64,000 bases of DNA from Prochlorococcus sp. AG-409-P01. GTDB lineage: Bacteria; Cyanobacteriota; Cyanobacteriia; PCC-6307; Cyanobiaceae. The notes under the pieces were generated by a model that was not told the origin of the DNA, did no database searches, and saw only the letters and a program-made list of their open reading frames with translations. A program made the position numbers and the translations under genes. The DNA is taken from positions 62,001-126,000 of the forward strand of contig QCKM01000005.1 in NCBI GenBank assembly GCA_003215335.1, written 5' to 3'. Positions 1 through 64,000 of this stretch are shown here, in pieces; position 1 is the first letter of the stretch, and every line of letters starts with the position of its first letter.

Positions 1-1
1 T

Positions 2-226
2 GCAGGGCTTGGGTTTGGAAGCTTTGAGAAGTGCGTCGACCTTGACGACACTTCAACAGACACCACCTTCAATATCGAAACCATTTTAAAGGAGCGCACA
101 TTAGATCTTGGCATCCCTGTTGTAGGAAGCCTTCCTTTAGGGCACCGTTGCGGAAATGCGGCCCTTCCTTTAGGCCGCAAAGCCCTTTTAGATGGAAAGA
201 ATGGTCTACTCAGGCTTTTAGCCTGA
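2..226 (+). CDS. LD-carboxypeptidase (peptidase S66), C-terminal fragment
   Basis: The first complete reading frame (frame 2) has no start in the window and ends at TGA 224-226, so this is the 3' end of a gene cut by the left edge. The 74 residues contain GFGSFEKC and, near the end, [20 protein letters not shown]. That glycine/histidine block matches the C-terminal part of the S66 family (LdcA, muramoyltetrapeptide carboxypeptidase), where the histidine belongs to the Ser-Glu-His triad. These enzymes trim the terminal D-Ala from murein tetrapeptides during cell-wall recycling, or act on related peptides. The gene converges on ispD and the two overlap by 17 bp. The serine and glutamate part lies outside the window, so the call rests on the C-terminal motif alone. 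Confidence 0.75.
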
Positions 227-890
227 ACGAAAGAACCGACTCGGCAATAACCAAGTCAAAGGGGGTAGTTACCTTAATGTTTTCTGATCCGGCCTCTAAT
301 ACGCAAACAGGCAATCCAAGACGTTCAAAAAGAGACGCATCATCAGTTACAGACCAACCCAGCTCCTGAGCTTTTCCATGGGCCTTCAGCAAGTTCTCAA
401 CAACAAAACCTTGAGGAGTCTGCGCGGCCCAAAGATTTTCCCTGTCGGGAGTTCCCGTAATTAACCCGTTGCTATCAACATTTTTAATCGTATCTGTAAC
501 TTTAGTTGCTGCCACCACAGCTTTTCCATCAATAACTGCGTCACTGCATTTATCAAACAATAAGGAGGTAGCCAAACATCTTGCACCATCATGGATCAAT
601 ACATGATTAGTCCCTGACGGCAAACCAGCCAGTCCTCGACGAACAGACTCTTGACGTGAACTTCCTCCTTGAATCCATTTAACAGGCTTATTAGCACTGG
701 AAACCAAAGACATGATTTCAGAGCGATCGACTGATTGGCCCACTATTCCAATCCAATCAATCGAATCTGCACCCAAAGCAGCATCCAAAGTCCATGCCAA
801 AAGGGGGCGTCCTAAAAGCGGCAACAACAACTTGTTGCGATCAGCCCCCATTCGACGCCCACTACCCGCAGCAGCAATCAACAAATGCAC
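210..890 (-). CDS. ispD: 2-C-methyl-D-erythritol 4-phosphate cytidylyltransferase
   Basis: IspD transfers CMP from CTP to methylerythritol phosphate in the plastid-type (MEP) isoprenoid pathway, which feeds carotenoids, phytol and quinones. The 226-residue length is normal. The N-terminus [10 protein letters not shown] followed by [13 protein letters not shown] is the nucleotide-binding loop of the family, with the conserved Lys. HDGARC and the segment AAQTPQGF are the other family blocks. The start is GTG at 890, preceded by AGGAG six bases upstream. The 3' end overlaps the S66 peptidase gene on the other strand. Confidence 0.95.
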
Positions 891-1320
891 AGTTCACTCC
901 TAGCTTTCGAAGAATAAAACGTTCTACAAGCAATCAGCTCAGAAATATTTTTGATCTAGTGCCTAGCAATTCTCCTGTAAGCCCAATTAAGCATCTATCC
1001 CCTAATCCCTCATTGATCAAGATGAACACCTCTAAAAGTCAAAGCAATATTCACGAAGGTGCGTTGCCAACTTAAAGAAGTTGTGCAGTAAAGAACTTCT
1101 ACAAGAATGAAAGCCTAAACCTGTAAGAACTTTGCTTCTAATAAATAATTTAAACACCATCCAAAGGGAACCCTTTGATTCAAAAAGTCTTTATCAAAAA
1201 AGTTGCGGTCAACCAATGCTCCAAGATGACTGATTATTCACTCATTTATTAAGTCAAGGGGATTGCCAGTTGAGTAAGAGGACTATGAGTTCCTACCATC
1301 TAAAGAATAGAAATATCTAA
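891..1320. other. 430-bp intergenic region between divergent ispD and fabG
   Basis: This gap separates the divergent starts of ispD and fabG and must hold both promoters. A plus-strand frame extends into it from within ispD, but it has no cyanobacterial-like protein features. A small palindrome CAAAGGG-AA-CCCTTTG lies at 1162-1177. I see no tRNA fold, no convincing terminator and no recognisable regulator site. The sequence is more A+T-rich than the flanking genes. Confidence 0.5.
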
Positions 1321-2073
1321 ATGAATCCATCTAACCTTCTTGCTGGCCAAACAGCCCTTGTCACAGGCGCAAGTCGAGGCATTGGCAGAGCCATAGCTCT
1401 ATCACTTGGAGAAGCTGGTGCAGAAGTCGTGGTGAACTATTCCAGCTCACCAGAAAAAGCAGAAGAAGTGGTCAACTCAATACATGCTTTTGGAGGCAAA
1501 GCATATTCGATGCAATCCAATGTCTCAGAAGAACAAGCTGTAGATGAACTTGTCAAAAGTATTCTTGAAAGAAGTCATCGCATAGATATCCTCATAAACA
1601 ATGCCGGAATAACACGTGATGGGCTTTTAATGAGAATGAAAACTAATGATTGGCAGGATGTAATCAATATCAATTTAAGTGGGGTTTTCCTTTGCACACG
1701 AGCAGTGGCCAGGACAATGATTAAACAAAGGAGTGGAAGGATAGTAAATATCACATCAGTTGTTGGCCTAATTGGGAACGCTGGCCAAACAAACTATGCA
1801 GCAGCAAAGGCAGGAGTAGTTGGCCTTACAAAAAGCACTGCAAAAGAATTTGCCAGTAGAGGCATAACAGTTAATGCAGTCGCCCCAGGTTTCATTGTCA
1901 CGGATATGACCAAAGAGCTTAATCAAGAATCAATTCTTAAAGCGATTCCTCTTGGTTCATTTGGAACACCCGAGCAAGTGGCTGGAGCAGTTCGATTTCT
2001 AGCGGCTGACCCTGCCGCCTCTTACATCACGGGACAAGTATTACAAGTTGATGGAGGAATGGTAATGGGCTGA
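1321..2073 (+). CDS. fabG: 3-oxoacyl-[acyl-carrier-protein] reductase
   Basis: FabG carries out the NADPH-dependent reduction of 3-oxoacyl-ACP in type II fatty acid synthesis. It is a classical short-chain dehydrogenase of 250 residues. TGASRGIG at residues 15-22 is the dinucleotide-binding loop, NNAG at 93-96 is typical, and the catalytic tetrad is visible as Asn118, Ser146, Tyr159 and Lys163 (YAAAK). The C-terminal GQVLQVDGGMVMG is the FabG ending. The ATG at 1321 has no clear Shine-Dalgarno sequence, which is common in this lineage. Sequence alone cannot fully exclude a PhaB-type acetoacetyl-CoA reductase, but context and motifs favour FabG. Confidence 0.92.
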   Translation: MNPSNLLAGQTALVTGASRGIGRAIALSLGEAGAEVVVNYSSSPEKAEEVVNSIHAFGGKAYSMQSNVSEEQAVDELVKSILERSHRIDILINNAGITRDGLLMRMKTNDWQDVININLSGVFLCTRAVARTMIKQRSGRIVNITSVVGLIGNAGQTNYAAAKAGVVGLTKSTAKEFASRGITVNAVAPGFIVTDMTKELNQESILKAIPLGSFGTPEQVAGAVRFLAADPAASYITGQVLQVDGGMVMG

Positions 2074-2094
2074 AAATGTCACTTTGTGGATCAC

Positions 2095-2271
2095 TCAATT
2101 TTTCAACGGCTGTCCTAATTCGTCCCTCAACCTTCTGATCCTTTGCAGAAGCTTTAATCGGCGGCTTCTTGTAGTAGCAGTTAAAAAGAGGCGAAGCGGC
2201 ACATAAACCAACGTCATTATTCCAGCCAAACCGGCCATAAGGACAAAAAACAGAGTCCCAGTGTCATTCAT
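2095..2271 (-). CDS. small conserved membrane protein, function unknown
   Basis: A 58-residue protein from ATG 2271 (MNDTGTLFF); an in-frame start at 2295 would add eight residues lacking family character. One strongly hydrophobic helix spans about residues 5-30 (LFFVLMAGLAGIMTLVYVPLRLFL). A basic, amphipathic tail rich in Arg and Lys (TRSRRLKLLQRIRRLRDEL) follows and would stay on the cytoplasmic side. It sits between the end of fabG and the divergent groEL. Proteins of this shape next to the second groEL are, as I recall, a picocyanobacterial trait. No function can be assigned. Confidence 0.7.
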   Translation of the reverse strand: MNDTGTLFFVLMAGLAGIMTLVYVPLRLFLTATTRSRRLKLLQRIRRLRDELGQPLKN

Positions 2272-2400
2272 AGTTGGACCATACCCGCACTTCACCTAAA
2301 TCGCACTATCAAAAAGAAAAGCATTCGGCTTTCCCCACTCATTTACACTCCCCTCTAGTCAACTTGCTATGGGAGATTTAGCTTCTGGTTTCACTTCATC

Positions 2401-4107
2401 ATGGCCAAACTCATAAGTTTTTCAGATGACTCCCGCAGCGCGTTAGAGCGAGGCATGAATTCACTGGCAGATGCCGTGAGAGTCACCATCGGGCCTCGAG
2501 GTAAAAACGTAGTTCTCGAAAAACAATTTGGAGCTCCCGATATCGTCAATGATGGAGTAACCATTGCCAGGGAGATTGAACTAGAGAATCCCTTTGAAAA
2601 TATTGGCGCAAAGTTAATTGAGCAAGTTGCATCAAAAACGAAAGAGCAGGCAGGCGATGGAACAACAACGGCTACTGTCCTAGCTCAAGCAATGGTGCAT
2701 GAAGGCTTAAGGAATGCCGCGGCTGGAGCAAGCCCAGTGGAGCTTCGAAGAGGAATGGAAAAAGCTCTGAAAATATCTATAGAGGAATTAAGACAACGGA
2801 GTAAAGAGATAGAAGGGAATGACATTCTTCAAGTTGCAACAGTTAGCGCAGGTGGAGATGACCAAATAGGTCAAATGGTTGCCAAAGCAATGGAAAAGGT
2901 CACATCTGATGGAGTGATTACTGTTGAAGAATCAAAATCACTCGCAACGGAACTAGAAGTTACCGAAGGGATGGCTTTCGATCGGGGCTATAGCTCTCCT
3001 TATTTCGTCACAGATAGTGAGAGACAAATATGCGAGTTTGAGAATGCATTGTTGCTACTAACAGATCGCAAAATCAGTTCTATAAGTGATCTCGTCCCAG
3101 TATTAGAAAGCGTTCAAAAAAGTGGATCACCTTTAGTAATACTTGCAGAGGAAGTAGAAGGGGAAGCTCTAGCTACCTTAGTAGTCAACAAAAACAGAGG
3201 AGTCCTACAAGTTGCCGCAGTTCGCGCACCTTCATTCGGCGAACGACGTAAAGCAGCCCTTGCTGACATAGCGGTCCTCACTGGAGGCACTCTGATTAGT
3301 GAAGATAAGTCCATGTCATTGGACAAAGTAGAGATTTCAGACCTAGGTAAAGCCAGACGAATAACCATCACTAAAGACAGCACAACAATCGTTGCCAATG
3401 AAGATCAAAAGGATGCAGTAAACGCAAGAGTTGCATCTATAAAAAGAGAGCTAGAAGATACAGATTCTGAATATGACAGAGAGAAACTCAATGAACGTAT
3501 AGCTAAGCTTGCAGGCGGAGTAGCAGTTATCAAGGTAGGCGCCCCTACCGAAACGGAACTCAAAAATCGTAAGTTAAGAATTGAAGATGCCCTAAATGCT
3601 ACTCGTGCCGCAGTAGAAGAAGGCATCGTTGCAGGTGGTGGGACAACTCTTCTAGACATAAGTGAAGTATTAGGAGATTTAGCGGAAAAACAAAGCGGTG
3701 ACCAACGCACTGGAGTAGAGATTGTGCAACGATCTCTAAGCTCTCCGGTCAAGCAAATAGCAATAAATGCCGGAGAGAATGGAGACGTAGTAGCCGCGGA
3801 AATCCAGCGCTTAGGTAAAGGGTATAACGCACTCAATGGCAAATACGAAGACCTCTTAAAAACAGGAATTCTTGATGCAACAAAGGTTGTCCGCCTTGCA
3901 CTTCAAGATGCTGTATCAATTGCCTCAATGATGATTACAACCGAAGTTGTAATTGCAGAGAAGCCCACCCCTCCTGAGCCTGCAGGCGGAGAAGGCGCAG
4001 GGGATCCAATGGGCGGCATGGGCGGCATGGGCATGCCTGGCATGGGCGGCATGGGCATGCCTGGCATGGGCGGCATGGGCGGCATGGGCATGCCTGGCAT
4101 GATGTAA
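2401..4107 (+). CDS. groL: chaperonin GroEL (60 kDa), groES-less paralogue type
   Basis: A full-length 568-residue Hsp60 that folds proteins in the cytosol by an ATP-driven ring cycle. [22 protein letters not shown], and the ATP motif GDGTTTATV at residues 85-93 with Asp51 and Asp86 are all present. The C-terminus is an extended Gly-Met tail ending in MPGMM, built from GGM and GMP repeats. No groES precedes it and I see no CIRCE inverted repeat in the 105 bp upstream, so this looks like the cyanobacterial groEL2 (cpn60-2) rather than the groESL operon copy. The other copy is outside this window. The start ATG is preceded by a poor Shine-Dalgarno sequence. Confidence 0.96.
4009..4104 (+). repeat. 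Gly-Met codon repeats in groEL tail
   Basis: The 3' end of groEL is a low-complexity array of GGCGGCATG and GGCATGCCT units that encodes the GGM/GMP tail. A 27-bp composite unit occurs twice nearly in tandem and then again with an extra GGM. The array creates long shadow reading frames on the minus strand. Gly-Met tails are normal for GroEL, so the repeat is coding and not mobile. Confidence 0.85.
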
Positions 4108-4127
4108 TCCTTCTGCCACAAAATCTT

Positions 4128-4157
4128 TTAAAAGCTCCTTTTTGGAGCTTTTAATTT
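4128..4157 (+). terminator. Rho-independent terminator of groEL
   Basis: AAAAGCTCC (4130-4138), a T5 loop and GGAGCTTTT (4144-4152) form a 9-bp perfect stem 22 bp after the groEL stop. The descending arm runs into TTTTAATTTT, giving a classical terminator. It may also serve the minus-strand gene that converges from the right. Confidence 0.8.
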
Positions 4158-4181
4158 TCAAACAACCTTATTAAAGGCTGA

Positions 4182-4706
4182 TTAAGAAGCCTTGGATAAA
4201 TCATCGTCTATAGGAGTCAACCAACGTCGTAGACGATTAAGAGCTGGAGGGGGGGGAGGAGAACTATCCTTGCCAATTGTTGAATCAGCTAAAGATGGGA
4301 GCAAATCAACCAACTCATCTGATTTTTCTTCAAAAGAATTGCTGACAGCCTCCAAACAACTATCATTCGAACCCTTGGCCTCAACTAATGAAATGGACGA
4401 GTTATCCAAATCATTGAAAGCATTACTTTTTTGTTCACTGAAGGCTTCAGATCTATCTATATCAGAAGCGATGGTTTCATCTTCCTTGAAAATATGAAAA
4501 TCAATTACTTCTTTAAGCTGCCCATCTTCACTGATCTTACAAATGCTGGGCAAGGTTGCCAGTCCATAGCGATGAACCCATTGAGACTGCAGGAGTGAGA
4601 AAAGTCCTGAATCTTTAAGATCTAATGCCTTCGACATTTGCCGTTGAAGTGACGCTTGACGAAGGGAATTGCCACAGGGAGAGGAGTCGTTCACGAAATC
4701 AGGCAA
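4182..4706 (-). CDS. unknown protein encoded downstream of the ABC-2 permease
   Basis: A 174-residue soluble protein without a family I recognise. The start is TTG at 4706, overlapping the permease stop by 8 bp, or GTG at 4694. Residues about 5-70 look folded (LQRQMSKALDLKDSGLFSLL, then a QWVHRYG segment). The middle and C-terminal parts are acidic, rich in Ser and Asp, and probably disordered, ending in a proline run and RLRRWLTPIDDD. The tight overlap indicates co-translation with the exporter genes upstream. A role with that transporter is an inference from position only. Confidence 0.65.
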   Translation of the reverse strand: MPDFVNDSSPCGNSLRQASLQRQMSKALDLKDSGLFSLLQSQWVHRYGLATLPSICKISEDGQLKEVIDFHIFKEDETIASDIDRSEAFSEQKSNAFNDLDNSSISLVEAKGSNDSCLEAVSNSFEEKSDELVDLLPSLADSTIGKDSSPPPPPALNRLRRWLTPIDDDLSKAS

Positions 4707-5553
4707 GTTTACGATTCAGAATTGGGCGAATTAAAAAAAACAACCCAATTGTGAGCACCATCAAAACAGTCAAACATCCATAACCATTCACATCGCCGTA
4801 AGGGGCATGAAAAAGAATGGTACTGAGATCAACTGGGCCACGATATGCAGCACGAATGGGCTCTATAGCAAAGGTAAGGGGATTAAGCGCCGCAAGCCAG
4901 CCCAACCATGAAGGCATAAAAGACAATGGAGCAAGTGCTGTGCTCGCAAATAGCAGAGGTAAGTTGGCCACAAAAATAACTGCAATAAGTTCAATGTGAC
5001 CTGGCAAGGCAAAAGCTAGAGCCAAACTCAATGCTGTTACAGCAAATATGAGCAGCAACAAAGTAATCGCTACTAACAAAATCCCTGAAACTCCTGGCCA
5101 GCCATAACCTAAAAGTGCCGCAGTCCAAATGATCGCCAGACTCTGCAAAAGACTTAAAGAAGTTATATAAACAACTGACGAAAGGACAATCGAACTACGA
5201 CTCTGCAAAGGTGCGACAAGTAAGCGATTTAGAAAGCCGAACTCTCGATCAAACATCACTGGCAAACCTGCATTGAGTGCTCCACTAAAAGCCGTGAAAA
5301 CAATTACACCTGCCCCAAGGAACTTCCCATAAGTAACGCCTCCTGGCAAAAGGCCTTGAGGTGCATTAGAAAACAGTGCCCCGAACAAAACCAACCAAAT
5401 CAAGGGCTGAAGAATGCCTGCAATCAAAGTAGATGGCCGCCGAATCAACTGTATAAAAAGCCTGCGAGTCAAGGCAAGAGTCTCCTGAATTAATTCAGCC
5501 ATTGGACTCTGAAAATCCGTTTCAGGAAGCTTTGCATTGTCTGGGCTAATCAT
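4699..5553 (-). CDS. ABC-2 type transporter permease (DrrB-like)
   Basis: The membrane component of an ABC exporter: 284 residues with about six hydrophobic helices and an amphipathic N-terminal part. The segment RRPSTLIAGILQPLIWLVLF, the GAGVIVFTAF block and the NPLTFAIEPIRAAYRG loop are the ABC-2/DrrB signature. It lies 81 bp after the ATPase gene on the same strand and overlaps the unknown gene after it. The family exports drugs, lipids or polysaccharide-linked molecules. The substrate cannot be read from the sequence. Confidence 0.88.
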   Translation of the reverse strand: MISPDNAKLPETDFQSPMAELIQETLALTRRLFIQLIRRPSTLIAGILQPLIWLVLFGALFSNAPQGLLPGGVTYGKFLGAGVIVFTAFSGALNAGLPVMFDREFGFLNRLLVAPLQSRSSIVLSSVVYITSLSLLQSLAIIWTAALLGYGWPGVSGILLVAITLLLLIFAVTALSLALAFALPGHIELIAVIFVANLPLLFASTALAPLSFMPSWLGWLAALNPLTFAIEPIRAAYRGPVDLSTILFHAPYGDVNGYGCLTVLMVLTIGLFFLIRPILNRKLA

Positions 5554-5634
5554 GGTTGTTGCTCAGTGAGAAAATTTGCTTGAAGGTGAAAAACAATCAG
5601 TAGAAAGTAAATCCAGTAAAAGGAACTAAAAGAA

Positions 5635-6648
5635 TTAGCGCATAGTTTTTTTGCGTTCAAGCTTTGTGTCTCGTTGACCAGCTGTCTCCAATTCGGCATC
5701 CATCAGTGTCTTGCCAGTCACCTGCAAATAAACATCATCCAAACTTGGACGGCTCTGAGTAAGAGCAAAGAGTTCAAACTGAGCTTTCTGCAACTCTTCA
5801 CGCAACTTTGGCAATACCTTCTCACCTTCTACGACTAGGTTCAGTGAAAACCCTTGTGACCGATTAACAACCACCTGAGACACACCTTCAATCGACTCCA
5901 AAACTCTTCGAACCTGTTCTGATTCAATTTCATCACTGAATTCACGAACACGAATAGTGACCCTATCCCCTCCAAGATTTTGCTTAAGCTGACCAGGAGT
6001 ACCTTGCGCAATAACTCTCCCGTCATCAATGATCGCCATCCGATCAGCCAAAGCTTCAACCTCTTCAAGGTAATGACTACTGAGGAGAACAGTGGTCCCT
6101 TGAGATCTAAGTTCCCGCAATATTTGCCAGATTTTCCCTCGACTTTCAATATCTAATCCAACCGTTGGCTCGTCTAAGACCAGTAATTGTGGTTGATGCA
6201 ACAAGCCTGCCGCTAAGTCCAACCTTCGTCTCATCCCACCGGAGTAAGTACCGCAACGGCGATCAATCCAACTACCCATCTCTAAACGCTCTATCAATTC
6301 AGCGATCCGAGCATTTCTTTCAATCGATCTTAAATGATATAAATCTCCCTGAAGTTGCAATAACTCTCGGCCAGAAAGAATCTTGTCAAGTGCCACCTCT
6401 TGCGCGACATAACCTAATTTCTTACGAACTTCACAAGGATCTTTTAAAGCATCCAATCCTAAAACTGTGACATTGCCAGAATCAGGTTCCAATAGTGTGC
6501 AAAGAATCCTTAAAGCGGTTGTCTTTCCTGCCCCATTAGGGCCCAATAAACCAAATAGGCTTCCGGAAGGAACATCTAAGGTGAGACCACTTAAAGCCTT
6601 GACATCCCCATACGACTTTTCGAGCTCCTCAAGGTGAATCACAGACAT
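5635..6648 (-). CDS. ABC transporter ATP-binding protein (DrrA-like)
   Basis: A 337-residue ATPase that energises the permease encoded immediately downstream. Walker A is GPNGAGKT (residues 36-43), the signature is YSGGMRRRLDLA and Walker B is LLVLDEPTVGLD, followed by the H-loop SSHYLEEVE. The extra C-terminal domain after about residue 220 is typical of DrrA-type exporters. The gene follows ctaB by 85 bp on the same strand, so it may be read from the ctaA promoter. The substrate is unknown. Confidence 0.9.
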   Translation of the reverse strand: MSVIHLEELEKSYGDVKALSGLTLDVPSGSLFGLLGPNGAGKTTALRILCTLLEPDSGNVTVLGLDALKDPCEVRKKLGYVAQEVALDKILSGRELLQLQGDLYHLRSIERNARIAELIERLEMGSWIDRRCGTYSGGMRRRLDLAAGLLHQPQLLVLDEPTVGLDIESRGKIWQILRELRSQGTTVLLSSHYLEEVEALADRMAIIDDGRVIAQGTPGQLKQNLGGDRVTIRVREFSDEIESEQVRRVLESIEGVSQVVVNRSQGFSLNLVVEGEKVLPKLREELQKAQFELFALTQSRPSLDDVYLQVTGKTLMDAELETAGQRDTKLERKKTMR

Positions 6649-6733
6649 CGAGATATCTCCAAGCTATGTAAAGAAAAACTAGGGAACTCAAGATATTTGA
6701 ATGTATATGTAAGTGCTTTCAATTGAATTGTTT

Positions 6734-7732
6734 TTATGAGGAAGATCCATTTACCAAAAGATTAAAGAGTGACAAACCCTGAAAGTCAAACTCTGCTGCC
6801 AAAGAAGAGCGACTCATAACAAGCAAAAGACAAATGCCAAACATGTACAAAATCGACCACCGAAAAAGCCCCTTCGCCTTTACAAGGTCTTTAGGAGAAG
6901 ACAAAAGTCGATGAATCATTTGCAATAACCTCGCGTTAAAAGGAACCAACAAAATTCCATATAACAACCTTCCTTCAGGCAGCGCCAAAGCACCAAATCC
7001 ACTAATCAAAACGGTTGCCCAGCCATAACGGGTAATAGCTCTAGCCGTAACCTCTTCACCTTTAACCACTGGCAACATTGGAATTCCTACCGACTTGTAG
7101 TCATCCTTAAGCAACATTGCCAAAGCCCAAAAATGTGCGGGCGTCCAGACCATTACAAGAGTAAATAACCACCAACCACCTATTCCAATATGTCCTGTTG
7201 CAGCAGCAGCCCCAACAAGCGGAGGAATGGCTCCCGCTACACCACCAATGACAATATTTTTAGACGTACGTGGTTTCAAAATGATCGTATAAAGCAAGAC
7301 GTACGCACAAAGACCAAATAAAGAAAGCGCTGCAGCGAGATAATTAACTCCAACCACCAAAATTGCCGATGCAGCGAAAGCACAAGAAATAGCAACAGCA
7401 AAAGCTACATTTTCCGAAAGTCGACCAGAAGGCAAAGCTCTTCCACTAGTCCGCTGCATTTGCCCATCAAGATCTTGCTCCCAAAGACAATTCAACACAC
7501 CAGCCGCAGCTGAGGCCAATGCCCCACCAGCCAATGTGCATAACATTCTCGAAGTGGATAATGGCCAACCTTCTGTCAAAGCCATTCCACCTAGAGTCGT
7601 AGCAAGCAGAAGAGGAATCAATCTTGGCTTAAGGACTTCCAACCAAGCAGGCATTCGAACAAGCCTGCGGGAAGGAACAATCTGGTCTCTATCAACTCTT
7701 CCCTGAAGAATCTCTGGAGTTGAACTAATCAT
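6734..7732 (-). CDS. ctaB: protoheme IX farnesyltransferase (heme O synthase)
   Basis: CtaB (CyoE) attaches a farnesyl group to heme b to give heme O, the first step to heme A. The start is ATG 7732 (MISSTPEIL), giving 332 residues; a longer frame to 7825 would run deep into ctaA. The prenyltransferase motif appears as [23 protein letters not shown], with DxxxD near residues 110-118. About eight to nine membrane helices follow, along with the second block [14 protein letters not shown]-like ([14 protein letters not shown]). It overlaps the ctaA 3' end by 8 bp, so the two heme A steps are co-translated. Confidence 0.95.
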
Positions 7733-8651
7733 GGCAAGGCTCCAAAAATGATGATTCAGGTTGTAATGACAAAAATGCAGAGGATTCCTTAGGAGCTCTA
7801 AACGTGAGTGCAGCCAACAAAGCAACTAATAAAGCGGCTACTAGCTGATGGCCAACAGTAAGAGAAGGCTGCGAAAGCCCAAAGTTGAGAGTGGAAATTC
7901 CCAGAAAAATCTGAAGTACCACTAACCCCAAAGTAGAAATCAGGAAAGGCCACTGACTACGAGGCCAGCCCCCTACGAAAAATGGAGTTAGAACAAAAGC
8001 AAGTACCAACATTGCAACTGGCACGGCAGAACCAAAGTGCCAGTTCAGCCAATGACAAGCAACTCCTGCCGTGGCACATCTCTCTGCAGCCCATGAGGTT
8101 GCCATCTTTCCACCAAGAAGGGACTGATATACAACCCCACCTAGAGCCGCCCCCCCCATCAAACGCCACCACAATGGTCCTTTAGAGCCTGGAAGTCCCA
8201 AAAGACTCTGTGAGAGCCCACTAGAAATGGCCAGAAGCAACAAGGCAACTCCCAAATGAGCAGTAACTAATCCAGAAGGCAAAAGATCTAGAACAGTCAA
8301 GGCACCTAGTCCTCCCTGCACAATCACAAGACCTACCAGAAAAGCAGAGACCCAGGGAAGCCACACAGGCAGTTTTGAGCGCCAAGTCAAAACCACCCCA
8401 AGTTGAACCAACAGAGTGACGCCAACAACAAATGCATCAAGGCGATGAAACCACTCAAGAAAAACCTGAAGATTCATCTGTCGACCAGGATAGAAAGATC
8501 CATAGCAAAGGGGCCAATCAGGGCAAGCCAAACCAGCCTCCATAACTCTTGTAGCCCCACCAATTACGACCAGCGCAACCAGTGCAACAACTAAATGGGC
8601 TGTTAGCTGTGCCAAACGCCAGCGAATCTGATGTGAGGAAACTGCGCTCAA
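7725..8651 (-). CDS. ctaA: heme A synthase (Cox15/CtaA family)
   Basis: CtaA oxidises the methyl group of heme O to the formyl group of heme A. The 308 residues hold eight membrane helices. The paired histidine regions expected of the family are present (EWFHRLDAF near residue 65, TAHLGVAL near 131, NWHFGSA near 204 and [10 protein letters not shown] near 267). The first extracytoplasmic loop holds a cysteine pair (LACPDWPLC). The start is TTG at 8651 (MSAVSSHQI). The gene is divergent from ctaC, which uses the product. Confidence 0.93.
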
Positions 8652-8903
8652 AAGAGATTCTCTATCCCTAAGAAGAAATGGTTGTCTAAAGAACGTAGCG
8701 ATCTAATCAGAAAGATGAGGTTCTATGGACGACTACAACATCAAAAGAATCGAGTAAATCATCCATCCCTGACAGAAGTCATTAAAAACAGCCCGACTTG
8801 GCCTTAAAGAAAAGGTTGGGAAGGCACTTAATGGTGAAATAACAATCACTACATGTCGAAATCCCAAGATCTCCATAACCTAGAAGCCAAAAGGGAGATC
8901 TAA
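8652..8903. promoter_or_regulatory. divergent promoter region ctaA / ctaC
   Basis: This 252-bp gap separates the heme A genes (minus) from the oxidase subunit genes (plus), so both promoters must lie here. I could not identify convincing -10 or -35 boxes or an operator by eye. The only clear signal is GGGAGA (8893-8898), the Shine-Dalgarno sequence of ctaC. Confidence 0.5.
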
Positions 8904-9728
8904 GTGCCGCTCTCCTCGGCAATCCGTTCAGTCTTATTAGGCATTGTCCTAGTAGTAGCTGGGTTATGGATTGGGCAGAACATAAAACTGCTTCCAGTTG
9001 ACGCGAGTACCAATGCACCTGTCTATGACGAGCTTTTTCGAGTCCTTTTCAGCATTGGAGCGATCCTTTTCTTAGGAATAACAGGTTTGGTTGTTTTTAG
9101 TTTGATTAAATTCCGTCGGAAACCTGGTGACACTTCTGACGGAATAGCTCTAGAAGGCAATCTCTCTCTTGAAATACTCTGGACAGCAATTCCAGCCATT
9201 GTTGTTCTATTCGTAGGTATTTATAGCTATGATATTTATGATCGTATGGGGGGAATGCTCCCTCTCGATCACGGTGGACATAACCACCAAAACATGGCCA
9301 GCGAAGAACGCATCTGGGGAGGGATCAGTTCTGGGTCAATTGAAAAATCAGGAATGGTTGTAAATGCACCTCTGCCAGTTGAGGTCACCGCAATGCAATT
9401 TGCATTTATTTTCCATTATCCAAAAGGAGACATCACTTCAGGAGAACTTCATGTACCTACTGGCCAACCTATAAGTATGCGACTGGAATCAAGAGATGTA
9501 ATCCATGCCTTTTGGGTTCCTGAATTCCGTCTTAAGCAAGATGTAATCCCTGGGCAACCCACCATACTTAGCTTCACTGCTACCAAGCCAGGCCGCTATC
9601 CAATCATTTGCGCAGAGCTTTGCGGCCCTTACCACGGGGGCATGCGTTCTGCAGTGATAGTAGACAGCCCCAAAGCCTACGAAGAGTGGTTCAAAAATAA
9701 CGCTAAAACACCTGTTTCAGAGCTATGA
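8904..9728 (+). CDS. ctaC: cytochrome c oxidase subunit II
   Basis: Accepts electrons from cytochrome c or plastocyanin into the binuclear CuA centre. The start is GTG 8904 with GGGAGA upstream, giving 274 residues. There is a leader helix (about 8-25) and two membrane helices (about 45-68 and 92-110), then the cupredoxin domain. The CuA ligands are visible as His201, Cys236, Glu238, Cys240, His244 and Met247 in the CAELCGPYHGGM block. The aromatic patch reads QFAFIF where proteobacterial enzymes have several tryptophans. A His-rich loop lies at 123-128. It overlaps ctaD by 4 bp. Confidence 0.96.
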   Translation: MPLSSAIRSVLLGIVLVVAGLWIGQNIKLLPVDASTNAPVYDELFRVLFSIGAILFLGITGLVVFSLIKFRRKPGDTSDGIALEGNLSLEILWTAIPAIVVLFVGIYSYDIYDRMGGMLPLDHGGHNHQNMASEERIWGGISSGSIEKSGMVVNAPLPVEVTAMQFAFIFHYPKGDITSGELHVPTGQPISMRLESRDVIHAFWVPEFRLKQDVIPGQPTILSFTATKPGRYPIICAELCGPYHGGMRSAVIVDSPKAYEEWFKNNAKTPVSEL

Positions 9729-11395
9729 CCCTAGCCAGCAGCCCCGATCTCTCAAAAGAATCAGAACCACTTCAGCCAAAAGGGTGGCTCAGGTATTTCA
9801 GCTTCAGCGTCGACCACAAAGTAATCGGACTCCAATATTTGATCTGCGGTTTCATCTTTTACTTAATAGGAGGAGCTTTAGCCAGTGCAATACGGATAGA
9901 ACTGACCAGCCCAATTTCAGACTTTATGCCGAGGGATGTATACAACCAAGTCTTAACACTTCACGGCACAATCATGATATTTCTTTGGATCGTGCCTGTA
10001 GTCAATGGTGCATTCGGGAATTATTTAATCCCGTTTTATGTAGGTGCCAGAGACATGGCATTCCCACGACTAAATGCCGTCGCCTTTTGGCTGATACCTC
10101 CAGCAGGCCTAATGCTTATTAGCAGCTATTTCATTACAGGTGCTGCTGAATCTGGATGGACTGCATATCCCCCACTAAGCATCAACACTCCAGCTGCAGG
10201 GCAAATCATCTGGATTCTTAGTGTCCTATTACTTGGTGGAAGCTCAATCTTCGGAGGCATAAATTTCATCGCAACCATTCTCAAATTGCGACGACCAGGT
10301 TTAGGTCTAATGCAATTGCCGATGTATTGCTGGGCAATGCTGGGCACCAGCATTCTCGTAGTGCTTTCTACACCTGTTTTAGCTGGAACTTTAATTCTTT
10401 TGAGCTTCGACATAGTTGCTCATACTGGTTTTTTCAATCCTGTTATGGGCGGGAATGTAATTGTTTATCAGCACCTCTTTTGGTTCTATTCACATCCAGC
10501 GGTTTACATCATGGTGCTTCCTGCTTTTGGGCTTGTCAGCGAAATCCTTCCAGTCCACTGTCGCAAGCCACTATTTGGATACACAACAATGGTCTACTCA
10601 ATAATGGCCATTGTTGTCTTAGGGCTTGTTGTGTGGGCACATCACATGTTCACAAGTGGTACCCCACCATGGATGCGATTGTTTTTCACTATCGCCACAT
10701 CATTTATTGCAGTCCCAACTGGCATCAAATTCTTCAATTGGGTAGCCACACTTTGGGGTGGGCGAATATCACTTAATAGTGCGATCCTCTTTTCTTGTGG
10801 CTTCATTATCAACTTCGTACTTGGTGGAATTACAGGAGTGGCGCTAGCACAAGTCCCCTTTGATATTCATGTTCATGACACCTATTTTGTGGTAGCTCAT
10901 TTCCACTACATCGTCTACGGGGGCTCAGTATTTGTAATTTTCTCATCTATATATCACTGGTATCCAAAATTCACTGGCCGAATGCTCAATGAGAACCTAG
11001 GTCGATTGCACTTCCTTCTTACCTTCGTCGGTTTTAATCTCTGCTTTGCCCCCCAACACTGGCTTGGTCTAAATGGAATGCCAAGGCGTGTTGCTGAATA
11101 CGACCCACAATTCACCTTTGTAAACCAACTCAGTAGCGCTGGAGCACTCTTAATGGCAATTAGCACTCTGCCTTTCCTTTGGAATGTTTTTCAAAGTGCA
11201 TTCAACGGACCCATTGCTGGTGACAATCCCTGGAAAGCCCTCACGCCAGAATGGCTCACGAGCTCTCCCCCTCCTGTCGAGAACTGGGAAGGGCCTGCAC
11301 CTCTGGTAAAGGAACCGTATGGATATGGAGAGACTCCAGAAACCCTTGAAGTTGCCCTTGATAAAGACCTTGAGCTAGGAGGAGATGAAAAATGA
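9725..11395 (+). CDS. ctaD: cytochrome c oxidase subunit I (A2-type heme-copper oxidase)
   Basis: The catalytic subunit that reduces O2 to water at the heme a3-CuB site. It has 556 residues and twelve membrane helices. His80 and His394 fit the low-spin heme, His392 heme a3, and His257, His306 and His307 CuB, with Tyr261 the likely cross-linked tyrosine. The helix VI motif is YSHPAVY (255-261), so the proton-channel Glu of A1 enzymes is replaced by the Tyr-Ser pair of the A2 subfamily. Lys335 fits the K-channel. The gene overlaps both ctaC and ctaE by 4 bp. Confidence 0.97.
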   Translation: MTLASSPDLSKESEPLQPKGWLRYFSFSVDHKVIGLQYLICGFIFYLIGGALASAIRIELTSPISDFMPRDVYNQVLTLHGTIMIFLWIVPVVNGAFGNYLIPFYVGARDMAFPRLNAVAFWLIPPAGLMLISSYFITGAAESGWTAYPPLSINTPAAGQIIWILSVLLLGGSSIFGGINFIATILKLRRPGLGLMQLPMYCWAMLGTSILVVLSTPVLAGTLILLSFDIVAHTGFFNPVMGGNVIVYQHLFWFYSHPAVYIMVLPAFGLVSEILPVHCRKPLFGYTTMVYSIMAIVVLGLVVWAHHMFTSGTPPWMRLFFTIATSFIAVPTGIKFFNWVATLWGGRISLNSAILFSCGFIINFVLGGITGVALAQVPFDIHVHDTYFVVAHFHYIVYGGSVFVIFSSIYHWYPKFTGRMLNENLGRLHFLLTFVGFNLCFAPQHWLGLNGMPRRVAEYDPQFTFVNQLSSAGALLMAISTLPFLWNVFQSAFNGPIAGDNPWKALTPEWLTSSPPPVENWEGPAPLVKEPYGYGETPETLEVALDKDLELGGDEK

Positions 11396-11994
11396 CAACT
11401 GTTGCTCCAGTTGAAGAGGCCTCTAAAGAAAATATTTCCCAAGAGGAAGTGCATCATGACCACCGGCTATTCGGGCTTGCGGCATTCCTAGTAGCTGACG
11501 GCATGACCTTTGCAGGTTTTTTTGCCGCTTATCTCACTTTCCGAGCAGTCAATCCCTTACTCCCTGGTGCCATTTATGAACTTGAACTTCCACTGCCTAC
11601 TCTGAACACTGTCCTCCTACTAATCAGTAGTGCAACTTTCCATCGTGCCGGACAAGCCTTGAAGAGGAACGAAACAGATCTTTGTCGGCGCTGGCTTCTA
11701 ATAACAGCAACTCTTGGCAGTGCCTTTTTAGCTAGTCAAATGGTGGAGTACTTTACTCTGCCTTTTGGTCTTACTGACAATGTATACGCAAGTACTTTCT
11801 ACGCATTAACTGGATTTCATGGATTGCACGTAACCCTTGGAACTCTAATGATTCTTATTGTTTGGTGGCAGACAAGAAAGCCAAACGGACGAATAAGCAG
11901 CGAAAACGTTTTTCCTCTTGAAGCAACTGAGCTTTACTGGCACTTTGTGGATGGAATCTGGGTCATTTTGTTCATCATCCTCTACCTTCTGTAA
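11392..11994 (+). CDS. ctaE: cytochrome c oxidase subunit III
   Basis: Subunit III stabilises subunit I and binds lipid next to the proton-uptake path. It has 200 residues and five predicted helices, the short cyanobacterial form. The DGMTFAGFFAAYLTFR start, the GFHGLHVTLGTLMI block and ELYWHFVDGIWVILFIILYL at the end are the family signature. The start ATG overlaps the ctaD stop by 4 bp. No clear terminator follows before cyAbrB. Confidence 0.96.
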   Translation: MTTVAPVEEASKENISQEEVHHDHRLFGLAAFLVADGMTFAGFFAAYLTFRAVNPLLPGAIYELELPLPTLNTVLLLISSATFHRAGQALKRNETDLCRRWLLITATLGSAFLASQMVEYFTLPFGLTDNVYASTFYALTGFHGLHVTLGTLMILIVWWQTRKPNGRISSENVFPLEATELYWHFVDGIWVILFIILYLL

Positions 11995-12086
11995 CCCTAT
12001 ACAGTGGTTAGTGATACGAAAGATTTGAACAATCCCTTGCCACACTTGAAATATCCAGTCAGAATTAGTTCAATTAATGCTGAGAA

Positions 12087-12461
12087 ATGCTGGTCGGCAA
12101 AGAACTACTGGACAAAGCCAGATCACTCAGCAATCGTCCCGAGGATGAGATTGCTAGAGGCTGTGGCTATGTGGGGCCCAGCGGACGAGTGCTCCGCAAG
12201 AGCTTCTACCGTGCCCTTGTAGAAGCAAAGGGCTACAAGCTTCGCTCTACAGGAAGGGCTGGAGGCAGAACCACACGAGGTCGGCAAGCCGAATTTCGTA
12301 CCCGAGTCCATGGGAACGGGAATCTGCTTATAGGTCATGCTTATACAAAAAAACTAGGCCTTGAACCTGGGCAAGAGTTCCGCATCGAAATCCACCGAGA
12401 ATCTCGAGCCATTTGGCTATCACCCTTGAAAGGGAAAAAGTCAAATGAAAATCCTAAATAG
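12087..12461 (+). CDS. AbrB-family transcriptional regulator (cyAbrB)
   Basis: A 124-residue DNA-binding protein of the cyanobacterial AbrB group, global regulators of carbon and nitrogen genes. The N-terminal GKELLDKARSLSNRPEDEIA-type helix and ARGCGYVGPSGR form the conserved cyAbrB start. The C-terminal half, VHGNGNLLIGHAYTKKLGL and EFRIEIHRESRAIWL, is the SpoVT/AbrB-like swapped hairpin. It lies 92 bp after ctaE on the same strand and could share its transcript. Its targets cannot be told from sequence. Confidence 0.88.
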   Translation: MLVGKELLDKARSLSNRPEDEIARGCGYVGPSGRVLRKSFYRALVEAKGYKLRSTGRAGGRTTRGRQAEFRTRVHGNGNLLIGHAYTKKLGLEPGQEFRIEIHRESRAIWLSPLKGKKSNENPK

Positions 12462-12500
12462 AGCCAACCAACTCAATCCGCACACACTCAAAATCCCTCA

Positions 12501-13148
12501 TCAGCTCCAGCCATGGCTCGCCAGCCATTCCTTGGAGAGGTCGGTGGAATGATTTGCTGTGGGCACTCCAAGTAATAAACGCTCTGCATATTTGGCCATC
12601 AAATCTGCTTCGAGATGAACAAAATCCCCAATTTTCAAATGATTTAGAGAAGTGTTTGACCAGGTGTGAGGAATTACCGCTACCCAAAAACGACTGCCAT
12701 TTTCATGGCAACCTGCGACCGTGAGACTAATCCCATCCACAGAGATACTGGCTTTTTCACAAACATAACGACCAAAAGTCTTGTCATCCCAGCAAACCTC
12801 TAACTTCCAAGACCTTTCAAGAGCATTTACTGAAAGCACCCTACCTAGGCCATCAACATGCCCACTAACTAAATGTCCGCCCAACCTATCCTCCAAGCGA
12901 AGAGCAGGCTCAAGGTTTACAAAACTGCCATGGTCTGCTTTAAAGCCAAGGTTTGTGCGTCTCAAAGTCTCCTCACTCACATCCGCAACAAATCCATCTT
13001 CCAAAAGACCTGCCACAGTGAGACAGACGCCATCAACAGCAACACTATCTCCCACCTTCAAAGGAGAAAAAGGATTACAACCTTTCACAAGCAGGCATCC
13101 ATCACGAGAATGAACCCGCCCAACAGCCTGAATAAGACCTGTAAACAT
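12501..13148 (-). CDS. ribE: riboflavin synthase alpha chain
   Basis: Dismutates two 6,7-dimethyl-8-ribityllumazines to riboflavin and the pyrimidine substrate. The 215 residues contain the duplicated lumazine-binding barrel: MFTGLIQAVGRV with VGDSVAVDGVCLTVA in repeat 1, and GHVDGLGRV with KASISVDGISLTVA in repeat 2. The N-terminal MFTG is diagnostic. The ATG at 13148 stands alone, with a short gap to the divergent BFN-domain gene. Confidence 0.95.
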   Translation of the reverse strand: MFTGLIQAVGRVHSRDGCLLVKGCNPFSPLKVGDSVAVDGVCLTVAGLLEDGFVADVSEETLRRTNLGFKADHGSFVNLEPALRLEDRLGGHLVSGHVDGLGRVLSVNALERSWKLEVCWDDKTFGRYVCEKASISVDGISLTVAGCHENGSRFWVAVIPHTWSNTSLNHLKIGDFVHLEADLMAKYAERLLLGVPTANHSTDLSKEWLASHGWS

Positions 13149-13208
13149 TTAATCAACCTCTAGGAGCATTCCACTCGCCATAATCGGATAACGGACGATG
13201 GAGAAGCC

Positions 13209-13790
13209 GTGATCGAGATGAAAGTTGCAGGGCTTGCTCTCGATGCAACTAACAGAAGCCCAATAGTTTTGCTTCAAGATTCTTCTGGTCGAAGACAGGT
13301 CCCAATATGGATTGACCATGCTCAGGCGCACAATATTTTGTCGGGTATTCAAGGAAAACGTCCAGAACATCCTCTTACACATGACCTGATGTTGGACCTT
13401 CTCAAAGCAGGTGGTCTTGATTTAGAACGAGTGATTATTCATGGCATCGAAAAAAACAGATTCCAAGCAGTTCTGAAACTTCGCGCCAACTGCAAGCCAT
13501 CCACTCAAGAGCATGCAAGTTCAACCTCAACAATAGAAATAGATGCTCGCCCAAGTGATGCAATTGCCCTATCAGTAAGAAGTAATTGCAGTCTGTGGAT
13601 GCTTGAAAGAGTGGTAGCAGATGCTTCCATTCCAGTAGATGCAGATGCTGACCAACAAGACCAAGACGAATTCCGTCAATTCATCAATGAAATAAGCCCA
13701 GCAGATATTGTCAATCACCTAGAAGCTAAAAAACCATCAATTGATCAGACATCTGAGTCTTCTGATCATGATCCTGATGACAAAAAATGA
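13209..13790 (+). CDS. bifunctional nuclease (BFN, DUF151) domain protein
   Basis: A 193-residue protein whose first 150 residues match the DUF151/BFN family (VAGLALDATNRSPIVLLQD, RRQVPIWID, DLMLDLLKAGG, IEIDARPSDAIALSVRSNC). Plant and some bacterial members have nuclease activity, but for most bacterial ones the role is untested. The C-terminal 40 residues are acidic and probably disordered (DADADQQDQDE, SSDHDPDDKK). The start is GTG 13209, or ATG 13218 three codons on. The stop overlaps the next gene by 4 bp. Confidence 0.88.
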   Translation: MIEMKVAGLALDATNRSPIVLLQDSSGRRQVPIWIDHAQAHNILSGIQGKRPEHPLTHDLMLDLLKAGGLDLERVIIHGIEKNRFQAVLKLRANCKPSTQEHASSTSTIEIDARPSDAIALSVRSNCSLWMLERVVADASIPVDADADQQDQDEFRQFINEISPADIVNHLEAKKPSIDQTSESSDHDPDDKK

Positions 13791-14923
13791 AAGCCTTACG
13801 TCATCCTTTTGGGAAGGGGGCCTCAGTAAGCCTTTTCACATTGGGAACCATGAGGGCAATTTCCTCATCAGAAGTGATGTATTCGGTTGTAAAAGAAGCG
13901 TTGTCTAGTGGAATTAATCACCTAGAGACTGCGCCCAGCTACGGGCTTGCGGAAACCTTATTAGGGATTTCGATAAAAAAGCTAAAAGAAGAAGGCTTAC
14001 AACCTCAGGGGGGATGGGTAATAACAAGCAAGCTTTTACCTGGGGTTGAGTTTGTTGAAGGGCAGAAACAAATAAAAAAGACTCTAAAGCGGCTTGGTTT
14101 AAAAAAGCTTGACAACCTTGCCATCCACGGAATCAACCTCCCCGAACATCTCCAATGGGTTCTCAAAGGTGAAGGAGCAAGAATTCTTCGCTGGGCTGAA
14201 GATGAAAATCTAATTGGTCAAGTCGGATTTAGCTCACATGGCTCAATTCCTCTAATTGAGGAGACATTGGGAAGCATGCGTTTTCAGTTTTGCAGCCTTC
14301 ATCTACATCTCTTTGATCAAGCTCGCATTCCTATAGCAAAAAAAGCCCTTAATAATGGCTTAGGCGTTATGGCCATCTCCCCAGCAGACAAAGGAGGACG
14401 TTTATATGCTCCCAGCTCAACGCTTCTTAAGGACTGCTACCCATTCTCTCCGCTTGAACTTGCCTACCGCTTCCTCTTAGCTGAAGGAATAACGACTCTG
14501 ACAATAGGGGCCAGCCATATCTCAGATTTCAACTATGCCAAAAAACTCAGCCGCTCCAATCACCCTCTTGATCCAACTGAAAAAAAAGCCGTTAATCATC
14601 TGAGCAAGGAAGGCAAGAGACGCCTAGGCAAAACCCACTGCGGGCAATGCCAAGAATGTCTTCCATGCCCAAAAGATGTTCCAATTCCTGAATTACTTCG
14701 TCTAAGGAATCTGGCAATTGGTCATGACATGAATACTTTCGCTAAAGAGAGATACAACTTAATTGGAAGAGCGGGACATTGGTGGGAGGAAGTCAAAGCA
14801 GACTCTTGCGAAAAATGCAGGGACTGCGTTCCCCGCTGTCCTAACAAAATTCCGATCCCAGACCTCCTAGAAGAAACTCACAAGCTTTTGGCTGAAGCTC
14901 CCCGTCGGAAACTATGGGGTTGA
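13787..14923 (+). CDS. aldo/keto reductase with C-terminal ferredoxin-like iron-sulfur domain
   Basis: A 378-residue fusion. Residues 1-260 form an aldo/keto reductase barrel (LGTMRAISS, INHLETAPSYGLAE with the catalytic-type Asp replaced by Glu in ETAPSYG, then ITSKLLP). The rest carries two cysteine clusters, CGQCQECLPC near 285-294 and CEKCRDCVPRC near 341-351, able to bind two [4Fe-4S] clusters. This architecture is known as an oxidoreductase class in cyanobacteria and clostridia. The substrate is unknown. It is co-translated with the BFN protein (ATGA overlap) and converges with the next gene by 12 bp. Confidence 0.85.
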   Translation: MKALRHPFGKGASVSLFTLGTMRAISSSEVMYSVVKEALSSGINHLETAPSYGLAETLLGISIKKLKEEGLQPQGGWVITSKLLPGVEFVEGQKQIKKTLKRLGLKKLDNLAIHGINLPEHLQWVLKGEGARILRWAEDENLIGQVGFSSHGSIPLIEETLGSMRFQFCSLHLHLFDQARIPIAKKALNNGLGVMAISPADKGGRLYAPSSTLLKDCYPFSPLELAYRFLLAEGITTLTIGASHISDFNYAKKLSRSNHPLDPTEKKAVNHLSKEGKRRLGKTHCGQCQECLPCPKDVPIPELLRLRNLAIGHDMNTFAKERYNLIGRAGHWWEEVKADSCEKCRDCVPRCPNKIPIPDLLEETHKLLAEAPRRKLWG

Positions 14924-15916
14924 TTCATTCCATCTCTGCTCAAAAAGTATCTGCTCACCTTGAGAGAGTTCAGGCAATGACCAGCATCTAGACAAAATAT
15001 CTTGCGAAGGAAGAGAAGATATCCTCAAAGATTCAGGAATAGTATTTAATGCGGGTTCTATTTCTTCGAAAGACAAAGGAGGGATCCAGCCGCCTGCAAT
15101 AAGAGGTGACATCAAAGGCATCTTCCAAGCTTTTTCTACCCATGCTTGGGGTACTGGTTCCCTACTTGTTGCCGGACGAACTAATAATGACCAATTCAAT
15201 GGTGCTCCAACCCGAGGGACAACCACTCTCAATCGAGGATCACTTCGAAGACCTGACAAACATCTTTGCAAAGGTAAAACTGCAACTCGACCCTTACCTT
15301 GCAAAATCCAATTAAGGCCATGCCGATCATCAAAAGTCAAAGCTTGTTCGCGCAACCTCAACAGAGCATCAGGATAGTCAATCTTGTCAGCAAGATTGAC
15401 TATCAAACGAGGGCTTTGAGGTAACAGAACCTTCCCCCGAAGACCTGGTTCTAACAAGACTTCCCATCCCGCACTTGCATCTTCAAGCCACTTTTCACCA
15501 TTACGAAAAGCCAAAGCCCATGGACTTAAAGCAACTGGCAAAACACATGAAGCCATTTCAACTTCTAGTCCATTCAAAAAATCACGTGCCAAAGGATTGA
15601 GGCGATCAGCAAGGCGAGGGGTCTGAATAGGTTGAAGATCTTTCTGAGATAAAGCTTTCAGCCAACCATCACCAATTGCTATTAAATCTGTCTTCTCAAG
15701 CTCTTTAAAGAAAAAAGATTGATTCTCAACTTCACTGAAGATTGGCTTGTAACGCCATGGCGCTGGCAAAGTTCGACGCCATTGTTTTGGCAAAGTCTCT
15801 GGGGTAGCCCTTAAAACAGGATGAAAAAAACCACGTCCACAACTTGCAATCATCCCAAATCCTGCGAAAGCCCCAAGCTTCAAAAGTTCTCTTCTGCCAA
15901 CCTTGTAAGGCTTCAT
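14912..15916 (-). CDS. Tat-exported, probably lipid-anchored solute-binding protein (PotD-like)
   Basis: A 334-residue predicted periplasmic protein. The N-terminus GRRELLKLGAF is a twin-arginine motif (Arg8-Arg9) followed by a hydrophobic stretch and IASC, a plausible lipobox with Cys26. The mature part resembles family 1 extracellular solute-binding proteins of the polyamine type (LVRPATSREPVPQAW; LMSPLIAGGWIPP). No transporter permease or ATPase is adjacent. The ligand is unknown. A perfect 14-bp-stem hairpin lies in the coding sequence at 15373-15404. Its 3' end overlaps the convergent aldo/keto reductase gene. Confidence 0.75.
   Translation of the reverse strand: MKPYKVGRRELLKLGAFAGFGMIASCGRGFFHPVLRATPETLPKQWRRTLPAPWRYKPIFSEVENQSFFFKELEKTDLIAIGDGWLKALSQKDLQPIQTPRLADRLNPLARDFLNGLEVEMASCVLPVALSPWALAFRNGEKWLEDASAGWEVLLEPGLRGKVLLPQSPRLIVNLADKIDYPDALLRLREQALTFDDRHGLNWILQGKGRVAVLPLQRCLSGLRSDPRLRVVVPRVGAPLNWSLLVRPATSREPVPQAWVEKAWKMPLMSPLIAGGWIPPLSFEEIEPALNTIPESLRISSLPSQDILSRCWSLPELSQGEQILFEQRWNESTP
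15373..15404. repeat. perfect inverted repeat inside the solute-binding-protein gene
   Basis: GATAGTCAATCTTG (15373-15386), loop TCAG, and CAAGATTGACTATC (15391-15404) pair over 14 bp without mismatch. It lies wholly within coding sequence, in the segment encoding VNLADKIDY. There is no T-run on either side, so it is not a standard terminator. Its significance is unknown. Confidence 0.75.
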
Positions 15917-15947
15917 TTTCGAAAACCTTTTGAACTGAAGATTCTCA

Positions 15948-17153
15948 TTAAGGAGAGTCCATCACCAAATCATCTACAGCCTCATCACAAGCGTCAAGAA
16001 GCTGTTGAAGAGATGCTCCATTGAGTTGAGCCAGCAACGCGAAAGCTCCAGCACCTACTCCTTCCTTCACAAAACCAAGTTCATAATCCCTAAGAGCCTT
16101 ATGTCTACTCGAATGAAAATGCAAACCAGACGACAACCCCATGAGGGGCACTCCAAAGTGATCTCCAACCAGATCCATTAATCGTTCAAGAGCTCCCGAT
16201 TCCCCTGTTGAGGAAATGGTCTCATCTGCCAACCACGACGTGGTCCCAAGCGCAACACCCTTAATCCAATTCGCTCGCATAACTGCAGGAATTGCTGAAA
16301 GCGCTAAGGCAAGCACTGCAACCATTTGAGAGCCACCACCTAGCAAGACTGGCTGACCTGCTTCTCTAGCACCAATCAATAGTCCTGCCGCTACTGGCTG
16401 AAAAGGATCACCTACCGCCGCAAGTACTTCATGAGCTGAAGGCTTATAACTCAAGCCAGCAGCACGCAACCCCCTCTCAACTAAATCTTTCTTAAGGGCA
16501 CTGGGAGGGATACGTGCACTGCCACTAATAAGATTATCCACTGACAATCCAAACCCAGTAAGCACTGCCTGCGCAGTCGTTGTCCCACCCGGAACACATT
16601 CAGCAATCAGAAGCGGGCGCCGCAATCTCCGCCCCATAAATAATCCACGCTGCCACAAAGAATGCACTCGAGCCTTTGTCATGGCATTTCCAGTACTAAG
16701 ACAAGCAGCAGGCCCTAGAGAAGGTAAATCGAGTTGAAGATGAGGAAAAGTTGGCTGTTGAGAAAGTCCAACCGCCAAAACCATTGGCAAGACCCCAAGC
16801 CAGCTAGCAGCAACATGACTAATCAAAGCAGGAGAAACTCCTGCTTTAAGCGGTGGCAAAGGAAAATCTCTAACAATTCCAGGCCCTTTCAAAAGCAGCT
16901 CTGCATCAGCTAAAGCAGTAAACCGACGTGAAAAAGGAGTTGCCCCTGCGGCTGAAATGCCCTCAATCTCAGCAGTGCGCGAACCCGCAAGAATCAAAAG
17001 AGATGAGAATCCTTCTTCAGATTCCTCCCAAAGGGATCGCCATCCCTCAACGGATGTCCAAGATGAACCTGCACAAAAAGCCTTGCACCCTTGGGGAAGC
17101 TGCTTAAAAGAATCTTTGTTCAATTCAAAGAGGGTCCAAGGCAACGAGTCCAT
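15948..17153 (-). CDS. CobT-like nicotinate-nucleotide phosphoribosyltransferase homologue (TIGR00303 type)
   Basis: A 401-residue protein from ATG 17153 (MDSLPWTLF); a longer frame would run further into the upstream gene. It matches the CobT-related family found in cyanobacteria and archaea, with AGVSPALISHVAASWLG, GAARCLSTGNAM-like (GPAACLSTGNAM), LIAECVPGGTTTAQAVL and LLGGGSQMVAV. CobT activates the lower-ligand base of cobamides by making its alpha-ribotide. Marine picocyanobacteria make pseudocobalamin with adenine instead of dimethylbenzimidazole, so the substrate may differ. The start overlaps the DUF2232 gene by 29 bp. Confidence 0.78.
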   Translation of the reverse strand: MDSLPWTLFELNKDSFKQLPQGCKAFCAGSSWTSVEGWRSLWEESEEGFSSLLILAGSRTAEIEGISAAGATPFSRRFTALADAELLLKGPGIVRDFPLPPLKAGVSPALISHVAASWLGVLPMVLAVGLSQQPTFPHLQLDLPSLGPAACLSTGNAMTKARVHSLWQRGLFMGRRLRRPLLIAECVPGGTTTAQAVLTGFGLSVDNLISGSARIPPSALKKDLVERGLRAAGLSYKPSAHEVLAAVGDPFQPVAAGLLIGAREAGQPVLLGGGSQMVAVLALALSAIPAVMRANWIKGVALGTTSWLADETISSTGESGALERLMDLVGDHFGVPLMGLSSGLHFHSSRHKALRDYELGFVKEGVGAGAFALLAQLNGASLQQLLDACDEAVDDLVMDSP

Positions 17154-17811
17154 GTAACAACTTTGGAGGCTCTGGAATAGATGCTTGAAGTCTTGGAAAA
17201 ATCCAGAAGGCAAGTACATGTAAAACAAGCACATAAACCACTTCCTGAATCACCACAAGACAAATGGCAATCAGCTGAACATGAAAAAGTTCAGGAACAA
17301 ATGAAAGGTTTAAAAGATCAATAGCTCGATCCAAGAGGCCAGATCCTGCTCTGGTAATAACTACCCAAAGATTCTCAGCAACTAAAAGAGAAAGTATCAA
17401 CACTCGAACAAGAAATCCGAAAGTACCTATCAAAATCCCTCCACCCCAACTAAACCACCAACTAAAACCACGCTGCCAAACCCAACCTAGCCATAGTGCT
17501 AGAAGTCCATAAGGGAATAGCACTAAAGGACCTCTTACGGGCCCCATTAGAGCAAGAAGCAACAAGACCACTAAGGCAACTCCCTCTAAACCAGCATTAG
17601 GCCCACGACGAACTTGCAACAATGCAAGTGGGAGAGGCAACGCCAATCGGAAAAAAGCTCCGCCGATTGGGAGATAGTAAAGAGCAATCCATATCAATCC
17701 AGTAGCTGCTGCAAGATATGAAGTCTCCATCATCCGCAGAGCTTTGCGCTTACTCATAGGCAACAAAGATTTGCGCGCATGCTTTATATATCTATTTTTT
17801 GAGCTAATCAT
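17125..17811 (-). CDS. DUF2232-family integral membrane protein
   Basis: A 228-residue polytopic protein with about six helices. The first is near residues 30-50 (LAAATGLIWIALYYLPIGG), then LALPLPLALLQVRRGPNAG, a glycine-rich FSWGGGILIGTFGFLVR segment, and a C-terminal helix near 185-205. The LQVRRGPNAG motif is the DUF2232 (YybS-like) mark. Such proteins resemble substrate-binding subunits of ECF transporters, so a vitamin or precursor transport role is possible but only inferred. It is coupled by 4 bp to the lipoprotein gene upstream and overlaps the CobT-like gene. Confidence 0.75.
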   Translation of the reverse strand: MISSKNRYIKHARKSLLPMSKRKALRMMETSYLAAATGLIWIALYYLPIGGAFFRLALPLPLALLQVRRGPNAGLEGVALVVLLLLALMGPVRGPLVLFPYGLLALWLGWVWQRGFSWWFSWGGGILIGTFGFLVRVLILSLLVAENLWVVITRAGSGLLDRAIDLLNLSFVPELFHVQLIAICLVVIQEVVYVLVLHVLAFWIFPRLQASIPEPPKLLHGLVALDPL

Positions 17812-18293
17812 CGCCTTCCACTTTCGCCTCTAGAAACACTTTTTCGCGAAGACGACTCTTCTAAACGTTCAATCATTTCTACTTCAAAACTGACACCAGC
17901 CATACGTAAAGCCTTAGTAACTGCCTCAGCAGGTGCAGAAGGGTCAGCCAAAGAAAGTTTGATAGTGATGCGGTAAGGCCTAGGAGTAGGCAAAGGCATT
18001 GAGCCCAAACGTTCCTTTCTATTTATCTGTTTTTTCTCCTGTCTTGGTTTAGAGACTCTTTGCTTAGCTTCATTCTTAAGAAGCTTTTTTTTTGCCTGAG
18101 AGGTCGTCTTATTAGTAGTTTTAACTACGGGCGAGATGTTTTCTACAGGTGGTTGCTGAGGGGGTGCATCAAAACTATCAGCAAGCTGCTGACCGAGTTC
18201 AGTTTTTGCACATCCAATCAATATCAAAGAAAGCAACTGGGCCAACAATGCAAGAGAAGCTCTAGCCCCAAGCTTTGGCTCAAAGGCTGTCAT
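17808..18293 (-). CDS. predicted lipoprotein, function unknown
   Basis: A 161-residue protein with a lipoprotein signal peptide: basic start, LALLAQLLSLILIGC, lipidation Cys28. Residues 40-100 are Lys/Pro/Thr-rich and likely disordered, and about 105-145 may fold (PYRITIKLSLADPSAPAEAV). It ends with basic residues and serines. It starts 1 bp after the topA stop and overlaps DUF2232 by 4 bp, so it is a middle gene of one transcription unit. I do not recognise a family outside picocyanobacteria. Confidence 0.72.
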   Translation of the reverse strand: MTAFEPKLGARASLALLAQLLSLILIGCAKTELGQQLADSFDAPPQQPPVENISPVVKTTNKTTSQAKKKLLKNEAKQRVSKPRQEKKQINRKERLGSMPLPTPRPYRITIKLSLADPSAPAEAVTKALRMAGVSFEVEMIERLEESSSRKSVSRGESGRR

Positions 18294-20993
18294 TTAACTG
18301 TCCCCAGGCTTAATCACCCTCACAGCACTAGCCCTCAGTCGCCCAGTTTTGGTGGTTCTAGGAGTTTTTTTTGCAGGAGCTTTGGGAGTTGATGATTTCT
18401 TTGCTTTAGGAGCAGCTTTTTTCTTGCTCTTAGATGTCTTCTTGCTGGCTGCTTTTGCTTCCAAAAGCAGTATCGCTTCTTCAAGCGAAATATCATCTGC
18501 TGTCTTGCCTTCTGGCAATGAAGCATTCAACTTGCCCTGCTTGACATAAAGACCGTATGGACCGTCATAGAGCTGAATCTTGTCCTTAGCTCCTTCAGGA
18601 ACACCAAAATCTTTCAAGGCAGTTCTTCCGCCACGACCACGTTTTGGCATCGCAAGCAGCTCAAGAGCCCGTTTTAGCTCAACCGTAAGAACATCATCTT
18701 CAGCCTTAAGTGAACGATAATCTTTTTCTCCCTTACCTTTGTTCCAGACCACGTAAGGTCCGAAACGCCCAAGGCCTGCCTGAATCTTTCCGCTTTCAGG
18801 ATGCTCTCCTAATAAACGAGGCAACCTCAAAAGTCCAAGAGCATCTTCTAGAACTAAATCCTCAGGTTTAACCCCCTTAGGGAGAGAGGAGCGTTTAGGT
18901 TTTGGATTGTCATCACTGACTTGCCCTCTTTGAACATATGGGCCGTATTGACCAAAAAGCAAGTAAACCTGCTCACCAGTTTCTGGATCTTCTCCTAAAG
19001 ATTCAGGGCCATCTGCTTTCTGCTTAAGAATAAGTTCGACCTTCTCAGCATCAAGGTCACCAGGCGAGATCTCCTGAGGCAAATTAGCCTTGACAAGTTC
19101 CTCCTCCCCATCATCCCCAACTCGTTTAGCCTCAAGATATGCGCCAAAACGGCCAATGCGAACTACGCATGGGAGGCCTTCTAAGTCAACAGAGCGGAAT
19201 ACTCCTGAATCAATATCACCCTCACGCTGATGGACTTGTGTCTCTAATCCACTTTCACCTTTATAAAAGCCTTCTAGATATGGCAACCACTTAACTTTCC
19301 CAGTTGATATTTCATCGAGAGTTAATTCCATTCGAGCAGTGAAACTTGTGTCAACAAGATCCGGAAAATGCTCTTCCAAGAGCGCCGTAACAGCAAAAGC
19401 AGTGAAGCTCGGAGTCAAAGAATTGTTCTGAAGCGCGGCATACCCCCTGTCAACAATTGTCCCAATGATCGTTGCGTATGTAGAAGGTCTTCCTATTCCC
19501 TCCTTCTCAAGCATCTTCACTAGGGAAGCCTCACTGAAACGTGCAGGAGGCTGTGTCTGATGGCCAAGAGCATCGACTTCTAAAGGGGTTGGAGTATCCC
19601 CAACTGCAAGATCTGGCAATAAAACTTCCTTGCCTTCTAAAGCTGCATCTGGATCATCACTGCCCTCAACATAGGCTCGGAAAAAGCCTGGGAAATCAAT
19701 TCGCTTTCCTGTTGCACGAAAAGATGCTTCTGCAACATGAATCTCAACAGAAAGCATTGTGAGCTTTGCCTCAGCCATTTGACTGGCAACTGTTCTCTTC
19801 CAAATCAATTCATATAAAGCAAGGTCTCGTCCCTCTAATCCAGAGTCGCTAGGAGTGCGAAAGTTTTCTCCTGCTGGTCTAATAGCTTCGTGAGCCTCTT
19901 GCGCATTTCGAGCTTTTGTACTGAACTGACGAGGTTTCTCACTTAAATAATCTTCCCCATATCTTGATTTAACACAGCTTCTAGCCGCACGTATTGCCTG
20001 TTCAGACAAGTGGACAGAGTCTGTTCGCATATAAGTAATAAATCCACGTTCATACAACCCTTGCGCGCATCGCATTGTTTCTCTGGCGGAAAGCCTCAAC
20101 TTGCGATTCGATTCCTGCTGAAGAGTACTTGTAGTAAAAGGAGGCACTGGCTTACGTGTTGAGGGCTTCTCCTCGACTGCAGCGACACGCCATTTCTCAG
20201 AACGAATAATGCCTACAAGAGATCGAGCTTCCTCTTCCTGAATCAACTTGACAGCAACACCAACTTTAAGTCCCCCTGTCGCCTCATCGAAATCACTTCC
20301 TGCGGCAATCTTCTGACCGTCAAGAGTAATTAACTTGGCTTCAAAACTTCCACCGCCAATATCAAGCTTGGCTTTCAAATCCCAATAACTCCCGCTTCTA
20401 AAAGCTCTTCGGGACCTTTCTCTTTGCACAAGTAATCGCACCGCAACAGATTGCACTCGACCAGCAGAGAGTCCCCATGCAACCTTCTTCCAAAGAAGAG
20501 GAGAGAGGGTATATCCAACCAAACGATCAAGAATGCGCCTCGTCTCTTGAGCATGAACAAGCTCCATATCAAGATCCCTTGTCTGCTTAAGCGCTTTTGC
20601 AATTGCTTCTTTTGTGATCTCATGAAAAACCATTCGCTTTACTGGGACCTTGGGTGCCAAAAGCTGCAACAAATGCCAGCTAATGCTTTCACCTTCGCGA
20701 TCTTCATCAGTGGCAAGTAGCAACTGATCTGCACCTTTTAGTGCTGCCTTGAGATCCTTGACAATCTTCTTCTTGTCCTTAGGAACCACATAAAGAGGCT
20801 CAAAATCAGCGGAGGTGTTCACACCAAGATTCGCCCACTTCTCTCCTTTTTGAGCCGCAGGAATTTCACTGGCATTGTTTGGGAGATCCCGAACATGCCC
20901 CATTGAAGCCTCCACAAAGAACTCTTTAGGGAGAAACCCCTTAATAGTTCTTGCCTTGGTAGGGCTCTCAACGATGACCAAAGTGTGCGCCAT
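18294..20993 (-). CDS. topA: DNA topoisomerase I
   Basis: A type IA topoisomerase of 899 residues that relaxes negative supercoils. The start ATG 20993 gives [20 protein letters not shown], the Toprim start; the frame continues upstream to 21038 without family sequence. The [10 protein letters not shown] Toprim acid motif and the active-site FITYMRTDS tyrosine are intact. Instead of zinc fingers the C-terminus has three or more repeats of the ETG-GQYGPYV / SGK-GRFGPYV kind and a Lys/Ala/Pro-rich, histone-like tail of about 50 residues, both usual in cyanobacteria. It heads a four-gene minus-strand run. Confidence 0.96.
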
Positions 20994-21120
20994 AGGCAAG
21001 AAGGTAACCCTTTCAATCTTTATCGCAGCAAAGTGCATGCTGCATAGATCAATGTATTAAACCCTTAGAAATTATTTGCGCAGCTAAAGTCATGGAAATT
21101 GGTCTAATACTGCGCTCGAC

Positions 21121-22692
21121 ATGCCAGAAATGGGTGCCCTCCTTCTAGTAACACAGACCAGCACAGCACCTGGGGAGCTCCTAAACCTTGCACTAAACGC
21201 AGGGGCAGTAGCACCAGAAGGTTGTGTGCTTATCGCAATGTTAGGCACACTCCTGGTCGACCTAATTGGGGAACAAACTGCTGCTCGCTGGGCACCGCCA
21301 ATTTGTTACTTAGGTCTTGGATCGGCACTGATTCTGCTGGCCCTTCAATGGGATGCCCCTCTTGAGCCTTCTTTCTTAGGGGCTTTCTTAGCCGACAAAC
21401 TTGCAATTGCATTTAGAGCAGTAGTAGCTCTTTCAACACTGCTCTCTCTTCTAATCAGCTGGCGTTATGCAAAACAAAGCGGTAGTCCAGCCGGTGAATA
21501 TGCAGCAATTCTTCTTGCGGCGACTCTTGGAGCAATGTTGCTATGCGGAGCAACTGATCTAGTAAGTGTTTTCGTCTCACTCGAAACTCTTTCTGTTGCG
21601 AGCTATCTCCTTTCTGGCTACATGAAAACAGACGCCAGAAGCTCAGAAGCAGCCCTTAAATATTTACTAGTTGGGTCAGCAGCTGCAGCCGTATTCCTAT
21701 ATGGTGCATCTCTTCTTTACGGCATAAGTGGCACAACAAGTCTGGCAAGTATTGGCATTTCCTTATCAAACAGCCCTACTCCACTTGCTGCCTTAGCACT
21801 AGTTTTCATACTTTCCACAGTTGCTTTCAAGATAGCTGCAGTTCCCTTCCATCAGTGGACTCCTGATGTTTACGAAGGCTCCCCTACGCCAGTTGTTGCA
21901 TTCCTTTCAGTTGGTTCTAAAGCAGCCGGGTTTGCTCTTGCACTGAGATTGCTAGTGGGGTGCTTCGGCGCATTCGACACCCAATGGAAATTGCTCTTCA
22001 CAGTGCTAGCAATATTGAGCATGACTCTTGGGAACGTAGTTGCCTTAGCGCAAACATCAATGAAGAGAATGCTTGCCTATAGCTCAATTGGGCAAGCAGG
22101 CTTTGTAATGATCGGGCTTGTATGTGGAACCGAAGACGGATTCGCAGCGATGGTGCTTTACATGGCTGCCTATCTATTTATGAATCTTGGAGCTTTTGCG
22201 TGCGTCATTCTATTTTCTATTCGTACAGGCAGTGATCGCATATCTGACTACGCAGGTTTATATCAAAAAGATCCTCTGATAACCCTTGGGTTAAGTCTTT
22301 GTCTCTTATCTCTTGGAGGTATTCCCCCAATGATTGGATTTTTCGGAAAAATATATCTTTTCTTCGCAGGCTGGGCAGATCATCAATACCTATTAGTTGT
22401 CGTAGGCCTCATCACATCAGTGATATCCATTTATTACTACATTTCTGTAATCAAAATGATGGTAGTAAAAGAGCCTAAAGAAGCCTCAGAAGTAGTAAAA
22501 ACTTATCCACCTATCCAATGGTCAAATGTTGGAATGCCTTCCTTAAGATTTGCGCTATTAGGGTGCGTTGTATTTACTGCTATCGGAGGAATTCTCTCTA
22601 ATCCACTATTCCAATGGGCAAATAATACTGTTATTGGTACACCGCTTTTGCAACAGGCAATAGCTATGAGCAATCATCAAAGCCTTGGATAA
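21121..22692 (+). CDS. ndhB: NAD(P)H-quinone oxidoreductase subunit 2 (NDH-1)
   Basis: A proton-pumping antiporter-like subunit of the thylakoid NDH-1 complex, which works in respiration, cyclic electron flow and CO2 uptake. It has 523 residues and about fourteen hydrophobic helices. The conserved glutamate and lysine region ([16 protein letters not shown]), the discontinuous-helix motif [18 protein letters not shown] and [12 protein letters not shown] are all present. The ATG at 21121 begins MPEMGALL. The 3' end overlaps the ABC ATPase gene by 8 bp. Confidence 0.97.
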
Positions 22693-23398
22693 TCAATTAA
22701 AACTAAAGTCACCCGTACCCGTAGCTGAACTCAAAGACGTAAGCAAGCTCTATGGGCAAGGTGAGGCAACTGTCAAAGCGCTGGATCGGTTAAACCTAGT
22801 TGTAAATCATGGAGACTATCTTGCAGTAATGGGAGCAAGTGGCTCTGGGAAAAGCACAGCGATGAATATCATTGGCTGCCTTGATCGGCCTTCAAGCGGA
22901 AGCTATCGGTTAAATGGAACAGCCATCCAAGAATTAGACGATGATTCTTTAGCTGACCTTCGCAATCAAGCCTTGGGATTTGTTTTTCAGCAATTTCATC
23001 TACTCCCTCAAGCCACTGCTATTGAGAACGTAATACTTCCAATGATTTATGCAGGAGTACCAGCAGCCGAAAGAAAAAAGAAAGCCGAAGAAGCACTAGA
23101 AAGAGTTGGATTATCAGACAGGATGAATAACCGTCCAAATCAACTATCAGGGGGGCAACAACAAAGAGTGGCTATTGCCAGAGCAATCATTAATAAACCT
23201 GCCTTACTTCTTGCAGATGAACCAACTGGCGCACTGGACTCAACAACAACAGAAGATGTACTCAATCTTTTTGATGAACTTCATCTTCAAGGAATCACTG
23301 TTGTTCTGGTAACGCATGAAGACGATGTGGCTGCAAGAGCAAAAAGAATTGCTCGATTTAAAGATGGAAAAATACTCGAGACGAAAAACAAGTTTTGA
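22685..23398 (+). CDS. ABC transporter ATP-binding protein, LolD/MacB/DevA type
   Basis: A 237-residue ATPase with Walker [10 protein letters not shown] (near residue 54), Q-loop VFQQFHLLP, signature [14 protein letters not shown], Walker [14 protein letters not shown] and H-loop VTHEDDVAA. The VFQQFHLLP and EPTGALD combination is typical of the LolD/MacB group, which acts on lipoproteins, glycolipids or peptides with an FtsX-like permease. No permease lies nearby. The start is TTG 22685 inside the end of ndhB. The 3' end sits 10 bp from the convergent birA. Confidence 0.88.
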
Positions 23399-23408
23399 GA
23401 TTTTTTCT

Positions 23409-24170
23409 TCAACCCCACCTAATCCAACTCGTAGTTAAAAACCCTCTCTTCAATCTAAGTGCCCCTCCAAGCTCCAGCCCTACCACCTCCCAACGCTCGC
23501 CATCTTTCGGGTCAATCACTTCCCAAGTCCATAGCCTTCGTTCAACTTCGTCACGAACTAACTCAGCCTTGTCAGCCAACTTCATAGCTCTTTCAAGAGC
23601 CCAAAGCACCTCAGCCGTCCATACAGAGGGTTGACATTGACAAGGTTGAAGCCATTCCACTAAGGCAGTTCCCTCCAAAGGGACCCTATTTGAAACATTT
23701 AAACCAAGACCTACACAAGCAAATCTCACTTGGCTCCCTCTACGGATCAACTTAGGCAAAATTCCCGCGGTTTTTCGTCCCGCAATCAAAAGGTCATTAG
23801 GCCACTTGATAGTCACTTCTAGACCTCGTCGTTCAAGCCTCTCAGCCATAGCAAGAGCAACTGTCAATCCTAAAAGTCCAGCAGATTCACTCTCTGCAAC
23901 CCATGGGATCGCTGCACTCAACCAAACTCCACCTCGAGGAGACTGCCAAGATCGTCCTCTCTGGCCAAAGCCACCATTTTGCTTGCCAGCAATACACGCA
24001 CGAGGCCTAGAAAAATCCCAAGGGTCTTCTTCAAGCCATTTTGAAAGAGAAATTTCAGTGCTCGTACAAACTGGTTGCCAACGCAATGACCAGGGTGTTG
24101 CACCCAGAGAACCACTCCGCCAATGCCTTGCTACGGCAGAAGCACCTTTAAATACATCAGATCTTCGCAT
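23409..24170 (-). CDS. birA: biotin--[acetyl-CoA-carboxylase] ligase
   Basis: Attaches biotin to the AccB subunit of acetyl-CoA carboxylase through biotinyl-AMP. The 253 residues lack the N-terminal winged helix of E. coli BirA, so it is an enzyme only and not a repressor. GQRGRSWQSPRGGVW holds the biotinoyl-AMP loop, and IKWPNDLLIAGRKTAGIL is the KWPND catalytic motif. The C-terminal small SH3-like domain (WEVVGLELGGALRLK) is present. The start overlaps the end of the aminotransferase gene by 14 bp on the same strand. Confidence 0.93.
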   Translation of the reverse strand: MRRSDVFKGASAVARHWRSGSLGATPWSLRWQPVCTSTEISLSKWLEEDPWDFSRPRACIAGKQNGGFGQRGRSWQSPRGGVWLSAAIPWVAESESAGLLGLTVALAMAERLERRGLEVTIKWPNDLLIAGRKTAGILPKLIRRGSQVRFACVGLGLNVSNRVPLEGTALVEWLQPCQCQPSVWTAEVLWALERAMKLADKAELVRDEVERRLWTWEVIDPKDGERWEVVGLELGGALRLKRGFLTTSWIRWG

Positions 24171-25356
24171 CCCACCACAAACTTATTCGACCAATAGCCT
24201 CCTCTAAGTCTTCGGAAGATCTAACCAATGCCAACCGCAACCAATTCCTACCACCCAAACCAAATCCAGACCCAGGAGTCAGAGCAATTCCAGTTTCATC
24301 TAACAATTCAATTGCGAGAGTCTCATCTGTATAACCTTGATCTTTAGCCCACTCTGGCAATGGAAGCCAAAGATAAAGAGCCATTGATGGCACTGGCGTG
24401 TGCCATCCAATATCATTTAAAACTTGAAGCGTCCTATCCCTTCGTTTGCGGTAAATCCCAAGAAGGTTTTTTGGCCAGTTGGCAGCATGACTCAAGGCAG
24501 CTATACCACCTTTCTGTAAAGCCAACGACTGATTAAAATCCACTACTGCCTTTAATTGGCGCAAGGCTTTTATCAAAGGCTCCGCACCAATAGCAAAGGC
24601 CAGTCGAAACCCGCCCATACACCAGCCTTTAGAGAACGAAAAGAACTCAATGCCACATTCTCGCCAGCCTTCCGAATGCAATAAAAGTGGCGCTTCTCCA
24701 TCTAATGCAAGATCAACGTAGGGGTTGTCATGGGCCACAACCACCTGATGTTGAATCCCTATAGACATCGCCTCATCCAACCAACTCTGATGTCCAACCT
24801 GAGCAGTTGGGTTATGGGGAAATCCACAAACCATCATTTTGATTTGATCCCAATCGTTTTGACTTAAAGACTGAAAGTCAGGTCGCCAATCTTCTTCATG
24901 TCGCAATCGAAGACAATGAATATTTGCATCAGCTAAAACCATTCCACCCAAATGAGAAGGGTATGAAGGGTCCATTATCAAAGCCGAATCACCTGGATCT
25001 AATACAGCCAAAGGGAGATGGGCTGTACCTTCTTGGGATCCAACAAGAAGCAGAACCTCTCTTTCAGGATCTACTCTCACCCCAAAACGCGATTCAGCCC
25101 AAAAAGCAACAGCTTCTCGAAATGCACTAGTAGAGGCATGAAGACAATAAGAATGGCTTTTGGGATCAGTCAGTGCCGCTGCAATCGCCTCAAGCACTAC
25201 AGGTGGAGGAGATAAATCTGTAGAGCCTAAAGACAAGTCGACCATAGGAAGTTTTCCCTGAATAGAACTTGTAGTTCTATAAAGCTCCTTCCTGTGGTCA
25301 TTGCGATCAAACACTCCACTTCCAAGTTTTTCAATCCGCTTGGAAATCACCATCAA
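24157..25356 (-). CDS. class I/II pyridoxal-phosphate aminotransferase
   Basis: A 399-residue fold-type I PLP enzyme. LLLVGSQEGTAHLPLAVLDPGD holds the cofactor phosphate region, PHNPTAQV is the NPTG-like motif, DNPYVDL the Tyr/Asp pair, and SFSKGWCMGGFRLAF the Schiff-base lysine. It resembles the aspartate/LL-diaminopimelate aminotransferase branch, but substrate specificity cannot be decided by eye. The start is probably ATG 25353 or 25356. The gene precedes birA on the same strand. Confidence 0.88.
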   Translation of the reverse strand: MMVISKRIEKLGSGVFDRNDHRKELYRTTSSIQGKLPMVDLSLGSTDLSPPPVVLEAIAAALTDPKSHSYCLHASTSAFREAVAFWAESRFGVRVDPEREVLLLVGSQEGTAHLPLAVLDPGDSALIMDPSYPSHLGGMVLADANIHCLRLRHEEDWRPDFQSLSQNDWDQIKMMVCGFPHNPTAQVGHQSWLDEAMSIGIQHQVVVAHDNPYVDLALDGEAPLLLHSEGWRECGIEFFSFSKGWCMGGFRLAFAIGAEPLIKALRQLKAVVDFNQSLALQKGGIAALSHAANWPKNLLGIYRKRRDRTLQVLNDIGWHTPVPSMALYLWLPLPEWAKDQGYTDETLAIELLDETGIALTPGSGFGLGGRNWLRLALVRSSEDLEEAIGRISLWWDAKI

Positions 25357-25428
25357 AAACTTTCTCCAAGAAAATTTTCAGAGCCTCAAGCAAATCAAAG
25401 GTTCAAACAATCATCCTTCTCTTCAAAT

Positions 25429-26232
25429 TTAGAACTGATCAATAGCTCTTTTCATTTCCTCCAACTCTGCATCCACTTCAGAGACCTTCACCGCTTCAAC
25501 CTCATCAGACGAGTCAATGTTTCCCTCTCCAAAGGAAGATATTTCACCTGAAGGCAAAGCGACTGCTTCCGCTCCTGCCTGAAGTCGCTTACGCAACGCA
25601 TTTAACTCATCGTCGACATCATCGCCTCCTTCTAAAGCTGCAAACTGACTTTCCAAGTCCGCTCCTGCCAACTCTGAAGCAGCCTGACTAGTAGCTTCTA
25701 GGGCCTGAACCTTATCTTCCATGCGATCAAAGGCTGCCATTGCAGAATTTGTGCCTAAATTCCCAACTGCACTTTGTAGTTGATGTTGCGCTTTAGCCGC
25801 TTGAGCTCTTGCTTTAAGCATATCTTTCTTAGTCCTTGCCTCTGCGATCTTGCCCTCAAGGGCTACCAAACTGCGTTTAAGCAACTCAACTTGCCCTTCT
25901 TGAGCCTTTAATTGAGTTGTCAATGATGTAGAAGATTCTTGAAAAGTCTTGCGCCGTGCAAGAGCTTCCCTCGCGAGATTCTCCTCTCCTTTCTGCAATG
26001 CAAGTTCAGCACGTTCATACCAAGTTTTCGCTTGTCCTTGAGCCTGTTCAGCCTGATTATGCAAACGCTTCTGACTAGCAATTGCAATGGCAACGGCTTG
26101 GCGCAGCTTGACAAGGTCTGACTGCATATCAGCAACTGACTGATCCAAAATCTTCACAGGATCCTCAGCCTTACTGACAAGATCGTTGAGATTGGCACGA
26201 AGCAAACGGCTAAGCCGGTCAAAGAAGCCCAT
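25429..26232 (-). CDS. vipp1: Vipp1/IM30 (PspA family) membrane-remodelling protein
   Basis: A 267-residue helical protein that forms ESCRT-III-like rings and maintains thylakoids. MGFFDRLSRLLRANLNDLVSKAEDP is the amphipathic helix 0 with the start of helix 1. Long coiled-coil helices follow to about residue 215 (EEARTKKDMLKARAQAAKAQ-type heptads). The extra C-terminal segment ending VDAELEEMKRAID distinguishes Vipp1 from PspA. It stands alone on the minus strand, with the divergent dciA gene 117 bp away. Confidence 0.9.
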   Translation of the reverse strand: MGFFDRLSRLLRANLNDLVSKAEDPVKILDQSVADMQSDLVKLRQAVAIAIASQKRLHNQAEQAQGQAKTWYERAELALQKGEENLAREALARRKTFQESSTSLTTQLKAQEGQVELLKRSLVALEGKIAEARTKKDMLKARAQAAKAQHQLQSAVGNLGTNSAMAAFDRMEDKVQALEATSQAASELAGADLESQFAALEGGDDVDDELNALRKRLQAGAEAVALPSGEISSFGEGNIDSSDEVEAVKVSEVDAELEEMKRAIDQF

Positions 26233-26349
26233 GGAGGCAAAAGCAAGACCTACTGGAGGCTAGCGAGGTTCAGAGAAAACTAGCTCTAGGATTATCAGAT
26301 GAATTTTTCTCCGAAAGAAGAGCGGGCTCGCTTTGGCAAAGGAGAAATC

Positions 26350-26844
26350 ATGCGCCCAGCAACTCCAAAGCCTGCAAGCCCTCTCTCAAGTTGTCTGGAA
26401 ACCTTGAAAAAATCGTGGAGCAAACAAAAGGGTATAGCTGGGCTATGGCAAGACTGGCCCAAAATCGCAGGAGCTCAGTTAGCACCTCATTGCCAGCCAC
26501 TGAACCTCTATAAAGGCATTTTGTTTGTCGGTGCGAGTCACCCTTATTGGCGACAAGCACTCCAATACAACCGTCCACATCTTCTTGCAAACCTACGTAC
26601 CGCTGGCCATGACATTCGAGAAATCCGTATTCAACAGCATCATCCAGGCCCAACTCAAATATCAGATTCTGAAGAACTTATCTGGGCTCGCCATCCAAGC
26701 AGAATTGATGTTCATGGAATAACTCCATGTCCAATTTGCAAGAGCCCAGCCCCCACTGGAGAAGTCTCCCTTTGGGGAAAGTGCAGCTTCTGCAGAAGAC
26801 AAGAGATCCAAAAAAAGACTTCTTTATCAGATCACTCAAATTAG
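26350..26844 (+). CDS. DciA-type (DUF721) protein with a C-terminal four-cysteine motif
   Basis: From ATG 26350, preceded by AAAGGAG at five bases, 164 residues; an earlier ATG at 26299 has a poorer ribosome site. Residues 12-105 match DUF721 (LWQDWPKIAGAQLAPHCQPLNL, LFVGASHPYWRQAL), the family of DciA, which helps load the replicative helicase DnaB in bacteria lacking DnaC. The C-terminus holds CPIC (127-130) and CSFC (145-148), a likely zinc ribbon. The helicase role is known only for other members. Confidence 0.82.
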   Translation: MRPATPKPASPLSSCLETLKKSWSKQKGIAGLWQDWPKIAGAQLAPHCQPLNLYKGILFVGASHPYWRQALQYNRPHLLANLRTAGHDIREIRIQQHHPGPTQISDSEELIWARHPSRIDVHGITPCPICKSPAPTGEVSLWGKCSFCRRQEIQKKTSLSDHSN

Positions 26845-26873
26845 AAAGATTTCGAGCTTTTCAGCATGAAAGT

Positions 26874-28718
26874 TCAAAATCTCTCAGGCCGTGGCTTTCG
26901 CCAATCAGATGCAATTCCTTTTTCTTTTATTTGGCTAGCCCTTTTTTCCAAAAAACGACGATCCACGCGTAAAACCAAATAATTCCCAAATTCCCCAAGT
27001 TGATCTGACTCAATGTCTTGCCAATGCCTACGTTTTTTTGTCCCCTGATCAATCACTACAAGAACGGTTCTAGATCCATCTTTTCCTTCAATGGGCAAAC
27101 CTCTCCAACCCATTCGCTGTTCTTGATTTAATCGCTCACTCAAATTGACGAGAGCACCCTCGGAACGCCCTTCATATACAACAACTTGATTTGTATAGAA
27201 ATGAAGAGAGGGTTTCATCGCACCAACCATTGCAAAAGGCTCTCTTGGCTTCTGAACTGCGAGCATCAACTTTGCGGCCTTGCGCACAGGCAAATGTCTA
27301 ATTCGATCACCAAGATTCCACATAGGGATAAAAGCCAATAATTGGAATGCAATTATTGGGCCTTGCATCGCAAGCAATCTTCCATATTTAGGACGAATAA
27401 CTACCAGAATCCCTATCAAGGAAGCGATGCTGAAACATGCTGCCGACCTCAATAGAAGACCACTTCTAAGCAAGTCCTCTGAAAGAGTAGGCATTTCTGC
27501 GTCATGGATCTTAGGGACCCACAGTGAAGATCCCCATAGAACTCCTGCTATGAGCACAGTCAAACCAACTGATCCGAGCCAAGCAAAAGCAACTGCCCTA
27601 GAAGGTCGGCTAGTAGGCACTGCCGCCAAGCCAATTAATAATCCTGAAGCTGGCGTCGCAGGCAGCCAATAACTAGGCAATTTTGTGGCTGCACATGTAA
27701 AAAACAAAAGCACCGCTAAAAGCCAACAAGCCGCAAATAGCAGGAGGGATTCTTGAGGAGAGGGTGCTCGTAAAGAGCTTCTTATGAGATGAGGTTTAAA
27801 AGCCCTACAAAGGCCAAGAATCAGAAAAGGTGTGAATGGCAAAGATGCAACCACCAAAACCGGTCCGAAGAACCACCAAGGCTGCAAATGACTATTCACA
27901 ACTGAGGTAAACCTCTGCAAATTGTGGTAGCCAAAAAAGCTATCCCAAAAAGGCTTCCCTTCCACAATTAATTCAGCTACATACCAAGGCAAGCTGATCA
28001 GGCCAGTAATGACGAGTCCACGCAAAGGACACAATTTCTTCCAAAGCCCCCCCACATCCCCTTGAAGCGAAGCAAATAAAACAAGCACAATTCCCGTAAG
28101 AACCACTGCCACAGGACCCTTAGTAAGAACAGCCAATCCCAAGAAAACCCAAGCAATCCACCAAGATTGTTTTGAAGGATTGGCATAACGCCTCCATTGA
28201 AGAATCAAACTGACTCCCAATGTTCCGCACAAAAGAGCATCGCTTACGGCAGTTCTGCCCCACAGCAAAACCAATGGAGAAAGAACGAATGCAAGAGAAA
28301 CTGTTACTGCAGTCCTCCTTGGATAGAGATCTCCTCCTTGTGGCCACCTCATGACTGTGTCGCCCAAGAAAAGCATCATTAGAACTGTTGCCAAAGCAGA
28401 AGGCATGCGAGCCGCCCAGGTCCCCAATGGATCCAATTCCGCTTGCAATGGGAATGAATACCCCAGGCCCATTAACCAATAAACCAAAGGGGGTTTATCA
28501 AAGCGAGGTAATCCATTAACCCTTGGAGTCAGCCAATCTCCAGTTGCCGCCATTGCCCGCCCAGCAGCGGCAAACAGGGGGGGGGTCTCATCCACTAGGC
28601 CAGTGGAACCAAGCTGCCAAGTACAAATAACCAAAGCCAAAAACAGAATCAATAAAAGGCCGTTAAACCTTTCACGAGGGGACAGTGCACGCTTCAAATC
28701 TGAATCTTTCAGAACCAT
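26874..28718 (-). CDS. GT39/ArnT-like membrane glycosyltransferase
   Basis: A 614-residue polytopic protein from ATG 28718, which overlaps the stop of the previous gene as TAATG. The DETPPLFAAAGRAMAATGDWLTPRVNG block with the catalytic-type DE, followed by FDKPPLVYWLMGLGY, is the signature of the dolichyl/undecaprenyl-phosphate-sugar glycosyltransferase family. About eleven to twelve helices and a periplasmic C-terminal part (KLMLAVQKPREPF, NLSERLNQEQRMG) follow. Members transfer sugars to lipid A, proteins or glycans at the outer face of the plasma membrane. The acceptor here is unknown. Confidence 0.85.
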   Translation of the reverse strand: MVLKDSDLKRALSPRERFNGLLLILFLALVICTWQLGSTGLVDETPPLFAAAGRAMAATGDWLTPRVNGLPRFDKPPLVYWLMGLGYSFPLQAELDPLGTWAARMPSALATVLMMLFLGDTVMRWPQGGDLYPRRTAVTVSLAFVLSPLVLLWGRTAVSDALLCGTLGVSLILQWRRYANPSKQSWWIAWVFLGLAVLTKGPVAVVLTGIVLVLFASLQGDVGGLWKKLCPLRGLVITGLISLPWYVAELIVEGKPFWDSFFGYHNLQRFTSVVNSHLQPWWFFGPVLVVASLPFTPFLILGLCRAFKPHLIRSSLRAPSPQESLLLFAACWLLAVLLFFTCAATKLPSYWLPATPASGLLIGLAAVPTSRPSRAVAFAWLGSVGLTVLIAGVLWGSSLWVPKIHDAEMPTLSEDLLRSGLLLRSAACFSIASLIGILVVIRPKYGRLLAMQGPIIAFQLLAFIPMWNLGDRIRHLPVRKAAKLMLAVQKPREPFAMVGAMKPSLHFYTNQVVVYEGRSEGALVNLSERLNQEQRMGWRGLPIEGKDGSRTVLVVIDQGTKKRRHWQDIESDQLGEFGNYLVLRVDRRFLEKRASQIKEKGIASDWRKPRPERF

Positions 28719-29821
28719 TAGCTGATGGTGCCATCTAGAGAATTGATCCCTGAACGTATCCAAGCGTCGACCCGCTTTGCGAACACCTCTTGCGAAGCCC
28801 ATTCCTCAGCCCAACGCCGACAATCAAGTCGTTTTATCTGACTTATACGAGTGCATGCAGCAGTCAAAGCTCCTACATCATCTGGTGGGACTAGCCATCC
28901 TGTAACGCCCGAATCAATTATTTCTCCTGGCCCACCCCTATCAAAAGCAACGACGGGCACACCACAAGCCAAAGCTTCAACTACAACATTTCCATAAGCC
29001 TCATTCCATTTAGGAGTATTCAGCAGTGCCCTGCATTGACTCAATTCCCGCCGATATTTCTCATTCGGCAAAAAACCGCGCCAATCAATAGTGCCTGAAG
29101 GCACGGTGGACTCCACCTCAGACGCATAGCCAGGGTCTTCAATTAAGCCCCACACAATCAATTGATCTCCAAGTGCAGCGGCTGCAGCCACAGCATCTTC
29201 CAAACCCTTCTCAGGCGCCACACGACCGGCCCAGCCCAAAGGCCCTTCATTAGTGCGCTGAAATTCATAATTAGCAAGATCAAACCCATTACCAACAACC
29301 GTGGGGGGCTGGACCAACGAAAAATCAGACGCTTGCCTAAAAGTATGGAAAGACAATCTTCTTTGATCCCAACTAGCAACATCTGCGATCAAGTCATTCA
29401 TAATTGCAGCCACCCCTCCCATACTGATCAAGTGAAAAACACTTGGCTCAACTCTTGGAGTAAGCCAAAGAGGTAACCAGTCGTAGCTAAAATTCAAAAC
29501 AGCATCAGCTGACTTACCGAGTTCTAAAGCTTCCTCCCATAGCCTTGGCAAAACTCCATTGAATGGAATTACAGCAGGATCCTTATCCCCTGCATGTTGC
29601 CAAGATGGCTGGTCAACCCCACTTACATGCTTAATCTCAACTCCTGAAGCAACAGCAGGAAGAACCGACCCTTCCGGGGCAACTACTGTCAATTGATTGC
29701 CCATAGCATTCAGTCCTTCTACTAAAGAGCAGAGGGTTAACTCCACACCTCCTCCACGACCACTACCAAGATGGCCAATAGGAGTGCTAACTAGTACGAG
29801 ATTCAGGGCAATAGGCATCAT
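28718..29821 (-). CDS. GT4-family glycosyltransferase
   Basis: A 367-residue cytosolic GT-B enzyme. The N-terminal loop GHLGSGRGGGVELTL and the C-terminal donor site (GPLGWAGRVAPEKGLEDA, NTPKWNEAYGNVVVEALACGVPVVAFDRGGPGEII with the EX7E-type glutamates) are clear. It starts with two ATG codons (29821 and 29818) after AGGTAG. It is stop-start coupled to the GT39 gene, and the EamA gene ends just before it. The donor sugar is unknown. Confidence 0.88.
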   Translation of the reverse strand: MMPIALNLVLVSTPIGHLGSGRGGGVELTLCSLVEGLNAMGNQLTVVAPEGSVLPAVASGVEIKHVSGVDQPSWQHAGDKDPAVIPFNGVLPRLWEEALELGKSADAVLNFSYDWLPLWLTPRVEPSVFHLISMGGVAAIMNDLIADVASWDQRRLSFHTFRQASDFSLVQPPTVVGNGFDLANYEFQRTNEGPLGWAGRVAPEKGLEDAVAAAAALGDQLIVWGLIEDPGYASEVESTVPSGTIDWRGFLPNEKYRRELSQCRALLNTPKWNEAYGNVVVEALACGVPVVAFDRGGPGEIIDSGVTGWLVPPDDVGALTAACTRISQIKRLDCRRWAEEWASQEVFAKRVDAWIRSGINSLDGTIS

Positions 29822-30784
29822 CTACCTATTGCCCTGTTCTGTAGCAAAATTTTCTTGAAGTTTGCCTGCCTCCCAAAGACGTCGCCTTTGGCTTACAAGA
29901 AGCACGGAGATCAAAACAACAAGAACCCCAAACCATTGAAGTAATTCAAGCCTCTCCCCAAGGATTAGTACACCCGTAGCCAATGCAAAAACAGGAGTCA
30001 AGAAAGCAAGCGAACTAAAACTTGTGAGCTCCTTGCTATTTGCAAACCAAAAGAACAACCCATATGCAATAGCGCTCCCAAAAAGGCTTGCATAGGCCAT
30101 CAATCCCCAATCAAGAGAAGTCCACTCAGGAAAGAATGCCCTCTTTTGATCAAGAGCATGCAAAACAATTAACGGAATGCTCCCTAAGGTCATATGCCAA
30201 CCAGTGACTGCAACAGGATCACTACTTCTACAGGCATATCTAATCAAAACTGTTCCTATCGCCATTGCGACTGCAGCGCCAAGCATCCAAAACTCTCCTG
30301 GATTCCAGACAATTGTCAAAGAATCCGATTGTCGGAACATAACCAAATGACTTAACAAGCCAGGAGGTGCACCTAGACAGACAATCCCCACCAACCCCAA
30401 AGACAACCCAAGCCAGCCGATGGGGTTTATAGCTTCCCCAAAAAGGCTTCTAGCAAGAAGAGCTACCAATAAAGGTTGTGAATCAATCAACACAGAACCA
30501 AGGCCTGCGCCAGTACCAGCCAAACCTCTTGCCAAAAAAGCCTGAAAAAGACTTGCATCTATTACCGTGAAAGCAAGAAACCAAATCCAATCTGAGCGCG
30601 CTATTACAAGGCTTCTGCCTAAGATTGGCACTGCAAAAACAAGTGCTAACCCTGCAGGCAACAGCCTCAAAGATGCAACCAACAATGGTCCTCCTGATGA
30701 AACAAGAGGTGCCATAGCTGCCATCGCCGTTCCCCATAAAGCGAACGGAAGCGCCATAAGAAACCATTGCCTAATTAAGAACAT
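29822..30784 (-). CDS. EamA/DMT-superfamily transporter
   Basis: A ten-helix transporter of about 320 residues made of two EamA repeats (ALPFALWGTAMAAMAPLV near the start; VAMAIGTVLIRYACRSSDPVAVTGWHMTLGS in the second repeat; LTPVFALATGVLILGERL near the end). Family members export metabolites or transport nucleotide sugars. The chosen start is ATG 30784 (MFLIRQWF); a TTG at 30796 is the alternative. It leads a minus-strand run with the two glycosyltransferases, so a glycan-related substrate is possible but unproven. Confidence 0.85.
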   Translation of the reverse strand: MFLIRQWFLMALPFALWGTAMAAMAPLVSSGGPLLVASLRLLPAGLALVFAVPILGRSLVIARSDWIWFLAFTVIDASLFQAFLARGLAGTGAGLGSVLIDSQPLLVALLARSLFGEAINPIGWLGLSLGLVGIVCLGAPPGLLSHLVMFRQSDSLTIVWNPGEFWMLGAAVAMAIGTVLIRYACRSSDPVAVTGWHMTLGSIPLIVLHALDQKRAFFPEWTSLDWGLMAYASLFGSAIAYGLFFWFANSKELTSFSSLAFLTPVFALATGVLILGERLELLQWFGVLVVLISVLLVSQRRRLWEAGKLQENFATEQGNR

Positions 30785-30838
30785 GAGGGCAACCAACCGA
30801 ACTCCTTTTTAAGATTCGAAGTAATTCGCAAAATTGGC

Positions 30839-31651
30839 ATGATCTGGCCCTTACGCCGCAAATCTCGTAGGCGGATGGCTCGCATAAGCATTGATGGGCC
30901 AATTACTAGTAGTACACGCACGTGGGTCCTGAAAGCATTACGGCAGGTAGAAGAGAGGGAATTTCCCGCGCTTCTCCTTCGAGTAGACAGTCCTGGAGGA
31001 ACCGTTGGAGACAGTCAAGAGATTCATTCCGCCTTATTAAGGCTTAGAGAGAAAGGCTGCCATGTTGTAGCAAGCTTTGGGAATGTCTCTGCGTCAGGAG
31101 GAGTTTATGTTGGGGTTGCAGCAGAAAAAATCATTGCCAATCCTGGAACGATAACTGGTTCAATAGGCGTAATCCTTCGAGGGAACAACCTTTCGAAATT
31201 GCTAGAAAAGATTGGTATTCGTTTCGAAACAATCAAAAGTGGAGCTTTCAAAGACATTCTTTCTCCAGATCGTCCACTCTCTAAAGAAGAGCGTGACCTA
31301 TTACAGGCTCTAATCGATAGTAGCTATGATCAATTTGTGGAAGCAGTTTCAGAAGGGCGCAAATTAAGTAAAGAAAGAGTAAGAGAATTTGCTGACGGAA
31401 GGGTTTTCAGTGGGGCTCAAGCCATGGAACTCGGCTTAATTGATGAGTTAGGCGATGAGGCCCATGCAATCAAAGTTGCAGCAAAGCTTGCAAAGCTAGA
31501 TGAAGATAACGTTCGACCAATAACTCTTAAAGGACCAAAGAAAAGATTATTTGGTTTACTTCCTGGGTCTACTTTTTTATCTGCGATTATAGAAACTCTA
31601 AGAATAGAACTTACCAATACCGGACAAATACTTTGGCTATTTAAACAATGA
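30839..31651 (+). CDS. sppA: S49-family protease (SppA-like), short form without membrane anchor
   Basis: A 270-residue serine protease of the signal peptide peptidase family. VDSPGGTVGDSQEIH and NVSASGGVYVG carry the catalytic Ser86, and IKSGAFKDILSPDRPLS the Lys dyad partner (Lys138, or Lys133). Neither a signal peptide nor a transmembrane helix is visible; the N-terminus is MIWPLRRKSRRR, so it is probably cytosolic or peripheral. This is half the length of E. coli SppA. The stop overlaps aroH by 4 bp. Confidence 0.9.
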   Translation: MIWPLRRKSRRRMARISIDGPITSSTRTWVLKALRQVEEREFPALLLRVDSPGGTVGDSQEIHSALLRLREKGCHVVASFGNVSASGGVYVGVAAEKIIANPGTITGSIGVILRGNNLSKLLEKIGIRFETIKSGAFKDILSPDRPLSKEERDLLQALIDSSYDQFVEAVSEGRKLSKERVREFADGRVFSGAQAMELGLIDELGDEAHAIKVAAKLAKLDEDNVRPITLKGPKKRLFGLLPGSTFLSAIIETLRIELTNTGQILWLFKQ

Positions 31652-32034
31652 GCAAATTTATAACCAACAAAAATTTGCAGTTAAGGGCTTTAAGGGGAGC
31701 CACTACTAGTCAAGCCAACACTACAGATGCAATAAGAGTTTGCGTCAATCAACTAGTAACTGAACTAGTAAACAGAAACAAACTTCAACCTGATCAAATC
31801 ATTTCAATCACATTTTCTGTGACCGGTGATTTAGATGCATGTTTTCCTGCAGCAATTGCACGCCTCCAGCCTGGATGGGAAAATGTCGCTTTGCTGGACT
31901 GTCAGCAAATGACTGTAAAGGGAGACCTTTCCCGATGCATTCGAATACTTGCCCATGTCTGGTTACCTTTAGAGCAGACTCCTCAACATCCGTACCTCGG
32001 AGAAACCGCGATGCTTAGACCCGACAGGTCCTAA
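31648..32034 (+). CDS. aroH: chorismate mutase, AroH class
   Basis: Converts chorismate to prephenate for phenylalanine and tyrosine. The 128 residues match the trimeric AroH fold: LRALRGATTSQANTTDAI (substrate Arg), ISITFSVTGDLDACFPAAIAR and VALLDCQQMTVKGDLSRCIRI, ending in HVWLPLEQTPQHPYLG. The ATG overlaps the sppA stop by 4 bp (ATGA). A terminator follows at once. Confidence 0.93.
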   Translation: MSKFITNKNLQLRALRGATTSQANTTDAIRVCVNQLVTELVNRNKLQPDQIISITFSVTGDLDACFPAAIARLQPGWENVALLDCQQMTVKGDLSRCIRILAHVWLPLEQTPQHPYLGETAMLRPDRS

Positions 32035-32048
32035 CAAATCAAAACAAA

Positions 32049-32079
32049 AAAAGACCTTGATTTTTCAAGGTTTGTCAAT
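32049..32079 (+). terminator. Rho-independent terminator after sppA-aroH
   Basis: ACCTTGA (32054-32060), loop TTTT, TCAAGGT (32065-32071) then TTG, preceded by an A-rich run. The stem is 7 bp; on the minus strand the A-run becomes a T-run, so the hairpin may be stronger in that direction. It lies 15 bp after the aroH stop. Confidence 0.6.
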
Positions 32080-32096
32080 TCGCCATCTCCTTTCAA

Positions 32097-32678
32097 ATGT
32101 TTAAGACAGCCCTCAAAAATCACAAAAAAACAGTCGCTGCATTTGGCATTGCAGCAGGGATGTTTTCATCAGGTTTTTTATTTGAAAGCATCTATCCCAG
32201 CAGTAGCAACGCGGCCCCAGGGCTCTTCGAATTCCGCTGGGACAATTCCACGAACTACAGAAAGCTCTACTACTTACAAAGCTCTTCAGCGAAAAGAGAT
32301 CGTTCCACATATTTTTTCGTTCTTAAACCAAGAGATCGGAAGACTGCAATCCTTAAACTGAGCATCACAATTCCAAAAAATTTCAAAGCCAGAATCACAC
32401 CTAAAAAGCTGACTCTCTGTGAACTTCATCTAGGTGGAATGCTTTCAAAAACAAAATGCAAGAAAAAAATTCCTGCAGTCTTTGAAATTGATAAGGATTT
32501 AACCAGCATCGATGTTTTCCCGGACAATCCGATACCTGATGGAGGCAGCTATGCAGTCGTAATGAAAATTTTCAATCCTGATCGATCAGGGATGTACCAA
32601 TTCAATGCTCTTGCGCAAGCCCCAGGAGACGTGCCCCTTGGAGGCTATCTAGGAAGTTGGAGCATAGACATCGACTGA
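32097..32678 (+). CDS. DUF2808-family secreted protein
   Basis: A 193-residue protein with an N-terminal export signal: basic MFKTALKNHKKT, hydrophobic VAAFGIAAGMFSSGFLF, and a likely cleavage after SNA at residue 39-40. The mature part PGLFEFRWDNSTNYRKLYY, then ILKLSITIPKNFKARITPKKL, VFEIDKDL and LGGYLGSWSIDID, is the DUF2808 pattern, found almost only in cyanobacteria. It is likely a periplasmic beta-rich protein. The function is unknown. Confidence 0.85.
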   Translation: MFKTALKNHKKTVAAFGIAAGMFSSGFLFESIYPSSSNAAPGLFEFRWDNSTNYRKLYYLQSSSAKRDRSTYFFVLKPRDRKTAILKLSITIPKNFKARITPKKLTLCELHLGGMLSKTKCKKKIPAVFEIDKDLTSIDVFPDNPIPDGGSYAVVMKIFNPDRSGMYQFNALAQAPGDVPLGGYLGSWSIDID

Positions 32679-32722
32679 ACTGATAAAATTGCCCAAAACG
32701 AGCCTGGTAGCTAGAAAGCACA

Positions 32723-32860
32723 ATGACAAAAAGAACTTTAGGTGGAACAAGTCGTAAGCGAAAGAGAGTCTCTGGATTCAGAGTGCGAATGAGGTCCCAC
32801 ACTGGCCGTCGAGTGATACGCAGCCGTCGCAGAAGAGGGCGTAATCGTATTTCCGTATAA
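32723..32860 (+). CDS. rpmH: 50S ribosomal protein L34
   Basis: A 45-residue, highly basic protein, [19 protein letters not shown] to RNRISV. The [11 protein letters not shown] block is the L34 signature; L34 sits near the peptide exit tunnel. Its place before rnpA and yidC is the widely conserved order. It is too short for many ORF scans. There are 53 bp to rnpA. Confidence 0.96.
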
Positions 32861-32913
32861 TCTCATTTCACTCAATCCATTAAAAAATATACCAATATTT
32901 AATGCAATAAAAA

Positions 32914-33300
32914 ATGGTTTTACCTGCATCAATGCGATTGAAAGGACAAAGGTGTTTTGACCACCTTCATAGAAATGGCAATATGTTTCACAGCTCTTTA
33001 ATGACTATTAGAGTGGTCGGAGCAAATCCAAAATTCCTGAAACAAAAATGTATACAAGTTCCTCAAGCTTCCTGCAGATGCGCAGTTGCAATTAGCAGCA
33101 AAGTAAACAAAAAATCGGTCGAACGCAATAAATTGAGAAGGCTTCTACATCAACACCTCAGGCAAAGGCTGGAAAATGCACCCGAGAATGCAAGCAACTG
33201 GGCATTACTTACTCTTAAACCAAAATCTTCCTCTGCTGAACATCCTTCCTTGTTGGAAGAATGCGACAGGTTGCTCGTTAAGGCAGGTTTATTGAAATGA
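32914..33300 (+). CDS. rnpA: ribonuclease P protein component
   Basis: The protein subunit of RNase P, which trims tRNA 5' leaders with the RNA subunit (not in this window). It has 128 residues. The RNR-like motif is KKSVERNKLRRLLHQ and the central cleft begins at LKGQRCFDHLHRNG. The stop overlaps the PH-domain gene by 4 bp. Confidence 0.94.
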   Translation: MVLPASMRLKGQRCFDHLHRNGNMFHSSLMTIRVVGANPKFLKQKCIQVPQASCRCAVAISSKVNKKSVERNKLRRLLHQHLRQRLENAPENASNWALLTLKPKSSSAEHPSLLEECDRLLVKAGLLK

Positions 33301-33704
33301 CAATCAACAAAGAAGAAATCTTCTATGAAGGTGGTCCTGCTCAAGGAGATTTGATAATAAATCTGCTTGCAGCACTAACCCTTATAGGCATTCCTTTTGC
33401 GGTAGGAGCCATTGTACGAGCCTTATGGCTTAGGTTTCACATAACGAATAAAAGAGTTTCTGTCACTGGAGGTTGGCTTGGGAGAGACAAAACCCAAGTC
33501 GCATATAGCCAAATCAAAGAAGTACGATCTATCCCTAGAGGCTTCGGTTCTTGGGGTGACATGGTTGTAGTACTTAAAGATGGCGGCAAGCTCGAGATGC
33601 GATCAGTACCTCGATTCCGAGAAACCGAGAAATACATCTGTGAGCGAATCAACATCCCTAGACCTCTTAGCTCAAGCCAAGAGATCAAAGGCTTCGCCGC
33701 CTAA
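33297..33704 (+). CDS. PH-domain (bPH2/YdbS-like) membrane protein
   Basis: A 135-residue protein. A single hydrophobic hairpin covers about residues 20-45 (LIINLLAALTLIGIPFAVGAIVRALW). The bacterial PH-like domain follows (ITNKRVSVTGGWLGRDKTQVAYSQI, EVRSIPRGFGSWGDMVVVL). Its place between rnpA and yidC is conserved in cyanobacteria, suggesting a membrane protein biogenesis link, but none is proven. The start overlaps rnpA by 4 bp. Confidence 0.85.
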   Translation: MTINKEEIFYEGGPAQGDLIINLLAALTLIGIPFAVGAIVRALWLRFHITNKRVSVTGGWLGRDKTQVAYSQIKEVRSIPRGFGSWGDMVVVLKDGGKLEMRSVPRFRETEKYICERINIPRPLSSSQEIKGFAA

Positions 33705-33781
33705 TCCTCAAGGTTTTAATCCCACAAAACAGTTGCTATAGCAGACTGGCATCATCATTCCCTAACCACATCTAGAAAACC

Positions 33782-34927
33782 GTGATCGGGTACATCTCTG
33801 ACAACTTGCTTATCCCGATCCTAGATTTCTTCTATGGATTAGTGCCCAGCTATGGCCTCGCCATAATTGCGCTGACGATAGTTATCCGTCTAGCACTGTT
33901 CCCATTAAGTGCTGGATCAATTAGAAGTGCGCGCCGCATGCGAATAGCCCAACCTGTTATGCAAAAGCGTCAGGCGGAAATTAAATCTAGATATTCCAAC
34001 AACCCACAAAAGCAACAAGAAGAACTTGGCAATCTGATGAAAGAGTTCGGCAGTCCTTTGGCAGGATGCCTTCCTCTTTTAGTACAAATGCCTATCCTTT
34101 TTGCTCTTTTTGCGACTTTAAGAGGGTCACCGTTTGCTGATGTTCCTTATGCGGTAAACATCAAAGTCTTGCCCGCCGAACAAATTGCCGCAGTGGAGCC
34201 GAAGCCCTTCACAAGTGCACGGCATTCGATTTTCATAACTTCGAAAAATCATTTCCCAGTTGTTGCATCCCTTCCAGGAGGCACCAAATTAGGAGTTGGT
34301 GAAAGCTCACAAATCAAACTTCAGAATCTGAGAGGAGACAGTTTCAGCAATTTGCTGTCTGATTTTGAAGAAGGCTCAAAATTCACACCAACATGGCGCG
34401 TCTCAAAAGGAGAAGATCTTGTAAAGGTATCTTCAGATGGCACTGTCACAGCTCTTTCTCAAGGTGATGCGATTGTCGAAGGGAAAATCCCTGGATTAGC
34501 TGCAAAAAGTGGTTTCCTCTTTATCAAAGCTCTTGGACAAGTAGGTTTTTACGTTGACGGGGCAATTAACTGGGACATAGCAATACTTGTTGGAGGCTTT
34601 GGCCTCACCCTCTTGATTTCGCAAGCATTGGCAGGCAAAGGGATGCCTCCAAACCCACAACAATCAACTGCAAACAAAATCACTCCAGTAATGATCACTG
34701 GAATGTTTTTATTTTTCCCTCTTCCTGCAGGCGTATTGCTGTACATGGTTATAGCTAACGTCTTCCAAGCCCTTCAAACTTTCCTCCTCAGCAGAGAAAC
34801 CTTGCCTGATAACATTCAACGCATTCTTGATGAACAGCTTTCTCAACAATCTAAAGAAGTGGTTGCAACAACCATTGATAGCTCACCTCAAGAACGACTT
34901 CCTTTTGAACCTAAAAGTAAAAAATGA
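33782..34927 (+). CDS. yidC: membrane protein insertase YidC/Oxa1/Alb3 with a large periplasmic/lumenal insert
   Basis: Inserts and folds membrane proteins, including photosystem parts, with or without Sec. The start is GTG 33782 ([12 protein letters not shown]), 381 residues. Helix 1 is near 18-40 ([23 protein letters not shown]), the cytosolic coiled hairpin has [12 protein letters not shown] and [14 protein letters not shown], and helix 2 is near 97-113. Residues about 124-251 form an insert between helices 2 and 3 that includes a BIG2-like stretch ([20 protein letters not shown]). Three C-terminal helices follow. Confidence 0.94.
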
Positions 34928-35036
34928 TACCTTTTGTTAGGCATTTTCTCTTGAGGTTTTGTGCATCAAGAGTTTTCCTAACCCTATTAACTTGTAAGTC
35001 CATATCTGGAAATAGACCCTCTCTTGCACTTAAAAG

Positions 35037-36518
35037 ATGAAGAACTGGGATGATCATTTAGATCTTCTAATAAGAGCCAGAACTCCTCTTCTATGGGTTA
35101 GAAGCGGAGAAGAAGAACGAGTCGAAGTCCTCTTATGTCAGGCAGCAAAAAGGCTGCATCCTCGAAGACTTGCTACTTGGGATTACATCGAAGGGCTTCA
35201 AGGGGTACTTAATTCAGAGGGTTTAGGAGCAAGACAACCAATGTCTGTCCTTCAATGGCTGCAAAAACTAGAGCCATCAAGCCCAACAATCTTGTTGTTA
35301 AAAGATTTTCATCGCTTTTGTGAAGATCCTGGGATCGCCCGAATGCTGCGGAACCTATCAAGCCAACTACGAAAACAACCCCATAACGTAGTCATTTGCT
35401 CAGGCCAATGGTCACCGCCACACGATTTAGATGAAGCCCTTACCATTCTTGATTTGCCTTTACCTCAAGAGCCGGAAATCAAGGAGCTCTTAAAAAATAT
35501 TGCGGAGAAAAGTGGAGCCCCTTTAGAGAAAGATGTTCTTGAAGAATTAACCCACGCATGTAGTGGACTTAGTGAAATAAGGGTCAGGCAAGTAGCTGCA
35601 CGTGCACTGGCTCAGAGAGGGCAAATGGGCAGAGAAGATTTAGCAGAGGTGCTTGAAGAAAAGCGGCAGAATGTAGCTCGAAGCGAGGTTCTTGAATACT
35701 GCGTCACAACTGCCACTCCTGCTGACATAGGTGGCTTGGACTCACTCAAAAACTGGCTTGACCAACGGCATCAAGCCTTCTCAGATGAGGCCAGAACATT
35801 TGGGTTGCCTCTACCTCGTGGTGTCCTGCTAGTTGGCCCTCAGGGCACTGGGAAATCACTAACAGCCAAGGCAATTGCTCACAGTTGGTCTATGCCGCTT
35901 CTGCGCCTTGATGTAGGAAGACTATTTGCTGGATTAGTAGGAGCCAGCGAAGCACGCACTAGAGAGACTATTCAACGAGCAGAAGCAATGGCCCCATGCG
36001 TTCTTTGGATCGATGAAATAGATAAGGGGTTTGGAGGTGATGCTCGTAGTGATGGAGGTACTAGTCAAAGAGTATTGGCAAACGTTTTAACTTGGATGGC
36101 TGAGAAAAGCTCAGCAGTATTTGTTGTCGCAACAGCCAATGGTGTTGAAAGGCTTCCAGGCGAGCTCCTAAGGAAAGGACGTTTTGATGAAATTTTCATG
36201 CTTGATCTCCCAACCATCCAAGAGAGGCACAGCATTCTTAAGTTGCATATTCAGCAACGCAGACCAAATTCAGACCTACCTCTGAATGCAATAGCAGATA
36301 GAACAGAAGGCTTTTCTGGAGCGGAACTAGAACAGGCAGTAATTGAAGCGATGCATCTTGCTTTTGCAGAAAAGAGGGAATTACAAGAAACTGATTTAAT
36401 ACTCGCTACAAGTCAATTGATACCTCTTTCTAGAACTGCAAAAGAACAAATTGACTCTCTTAAGCAATGGGCATCTAGCGGAAGGGCAAGACCTGCCTCT
36501 CCAATGCTTAGCCTTTAA
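35037..36518 (+). CDS. ycf46: AAA ATPase, Ycf46 family
   Basis: A 493-residue AAA protein conserved in cyanobacteria and some algal plastids. The N-terminal part (RARTPLLWVRSGEEERVE) is the Ycf46 domain. The C-terminal AAA module has Walker A GPQGTGKS (267-274), Walker B VLWIDEID (about 322-329), arginine-finger regions (RKGRFDEIF) and the lid (GFSGAELEQAV). Ycf46 has been linked to inorganic carbon and photosynthesis regulation in other cyanobacteria; its exact task here is not shown. It begins 109 bp after yidC. Confidence 0.9.
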   Translation: MKNWDDHLDLLIRARTPLLWVRSGEEERVEVLLCQAAKRLHPRRLATWDYIEGLQGVLNSEGLGARQPMSVLQWLQKLEPSSPTILLLKDFHRFCEDPGIARMLRNLSSQLRKQPHNVVICSGQWSPPHDLDEALTILDLPLPQEPEIKELLKNIAEKSGAPLEKDVLEELTHACSGLSEIRVRQVAARALAQRGQMGREDLAEVLEEKRQNVARSEVLEYCVTTATPADIGGLDSLKNWLDQRHQAFSDEARTFGLPLPRGVLLVGPQGTGKSLTAKAIAHSWSMPLLRLDVGRLFAGLVGASEARTRETIQRAEAMAPCVLWIDEIDKGFGGDARSDGGTSQRVLANVLTWMAEKSSAVFVVATANGVERLPGELLRKGRFDEIFMLDLPTIQERHSILKLHIQQRRPNSDLPLNAIADRTEGFSGAELEQAVIEAMHLAFAEKRELQETDLILATSQLIPLSRTAKEQIDSLKQWASSGRARPASPMLSL

Positions 36519-36690
36519 TTAGCTCTGACGAAGGCCAAAAGATTAATTTCTCCTTGGAATAAGCGCTCAAAATTCAAATAAATGGTCTTGGTATTGAGAT
36601 TTGCCAAGCACTTTGCCCTTATATCTGCTTAATCTCTCCAAAAATCAGGGCGGCTAGGTTTAGCCTGCTCGCTCAGTATTCTTAATTTTC

Positions 36691-37968
36691 GTGCTTGACC
36701 AGCGCCTGGTGCGTGACAATCCAGACCTTATAACCCGTGAGCTCGAGAGAAGAGGGTTAAATGTGGATTTACAGCCACTGCAAAAGAATGCACAAGTACA
36801 AAGAAGCCTAGAAGAGCAAAGAAGCACCCTCCAGGGTGAAAGCAATCGAATTGGCAAACAAGTAGGCATCCTCATAAAAAGTGGTGCAAGCCCTTCATCT
36901 CAAGAAATTGAAGAATTACGCCGCGAGGGAAACAAAATCAAACAAAAGGTTGCTTTGCTTGAAGAACAAGAAAAAGAGCTCTCTATCAATCTTCAAAAAC
37001 AGCTCTTAAGTCTCCCCAACCTTCCATCTCCCTACTGCCCCGATGGAAAGAATGAAAGTGAAAACAAAGAAATCCGCAGTTGGGGAACCCCTAGAAAAGA
37101 AAAGTCCTTGCTAAAGCACTGGGAAATCGCTGATGCCCTAGGACTATTTGACAGTGAGCGGTCAGTACGTATTGCTCAAAGTCGCTTTGTCACCCTTCTC
37201 AATCACGGGGCACGTCTTGAACGTGCGCTGATTAACTTCATGCTCGATCTGCATACAAAGAAAGGCTACTTAGAAGTCATGCCTCCCGTATTAGTCAATA
37301 GCGCAAGTCTCACAGGCTCGGGGCAACTACCCAAATTTGCAGAAGAGAGCTTCCGCTGTGCAGATGATGACCTCTGGTTGACCCCGACAGCAGAGGTGCC
37401 TGTTACCTCACTTCATCGCAATGAAATAATTCCTTTGGAACAATTACCTCTTAGGTATGTGGCTTATACCCCATGCTTTCGGAGAGAAGCCGGCAGCTAT
37501 GGGAAAGACACTAGAGGATTAATTCGCCTGCACCAATTCAATAAAGTCGAGCTGTACTGGTTCGTCCACCCTGAAGAATCTCTGGATGCCCATGAACAAA
37601 TCACTTCTGACGCAGAATCAATCCTCCAGGCCTTAGAACTTCCATACCGGGTAATTGAGCTATGCACTGGAGATCTGGGATTCTCTGCTTCTAGGACATA
37701 TGACCTAGAAGTTTGGTTGCCAGGTGCTGGAGCCTTTAGGGAAATATCAAGTTGCAGCACTTGCAATGATTTCCAAGCAAGACGTTCTTCAATAAGAACG
37801 AAGGAAGGAAAATCAACTCGACTCATCCATACTCTTAATGGGAGTGGATTGGCTGTTGGGCGCACAATGGCTGCACTGCTTGAGACAGGTCAACAATCTG
37901 ATGGAAGTGTTCTACTCCCAGAAGCCTTGGTTCCTTACTACGGTAGTCAGCTAATCCAACCACAATGA
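36691..37968 (+). CDS. serS: seryl-tRNA synthetase
   Basis: Charges tRNA-Ser. The start is GTG 36691 ([12 protein letters not shown]), 425 residues. The N-terminal 110 residues are the long antiparallel coiled coil that grips the long variable arm. Class II motif 2 is [22 protein letters not shown] and motif 3 is [17 protein letters not shown]. The gap of 172 bp before it shows no structured RNA that I could recognise. Confidence 0.97.
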
Positions 37969-37987
37969 ACTTTTTAGTAAGAGGTAT

Positions 37988-39070
37988 ATGAACGTCCTTG
38001 CAGCGTTAGCAGTTCTAGGGCTCCTAATAATCATTCATGAAACAGGCCACTTCCTTGCTGCGTCAACTCAGGGGATCAGAGTAAATGGATTCTCTGTTGG
38101 ATTTGGGCCTGCTCTCTTCAAGAAAGAACTAAAAGGGGTCACCTACGCATTACGAGCTTTACCTCTGGGCGGATTCGTTTCTTTCCCAGATGACGACCCT
38201 ACAAGTGACATATCTCCAGATGATCCCGACCTATTAAAAAACAGACCAATAGCTCAAAGGGCTCTTGTTATATCCGCAGGTGTGCTGGCAAACCTTTTGC
38301 TGGCCTGGCTGATTTTGCTAAGTCAATCTGCTTTTGTTGGGTTACCCAGTGAGCCAGAGCCTGGAGTAATGATTTTGTCAGTACAGCAAAACGAAGCAGC
38401 CGCTGGAGCTGGCCTAGCTCAAGGTGATCGAATCCTGAGTATTGACGGAGTCGAACTAGGAAAAGGTATTGAAGCAGTTCAATTACTTGTAGAGCAAATA
38501 CAAAGTTCCCCAGGCAACACCTTGCAAATAGAACGCCTTCGTTCTGGGAAAAGGGAAAATCTAAATATCACCCCGACCAATCGAAATGGGAATGGACAAG
38601 TCGGGGCACAGTTGCAGCCAAACCTCACTGGTCAAATGCGCCCCGCAAAAAATGTTACTGAGATTTTCAGTCAATCAAATAACCAATTTTTAGATCTACT
38701 GACTAAAACGATCCAGGGCTATCAAGGTCTTGTAACAGACTTCGAATCAACCGCAAAGCAACTTAGTGGACCAGTAAAGATCGTTGAGATTGGAGCTCAA
38801 CTAACTGAACAAGGGAATGGTGGGTTGATCCTTTTTGCAGCACTAATCTCAATAAATCTTGCAGTCCTAAATGCTTTACCACTTCCACTGCTTGATGGCG
38901 GTCAACTACTACTTCTATTGGTTGAGGGGCTGAGAGGAAAACCTGTTTCAGAACAGTTTCAGAATGCTTTTATGCAATCTGGCTTCTTACTTTTGGTTGG
39001 ACTCAGTGTTGTTCTAATCATCCGAGACACGAGTCAATTATCAATTGTCAAGGAATTAATGGGTAACTAG
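37988..39070 (+). CDS. rseP: site-2 metalloprotease RseP/MmpL-type with PDZ domain
   Basis: An intramembrane zinc protease of 360 residues. HETGH (His17, Glu18, His21) in helix 1 binds zinc; a later LLDGGQ supplies the third ligand region (ALPLPLLDGGQ). The GFGPALFKKELKGVTYALRALPLGGFV segment and a PDZ domain (about 120-200, VQQNEAAAGAGLAQGDRILSIDG) are typical. It cleaves anti-sigma factors or remnant signal peptides. Twenty bases separate it from serS on the same strand. Confidence 0.93.
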   Translation: MNVLAALAVLGLLIIIHETGHFLAASTQGIRVNGFSVGFGPALFKKELKGVTYALRALPLGGFVSFPDDDPTSDISPDDPDLLKNRPIAQRALVISAGVLANLLLAWLILLSQSAFVGLPSEPEPGVMILSVQQNEAAAGAGLAQGDRILSIDGVELGKGIEAVQLLVEQIQSSPGNTLQIERLRSGKRENLNITPTNRNGNGQVGAQLQPNLTGQMRPAKNVTEIFSQSNNQFLDLLTKTIQGYQGLVTDFESTAKQLSGPVKIVEIGAQLTEQGNGGLILFAALISINLAVLNALPLPLLDGGQLLLLLVEGLRGKPVSEQFQNAFMQSGFLLLVGLSVVLIIRDTSQLSIVKELMGN

Positions 39071-39170
39071 TGTCACCCCTCTATTCCCTCTCCAGCCTTG
39101 TGATCAAGTCATAAAGGCCACGTAAAGAGGTAATATTTCAAGGTTATTTCAAAAGATTTAAACCCGCCGC

Positions 39171-39473
39171 ATGGCCAAGAAGTCAATGATCGCGCGCGAT
39201 GTAAAGCGCAAGAAGCTTGTTGAGCGCTATGCGGCCAAGCGCAATGCTCTTATTTCAGCATTCAATGCTGCAAAAGATCCTATGGAGCGTCTTGAGATCC
39301 ATAGAAAAATCCAAGCTCTGCCAAGAAATAGTGCTCCATCAAGAATGCGCAATCGCTGTTGGGCCACGGGTAAGCCTCGAGGGGTTTATAGAGATTTTGG
39401 TCTCTGCAGGAACCAACTACGTGAACGAGCTCACAGAGGCGAACTGCCTGGCTTAGTTAAATCAAGTTGGTAA
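39171..39473 (+). CDS. rpsN: 30S ribosomal protein S14 (zinc-free form)
   Basis: A 100-residue S14 with [24 protein letters not shown]-type start and the C-terminal [21 protein letters not shown]; the CxxC pairs of the short zinc form are absent. It occurs alone here, outside the ribosomal protein operon, as is usual in cyanobacteria. Confidence 0.96.
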
Positions 39474-39643
39474 TCAACTCAATAACTCGTCCAGATCCAG
39501 AGGGAATTCTCCATCTCAAAACGTTGAAATAAAAACATTTGGTGTTTTTCTAATAGTTCAAGTGGGAATCAAATCGAATATTTACTGAAATGGTTCCTGC
39601 AGGGTGTCACAATATGGACAGATAAAAAAATCCATAAGAGCAC

Positions 39644-41809
39644 GTGCAAGGTAAGACCCAGTCAATCTCCTTTGATGGTCGGGAAATAAGACTGACGACA
39701 GGGCGCTATGCCCCCCAGGCCGGTGGTTCAGTAATGATGGAGTGCGGAGACACCGCTGTCCTAGTAACTGCAACCAGATCAACAGGTAGAGAAGGAATTG
39801 ACTTCCTCCCTCTCATCTGTGATTACGAAGAAAGGCTTTATGCCGCTGGCAGAATCCCTGGAAGCTTCATGCGTAGGGAAACTCGTCCGCCTGAGCGAGC
39901 GACGTTAATCGCTCGTCTTATAGATCGGCCAATGCGTCCTCTTTTCCCTAGTTGGATGAGGGATGACATACAAATTGTTGCCACTTGCCTATCTCTAGAC
40001 GAAAGAGTCCCTGCAGATGTTCTTGCAGTGACAGGAGCATCTATGGCGACTCTTCTTGCAGAGATCCCATTCCTTGGACCTATGGCAGCAGTGCGAGTAG
40101 GTCTCCTAGGTGATGATTTTGTTCTAAATCCAAGCTATCGGGAAATAGAAAGAGGAGATCTCGATTTAGTAGTAGCCGGCACCCCTGATGGGGTAGTAAT
40201 GGTTGAAGCAGGAGCCAACCAGCTTTCTGAACAAGATGTAATCGAAGCAATTGATTTTGGTTATGAAGCAGTTTGCGAACTAATTACTGCCCAACAATCA
40301 ATCCTTAAAGATGCAGAGCTTGAGCAAGTCAAGCCTGAGGATCCTGCCGAGGATAAAACCCTCCCAACATATTTAGAAAAAAATTGCAGCAAGCCTATTG
40401 GTGAAGTGCTCAAGCAATTTGATCAGTCCAAAGCAGATCGAGATAGCAAGCTTGAATCAATAAAGGCTGAAGTAAACAAATCAATTGAGGGATTAAAAGA
40501 AGACAATGCTGTTCGCAAAGCTGTCGCCTCAAACAACAAGCTTCTTGGAACTTCTTTCAAAGCTCTCACTAAGAAGCTTATGCGCGATCAAATCCTCAAG
40601 GATGGCAAACGTGTAGATGGGCGCAAGCTTGATGAAGTACGCACAATTAATTCTGCAGTAGGAGTATTACCGAAGCGAGTTCATGGGTCAGGTCTTTTCC
40701 AAAGAGGTCTTACTCAAGTCCTCTCTACAGCGACATTAGGCACGCCTAGCGACGCGCAAGAGATGGATGATTTAAACCCCAATACTGAGAAAACTTATCT
40801 CCATCATTACAACTTCCCTCCCTTCTCAGTTGGGGAAACCAGACCAATGCGCTCTCCAGGTCGTAGAGAGATAGGACATGGCGCTCTTGCTGAACGCGCC
40901 ATAAGTCCTGTCCTTCCCGCAAAGGATACTTTCCCTTATGTGCTCAGAGTTGTAAGCGAAGTCCTCAGTTCCAATGGTTCCACATCGATGGGTTCTGTTT
41001 GCGGAAGCACCTTGGCCCTTATGGATGCTGGCGTTCCACTTAAGGCACCTGTTGGCGGAGCCGCAATGGGCCTAATCAAAGAAGGAGATGAAGTGAGGAT
41101 CCTCACTGACATTCAAGGGATAGAAGACTTCCTAGGGGATATGGACTTCAAAGTTGCAGGTACAGAAAAAGGCATCACCGCCTTGCAAATGGACATGAAG
41201 ATCACTGGTCTATCAGTACCTACAGTCGCCGAAGCCGTCAATCAAGCCAAGCCTGCAAGAATCCATATTCTTGAGAAAATGAGAGAGGCAATAGACGTGC
41301 CTAGGGAAAGCCTCTCTCCTCATGCACCAAGGCTTCTTAGCTTCCGTATTGACCCTGAATTAATCGGAACCGTAATTGGTCCTGGTGGCCGCACTATCAA
41401 AGGCATCACTGAACGAACCAATACCAAAATCGATATAGAGGATGGTGGAATTGTGACGATTGCTTCTCACGATGGTGCTGCTGCGGAGGAAGCTCAAAGA
41501 ATTATCGAAGGGCTCACTCGCAAAGTAAATGAAGGAGAAGTCTTCACAGGGTCAATTACAAGGATCATTCCTATTGGTGCCTTTGTAGAAATACTTCCTG
41601 GCAAAGAAGGCATGATCCATATCTCTCAGCTATCTGAAGCTCGTGTTGAGAAAGTCGAGGATGTTGTAAAAGTCGGGGATGTTGTAACCGTTCGAGTAAG
41701 AGAAATTGATAATCGAGGTCGTATCAACCTCACCCTTAGAGGCGTACCTCAAATGGGTGAAGATTCCAGGCCTGAGCCAACCCCAACCCCTGTAGCTCCC
41801 CTCCCATAA
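39644..41809 (+). CDS. pnp: polyribonucleotide nucleotidyltransferase (PNPase)
   Basis: Phosphorolytic 3'-5' exoribonuclease and poly(A) maker. The start is GTG 39644 ([17 protein letters not shown]), 721 residues. Two RNase PH cores ([28 protein letters not shown] in the first; [23 protein letters not shown] in the second), a KH domain ([17 protein letters not shown]) and an S1 domain ([22 protein letters not shown]) are in order. The 170-bp leader has no hairpin clear enough to call an autoregulatory site. Confidence 0.97.
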
Positions 41810-41823
41810 AGGGAGTGGATTTC

Positions 41824-41846
41824 CCCTCGTCTTTCCAGATGAGGTC
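41824..41846. terminator. possible hairpin between convergent pnp and cysQ
   Basis: CCTCGTCT (41825-41832), TTCC loop, AGATGAGG (41837-41844): an 8-bp stem with one G-T wobble in the 49-bp space between the two stop codons. No strong T-run follows, so termination is only likely by position. Confidence 0.35.
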
Positions 41847-41858
41847 ATAGAGTTCTAC

Positions 41859-42776
41859 TTATAGAGAAAAGCCTGGGGCGATATGCATCATGGCTTTAGA
41901 AACTGCCTGACAAATTTCGCTGTGGATATATCCATGACTTGCTACTAGGCATCCCATCTGGCGAAAATCACCTGTGTTGTATTGAAGCCATTGACCATCA
42001 GCATGGGAAAAGCATCCACCAGCGGCCAGCAAAACAACTTCAGGTGCAGCCATATCCCAATCTTTAGGGGCACTATGGCCTGATAGAGAAATATAAATAT
42101 CTGCCTCTCCTCTGAGAATAGTTGCAATCTTGCAACCAACGCTCCCTACTTCTTTCGTCCCAGCAATATCGAGACTCCTCAAAAGCCCTTCAAGTTTTAG
42201 GTCACGATGATTTTTACTCGCAACAAGTATTAAGTCTTGAAAATTCTTTCTTTGACTAAATCTCACTGGAGAGCGTTCCCCTCTTCGATTCTCACACCAT
42301 GTACCAAAACCAACTACCCCAAACCACAACTCTTCGGCTTCAGGGACCAACACCACCCCTAATACAGGCCTGTGATTGTTAACCAATGCCAAATGAACAG
42401 CATATTCCCCAGTACCTTGAAGAAAATCTTTGGTCCCATCTAATGGATCGAGAATCCAAATCCAATCTTCATCGGACAAGTTCATTGTGTTGAGGTTCCC
42501 TTTGGCAGACTCCTCGCTCAACAACGACCAACTTGCAAATGGGAATTGTTGAGTGAGACCATCTAATAACCAACTATTTACTGCAAGATCAGCAGCTGAA
42601 ACTGGGCCTTCAACTCCTTCCTCTACGTCAAGGGCACTTGGAAAACCATATGGAGGGACATCCCTATTCGCATACGCCAAAAGGATGTCAGCAGCTCCCC
42701 AACAAAGAGCTCTCAATTCCTGAAGTAACTCTTCAAGCGTCACATAAGAAGGAAGAAGAGGAACACTCGGCATCAT
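41859..42776 (-). CDS. cysQ: 3'(2'),5'-bisphosphate nucleotidase CysQ-like
   Basis: Hydrolyses PAP, the by-product of sulfate assimilation, or a related inositol-monophosphatase-fold reaction. ATG 42776 or 42773 (MPSVPLL), about 305 residues; a longer frame to 42902 would run through the whole start of rsmI. The metal sites are visible: LSEES (Glu), DPLDGTKDFLQGTGEYAVHL, and KDWDMAAPEVVLLAAGG. The N-terminal part SYVTLEELLQELRALCWGAADILL is the usual first helix. Confidence 0.88.
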   Translation of the reverse strand: MMPSVPLLPSYVTLEELLQELRALCWGAADILLAYANRDVPPYGFPSALDVEEGVEGPVSAADLAVNSWLLDGLTQQFPFASWSLLSEESAKGNLNTMNLSDEDWIWILDPLDGTKDFLQGTGEYAVHLALVNNHRPVLGVVLVPEAEELWFGVVGFGTWCENRRGERSPVRFSQRKNFQDLILVASKNHRDLKLEGLLRSLDIAGTKEVGSVGCKIATILRGEADIYISLSGHSAPKDWDMAAPEVVLLAAGGCFSHADGQWLQYNTGDFRQMGCLVASHGYIHSEICQAVSKAMMHIAPGFSL

Positions 42777-42799
42777 GGTTAGAAGGGGAGAAAAACATT

Positions 42800-43660
42800 G
42801 TGAGTCATCGACCAGAGCCAGAACCAGGAGTGCTGTATTTAGTAGGGACCCCAATAGGACACTTAGGTGACCTATCACCCCGTGCCAAATCACTGCTGGC
42901 AAAAGTTTCTACGATTGCCTGTGAAGACACTAGGCACAGCTGTCAGTTACTAAATAGCGTAGGTGGCAAGGCAAAACGACTGAGCTACCACAAACACAAC
43001 TGCAAAAAAAAACTCCCAAAATTATTAGAAATCTTGCATCAAGGCAAAAGCCTTGCCCTCATAAGTGATGCTGGCTTACCTGGAATAAGTGATCCTGGTG
43101 AAGAATTAGTTAATGCTGCACGCAAAGAAGGACTCGAAGTCATCTGCATCCCTGGCCCTTGTGCCGCCACCACGGCCCTTGTAAGTAGCGGACTTCCAAG
43201 CGATCAATTCTGCTTCGAAGGTTTTCTGCCCGCGAAAGGGCAAGCAAGAAAACTACGGCTTGATGCGATATGCAAAGAAACAAGGACTACCGTTTTATAT
43301 GAAGCTCCTCATCGTCTTACCAAACTCCTAGAAGAACTTTTGGAATTATGTGAAAAAGAAAGACCTCTGCAAATAAGTAGAGAACTGACCAAAAAACATG
43401 AACAACATATAGGACCGACTATTGGTTCAGCATTAGAATTTTTCCAAAAATACAAACCTCAAGGTGAGTGCACTCTTGTACTGGGAGGTGCGCCCAAGGT
43501 CAAGGAACAAGAAAAGAGTGATGAATACTTACTAAGTGAGGTAAAAGCACTCATTCAAAAAGGAGTTACTGCTAGTGATGCCGCACGTCAAGTAGCAGAA
43601 GCATCGGGAAAGTCAAGGAGAGTTCTTTATGCCCTACTACACAAATCTATGCCAAAATAA
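42800..43660 (+). CDS. rsmI: 16S rRNA (cytidine(1402)-2'-O)-methyltransferase
   Basis: Methylates C1402 in the 16S decoding centre. The chosen start is GTG 42800 (MSHRPEPEPGVLYLVGT), preceded by GGGGAG (42785-42790), giving 286 residues, the normal length. An upstream frame to 42638 would lie inside cysQ. LVGTPIGHLGD (14-24), ACEDTRHSCQLL, SDAGLPGISDPGEELV and GFLPAKGQARKLRL are family motifs. Starts of this gene and cysQ are divergent and 23 bp apart. Confidence 0.93.
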   Translation: MSHRPEPEPGVLYLVGTPIGHLGDLSPRAKSLLAKVSTIACEDTRHSCQLLNSVGGKAKRLSYHKHNCKKKLPKLLEILHQGKSLALISDAGLPGISDPGEELVNAARKEGLEVICIPGPCAATTALVSSGLPSDQFCFEGFLPAKGQARKLRLDAICKETRTTVLYEAPHRLTKLLEELLELCEKERPLQISRELTKKHEQHIGPTIGSALEFFQKYKPQGECTLVLGGAPKVKEQEKSDEYLLSEVKALIQKGVTASDAARQVAEASGKSRRVLYALLHKSMPK

Positions 43661-43713
43661 AGACAATCAGGCTATTAAAAGGCAAACTTATAAAAATAGA
43701 ATCTTTCTAGACA

Positions 43714-43944
43714 ATGACACTTTCACAAATGCGAATCTTAGCAACCAGTTTTAGTAGCGGCATCTTATTGATACTTGTTCTATGCCTTGGTTCTCAAAAT
43801 CTAAGTGATCGACTTAGTTTAAAAATTGGAGAGGCAAAAACTGCAGAGCTTCCTTCCGGATTTCTCGTAGGCATTTCACTCGTCTTAGGTGTTATTAGTG
43901 GAGGAAGTGTAGCGGCATTGTTGTTGCCAACCTCAAAACAATAG
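43714..43944 (+). CDS. small membrane protein, function unknown
   Basis: A 76-residue protein with two hydrophobic helices, about 10-28 (SFSSGILLILVLCLGS) and 47-70 (SGFLVGISLVLGVISGGSVAALL), joined by a polar hinge (LSDRLSLKIGEAKTAEL). This layout recalls LapA-like (DUF1049) proteins, but I do not claim membership. It follows rsmI by 53 bp on the same strand. Confidence 0.72.
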   Translation: MTLSQMRILATSFSSGILLILVLCLGSQNLSDRLSLKIGEAKTAELPSGFLVGISLVLGVISGGSVAALLLPTSKQ

Positions 43945-43966
43945 TAAAAGTCTTTAATTAAATCCA

Positions 43967-44773
43967 CTAAGTATCTAATGAGATGATAGTGCCCTCCAGA
44001 ATCAAACGAGTTATCCCTCTTCCGACAAGATAGGGAACTGATAAAGCAAACACTTTACTGTCAGGAACTTGAATTACTCGTTGGCTTCTACCACACTGCC
44101 GTTTTGCTGAGCGCTGATTAGAGAAAAGATAAATCGCTTTTCGATCTTGCTCTTCATCATTCATTAAGCCCAACTCGGGGAAATCCTTAAGCGGTCTTGC
44201 ATCAAGTTCCACTGCCTTTTCTACAAGCATATACACCCTTGAAGGCAATAAATCTAAGGAGAAAGGTTGACAAGATGTTTTTTTAGGCTCATCTACAAAA
44301 ATATCTTGGTTTAAAGGAACCAGCTCCTGAAAATATTGAGCATTTTGTTCATCCTCAAGCCCATTATCTTCAGTATTTTCATCTCCAAGATTACCTGAAA
44401 AATCATCGGCATCATCTAGCGCTAAAAGGCTTGAATCATCATCCATCTCAAGAACACCCTCTTTCCCATGAGCAGAATTTGATTGAGGATCATCAAATTG
44501 CTGAAGTTCGTTTTGTCCAAGCTTTTCCCTCAGCGGAGTGCTATTAACAACAACATCACTGTCTTCACTAGAGGTCACTCCAATCAAAGCACCTTTGGCA
44601 CGCAGTGCTTTGAGCTCTGCATACTCTTCATCTGAGAGCAATGCTTTAACTGTTCTACTAACAGTGTTTGGACTACATCCGAATGCATCTGCGAGCTTGG
44701 CGGTGGTCTCACCAGCCTTAAAACTCGCGACAAGCGACCTCTTGTTGCTATCGCTAAGCCGCCTAGCCACCAT
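43967..44773 (-). CDS. helix-turn-helix protein with acidic middle, picocyanobacterial type
   Basis: From ATG 44773, 268 residues. The N-terminal 50 residues form a resolvase/transposase-like HTH (RSLVASFKAGETTAKLADAF then GCSPNTVSRTVKALLSDEEY). Residues about 60-150 are acidic and low in complexity (LEMDDDSSLLALDDADDF). The C-terminal 110 residues look folded and conserved in kind (PSRVYMLVEKAVELDARPL, VIQVPDSKVFALSVPYLVGRGITRLIL). It is likely a DNA-binding regulator with a lineage-specific C-terminal domain. Targets are unknown. It starts 70 bp from tRNA-Arg, on the other strand. Confidence 0.75.
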   Translation of the reverse strand: MVARRLSDSNKRSLVASFKAGETTAKLADAFGCSPNTVSRTVKALLSDEEYAELKALRAKGALIGVTSSEDSDVVVNSTPLREKLGQNELQQFDDPQSNSAHGKEGVLEMDDDSSLLALDDADDFSGNLGDENTEDNGLEDEQNAQYFQELVPLNQDIFVDEPKKTSCQPFSLDLLPSRVYMLVEKAVELDARPLKDFPELGLMNDEEQDRKAIYLFSNQRSAKRQCGRSQRVIQVPDSKVFALSVPYLVGRGITRLILEGTIISLDT

Positions 44774-44842
44774 CAGTTCAAAGTGAGCAGCACCTAACCA
44801 TAAGGCGCCTTGGTGCAAAATGACTGCAACAATCTTTTTCAA

Positions 44843-44916
44843 GCTCCCTTAGCTCAGCTGGATAGAGCAGCTGCCTTCTAAGCAGCCGGTCGTTGGTTCG
44901 AATCCAACAGGGGGCG
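44843..44916 (+). tRNA. tRNA-Arg (anticodon TCT)
   Basis: A full cloverleaf can be drawn: acceptor GCTCCCT/AGGGGGC (44843-44849 with 44909-44915, one G-T pair), D stem GCTC/GAGC, anticodon stem GCTGC/GCAGC with loop CTTCTAA (anticodon TCT, reads AGA), T stem GTTGG/CCAAC with loop TTCGAAT. The discriminator is G at 44916. CCA is not encoded. It is 74 nt long. Confidence 0.97.
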
Positions 44917-45113
44917 TTTACAAACCATTGAAATGCAAGAGAGCTTGATATCACTTGCCGTAGTGACAAACGCATTTGCTATCAGAGCCCTCAAAGTTGC
45001 GACAAATCACTGGAAAACAGCGATTTCATTTCAACCCAACTCTTCCAGCATCAAAAGCATGTACTTACAACAAATATCGGGATACCTTCAGTGCATCAAC
45101 AAATGAGCTCAGA

Positions 45114-45815
45114 ATGGCCTACAACGACGCAGAAGTACTTGCAGGCGGATTAGCTCATGTACCCATTTTGATTGGCTTCGTTGTTTTCCTTAACTCTTAT
45201 ATAAGCAGTTATCAAAATCGCGAGGGATCTTCAACTCGAAAGGAAGACACTCAAACAGCGACTGCAGCAGAACAAGCTCAACGTATAGCCCAAGAAAGAG
45301 CTGCGGCAGAACAAGCTCAACGTATAGCCCAAGAAAGAGCTGCGGCAGAATCAAAAAACCAAGATATTGACCAACGTCCTGACTCTTATAAATCCGAGAT
45401 TTCAACTCCTGTTAATCCACCAAAGTCATACGTTAATAGCGAAAAATTAGATGCATTTGAAAAAGAATCCAATATGGTTTCGACAACCGAAGAGAGGCTA
45501 AAAGATGAAGTAGAAAGACTAGAAGCCGAAGCAGAGTTTAAAAAGCTTGAAGAACAATCTCGAAACAAAAAATCCTCTAATTTTAGAACAAAGATAAAGA
45601 AAGCCTTTGCAAAGATCAATCCTTGGCAGATAGGAGCAATTGCATTACTTGCAGTAGGAGGAACAAACCTTTTTGCTGCTCAAGAAAACAACAAACACAA
45701 TCCTACAATCAACCAAAGTTCAAACTGGAGAGAGAAGCATCCGTCAACATTTTTATCAATAAAAGAAAGTATCAAGTCCAAGCAATCAATGAGCTCAAAA
45801 GACTTTAAATTATAA
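45114..45815 (+). CDS. membrane protein with Gln/Ala/Glu coiled coil and tandem repeat, function unknown
   Basis: A 233-residue protein from ATG 45114 (MAYNDAEVLAGG); the frame extends upstream to 44976 with atypical sequence. One hydrophobic helix lies near residues 8-30 (VLAGGLAHVPILIGFVVFL) and a second near 180-200 (QIGAIALLAVGGTNLFAA). Between them is a charged coiled coil that includes two identical copies of AEQAQRIAQERAA encoded by a perfect 39-bp tandem repeat. No family is recognised. It may be a recently diverging, lineage-specific envelope or thylakoid protein. Confidence 0.65.
   Translation: MAYNDAEVLAGGLAHVPILIGFVVFLNSYISSYQNREGSSTRKEDTQTATAAEQAQRIAQERAAAEQAQRIAQERAAAESKNQDIDQRPDSYKSEISTPVNPPKSYVNSEKLDAFEKESNMVSTTEERLKDEVERLEAEAEFKKLEEQSRNKKSSNFRTKIKKAFAKINPWQIGAIALLAVGGTNLFAAQENNKHNPTINQSSNWREKHPSTFLSIKESIKSKQSMSSKDFKL
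45267..45344 (+). repeat. perfect 39-bp tandem duplication in a coding region
   Basis: Unit 1 (45267-45305) and unit 2 (45306-45344) are identical over 39 bp and start with GCAGAACAAGCTCAACGT. A third copy begins (GCAGAA) and then diverges. The unit is thirteen codons, so copy number can change without a frameshift. Confidence 0.95.
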
Positions 45816-45921
45816 ATAAATCGACCACTCTTACTAATTGATACTTCATTTATTTTGCAAGCATATTCAGCTTAACTGTTAACTCTTTTGCAAAATTAAA
45901 CCTCTTATATATATCTATTAA

Positions 45922-46269
45922 TCAACCTCGACCTACAGTAAAAATAAATTCTTGAAAATTAGGATTTGTGAAATATAAAACTGCAACCACAGCCAGTACA
46001 AGATTCAGACCTAGCACGACCGAGCCCAAAATAACTCGCTGCCTTTTCCCAGGGAGCTTATATTTCAAGCCCCCCAAATTGTATTCATCAAGATTAACTT
46101 GCTCAGGCTTTGCTTTTCTCTTAGGCCTACTCTTTTTAGTCGCCAAAGCCTCTTCAGCAGGACTCTTTAATCCCTTAGGCGCACTTTTCTGATTTTTCTC
46201 ACCTGAATCCTTTTCACTCGCATCGTCCAGTCGACCGGTGGGGTTGGACTCCTTAAATTCAGCCATCAC
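45922..46269 (-). CDS. small membrane-anchored protein with basic disordered N-terminus
   Basis: A 115-residue protein (ATG 46269 or 46266). The first 70 residues are polar, Lys/Ser-rich and probably unfolded (KKSRPKRKAKPEQVNLDEYN). The segment GGLKYKLPGKRQRVILG is followed by one helix near 82-100 (VVLGLNLVLAVVAVLYF) and a short tail NPNFQEFIFTVGRG. It looks conserved in type among picocyanobacteria. No function is known to me. Confidence 0.7.
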   Translation of the reverse strand: MMAEFKESNPTGRLDDASEKDSGEKNQKSAPKGLKSPAEEALATKKSRPKRKAKPEQVNLDEYNLGGLKYKLPGKRQRVILGSVVLGLNLVLAVVAVLYFTNPNFQEFIFTVGRG

Positions 46270-46552
46270 ATTTAGTAGCTATATCTATCTAATAGCAGAA
46301 GGTCGCTAAAAAGCCTCGGAAATGCAAACTTTTCCATTATTGCAAGACAATTACTTTCTCACAAATCTGCCTAAAGGCTACAAATAGCATTTAAACATTA
46401 AGGTTTAAGGCTGTCTATTGTAATGATTTTCTGTTTAGATCTATAAAAAAACAGGTAAATTTACGTGACATTACCTCTTAATAGAAAGCAATAGACTCAA
46501 ATAATCCCATCAGGGATTAAACAAATATCCCATATTTTGCCATTTGAAATTT
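46270..46552. other. A+T-rich intergenic region without recognised gene
   Basis: 283 bp between two minus-strand small genes, more A+T-rich than the coding neighbours. Small inverted repeats are seen: AGGTAA/TTACCT at 46453-46476 and AATCCC-ATCA-GGGATT at 46503-46518. The second could be a weak terminator for the gene to the right, but has no long T-run. No tRNA or known small RNA is evident. Confidence 0.45.
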
Positions 46553-46897
46553 TCAATGCTCCAAACAAGTTCGATTGACATCTTCAAGCAATTGAAATGC
46601 GGCATCTCCTCGCCCTTCACGATGTTGGCTCATTATCAAATCAGCACCCAAGCCAAGAGCCAATGTCTGACAAGAGTAGTTTTTTTTCATCGCCGCAACG
46701 CGTTGTAATGTTTCGGCCCGCTTCAAAGCCAACCGACAAATATTCACTTGCCTTAACCGAAAACACTTTCGAGCCATCTCGTCAAGAGCTGCCAGCTGAG
46801 TCTCACCAGCAACAGAAAATCCAACCGAAGATACCTGCATCAGAACAAATGTCAGCAGCGAAATCTTTCCGCGGCATCCATTTAGTGCAATTAACAT
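46553..46897 (-). CDS. small secreted protein, function unknown
   Basis: A 114-residue protein with an export signal (MLIALNGCRGKISLLTFVLMQVSSVGFSVAG). The mature 80 residues are helical with four cysteines (ARKCFRLRQVNICRLAL, KKNYSCQTLALGLGADLIM, DVNRTCLEH), which could form two disulfides in the periplasm. The start ATG at 46897 lies inside one arm of a perfect 13-bp inverted repeat (46893-46923). I do not recognise a family beyond a general picocyanobacterial look. Confidence 0.65.
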   Translation of the reverse strand: MLIALNGCRGKISLLTFVLMQVSSVGFSVAGETQLAALDEMARKCFRLRQVNICRLALKRAETLQRVAAMKKNYSCQTLALGLGADLIMSQHREGRGDAAFQLLEDVNRTCLEH

Positions 46898-46923
46898 GAG
46901 CCCTTATAAAAAGGGCTCATGTT
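46893..46923 (-). promoter_or_regulatory. perfect 13-bp hairpin covering a start codon
   Basis: AACATGAGCCCTT (46893-46905), a 5-base loop, and AAGGGCTCATGTT (46911-46923) are perfectly complementary. On the minus strand the descending arm ends in GGGCTCATGTT, which contains the ATG of the small secreted protein gene. It could mask ribosome binding, attenuate transcription, or act as a protein site. No plus-strand gene reaches it that would need a terminator. Confidence 0.6.
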
Positions 46924-47136
46924 TAGCTCAAATTCCAAATTTGATAGAGAAAAGCTTTCGACCACCTAAATCCAAAATCAATTGAGGTGCATTCAAGCTG
47001 GCAAAAAAGAATTTTCCCAGCTTTCAAAAGCTAGTTTTCTTAATGAGCTTAAGCAAGATCACGCAAATACGGCTGAGAAAGGTCCTTTGTCTATTTCCTG
47101 AGTTAAGGTGTCACACGATAAAAATTACCTTTAAGG

Positions 47137-47328
47137 ATGCATTTCGACTATCACGCGCTTGCAGCCCTTCTGCATACAGCAATTCCAATAGCAGCTGGTG
47201 CAGCTGGAGTTGGATATTTCGTTCTGCGTAGCAGAGGCATTGGATTTACAGCCGCCCACCTGCTTGTAGGTGCTCCTATGTTCGTCGTTGGCGCAGCTGC
47301 CGCTTTTGCTTTTTACGCAACCAAATAA
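47137..47328 (+). CDS. small two-helix membrane protein, function unknown
   Basis: A 63-residue protein, MHFDYHALAALLHTAIPIAA to AFYATK. Two helices, about 8-28 and 38-60, are Ala/Gly-rich and joined by a basic turn (LRSRGIGFT). A weak purine-rich stretch (TAAGGATG) precedes the ATG. It stands alone between the divergent small secreted protein gene and the convergent gluQRS. It could be a thylakoid or plasma-membrane subunit, but no family is recognised. Confidence 0.68.
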   Translation: MHFDYHALAALLHTAIPIAAGAAGVGYFVLRSRGIGFTAAHLLVGAPMFVVGAAAAFAFYATK

Positions 47329-47425
47329 GGTTCCTGAACTGGGGCTATTTGCTCACTTCAGCTGAACAAAAGCCCCCATTCATTTCCAACCCAAATCAAA
47401 TACTGATAAATATTTAATCAGTAGC

Positions 47426-48343
47426 TCAGTTCAGGATTGAACTGAGGTCTTGTTTTGCCCTAAGCAAATCGCTCAACAACTCTTGCGAGGACAACTCTGC
47501 ACCTTCATTAACGAGGCTGAGGCTTGCCGCCAAGAATCCAATTATCTTTTCAGCAGTCATGCCCTTTTCACGGCAACTCTGAATACCATGACTACCATTT
47601 CTTTTTGCCAGTTTCTTGCCTTGAGCATCTAGCCAAAGTGGGGTGTAAACAAACTTTATTTCTTCACTACTAAGTTCATTCATAACAGCCAGCTGAGCCG
47701 GCAAAACTGATTGCAAGTCCCTACCCCTTACTACCTCAGTTATTCCAAGCGTTAGCTCATCAATAACAGTCGACAAGTTATATGCAACAAAGCCATCAGA
47801 GCGCCTAACAACAACATCACCGCTCGTCGAAAGGAAATCTTGCTTTACTTTTAATCTCCAACTTGGAAGACGCCCTTCTTGCAGCCCCCACGAAAGATCC
47901 AAATCCCTACAAGTTGATGGATAAATAAACGGCTCGAAATCATTTGGAGTGAGTTCATGCAAAACCTTCCTTGTACATCGACATGCATACAACTTTCCCT
48001 GAGACTTGAGCCCTGACAAAACTGAGTTATACAACCCCTTCCGTTGGCTCTGCAAAACAATTGGACCGTCCCACTTCAACCCCAGCCAATGCAAATCTTC
48101 TTGCAAACTCTGAATTGCACCATCGCGATTTCGAGGAGTATCAAGATCATCTACTCTTAAAATCCATTCTCCTTTGGCAAGGCGTGCACGCAACCAAGAG
48201 ATCAAGGCTGTTCTCAAATTACCTAAATGCAACGGACCTGTAGGGGATGGAGCAAATCTTCCCCTATAGCCTTGCCTTCTGAGGTACCTCCCCTCTTCAA
48301 ATTGATCACAAATATGTTTAGAGAAGACTGATGACAAAGTCAT
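47426..48343 (-). CDS. gluQ: glutamyl-Q tRNA(Asp) synthetase
   Basis: Loads glutamate on queuosine 34 of tRNA-Asp. It has 305 residues and only the catalytic Rossmann domain of GluRS, without the anticodon-binding part. FAPSPTGPLHLGNLRTAL carries the HIGH-like HLGN (39-42), and KLAKRNGS is the KMSKS-like loop. A zinc-site region is seen as ACRCTRK and, later, STCRDLD. It lies downstream of the hup gene and its terminator on the same strand. Confidence 0.93.
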   Translation of the reverse strand: MTLSSVFSKHICDQFEEGRYLRRQGYRGRFAPSPTGPLHLGNLRTALISWLRARLAKGEWILRVDDLDTPRNRDGAIQSLQEDLHWLGLKWDGPIVLQSQRKGLYNSVLSGLKSQGKLYACRCTRKVLHELTPNDFEPFIYPSTCRDLDLSWGLQEGRLPSWRLKVKQDFLSTSGDVVVRRSDGFVAYNLSTVIDELTLGITEVVRGRDLQSVLPAQLAVMNELSSEEIKFVYTPLWLDAQGKKLAKRNGSHGIQSCREKGMTAEKIIGFLAASLSLVNEGAELSSQELLSDLLRAKQDLSSILN

Positions 48344-48383
48344 TTATCTAGAAGGGGGCATGAAAGCAAACAGCACCCAAAAG

Positions 48384-48413
48384 AGAAAGGCGGCTCAAGT
48401 TGGCCGCCTTTGT
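48384..48413 (-). terminator. Rho-independent terminator of hup
   Basis: AAAGGCGGC (48386-48394) and GCCGCCTTT (48403-48411) form a perfect 9-bp G+C-rich stem with an 8-base loop. On the minus strand it lies 24 bp after the hup stop and runs into TTTCTCTTTT. It separates hup from gluQ. Confidence 0.85.
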
Positions 48414-48436
48414 CTCAGATTCAAGAAGAAAAGAAA

Positions 48437-48712
48437 TCAGCCCTGAACACGATCTTTAAACATCTTGCCAGCTGTGAATGCAGGTACCCGCTTTGCAGGA
48501 ATCTTGATTTTCTCCCCAGTCTTTGGATTAAGACCTTGTCGAGCCGAGCGATCGCGAGGCTCGAAAGACCCAAAGCCAAGAATGGAAACCTTCTTGCCCT
48601 CAACTACAGAATCAATGATGGTGTCGATGGCAGCATCAACAACAAGAGAAACATCCGTTTTTGTTAGCTCAGTTCGGGCTGCTACGAGGTTGACCAGATC
48701 AGCTTTGTTCAT
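48437..48712 (-). CDS. hup: DNA-binding protein HU
   Basis: A 91-residue nucleoid protein. MNKADLVNLVAARTELTKTD starts the helical body, GFGSFEPRDRSARQGLNPKTG includes the beta-arm that bends DNA, and IPAKRVPAFTAGKMFKD is the conserved end. It is followed by its own terminator, so it is probably monocistronic. Confidence 0.96.
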   Translation of the reverse strand: MNKADLVNLVAARTELTKTDVSLVVDAAIDTIIDSVVEGKKVSILGFGSFEPRDRSARQGLNPKTGEKIKIPAKRVPAFTAGKMFKDRVQG

Positions 48713-48861
48713 TGGAAAGTGGTGATGATTAGGGGACTCTTAATGACGAAGCCATGAAAAGCTTTTGTCACGAAGATCCTTCAACGAGCTAATCGTATGG
48801 AGCAATGCCCTAGCAGGCAACCGAAAGAGCCTGTGGCGCAATGCTTTATACGAAAGTTAAA

Positions 48862-49527
48862 TCACTTGACAGTTGTGGAGTTTTGATTATCCCAATCCCT
48901 CCAGGGCATCAATTTCTGACTGTCCAGAGAGGCAGCCCTCCCCCCAGAAGCCAGTGAGGGTAATGCATCTGGAGGAATCCAGGAGCACAACTTTTCTAGA
49001 CTATGACACTGCCGAGTCCAATGAAAAGTTCGTCGATTCCGCACTGGAGCTATTCGATTCTTCGCAACAGGAATAAGTAAACGTCCGCAGAACAGGACAT
49101 TACAAGGAGTAGGAGCGTATGCCACGCAGCTGCCTGGAGTAGGGCCAGGTGTCCAAAGCAGCCTTACACCTGATGCAGTGGTGTGCTCCTCTTGAAAATC
49201 TTCCAATAAAGACAAACCTGGTAGAAGATAGGCCTCCTGCTCTTGAATCAAAACAGGCCATCCAAAAGCATCCTGCAAAGCACGAACTTTTCCATGTCCA
49301 TCTCTATTGGTGAGAAGTATCCGAACCATTCGGCCATTTGCAAGTTTGGAGAGGGCATCCATCGTCTCCTTAGTAAATGGAGGACAATCAATAAGCAAAG
49401 GCTCCGGATCACACTCCAGCCACCAGGAAGTACCCCCTTCGCAATCAGAGTTAGGAGGAAATACCCACAAGTATTCGGTCAACTTTTTTGGTGGAATACC
49501 AATTTCCACTGGATGAATACTCTTCAT
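48862..49527 (-). CDS. metallo-beta-lactamase-fold protein lacking metal ligands
   Basis: From ATG 49527 (MKSIHPVEIG), 221 residues. The order of strands and loops follows the MBL superfamily: LLIDCPP, ILLTNRDGHGKVRAL, TPGPTPGSCVAY, NVLFCGRLL. The metal-binding motif HxHxDH is replaced by NRDGHG (74-79), TPGHTPGS has Pro for His (129), the usual GD after LFCG is GR (148-149), and the late GH is absent. It should therefore not bind the zinc or iron pair and is likely a pseudoenzyme. It is divergent from glgX by 37 bp. Confidence 0.78.
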   Translation of the reverse strand: MKSIHPVEIGIPPKKLTEYLWVFPPNSDCEGGTSWWLECDPEPLLIDCPPFTKETMDALSKLANGRMVRILLTNRDGHGKVRALQDAFGWPVLIQEQEAYLLPGLSLLEDFQEEHTTASGVRLLWTPGPTPGSCVAYAPTPCNVLFCGRLLIPVAKNRIAPVRNRRTFHWTRQCHSLEKLCSWIPPDALPSLASGGRAASLDSQKLMPWRDWDNQNSTTVK

Positions 49528-49564
49528 GACATTCTGAACATGCCAAAGCAATTAATTCTGGCCA

Positions 49565-51673
49565 ATGCTTCCTGAGTTATCTCAATCAGGATCAGTGAGC
49601 AATTTCCATGTGGGCAAACCATGGCCCATAGGCAGCACAATCACTGAAACAGGTGTGAATTTCTCTGTCGCAGCACCAGAAGCAAAGCAAGTCGAACTCC
49701 TAATCTTTGCGACTGCTCAAGACAGTGAAGCAAAGGAAATAATAAACATCCCAGAAACAAATCGCTCTGGAGATTATTGGCATGTAGAAGTCGAAGGATT
49801 GAAGGAAGGAAGCTTTTATGGATACAGGGTTTCTGGGCAACAAAATGCTGGCCCCAAAAACTTCTCTTCTACAAATGTCTTATTAGACCCTTGCGCAAGA
49901 GCCATTAGTGGATGGGCGACCTATACCAGAGACAAAGCCAAAAGCGGGGAGGCCAATCCTGAAGGCTTTCTGAAGTCAGTTGTATGCGAGAGGGAGCATT
50001 TTGATTTCACCTCACACCCAAGGCCTAGACATCCTTGGCATCAAAGCGTTATCTACGAGCTACATGTAGGCGGTTTTACTCGTGATGCAGCTTCAGGTGT
50101 TTCCGATAATTACAAAGGAACCTTCCTGGGATTAATACAAAAACTTCCTTATCTAAAGGATTTGGGCATAACCGCAATAGAACTACTGCCAATATTCTCC
50201 TTCGACCCATGTGATGCACCAGCTGGTCAAAAAAACTATTGGGGCTATAGCCCTCTTAACTGGTTCACACCTCATCATGAATACATAGTTGACCAGGATC
50301 CTCTTGAGGCACGTAAACAGTTCAGAACTCTTGTTGAAGCTTGTCATGACAATGACATCGAGGTCATTATTGACGTTGTCTATAACCACACCACTGAAGG
50401 AGGTCCCCATGGGCCAAGCCTTTCATGGCGTGGATTAGGAGAAAAACTTTATTATCACCAAAACTCTCAAGGAGAGTATTTGGATGTAAGTGGATGCGGC
50501 AACACTATCGCCGCTAACAGGCCACTGGTACGCCAATTAATTCTCGAATCAATGCGTTGCTGGGCCAAGGAACTTGGCATAGATGGCTTCCGATTCGATT
50601 TAGGTGTCGCCCTAACAAGAGGAGAAGGCCTAACTCCTTTAGAACAACCACCTCTATTTGAAGAGATCGAATCCGATCCTGGGCTAAGCGATTTAAAGTT
50701 AATTAGTGAACCCTGGGATTGTGGAGGTCTTTATAAATTAGGAGATTTTCCAGCAAAAGGAGTAAGTACTTGGAATGGTCATTTTAGAGATGACCTGCGT
50801 TCATTTTGGAAAGGAGAAAGCGACACTGTTTGGAAACTAAAGGAACGCCTCAATGGAAGTCAAGATTTATACAAAAGCAAGTCAAATAAAATAGAAAGTT
50901 CATTGAACTTCGTAACTTCACACGATGGCTTTACTTTAAATGACTTAGTAAGCTTCAACTTCAAACATAATCTTGCGAATGGTGAAGATAATCGCGACGG
51001 AGAGAATCACAATAGAAGCTGGAACCATGGGACTGAAGGTCCAACAACTGACAGCTTTATAAAAAAGCTTAGAGGAAGACAACAAAGAAACTTACTTGCC
51101 TCATTATTACTTTCTCCCGGAGTCCCAATGCTAGCTATGGGAGATGAAGTAAGCAGAAGTCAAGGTGGCAATAATAACGCCTGGTGCCAAGACAATCGTC
51201 TCGGTTGGATGATCTGGGAACCTTCAAATTGTGATAGAGATCTTCACCTTTATGTCAAGAAGCTACTTCTAATCAGAAAACAATTAAAAGAACTATTCTC
51301 TCCCGAATATATACATAAGGAAGCCTCTCCTCTAAACAAAACTGACGACCAATCTTTATGGCTGAAATGGCATGGAGTCGAAGTAAATAAACCAGATTTT
51401 GGCGACTGGTCTCATGCAATTAGCTATAGCTTAAATCGAGGTCTGCAAGGCAGCATCATGTGGATCGGATTCAACGCATGTGAGAAGGAAATGCTCTTTG
51501 AAATCCCAAAACCGACTTCCACTTGGAATTGCATGCTGAACACATCAAATCAAAGTCCACTAGAACTCTCAACCGAACCAATCGCTTGGCCAAAAAATTC
51601 CATAAAAATGGAAAGCAGAAGCCTTGTAGTAATGCTGAATTGCGAGTACGCCTCTCTCATCAAGCTGCAATAA
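49565..51673 (+). CDS. glgX: glycogen debranching enzyme, isoamylase type (GlgX)
   Basis: Cuts alpha-1,6 branches of glycogen. It has 702 residues: CBM48 N-domain (about 15-120, GSTITETGVNFSVAAPEA), GH13 barrel with VIIDVVYNHT, DGFRFDLGV (nucleophile Asp), SEPWDCGG (acid Glu) and FVTSHDGFTL. A C-terminal beta domain ends the chain. The start ATG lies 37 bp from the divergent MBL-fold gene. It is followed by a tRNA gene on the other strand. Confidence 0.95.
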   Translation: MLPELSQSGSVSNFHVGKPWPIGSTITETGVNFSVAAPEAKQVELLIFATAQDSEAKEIINIPETNRSGDYWHVEVEGLKEGSFYGYRVSGQQNAGPKNFSSTNVLLDPCARAISGWATYTRDKAKSGEANPEGFLKSVVCEREHFDFTSHPRPRHPWHQSVIYELHVGGFTRDAASGVSDNYKGTFLGLIQKLPYLKDLGITAIELLPIFSFDPCDAPAGQKNYWGYSPLNWFTPHHEYIVDQDPLEARKQFRTLVEACHDNDIEVIIDVVYNHTTEGGPHGPSLSWRGLGEKLYYHQNSQGEYLDVSGCGNTIAANRPLVRQLILESMRCWAKELGIDGFRFDLGVALTRGEGLTPLEQPPLFEEIESDPGLSDLKLISEPWDCGGLYKLGDFPAKGVSTWNGHFRDDLRSFWKGESDTVWKLKERLNGSQDLYKSKSNKIESSLNFVTSHDGFTLNDLVSFNFKHNLANGEDNRDGENHNRSWNHGTEGPTTDSFIKKLRGRQQRNLLASLLLSPGVPMLAMGDEVSRSQGGNNNAWCQDNRLGWMIWEPSNCDRDLHLYVKKLLLIRKQLKELFSPEYIHKEASPLNKTDDQSLWLKWHGVEVNKPDFGDWSHAISYSLNRGLQGSIMWIGFNACEKEMLFEIPKPTSTWNCMLNTSNQSPLELSTEPIAWPKNSIKMESRSLVVMLNCEYASLIKLQ

Positions 51674-51686
51674 TCATTTTGAGATA

Positions 51687-51757
<71 letters not shown>

Positions 51758-51847
51758 ACTAATACATCAGAACCAACTTCAAGTTTGAAGTAGAACTGCT
51801 TATCAGTATCACTGCATTATGACTTCACGACCCCCCTTCCTCCAAGC

Positions 51848-53236
51848 TTGACAACATCCAAACCAAGCGGTGGGTCTCGCCAAAGACTAATGATCTCCTA
51901 TGGCCTTGGGGATGCTGGCACTGGTCTAGCCGCTACACAACTGGGGTTCTACCTGTTCCCTTTCTTTACAGGAACAGCTGGACTTCCTGCATTTGTTGCA
52001 GGTTCCCTATTAATGGTCATCAAAGTTTGGGATGCAATCAATGACCCATTAATAGGCTGGATGAGTGACCGAACAAAGAGCCGCTGGGGGCCAAGAATTC
52101 CATGGATGCTAGGGGCCGCTGCACCATTAGGGATCAGCCTGGCGGCTATGTGGTGGGTCCCCCCAGGAGATTTAAATCAAAAGACTGCTTATTACATAGT
52201 GATAGCGGTTTTATTAATGACCGCCTACACAGGCGTCAATCTTCCCTATGCAGCACTTTCCACGGAATTAACAACCAATACGGCATTACGAACTCGGCTC
52301 AATGCAGCCCGTTTCACAGGTTCAATTCTTGCAGGGTTTAGTGGATTGGTTGTAGCAGCAAAGCTGCTCTCCACTGGGAATGAAGGGTTCATCGCAATGG
52401 GCAAAATCACTGGCTTAATTGCAACGTTGGCGACTCTGATCTCTTGCTGGGGACTAGCTCCTTTTGCAAAAAAAGCACAAAAACCCAAACCTCAATCGGA
52501 ACCATTCCCAAATCAGATCAGGCGCGTCCTTAACAACCAACGTTTCATTCGAGTGATTGGCCTCTATCTGCTTCTTTGGTGCGGCCTACAACTAATGCAA
52601 ACAGTTTCTCTGATTTATCTAGAGCAAGTGATGAAAGTCCCTATAGCTTTATCAAAATGGATCGGGCCAATACCCTTTCAAATTAGCGCCCTCATAGGCC
52701 TACAAGTCTGGAGCTTTTATTCCAATCGCTATGGCAGGATTTCAGCCCTTTATCTAGGCGGAAGCTTGTGGATTACTGGCTGCCTTATTGCAATGTTTTT
52801 GCCTCCAATCAATCCTGAAAGCTACATAGCCAATGCGGGGCAAGACATTGTCAGAATGATCCTTCTCATAGCAACAATTGTCTTGGTTGGATTTGGAGCA
52901 TCTACTGCCTATCTGATCCCATGGTCATTACTCCCAGACGCGATAGATGCAGACCCCGATAAATCAGCAGGAATTTATACAGCTTGGATGGTTCTTATTC
53001 AAAAAATTGGAATTGGTATAAGTGTTCAACTTTTAGGAGTAATGCTCTCTTTTGCTGGCTATAGATCAGCGAGCCAGTGCACTGGCTCGCTGATCTGCTT
53101 GGATCAACCATTATCCGCTCAATTGATGATTCGTGTTTGCATGGGACTCATACCAGCGACCCTAGTTGTATCAGGCCTATTAATGATGCGCCGCTGGCCT
53201 GACCGTAATGCTCATCTAATGGTTTCATCGTCATGA
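51848..53236 (+). CDS. MFS transporter of the GPH (glycoside-pentoside-hexuronide) type
   Basis: A 462-residue, twelve-helix carrier. ISYGLGDAGTGLA in helix 1 and the loop VWDAINDPLIGWMSDRTKSRWGPRIPWM are diagnostic of the GPH/melibiose group. Family members symport sugars, but cyanobacterial ones are uncharacterised. The frame starts with TTG at 51848; ATG 51890 is an alternative, and an ATG at 51819 is out of frame by one base across a C6 run. A 34-bp perfect palindrome lies in the last external loop. The stop overlaps mlaE by 4 bp. Confidence 0.86.
   Translation: MTTSKPSGGSRQRLMISYGLGDAGTGLAATQLGFYLFPFFTGTAGLPAFVAGSLLMVIKVWDAINDPLIGWMSDRTKSRWGPRIPWMLGAAAPLGISLAAMWWVPPGDLNQKTAYYIVIAVLLMTAYTGVNLPYAALSTELTTNTALRTRLNAARFTGSILAGFSGLVVAAKLLSTGNEGFIAMGKITGLIATLATLISCWGLAPFAKKAQKPKPQSEPFPNQIRRVLNNQRFIRVIGLYLLLWCGLQLMQTVSLIYLEQVMKVPIALSKWIGPIPFQISALIGLQVWSFYSNRYGRISALYLGGSLWITGCLIAMFLPPINPESYIANAGQDIVRMILLIATIVLVGFGASTAYLIPWSLLPDAIDADPDKSAGIYTAWMVLIQKIGIGISVQLLGVMLSFAGYRSASQCTGSLICLDQPLSAQLMIRVCMGLIPATLVVSGLLMMRRWPDRNAHLMVSSS
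53063..53096. repeat. 34-bp perfect palindrome inside the MFS gene
   Basis: AGATCAGCGAGCCAGTG (53063-53079) is followed directly by its exact reverse complement (53080-53096), with no spacer; the centre is GTGCAC. It encodes the external loop between the last two helices (YRSASQCTGSLIC). It has no T-run and is not at a gene end. Confidence 0.95.
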
Positions 53237-53979
53237 GTGGACCACGTTGGTTAAGAAGATTTGGCAGCAGCCTCCTTATAGGAGGACAAGCAATCACTGC
53301 TACTGCCAAAGGGAGAATCAATTCAATAGACCTTTTTGATCAGCTCATGGAAGCTGGTCCAGGTAGTTTCCTTATTGTGCTAATTACAGGAATTGCTGCA
53401 GGAACAGTTTTTAATATCCAAGTAGCTGCAGAGTTAAGCAGACAAGGCGCAAGTTCAACAGTTGGGGGGATTCTTGCTGTAGGCATGGCAAGAGAAATAG
53501 CCCCACTTCTTTCAGCAACACTTCTGACAGGAAAAGTTGCAACTGCATATGCAGCTCAACTCGGAACCATGAAGGTGACCGAACAGATCGATGCAATAAC
53601 AATGCTTCGTACCGACCCTGTGGAGTACTTAGTAGTCCCTAGGTTGATCGCCATGGTCATCATGGCCCCAGTACAGTGCTTACTTTTTTTCATAGTTGCC
53701 CTATGGAGCGGGCAAATTAGCAGTACTTATCTGTACCAAATTCCACCTGATGTTTTCTGGACATCAGTTCGAACCTGGCTAAGTCCAGATGATCTCCCAT
53801 TCATGCTGGTCAAAGCATTAGTTTTCGGTCTGCAGATTGCAGTCCTTGCATGTGGCTGGGGTCTGACTACTAGAGGTGGCCCCAAAGAGGTTGGCACCAG
53901 TACAACTGGGGCAGTAGTAATGACATTAGTCACCGTGTCATTAATGGATGTTTTACTAACTCAAATTCTTTTCGGCTAA
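53233..53979 (+). CDS. MlaE-family ABC permease (lipid transport)
   Basis: A 248-residue permease of the MlaE/YrbE/TGD1 family, which moves phospholipids between membranes with MlaD- and MlaF-type partners. AELSRQGASSTVGGILAVGMAREIAPLL, GTMKVTEQIDAITMLRTDPVEYLVVPR and TRGGPKEVGTSTTGAVV are its characteristic blocks, with about five helices. Partner genes are not nearby. It overlaps MFS by 4 bp and the next gene by 1 bp. Confidence 0.92.
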   Translation: MSGPRWLRRFGSSLLIGGQAITATAKGRINSIDLFDQLMEAGPGSFLIVLITGIAAGTVFNIQVAAELSRQGASSTVGGILAVGMAREIAPLLSATLLTGKVATAYAAQLGTMKVTEQIDAITMLRTDPVEYLVVPRLIAMVIMAPVQCLLFFIVALWSGQISSTYLYQIPPDVFWTSVRTWLSPDDLPFMLVKALVFGLQIAVLACGWGLTTRGGPKEVGTSTTGAVVMTLVTVSLMDVLLTQILFG

Positions 53980-54392
53980 TGAAACAAAACCCACAACCAA
54001 ATTCCAACCCAGAGCAAAGCGTGATTTTAAATCCTGCACCACGCTTGCCATTGATAATAACAACTCTAGGCTTTGTTCTTTTACCACTTCCTTTACATCC
54101 CTGGCCAACTATTTTGATAAGTTTTTTTGGCCTAGTGCTTCTTTTTCAAGCATTAACTCTACGGATAGAGTTCTCATCAAAAGCACTTATTGTTTGGCAG
54201 CTTGGGAAAGAAATACGTCGGTTCCCCTTTGAAGATTGGCTTGCCTGGAGGCTCCTTTTACCTCAGTTACCTGGGATCCTTTATTTCCGAGAAAAAGCTA
54301 GCCCCCACCTTTTACCCATACTTTTTGACCCCAAAGAACTCACAAACCAATTAAGACTCAAAGTTGGAGCTCTCGAAAAACCTAAAACTTAA
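53979..54392 (+). CDS. DUF3119-family membrane protein
   Basis: A 137-residue protein whose start codon shares a base with the mlaE stop (TAATG). Residues 20-63 form two helices (LIITTLGFVLLPLPLHP, TILISFFGLVLLFQAL). A cytosolic part with FSSKALIVWQLGKEIRRFPFEDWLAWR follows, which resembles a PH-like domain. DUF3119 is confined to cyanobacteria and plastids as far as I know. Context suggests a lipid or envelope link. Confidence 0.82.
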   Translation: MKQNPQPNSNPEQSVILNPAPRLPLIITTLGFVLLPLPLHPWPTILISFFGLVLLFQALTLRIEFSSKALIVWQLGKEIRRFPFEDWLAWRLLLPQLPGILYFREKASPHLLPILFDPKELTNQLRLKVGALEKPKT

Positions 54393-54442
54393 AGGAAGCC
54401 TCTCCCCTGAGACTCCTCCCAACAATTTCACCTTTATGGTTC

Positions 54443-55414
54443 ATGCCTGAAGAAGACTTCCCAAAACCACATCCTTTATCTTCAGAAGGTCCTTCTGACG
54501 AATCAACCAACCCAGCACTTGATGCGGAGTCAACCTCTGCCAAGGAAGAAGCTCTCAAGCCTCTTATTCAGGTTGCTCTCAACGAGCTGCAAAAAAGTCG
54601 AGCGGAACTCGAAAAGGAAATAGAAGATCTCACCAAACGCAAACTTCAGCTAGAGGATGAGCTAAAGGTCTCCTTCCCTGGCCAATCAGATGCAATTGCA
54701 AGAAAAGTAAAGGGTTTTCAAGACTATCTTTCTGGAGCCCTCCAAGATCTATCCCAATCAGTAGAGAAACTAGAGCTCATAGCTCAACCAGTAGTAGTTC
54801 AACCATCTCCACTTGACCAGACTGAAAAGCCCACGTCAAATGAGAACCAAGACAAAGAGATTGCTGTCGCAGACAACTTCAAGCCTGATGAAGCATTGAT
54901 ACGCGAATGCCTTGATCAATTTTTAGGTCAACCAGATTTCTATGCCGATCCATGGAAGCTCAGGAGGAGCCTTGATGAAAGTGACCTCGCACTTCTAGAA
55001 AACTGGTTCTTTAGTCAAGGTGGAAGAGGCGCACAACCAAGTCGAGGCAGCAGGCCAAGGAACATCCTAGTTGGTGCCGCATTAATTTCAATACTTGGTG
55101 AACTCTATGGAGATCGCTTTCAGACTCTTGTCTTAGCAGGACAGCCTGAAAGACTAGGGGAATGGAGACGTGGGCTTCAAGATTCCTTAGGCCTTGAAAG
55201 GGAAGACTTTGGGCCCAACAGTGGGATAGTCTTATTTGAACGTGCTGATGCTCTTGTTGAGCGTGCCGATCGACTAGAAGATAGAGGTGAGGTTCCACTA
55301 ATCATTGTTGATGCAGCAGAGCAAAGTGTTGCCATCCCCTTACTACAATTTCCTATATGGCTCGCTTTCGCCGCAGGACCTGGAGAAACTTACGAAGAGG
55401 ATGATGTCTACTGA
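54443..55414 (+). CDS. DUF3086-family protein
   Basis: A 323-residue soluble protein. Residues 30-115 are a coiled coil (LNELQKSRAELEKEIEDLTK). The C-terminal domain from about 150 (DEALIRECLDQFLGQPDFYADPWKLRRSLD, then RPRNILVGAALISILGELYGDRFQTLVLAGQPERLGEWRRGLQ) is the DUF3086 core of cyanobacteria. It ends with acidic residues. It overlaps plsY by 1 bp (TGATG). The function is unknown; the neighbours are lipid genes. Confidence 0.84.
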   Translation: MPEEDFPKPHPLSSEGPSDESTNPALDAESTSAKEEALKPLIQVALNELQKSRAELEKEIEDLTKRKLQLEDELKVSFPGQSDAIARKVKGFQDYLSGALQDLSQSVEKLELIAQPVVVQPSPLDQTEKPTSNENQDKEIAVADNFKPDEALIRECLDQFLGQPDFYADPWKLRRSLDESDLALLENWFFSQGGRGAQPSRGSRPRNILVGAALISILGELYGDRFQTLVLAGQPERLGEWRRGLQDSLGLEREDFGPNSGIVLFERADALVERADRLEDRGEVPLIIVDAAEQSVAIPLLQFPIWLAFAAGPGETYEEDDVY

Positions 55415-56034
55415 TGCAACATAATCATCTCTTGGGAACAAGCTTTAGCCTGACAATTGGCTATTTACTTGGCTCACTACCTACTGGATATCTAACTGTT
55501 AAATGGATAAAGGGATTAGACATCCGACGACTTGGATCTGGGTCCACAGGTGCTACGAATGTGCTCAGACAAGTCGGCAAACTTCCTGCCCTAGCAGTAT
55601 TTTTAATTGATGTTGGCAAAGGGACTGCGGCAATTCTTTTAGCGAGAACCCTCAATGGAGGAGATGGTCTGGAAGTCGCGACAGGTTTAGTCGCATTAGC
55701 GGGTCACATATGGCCAATATGGCTTAGATGGAAAGGTGGAAAAGCCGTTGCTACTGGACTTGGTGTTCTGCTAGGCCTTTCATGGCCAGTAGGACTAGCT
55801 TCGTTAGGCATCTTCCTAACTGTTCTAAGCGTAAGCAAAATCGTATCTCTTTCAAGCATCATATCCTCCATAAGTCTTCCAATACTTATGGTTTTAAGCT
55901 TCGAGGAAGACAACTTTCGACCTGCATACTTGGCAGTGTCTTTAATCGCTATGGCCTTGGTTTTATGGAGACATCGGAGCAATGTGCAACGCTTAATCGC
56001 AGGCAATGAGAATCGACTAGGCGACTCTTCCTAA
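55414..56034 (+). CDS. plsY: glycerol-3-phosphate acyltransferase PlsY
   Basis: Acylates glycerol 3-phosphate from acyl-phosphate at the membrane, the first step of phospholipid synthesis. It has 206 residues and five helices. [40 protein letters not shown] and [21 protein letters not shown] are the three conserved loops. It converges on pyrF with a 4-bp overlap. Confidence 0.94.
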
Positions 56035-56759
56035 CACCTCTCTAATTCTCGACAACATTGAGAGAAGGCTTCAACAGGATCGACTGCACAAGTAATAGGC
56101 CTACCTACAACCAAACGAGAGGCCCCTGCTTGGATAGCATCACAAGGACTCATGACCCGCTCTTGATCGTTTAAGGGCGATCCCTTAGGTCGAATGCCTG
56201 GGGTGACCAATTCGAATGGCAATGAATGCAGCTTTCGCAAGTTTGCAACTTCCAAAGGAGAACATACACATCCTCCTAACCCTGCACTTGCGACCATATT
56301 TGCTAACCCTTCCACTCTTTCATTTATTGGTTGAGACATAGAAAGCTCCTTGGCGTAGGGCTTGGGTTCCCAACTAGTCAAAACAGTTACCCCTAAAAGA
56401 GTTGGCGGAGGGATCCCAGCTTCTTCAGCTCCCTGAACAGCAGCAAGCCTCGCTGCAAGAAGTGCTTTTGACCCAGCACAAGCATGTAGCGTAATCAAAT
56501 CAGCACCAATGCTTGCAGCCCTTCTGCAAGCTCCTGCCATAGTCGCAGGTATATCGTGAAGCTTGAGATCAAGAAAAACTCGCAAACCTCTATCCCTCAA
56601 TTCAATTACCACCTGGGGACCCCCAAGTACAAAAAGTTCAAGTCCTACCTTCACCCATCGAAGACCACTTAATTGAGAGGTGAATTGAACTGCTTGTGAT
56701 GGCTTCATGCCATCAAGAGCAACAATCAACTTTTCAGCAGGGTGTGCAAAAAGCGTCAT
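56031..56759 (-). CDS. pyrF: orotidine 5'-phosphate decarboxylase
   Basis: Makes UMP from OMP. The 242 residues contain [13 protein letters not shown] at the start, the catalytic [11 protein letters not shown], the later TPGIRP and LVVGRPIT phosphate-binding parts. All of the Asp-Lys-Asp residues are present. It lies after tyrS on the same strand with a 22-bp gap. Confidence 0.95.
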
Positions 56760-56781
56760 TAGATATGCACAGGTGGATTAA

Positions 56782-58023
56782 TCAATTCGTGAGGCGTCTA
56801 AATGTCTTCTTGCCAATTTGCAGCACCTTGCCTACAAGAATGTTGTCATCAGCGAATTCAAGGTTCGGATCGGTAATTTTGTCTCCATCTAAACGAACAC
56901 CACCGCCGAGAATCTGACGACGCGCCTCACTACTACTTGAACATAAACCAAGCTTACTCACCAAATAAAATGCCTTGGCAGGAAAATTAACTTCCGCCAT
57001 AGATGTCTCTAAAACATCAGCTTCTAAATCTCCAACTCCAGCAACAAGCTGCTCAGCATCTTTTTGAGCAGACTTTGCTAAGGGCAAACCATGTCGACTA
57101 GCAGTAATAGCTAATGCCATAGCCTTCTGTCTCTCCCTAGATTTTAAAGGGAGTTGATCAAGCTCTAAATCACTCAACAAAGTCACATAACTATCGACAT
57201 GTTCATCAGGAAGCTTTTCCAGTTTGGAATACATAGAAAGAGGATCTTCTGCTAGTCCAACAGTATTCCCTATGCTTTTACTCATTTTTTGAACTCCGTC
57301 TAAGCCAACAAGGATGGGCATAAGAAGACCAAACTGAGGCGTTTGATTGAAATGACGTTGAAGATCCCTTCCTATAGCGATATTGAACTTTTGATCAGTT
57401 CCACCAAGTTCAACATCTGCTTTCACAGCAACTGAGTCATATCCCTGCAGTAATGGATAAAGAAACTCATGAATCGAAATGGGCATGCCTGCTTTATAAC
57501 GGTTGCCAAAATCCTCTTTTGCAAGCATTTGGCCAACAGTAGTCGTCCCAAGAAGTTCAATCACCTTGTCAAGATCCATACCTGCAAGCCACTCACTATT
57601 GCGCCTTACCTCCAATCGGCCTGGAGTCTTGAAGTCAAGCAAAGCATTTTGAGGTGATTCTCCTTGGCCTAACTGAGCCAAGTAAGTATTTGCATTAGCC
57701 TCAACCTCCTCTTCAGAAAGCTGCTCTCTAGTGGTGTTCTTGCCAGTCGGATCCCCGATCCTTGCAGTGAAGTCTCCAATAATGACTACAGCTGTATGTC
57801 CAGCATCTTGAAAGGCTCTTAACTTTCTAAAAAGGATGCTGTGACCCAAATGAATATCGCTCCCAGTTGGATCAATCCCAAGTTTTACCCGTAGAGTCTT
57901 ACCTTTTCGCTCGGCTGCATGAAGCCGAGCATCAAGAGTCAAAGCATCCCCATCTCCTGACGGGAAGAGTTCCACAATGCCTCTCTGGAGCCAATCCGGA
58001 AGTGGGCTTGGCTTATCCGACAT
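56782..58023 (-). CDS. tyrS: tyrosyl-tRNA synthetase
   Basis: Charges tRNA-Tyr. The 413-residue class I enzyme has the HIGH motif as HLGH (58-61), [10 protein letters not shown] as the KMSKS loop, and a C-terminal S4-like domain ([18 protein letters not shown]). It belongs to the TyrRZ-like branch rather than the E. coli TyrS branch, judged by [12 protein letters not shown]. Start ATG 58023. Confidence 0.95.
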
Positions 58024-58088
58024 TTTCCAAAAACCGAAGTGTCAACGGATCGTACGTGGAGTTAAGCCTTGTGTGTTCATCTGTACAG

Positions 58089-58403
58089 CTAATCAAGCTG
58101 CCCCTTCATCCTCTCCAAAGTCATGTTCATTTGTTCAAACATCTGCTCAGGAGTAATCCCAAACTGACTCAATTGAGTTCGCAATTGCTCAACTGTCATC
58201 TTTGCCTGGAAGTCTTCTGAAAGTTCAAATCGCTTCATGAAGACTCTATATCTCTCCATAAGCGCCTCCATGGTGGCAATAAACATTTTTTTTCCCTCAC
58301 GATCAAACTTTCCATAGTCAGAACCAAGCTTCATCAATTCTTGATAGTCATTAAATAACCGCTTAGCCTCATCCTGCACAATTTCGGATTCAAAGAAGGC
58401 CAT
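58089..58403 (-). CDS. DUF1825-family protein
   Basis: A 104-residue helical protein from ATG 58403 (MAFFESEIVQDEAKRLFNDYQ); the frame extends upstream to 58466 without family sequence. Content fits the cyanobacterial DUF1825 family: KLGSDYGKFDREGKKMFI, MEALMERYRVFMKRFELS, then a QLSQFGITPEQMFEQMNMTLE end. It is probably cytosolic. No function is known. It precedes tyrS on the same strand. Confidence 0.86.
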   Translation of the reverse strand: MAFFESEIVQDEAKRLFNDYQELMKLGSDYGKFDREGKKMFIATMEALMERYRVFMKRFELSEDFQAKMTVEQLRTQLSQFGITPEQMFEQMNMTLERMKGQLD

Positions 58404-58577
58404 AGATGCCCTATAGGAATATTTGAGTTTTGCAAAATTCCTTACAACCGCAAAAGTGTGGATCAACGTAATGATTGAGCCCTTCAGAAGAAGAGAGGGA
58501 TTTTGCTAAAACCATTCTAAAAACTATTATTCTTTGCCCAATCAACAGAGTCCATTCTCCTAACAGGCATAGTCAAG

Positions 58578-59174
58578 GTGACAACCTTTAGAGGTCAGGG
58601 AGAGCTCTTACCTGGCCAATCCTTATCAAACCCTTCAGAGAAAAGCAGTTCGATAAAACTGAGCAGGTCCTGCTTAGAAAATTGGCAACAGCGTATTTAT
58701 AACCATCAAGAAAAGCTTTTCGAAGGCAAAGCCAACCATCAAAAACAAGTTTCTCTTTTCCCAAATACTGAGAATGAGTCAACAGAATCATTCAATCCTC
58801 TAAGGCTTACCCCTTTAGCCATGAGCTTCTGGCGCTGGCCGAGCATTCCTCACAAAGGTCCAGCTATCTATTTGGTGATGGACAAACCCCAAAGCATTGA
58901 TGGTCACCTTTTGCTCTATGTAGGTGAAACAATCGCTGCAGATCGTCGCTGGAAAGGGGAGCATGACTGCAAAAGATACTTATCTGCCTATTCAGAGGCC
59001 CTTGCTGGAGCAAAGGTCTCAAAAAGACTAAGCATTCGTTTCTGGACAGATGTCCCAACAGTCACTCGTGCGAGAAGAAACATTGAACAACAACTAATTA
59101 GGCTTTGGCTACCGCCTTTCAACAAAGAAACAAGGGCACATTGGGCAACCCCTTTTACCGCAGAAGATTTCTAA
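58578..59174 (+). CDS. GIY-YIG-like nuclease-domain protein
   Basis: A 198-residue protein with GTG start 58578. The C-terminal half shows the GIY-YIG layout: AIYLV (96-100), YVGET (114-118), Arg123/Arg124, Glu170 in ARRNIEQQLI and Asn182 in LPPFN. The N-terminal 90 residues are polar and unassigned. All residues of the active site are kept, so nuclease activity is possible. The gene ends 38 bp before the chosen pepA start. Confidence 0.75.
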   Translation: MTTFRGQGELLPGQSLSNPSEKSSSIKLSRSCLENWQQRIYNHQEKLFEGKANHQKQVSLFPNTENESTESFNPLRLTPLAMSFWRWPSIPHKGPAIYLVMDKPQSIDGHLLLYVGETIAADRRWKGEHDCKRYLSAYSEALAGAKVSKRLSIRFWTDVPTVTRARRNIEQQLIRLWLPPFNKETRAHWATPFTAEDF

Positions 59175-59212
59175 ATGCCGTAGCTAACATCAAGCCATCT
59201 CAAAAAAAGTCA

Positions 59213-60703
59213 ATGAAAATTTCCATTACCTCTACTCCTTTGCAGGATTGGTCTGGAGATGTGCTCATAGTGGGTTTATTCGAAGAACAACTCGAAAAAC
59301 AGCTGACCCAATTAGACAAACACTTATCTGAACCTATTCAAAGAGTTCTTGAAGTTGAAAATTTCAAAGCCAAATCTGGAGAAATATCAAGCTTTCATCT
59401 GACCCAGAATGGGCTAAGAAAAATAATCCTTTTAGGGCTTGGACCAGTTATAAAGGTCAAACTCAATGAGCTTCGAAAAGCTGTTGCAACAGGAGTCAGA
59501 GCAAGTTTAGGTAATTCCGGAACTTTAGGAATAGTTCTCCCATGGAATCAATTAAGCGCAAGCAACTTAGAACTGGCTGTGGCTGAAGCAGCCCGACTAT
59601 CACTTTTCAAAGACATCCGTTTTCGAAGTGAACCAGAGCCACGCAAATCACCAACAAAGATTGAACTTATCGGGCCCCCTTGTGTCTCAACTTCAACCCT
59701 CAAGGCAATCGACCCAATCTGTTCAGGGGTAGAACTGGCAAGGGAATTAGTAGGAGCCCCTCCTAATGAACTCACACCTGAAGCACTAGCCAACACAGCC
59801 GCCCTGATTGCCAAGGAGAAAGGTTTATCGTTGAAAGTTCTTGAAAAAGAAGACTGCAAAGACCTAGGGATGGGAGCTTACCTGGCAGTATCCCAAGGAT
59901 CTGACCTCCCACCAAAATTTATTCACCTAACCTATAAACCTGCAAAGAAGGCTCACAAAAAAATTGTCCTTATTGGTAAAGGACTCACCTTTGATTCTGG
60001 TGGGTACAACCTCAAGGTTGGAGCAGCGCAAATAGACATGATGAAATTTGATATGGGAGGAAGTGCCGCTGTTCTTGGAGCCGCAAGTGCAATCGGTGAG
60101 ATTCGACCAAAAGGGGTAGAAGTACATTTCATCGTGGCATCATGCGAAAACATGGTGAATGGATCAGCAGTTCACCCAGGAGACATAGTCAAAGCATCAA
60201 ATGGTAAGACCATCGAAATAAATAACACCGATGCAGAAGGCCGACTAACGCTTGCCGATGCACTTGTCTATGCAAGCAAACTCAAACCAGATGCCATTGT
60301 TGATTTAGCAACACTGACCGGAGCCTGCGTAATTGCACTAGGCGAAGAAGTCGCGGGTCTTTGGACAGGGAATGATGAGCTAGCCAAAGATTTAATTAAT
60401 GCAGGAGAGCTGGCAGGAGAGGGGCTTTGGAGGATGCCGCTTCATCATTCCTATAAAGACGGATTGAAATCCCTTCTTGCAGACATCAAAAACACAGGTC
60501 CTCGCCAAGGGGGATCAATTACCGCAGCCCTTTTCCTTCAGGAGTTTGTTGAAGAGTCCATTAATTGGGCTCATATAGATATTGCTGGCACTGTTTGGGC
60601 AGACAAAGACCGAGGGCTTGATCCAGCAGGCGCAACAGGATATGGAGTCAGAACTTTGCTGTATTGGATATGTAAGGAAGATTTTTTAGAGCAAGAAAAA
60701 TAA
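59213..60703 (+). CDS. pepA: leucyl aminopeptidase (M17)
   Basis: A cytosolic two-zinc aminopeptidase. From ATG 59213 (MKISITSTPLQDW) it has 496 residues, the family length; a longer frame to 59105 lies in the previous gene. IGKGLTFDSGGYNLK, MKFDMGGSAAVLGA and the signature NTDAEGRL with the catalytic Arg are visible. It converges on a small minus-strand gene 9 bp away. Confidence 0.94.
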   Translation: MKISITSTPLQDWSGDVLIVGLFEEQLEKQLTQLDKHLSEPIQRVLEVENFKAKSGEISSFHLTQNGLRKIILLGLGPVIKVKLNELRKAVATGVRASLGNSGTLGIVLPWNQLSASNLELAVAEAARLSLFKDIRFRSEPEPRKSPTKIELIGPPCVSTSTLKAIDPICSGVELARELVGAPPNELTPEALANTAALIAKEKGLSLKVLEKEDCKDLGMGAYLAVSQGSDLPPKFIHLTYKPAKKAHKKIVLIGKGLTFDSGGYNLKVGAAQIDMMKFDMGGSAAVLGAASAIGEIRPKGVEVHFIVASCENMVNGSAVHPGDIVKASNGKTIEINNTDAEGRLTLADALVYASKLKPDAIVDLATLTGACVIALGEEVAGLWTGNDELAKDLINAGELAGEGLWRMPLHHSYKDGLKSLLADIKNTGPRQGGSITAALFLQEFVEESINWAHIDIAGTVWADKDRGLDPAGATGYGVRTLLYWICKEDFLEQEK

Positions 60704-60712
60704 TGAATTCAA

Positions 60713-60928
60713 CTAGGAAGCCGTGGCAGTCACAAACCTATTACTAGAAGAGTGCAACCTTTCAGACAAGAAGACACATTGAGGCGCTTCAAGCGCATGT
60801 ATTTGCCACCTAGCCCTCTTTGAGCAAGAAGCCAAAACCTTATCCAAATCATCAGAAGCATGCTTTGGACTTTGATATGGACCTACATACCTAGTAACAA
60901 GTCCATCCTTAACGGTCAGCACATACAT
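60713..60928 (-). CDS. small protein, function unknown
   Basis: A 71-residue protein from ATG 60928, MYVLTVKDGLVTRYVGPYQS followed by a helix (ASDDLDKVLASCSKRARWQIHALE). The composition and the beta-then-helix pattern look coding, and the reading frame is closed neatly after pepA. I do not recognise the family, though similar short proteins seem to occur in marine cyanobacteria. Not certain. Confidence 0.6.
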   Translation of the reverse strand: MYVLTVKDGLVTRYVGPYQSPKHASDDLDKVLASCSKRARWQIHALEAPQCVFLSERLHSSSNRFVTATAS

Positions 60929-61060
60929 ACATAACCCCCATAAACCTGAAACGGATGGTAGTCAATTTTTCGACAAGAGGGGATAGGTGGAAACCCGCAT
61001 CTTTGCTAGGAATACAAGCAAATCAATGGGAATTAAATTTAATCTTTTCCTTATGTTTAA

Positions 61061-61699
61061 TTAATCTTGGGAGCCCCATGCTTCTGCTTGTCGAGCTTTA
61101 TCTCCCCAAACCTCATCTAGGCGGCGGTCTCTTCCGCAAGCCAATCTGTAATAGCTGTATTTGAAATTATTCAACTCAGCAAAATCCTGGTGATAGCTCT
61201 CAGCGGGCCAAAATGTTGCCGCTTCCCTTTGCTCAACCTTCAAGCTTCCTAGAGACTTTGCCAACTCCATAGAAGCAGCATCAAAACTGCTTGTGACATG
61301 AGCAGCCTGTAAATCACTTTGCGTAAAAATCACAGGCCTATAAGAGTCGCCACGATCACAAAATTGCCCCCCATCATCAAAAGGGTCAACGTTGCGCCAA
61401 TAAGCCCTAAGTAACTTCTTGTATTCAATCTGGCTAGTGTCAAACCTAACCAATACAGCCTCCTGGTGGCCATCATGTTGGCGGTATGTAGGGCTATCAA
61501 GGCTTCCTCCTGTGTAACCACTTTCAACCGAAAGGACACCAGGGAGGCTCTCTAAATCATGCTCAAGGCACCAAAAACAACCTCCTGCAAAAATCGCTTC
61601 TTCTGTTGAAGCCGTTGCCTCATAAGGCAAAAAAAACAGTGCAGAAAGAAGGCAAGCAAAAATCAATGAGTGCTTGATACGTATTAAAAAATTGCTCAT
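61061..61699 (-). CDS. msrA: peptide methionine-S-sulfoxide reductase, exported
   Basis: Repairs oxidised methionine. The 212 residues begin with a signal peptide ([21 protein letters not shown]), so the enzyme acts in the periplasm or thylakoid lumen. The active site GGCFWC (about 40-45) has the catalytic Cys, and [20 protein letters not shown] and AESYHQDF complete the family. The start overlaps lpxB by 4 bp, so it is the last gene of the lipid A operon. Confidence 0.92.
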
Positions 61700-62874
61700 T
61701 TCTTTATTAAATTCAAAATCTCAAATGCTGCTCTATCTGTAACACCAGGATCTCCAAGATCCTTCTTTAATCTCTTATATCCATCCAACATCAATTTACG
61801 GCTTTTATTATCCTCCAGCAGAGGAATTGCAAGTTCGGCGAGAGCCTCTGGTGTGAACTCATCTTGAACAAGTTCAGGCACCAAGCGCTGATTTAGCAGA
61901 AGGTTGACTGGAGAAATGTGTTTTACATTGAACCTCAAAATATGCCTAGCCACAAATGCTGTAACTCTACTTACGCGATATCCAACTACTTGCGGAACTC
62001 CATGCAATGCCAACTCCATATTCACAGTGCCTGATTTACCTAAAGCCAAGTCTGCTGCAGAAAAGAGAGCAGGCTTCAAACGATCGGCTTGGATAGCAGC
62101 AACAACTCGACCATGCACACCAGCCTTATCCAAAGACTCCTTTAAAGGCTTCTCAAAACTTTCCATACCTGCAGGAACTAATACTTTTATTGAAGGATCA
62201 CGCCTCTGAAGCAATGCAGCAGCCCTTGCAAGAGTTGGCATCAAATAGCGCAGTTCCTGCATTCGAGAAGCAGGAAGAAGCAAAAGTACCTTTTCTCCAG
62301 ATTTAATTCCAAGTTGATGCCGAGCTTGTTCTGGAGTTGGCAACGAAACCATTTCGTCCAGCATCGGATGCCCTACCCATGTAACGTTCCCGCCACGCTT
62401 GGCATAGAAATCAGCTTCAGCCTTAAAAATAGAAAGAATCCTATCTGTAAATCCAATCAAATCTGTAGTACCACTATCTCCTATCCGCCAAGCCCATTCT
62501 TGAGGTGCTATGTAATAAATAACTGGAACTTTAGGCAAAAGGCTTTTTAACTTATTACCCAAGCGAATATTTGCCCCCATGTAATCAATAAGGACCACAG
62601 CATCAGGAGGAGAATGTTTCAACAACTCATTCGTCTTGGCCTGAACTCTCAACGTTGGAATCACAAGCGGCAAGGCCTCCCATAATCCGATTGCACCCAT
62701 TGGGGCCGTGTTTGCAATCAATTCAGCGCCACTAGCCTTCATTCGTGGACCTCCAAGAGCAATCAAATCGAGAGTCAAAGATTGCTTTTCTGCCTGCCTT
62801 TTTAGGGCCTCGATCAAGAGGCTTCCGTGCAGATCTCCTGAGACCTCACCGGTGCTAATTAGCAGCCGAGCCAT
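61696..62874 (-). CDS. lpxB: lipid-A-disaccharide synthase
   Basis: Joins UDP-diacylglucosamine and lipid X in lipid A synthesis. The 392 residues include [21 protein letters not shown] at the N-terminus, [24 protein letters not shown] and [22 protein letters not shown], all GT19 motifs. It overlaps lpxA by one base and msrA by four. Confidence 0.95.
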
Positions 62875-63728
62875 CAGCGATGCAAAGAAACAGCTGGCAT
62901 TGGGCCCCGACGACCCTTCTCAATAGATGCCTCCACAAATGCACATAAATGTTCAGAGGCTGGCATTAATGTTTGTTGACGTGCGATCTGAAGACCTTTT
63001 GCTATTACATGATCTGATCGATAGAGAAGGTTCCAAACTTCTTGAAGCTGTCTTAACTCAGCACTCTTTTCACCTAAATCAAAACCACTGCGACGTAGAC
63101 CCACTCGATTAAGGCCTCTTACCCGCCCAGGATGACCTTCCACAAGACAATAAGGAGGAACATCTCTATCAACTCTGGTCATGCCACCAACCATTGCAAG
63201 ACTCCCAATATGTACAAACTGGTGTATTCCCAAGCATCCACCAATCACAGCGCGATCTTCAATAACAACATGTCCAGCTACCTGAATAGCATTTGACATG
63301 ACAATTCCATCTCCAAGGTGACAATTGTGACCAAGATGGCAGTAAGCCATCAACAAATTCTTATCGCCAATCCGAGTTTGCTCTCCCTCGTCAGTAGCTC
63401 TATTAATAGTTACGCATTCTCTGATGGTATTCCCATCACCAATAACAACTTCTGTTGTAGCTCCTCGATACTTAAGATCCTGAGGTTCGAGCCCCAAGCA
63501 AGCTCCAGGGAAAACTCGATTGCCAGCGCCAATCGTCAAGCGCCCATCTAAAACAACATGTGGCCCTATCCAGGTATTAGCACCAATCTTCACCTGTGGC
63601 CCCACGACAGCCCCAGGCCCAATAATCACACCTTGATCTAATTCAGCCCGAGAATCAACAACTGCCGAAGGGTGAACCTCAATAGACCTTGCGGCAGTTA
63701 TTGAAGATGGATGGCGGAGTTCACTCAT
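62874..63728 (-). CDS. lpxA: acyl-ACP--UDP-N-acetylglucosamine O-acyltransferase
   Basis: Performs the first step of lipid A synthesis. It has 284 residues. A left-handed beta-helix of hexapeptide repeats ([55 protein letters not shown] with the catalytic-type His) is followed by a helical tail. The start ATG 63728 lies 5 bp from the end of fabZ. Confidence 0.95.
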
Positions 63729-63733
63729 GGCAA

Positions 63734-64000
63734 TCAGTCCACAAGAGAAAACATGAGTTCGCCAGAACAGACCAATTTCCCTTCAACAGTTGCTTCAGCA
63801 ATTACCTTCCCAAAACGTTTTCTTTTGAGGCTGATCAGTTCACAGGTAATTGTTAGCTGATCCCCTGGGACTACAGGGCGTCGAAAACGTACTCCATCAA
63901 TCCCAGCAAAAACAAAAAGACCTTTAGGGAGGTCAGGTATTTGAGCAACAATCAAACCACCGACCTGAGCCATAGCCTCAACTATTAACACTCCTGGCAT
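63734..64000 (-). CDS. fabZ: 3-hydroxyacyl-ACP dehydratase FabZ, C-terminal part
   Basis: The gene is cut by the right edge; 88 residues from the internal [14 protein letters not shown] are seen, so the catalytic His segment (FPHRYPFLLVD in the family) is outside. [19 protein letters not shown] is the hot-dog fold signature. It leads the fabZ-lpxA-lpxB-msrA run, linking fatty-acid and lipid A synthesis. The methionine at 64000 is internal and not the start. Confidence 0.92.

Follow-up and report, generated by a model that had tools for sequence, protein, structure and literature searches.

A perfect 34-bp palindrome in an MFS transporter gene of Prochlorococcus as a probable template-switch scar

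Near the 3' end of an MFS transporter gene in a Prochlorococcus genome lies a perfect palindrome of 2 x 17 bp, which is probably the scar of a template switch (quasipalindrome correction) in a tolerant loop of the protein and would have no job of its own. The left arm AGATCAGCGAGCCAGTG is followed, without a spacer, by its exact reverse complement CACTGGCTCGCTGATCT (Table 1). The palindrome is real and not due to chance and, as a preliminary description made from the sequence had stated, it is perfect, spacerless and in frame inside the coding sequence. A template switch at this site is supported by four observations: the two arms are perfectly symmetrical, the sequence has kept its length, no relative has the palindrome, and like repeats are in excess in genes across the genome. 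The palindrome is an unusually long example of an already known mutation process. All positions refer to the window, i.e., the whole stretch of 64,000 nucleotides that was analysed, which belongs to a 1.78-Mb draft genome of 31 contigs (99.5% complete).

Table 1. Window positions of the palindrome, its parts, the genes around it and a second coding inverted repeat
Feature	Position	Strand	Description
MFS transporter gene	51848..53236	+	GPH cation symporter-like, 462 codons; palindrome near 3' end, open frame
Palindrome	53063..53096		two arms of 17 bp
Left arm	53063..53079	+	17 bp; codons AGA TCA GCG AGC CAG TG-; probable template (donor) arm
Right arm	53080..53096	+	17 bp; codons -C ACT GGC TCG CTG ATC T-; probable overwritten (copied) arm
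TGCA centre	53078..53081	+	conserved Cys codon TGC and next A; tetraloop of predicted 15-bp hairpin
mlaE	53233..53979	+	MlaE-family lipid ABC transporter permease; 4-base overlap with MFS gene
Second inverted repeat	15373..15404	-	14-bp arms, 4-nt loop; in gene 14912-15916 (-)

The transporter matches PF13347 (MFS_2; E 9e-71) and, under the curated cut-off, the GPH symporter model TIGR00792 (E 5e-51), and a homologue is present in 128 of the 130 good-quality genomes of the family. The gene behind it had been described as an overlapping mlaE gene, and both the overlap and the match to the MlaE family were found. This order of MFS gene and mlaE is kept in 80 of the 80 relatives checked, with a spacing of -5 to +12 in 79 of these. 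The start of a DUF3119 gene (53979-54392) shares one base, the final one, with the mlaE stop codon, and MFS, mlaE and DUF3119 may form an operon. No match was obtained when phage genomes were searched at the DNA level with the MFS gene, and PADLOC detected nothing. Elsewhere in the window, a 568-codon ORF (2401-4107) has GGM/MPG-type tandem repeats near its end (4000-4101), which probably represent a GroEL-type C-terminal tail, and the ORF at 44976-45815 contains a 39-bp unit twice in tandem (45262-45339, 97% identical) that looks like a recent duplication of 13 codons.

The G+C content of the palindrome (0.59) exceeds that of the MFS gene (0.465) and of the window (0.449), in agreement with the preliminary description, which was also right that it matches no known repeat. 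The 17-mer search of the whole genome that it had proposed returned a single copy, with no other in 1.78 Mb even when 2 mismatches were allowed, and the 34-mer had no match in GTDB contigs and viral contigs. Based on base composition, hand arithmetic gives an expectation of approximately 4e-6 spacerless palindromes with 17-bp arms per 64 kb, or 1e-4 per genome. Perfect two-fold symmetry and a G+C content above the surroundings could also point to the binding site of a dimeric DNA-binding protein, one of the earlier suggestions, or to a cruciform target. The symmetry is, however, longer and more exact than that of usual operators, and the site is intragenic, is not kept in relatives and, with 2 mismatches allowed per arm, has no second copy in the genome on which a regulator could act, so that we consider such a site extremely improbable. 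The earlier remark that long spacerless palindromes are normally unstable does not apply here, since instability is known in E. coli for palindromes with arms over 150-200 nt (PMC9180970), a size far above 34 bp.

The site was compared with its orthologues in a codon alignment of 88 distinct relatives of the MFS gene, which were taken from GTDB contigs and are mostly Prochlorococcus. The genus holds only this one genome, and the nearest relatives are approximately 75% identical at the protein level and 72% at the DNA level. The 13 codons over the palindrome align one to one with those of the nearest relatives, none being gained or lost; as in a template switch, sequence has been replaced and no unrelated sequence inserted. 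The alignment shows this part of the transporter to be a hypervariable loop. It encodes RSASQC-TGSLIC, which fits the pattern of the nearer relatives, Y-[RKQ]-S-x3-C-x5-C-x2-Q-P, and the conserved Gly, Tyr, Ser407, Cys411, Gln420 and Pro421 are all kept (Ser407, with codon TCA in the left arm, occurs in 70 of the 88 relatives, Cys411 in 84 and Gln420 in all). The palindrome itself is absent from every relative: among the 70 without gaps over the site, the best forms 10 of the 17 pairs and the mean is 5.2, a slight excess over the approximately 4.3 pairs expected by chance.

This alignment bears on several other origins. In-frame insertion of a small mobile palindromic element would likewise leave a palindrome in a variable loop, and Rickettsia palindromic elements are families of repeats inserted within genes in such a way. 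The present palindrome resembles them in lying in frame inside a gene, but it is a single-copy replacement of equal length. An insertion of this type is excluded by the one-to-one codon alignment and the single copy; no codons were added relative to the orthologues, no related copies exist in the genome, the remaining repeats of this class are unrelated in sequence, and a mobile element has virtually no chance of being the source. An assembly or amplification artefact, another of the earlier suggestions, would here be a fold-back chimera; such chimeras exist, and the genome is a draft of 31 contigs. Yet an artefact would normally gain or lose sequence. We regard it as highly improbable because length, frame and conserved residues are intact, and like repeats are found elsewhere in the genome as well as in relatives, single-contig assemblies included. 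The nearest of the four readings in the preliminary description was a recent fold-back duplication, of which the fold-back stands and the added duplication does not, the arm having been overwritten at equal length.

The 94 nt around the palindrome are predicted to fold at -37.7 kcal/mol (z -4.5), and this strong hairpin would lie approximately 140 nt upstream of the mlaE start. It could therefore be a functional RNA element of the MFS-mlaE transcript that acts in stability, in pausing or, as had been put forward, in uncoupling the two genes. The homologous 96 nt in relatives, however, fold at only -15.6 +/- 5.9 kcal/mol, and none of the relatives has a comparable hairpin, yet mlaE follows the MFS gene in every one that was checked. 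Since the gene pair is kept without the palindrome, it is independent of the hairpin, and the palindrome does not serve as a conserved hairpin, an operator or an uncoupler. A scan for promoters and terminators found nothing at the palindrome, and the stem is followed by GCTTGGATC, which contains no T-run, as already noted in the preliminary description. An intrinsic terminator was rejected on the lack of this T-run. The only Rfam match was to a snoRNA, far under the gathering score and judged to be chance; with no Rfam match above threshold and a stem that is not kept across relatives, a conserved structured RNA or regulatory hairpin was rejected as well. Having no terminator at the site, no Rfam family and no second copy in the genome, a functional hairpin is quite unlikely.

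For a template switch, the following course of events is proposed. The site would first have carried a short, imperfect inverted repeat about the conserved Cys codon (the TGCA centre), which would have allowed the nascent strand to fold back while the DNA was replicated. The polymerase would then have read one arm to synthesise the other and gone back to its own template, so that a single multinucleotide event would have turned one arm into the exact complement of the other. Such a change would have been tolerated because it is in frame, leaves the length unchanged and falls within the hypervariable loop of the transporter. Which arm served as template is suggested by a modest asymmetry in residues and codons. 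Thr412 and Ile416, both in the right arm, are each found in only 2 of the 88 relatives, and the codons of the right arm are rarer than those of the left (sum of ln RSCU -2.06 vs -0.84), TCG (0.056) and CTG (0.079) being the rare ones; with rarer residues and rarer codons on the right, the left arm is the likelier template. As even the nearest relative, at approximately 72% DNA identity, is too distant to show the immediate ancestor, we infer the single event and its left-to-right direction at this site from the present sequence. Likewise, relatives show only the slight excess of pairs given above, so that an ancestral imperfect repeat, with its fold-back point at the TGCA centre provided by the conserved Cys codon, is presumed.

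The palindrome belongs to a class of coding inverted repeats. Perfect inverted repeats with arms of at least 12 bp and loops of at most 12 nt were collected from 864 kb of the genome, which yielded 36 repeats, 14 of them inside genes. Complete ORFs (712 kb) hold 12 repeats with arms of at least 12 bp and 6 with arms of at least 14 bp, whereas the means are 0.67 and 0, respectively, when synonymous codons are shuffled within genes. Four related genomes (612 kb) contain 16 repeats, compared to 1.1 after shuffling. These counts also bear on the possibility that ordinary substitutions in a fast-evolving loop produced the palindrome by chance. A hypervariable loop permits many sequences, but against this stand the expectation per genome from base composition and the 6 repeats with arms of at least 14 bp in the genome's own genes, for which two synonymous-shuffle runs gave a mean of 0 or 0.1; a chance outcome is thus very unlikely.

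The class is unevenly distributed over the lineages sampled. With arms of at least 12 bp, 14 coding repeats were found in 738 kb of this genome, 16 in 628 kb of four Prochlorococcus-family genomes and 14 in 478 kb of contigs carrying the MFS locus. At the Prochlorococcus rate, 9.5 would be expected in 434 kb of outgroup cyanobacteria, which differ in G+C content and ancestry, and 0 were observed (Poisson P 7e-5); for E. coli MG1655, 1 was observed in 263 kb, with 5.8 expected (P 0.02). The longest palindrome in the sampled genome lies outside called genes, at L124:8148-8201 (G000:C5:28148-28201); it is perfect and spacerless, measures 54 bp (27-bp arms), is followed by GGTTTTTATTTG and is possibly a terminator. 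A gene of another genome (G030) contains two coding repeats approximately 400 bp apart, at L179:13228-13270 (21-bp arms, 1-nt loop) and 13664-13704 (15-bp arms, 11-nt loop), and only two usable relatives of this gene were found (66-67%).

Five further repeats, picked for length or because they were easy to compare and not at random, were compared with their orthologues. The second inverted repeat of the window has gained no codons relative to nearer relatives, and in one of its arms the family-typical Met/Ile-Ser is changed to Val-Asn. The repeat in valS combines the conserved FHPDP in one arm with an atypical MDQ in the other. For the repeat in bioY (18-bp arms), the nearest relative (L283) has only an 8-bp core, CCTGCACA/TGTGCAGG, and a repeat with 12-bp arms in genome G010 is imperfect in several sister species of its genus. 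The repeat in an NhaP-like gene (15-bp arms) encodes residues identical to those in two relatives, which have non-palindromic codons there. The compared repeats thus replace sequence and do not insert it, and relatives carry an imperfect version in two cases (bioY and G010). These repeats fit the predictions of quasipalindrome correction, namely that the length is kept, that relatives carry partial repeats and that changes are concentrated at tolerant protein sites.

Template switching between imperfect arms is documented in E. coli reporters (PMC7202029), where intrastrand copying likewise turns an imperfect inverted repeat into a perfect one. That work used lacZ reporters in the laboratory, whereas ours is an evolutionary inference on 17-bp arms in an environmental cyanobacterium. 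Template switches in coding sequences of S. cerevisiae (PMC8604942) also leave perfect inverted repeats and clusters of in-frame, partly amino-acid-changing substitutions in an arm; ancestors were reconstructed there between strains, while this genome has no strain-level relative. Perfect hairpins can arise by template switching in one step (PMC8794818). Ladoukakis and Eyre-Walker (2008) put an excess of short inverted repeats in prokaryotic genes down to template switching, as far as their work is presented in PMC4060949; the repeats described there measure 6-9 bp and the excess is small, in contrast to arms of 12-21 bp and an approximately 15- to 18-fold excess over the synonymous shuffle in Prochlorococcus. 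Perfect inverted repeats within translated genes are also known from the mitochondria of Nematomorpha (PMC6649704), but those reach up to 284 bp, are numerous in a small genome and encode conserved residues in both arms, unlike the 34 bp found here in a variable loop of one lineage.

The excess in genes coincides with the lack of a match to the palindrome nuclease SbcD, which we treat as a lead, the link being a hypothesis only. The SbcD model TIGR00619 has no match in this genome nor in G001-G004, G006, G007, G011 and G012, several of which are incomplete. Partial matches below the cut-off were found in G008-G010, a full match in G005 and full matches in all seven other cyanobacterial families tested; of the outgroups pooled for the repeat comparison, the SbcD test covered a part. 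For P. marinus CCMP1375, sbcD appears in a published table (PMC3091678), and the group may therefore have an SbcD that has diverged. The effect of SbcCD in E. coli is known for arms over 150-200 nt (PMC9180970), far longer than the present hairpins, and literature searches for a connection between SbcCD and quasipalindromes yielded no directly relevant work. Loss of the large subunit of ExoVII (XseA) was rejected as a cause, as XseA is present in the genome.

Taken alone, the palindrome is a clear case, and an unusually long one, of a known mutation process acting in a gene, and the class matters more than the single case. The excess of the class also points to a hairpin nuclease that may be missing, a link that can be tested. 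We tentatively propose, as a possibility that is still doubtful, that Prochlorococcus fails to remove fold-back errors of replication, e.g., through loss or divergence of the hairpin nuclease SbcCD, and that its genes for this reason carry unusually many long perfect palindromes; template switching would then contribute notably to multi-residue protein change. If approximately 20 or more such scars per Mb really occur in Prochlorococcus genes and almost none in outgroup cyanobacteria, template switching contributes measurably to clustered amino-acid changes there, and these clusters could pass for positive selection. Such protein change would then be at work in one of the most abundant photosynthetic organisms.
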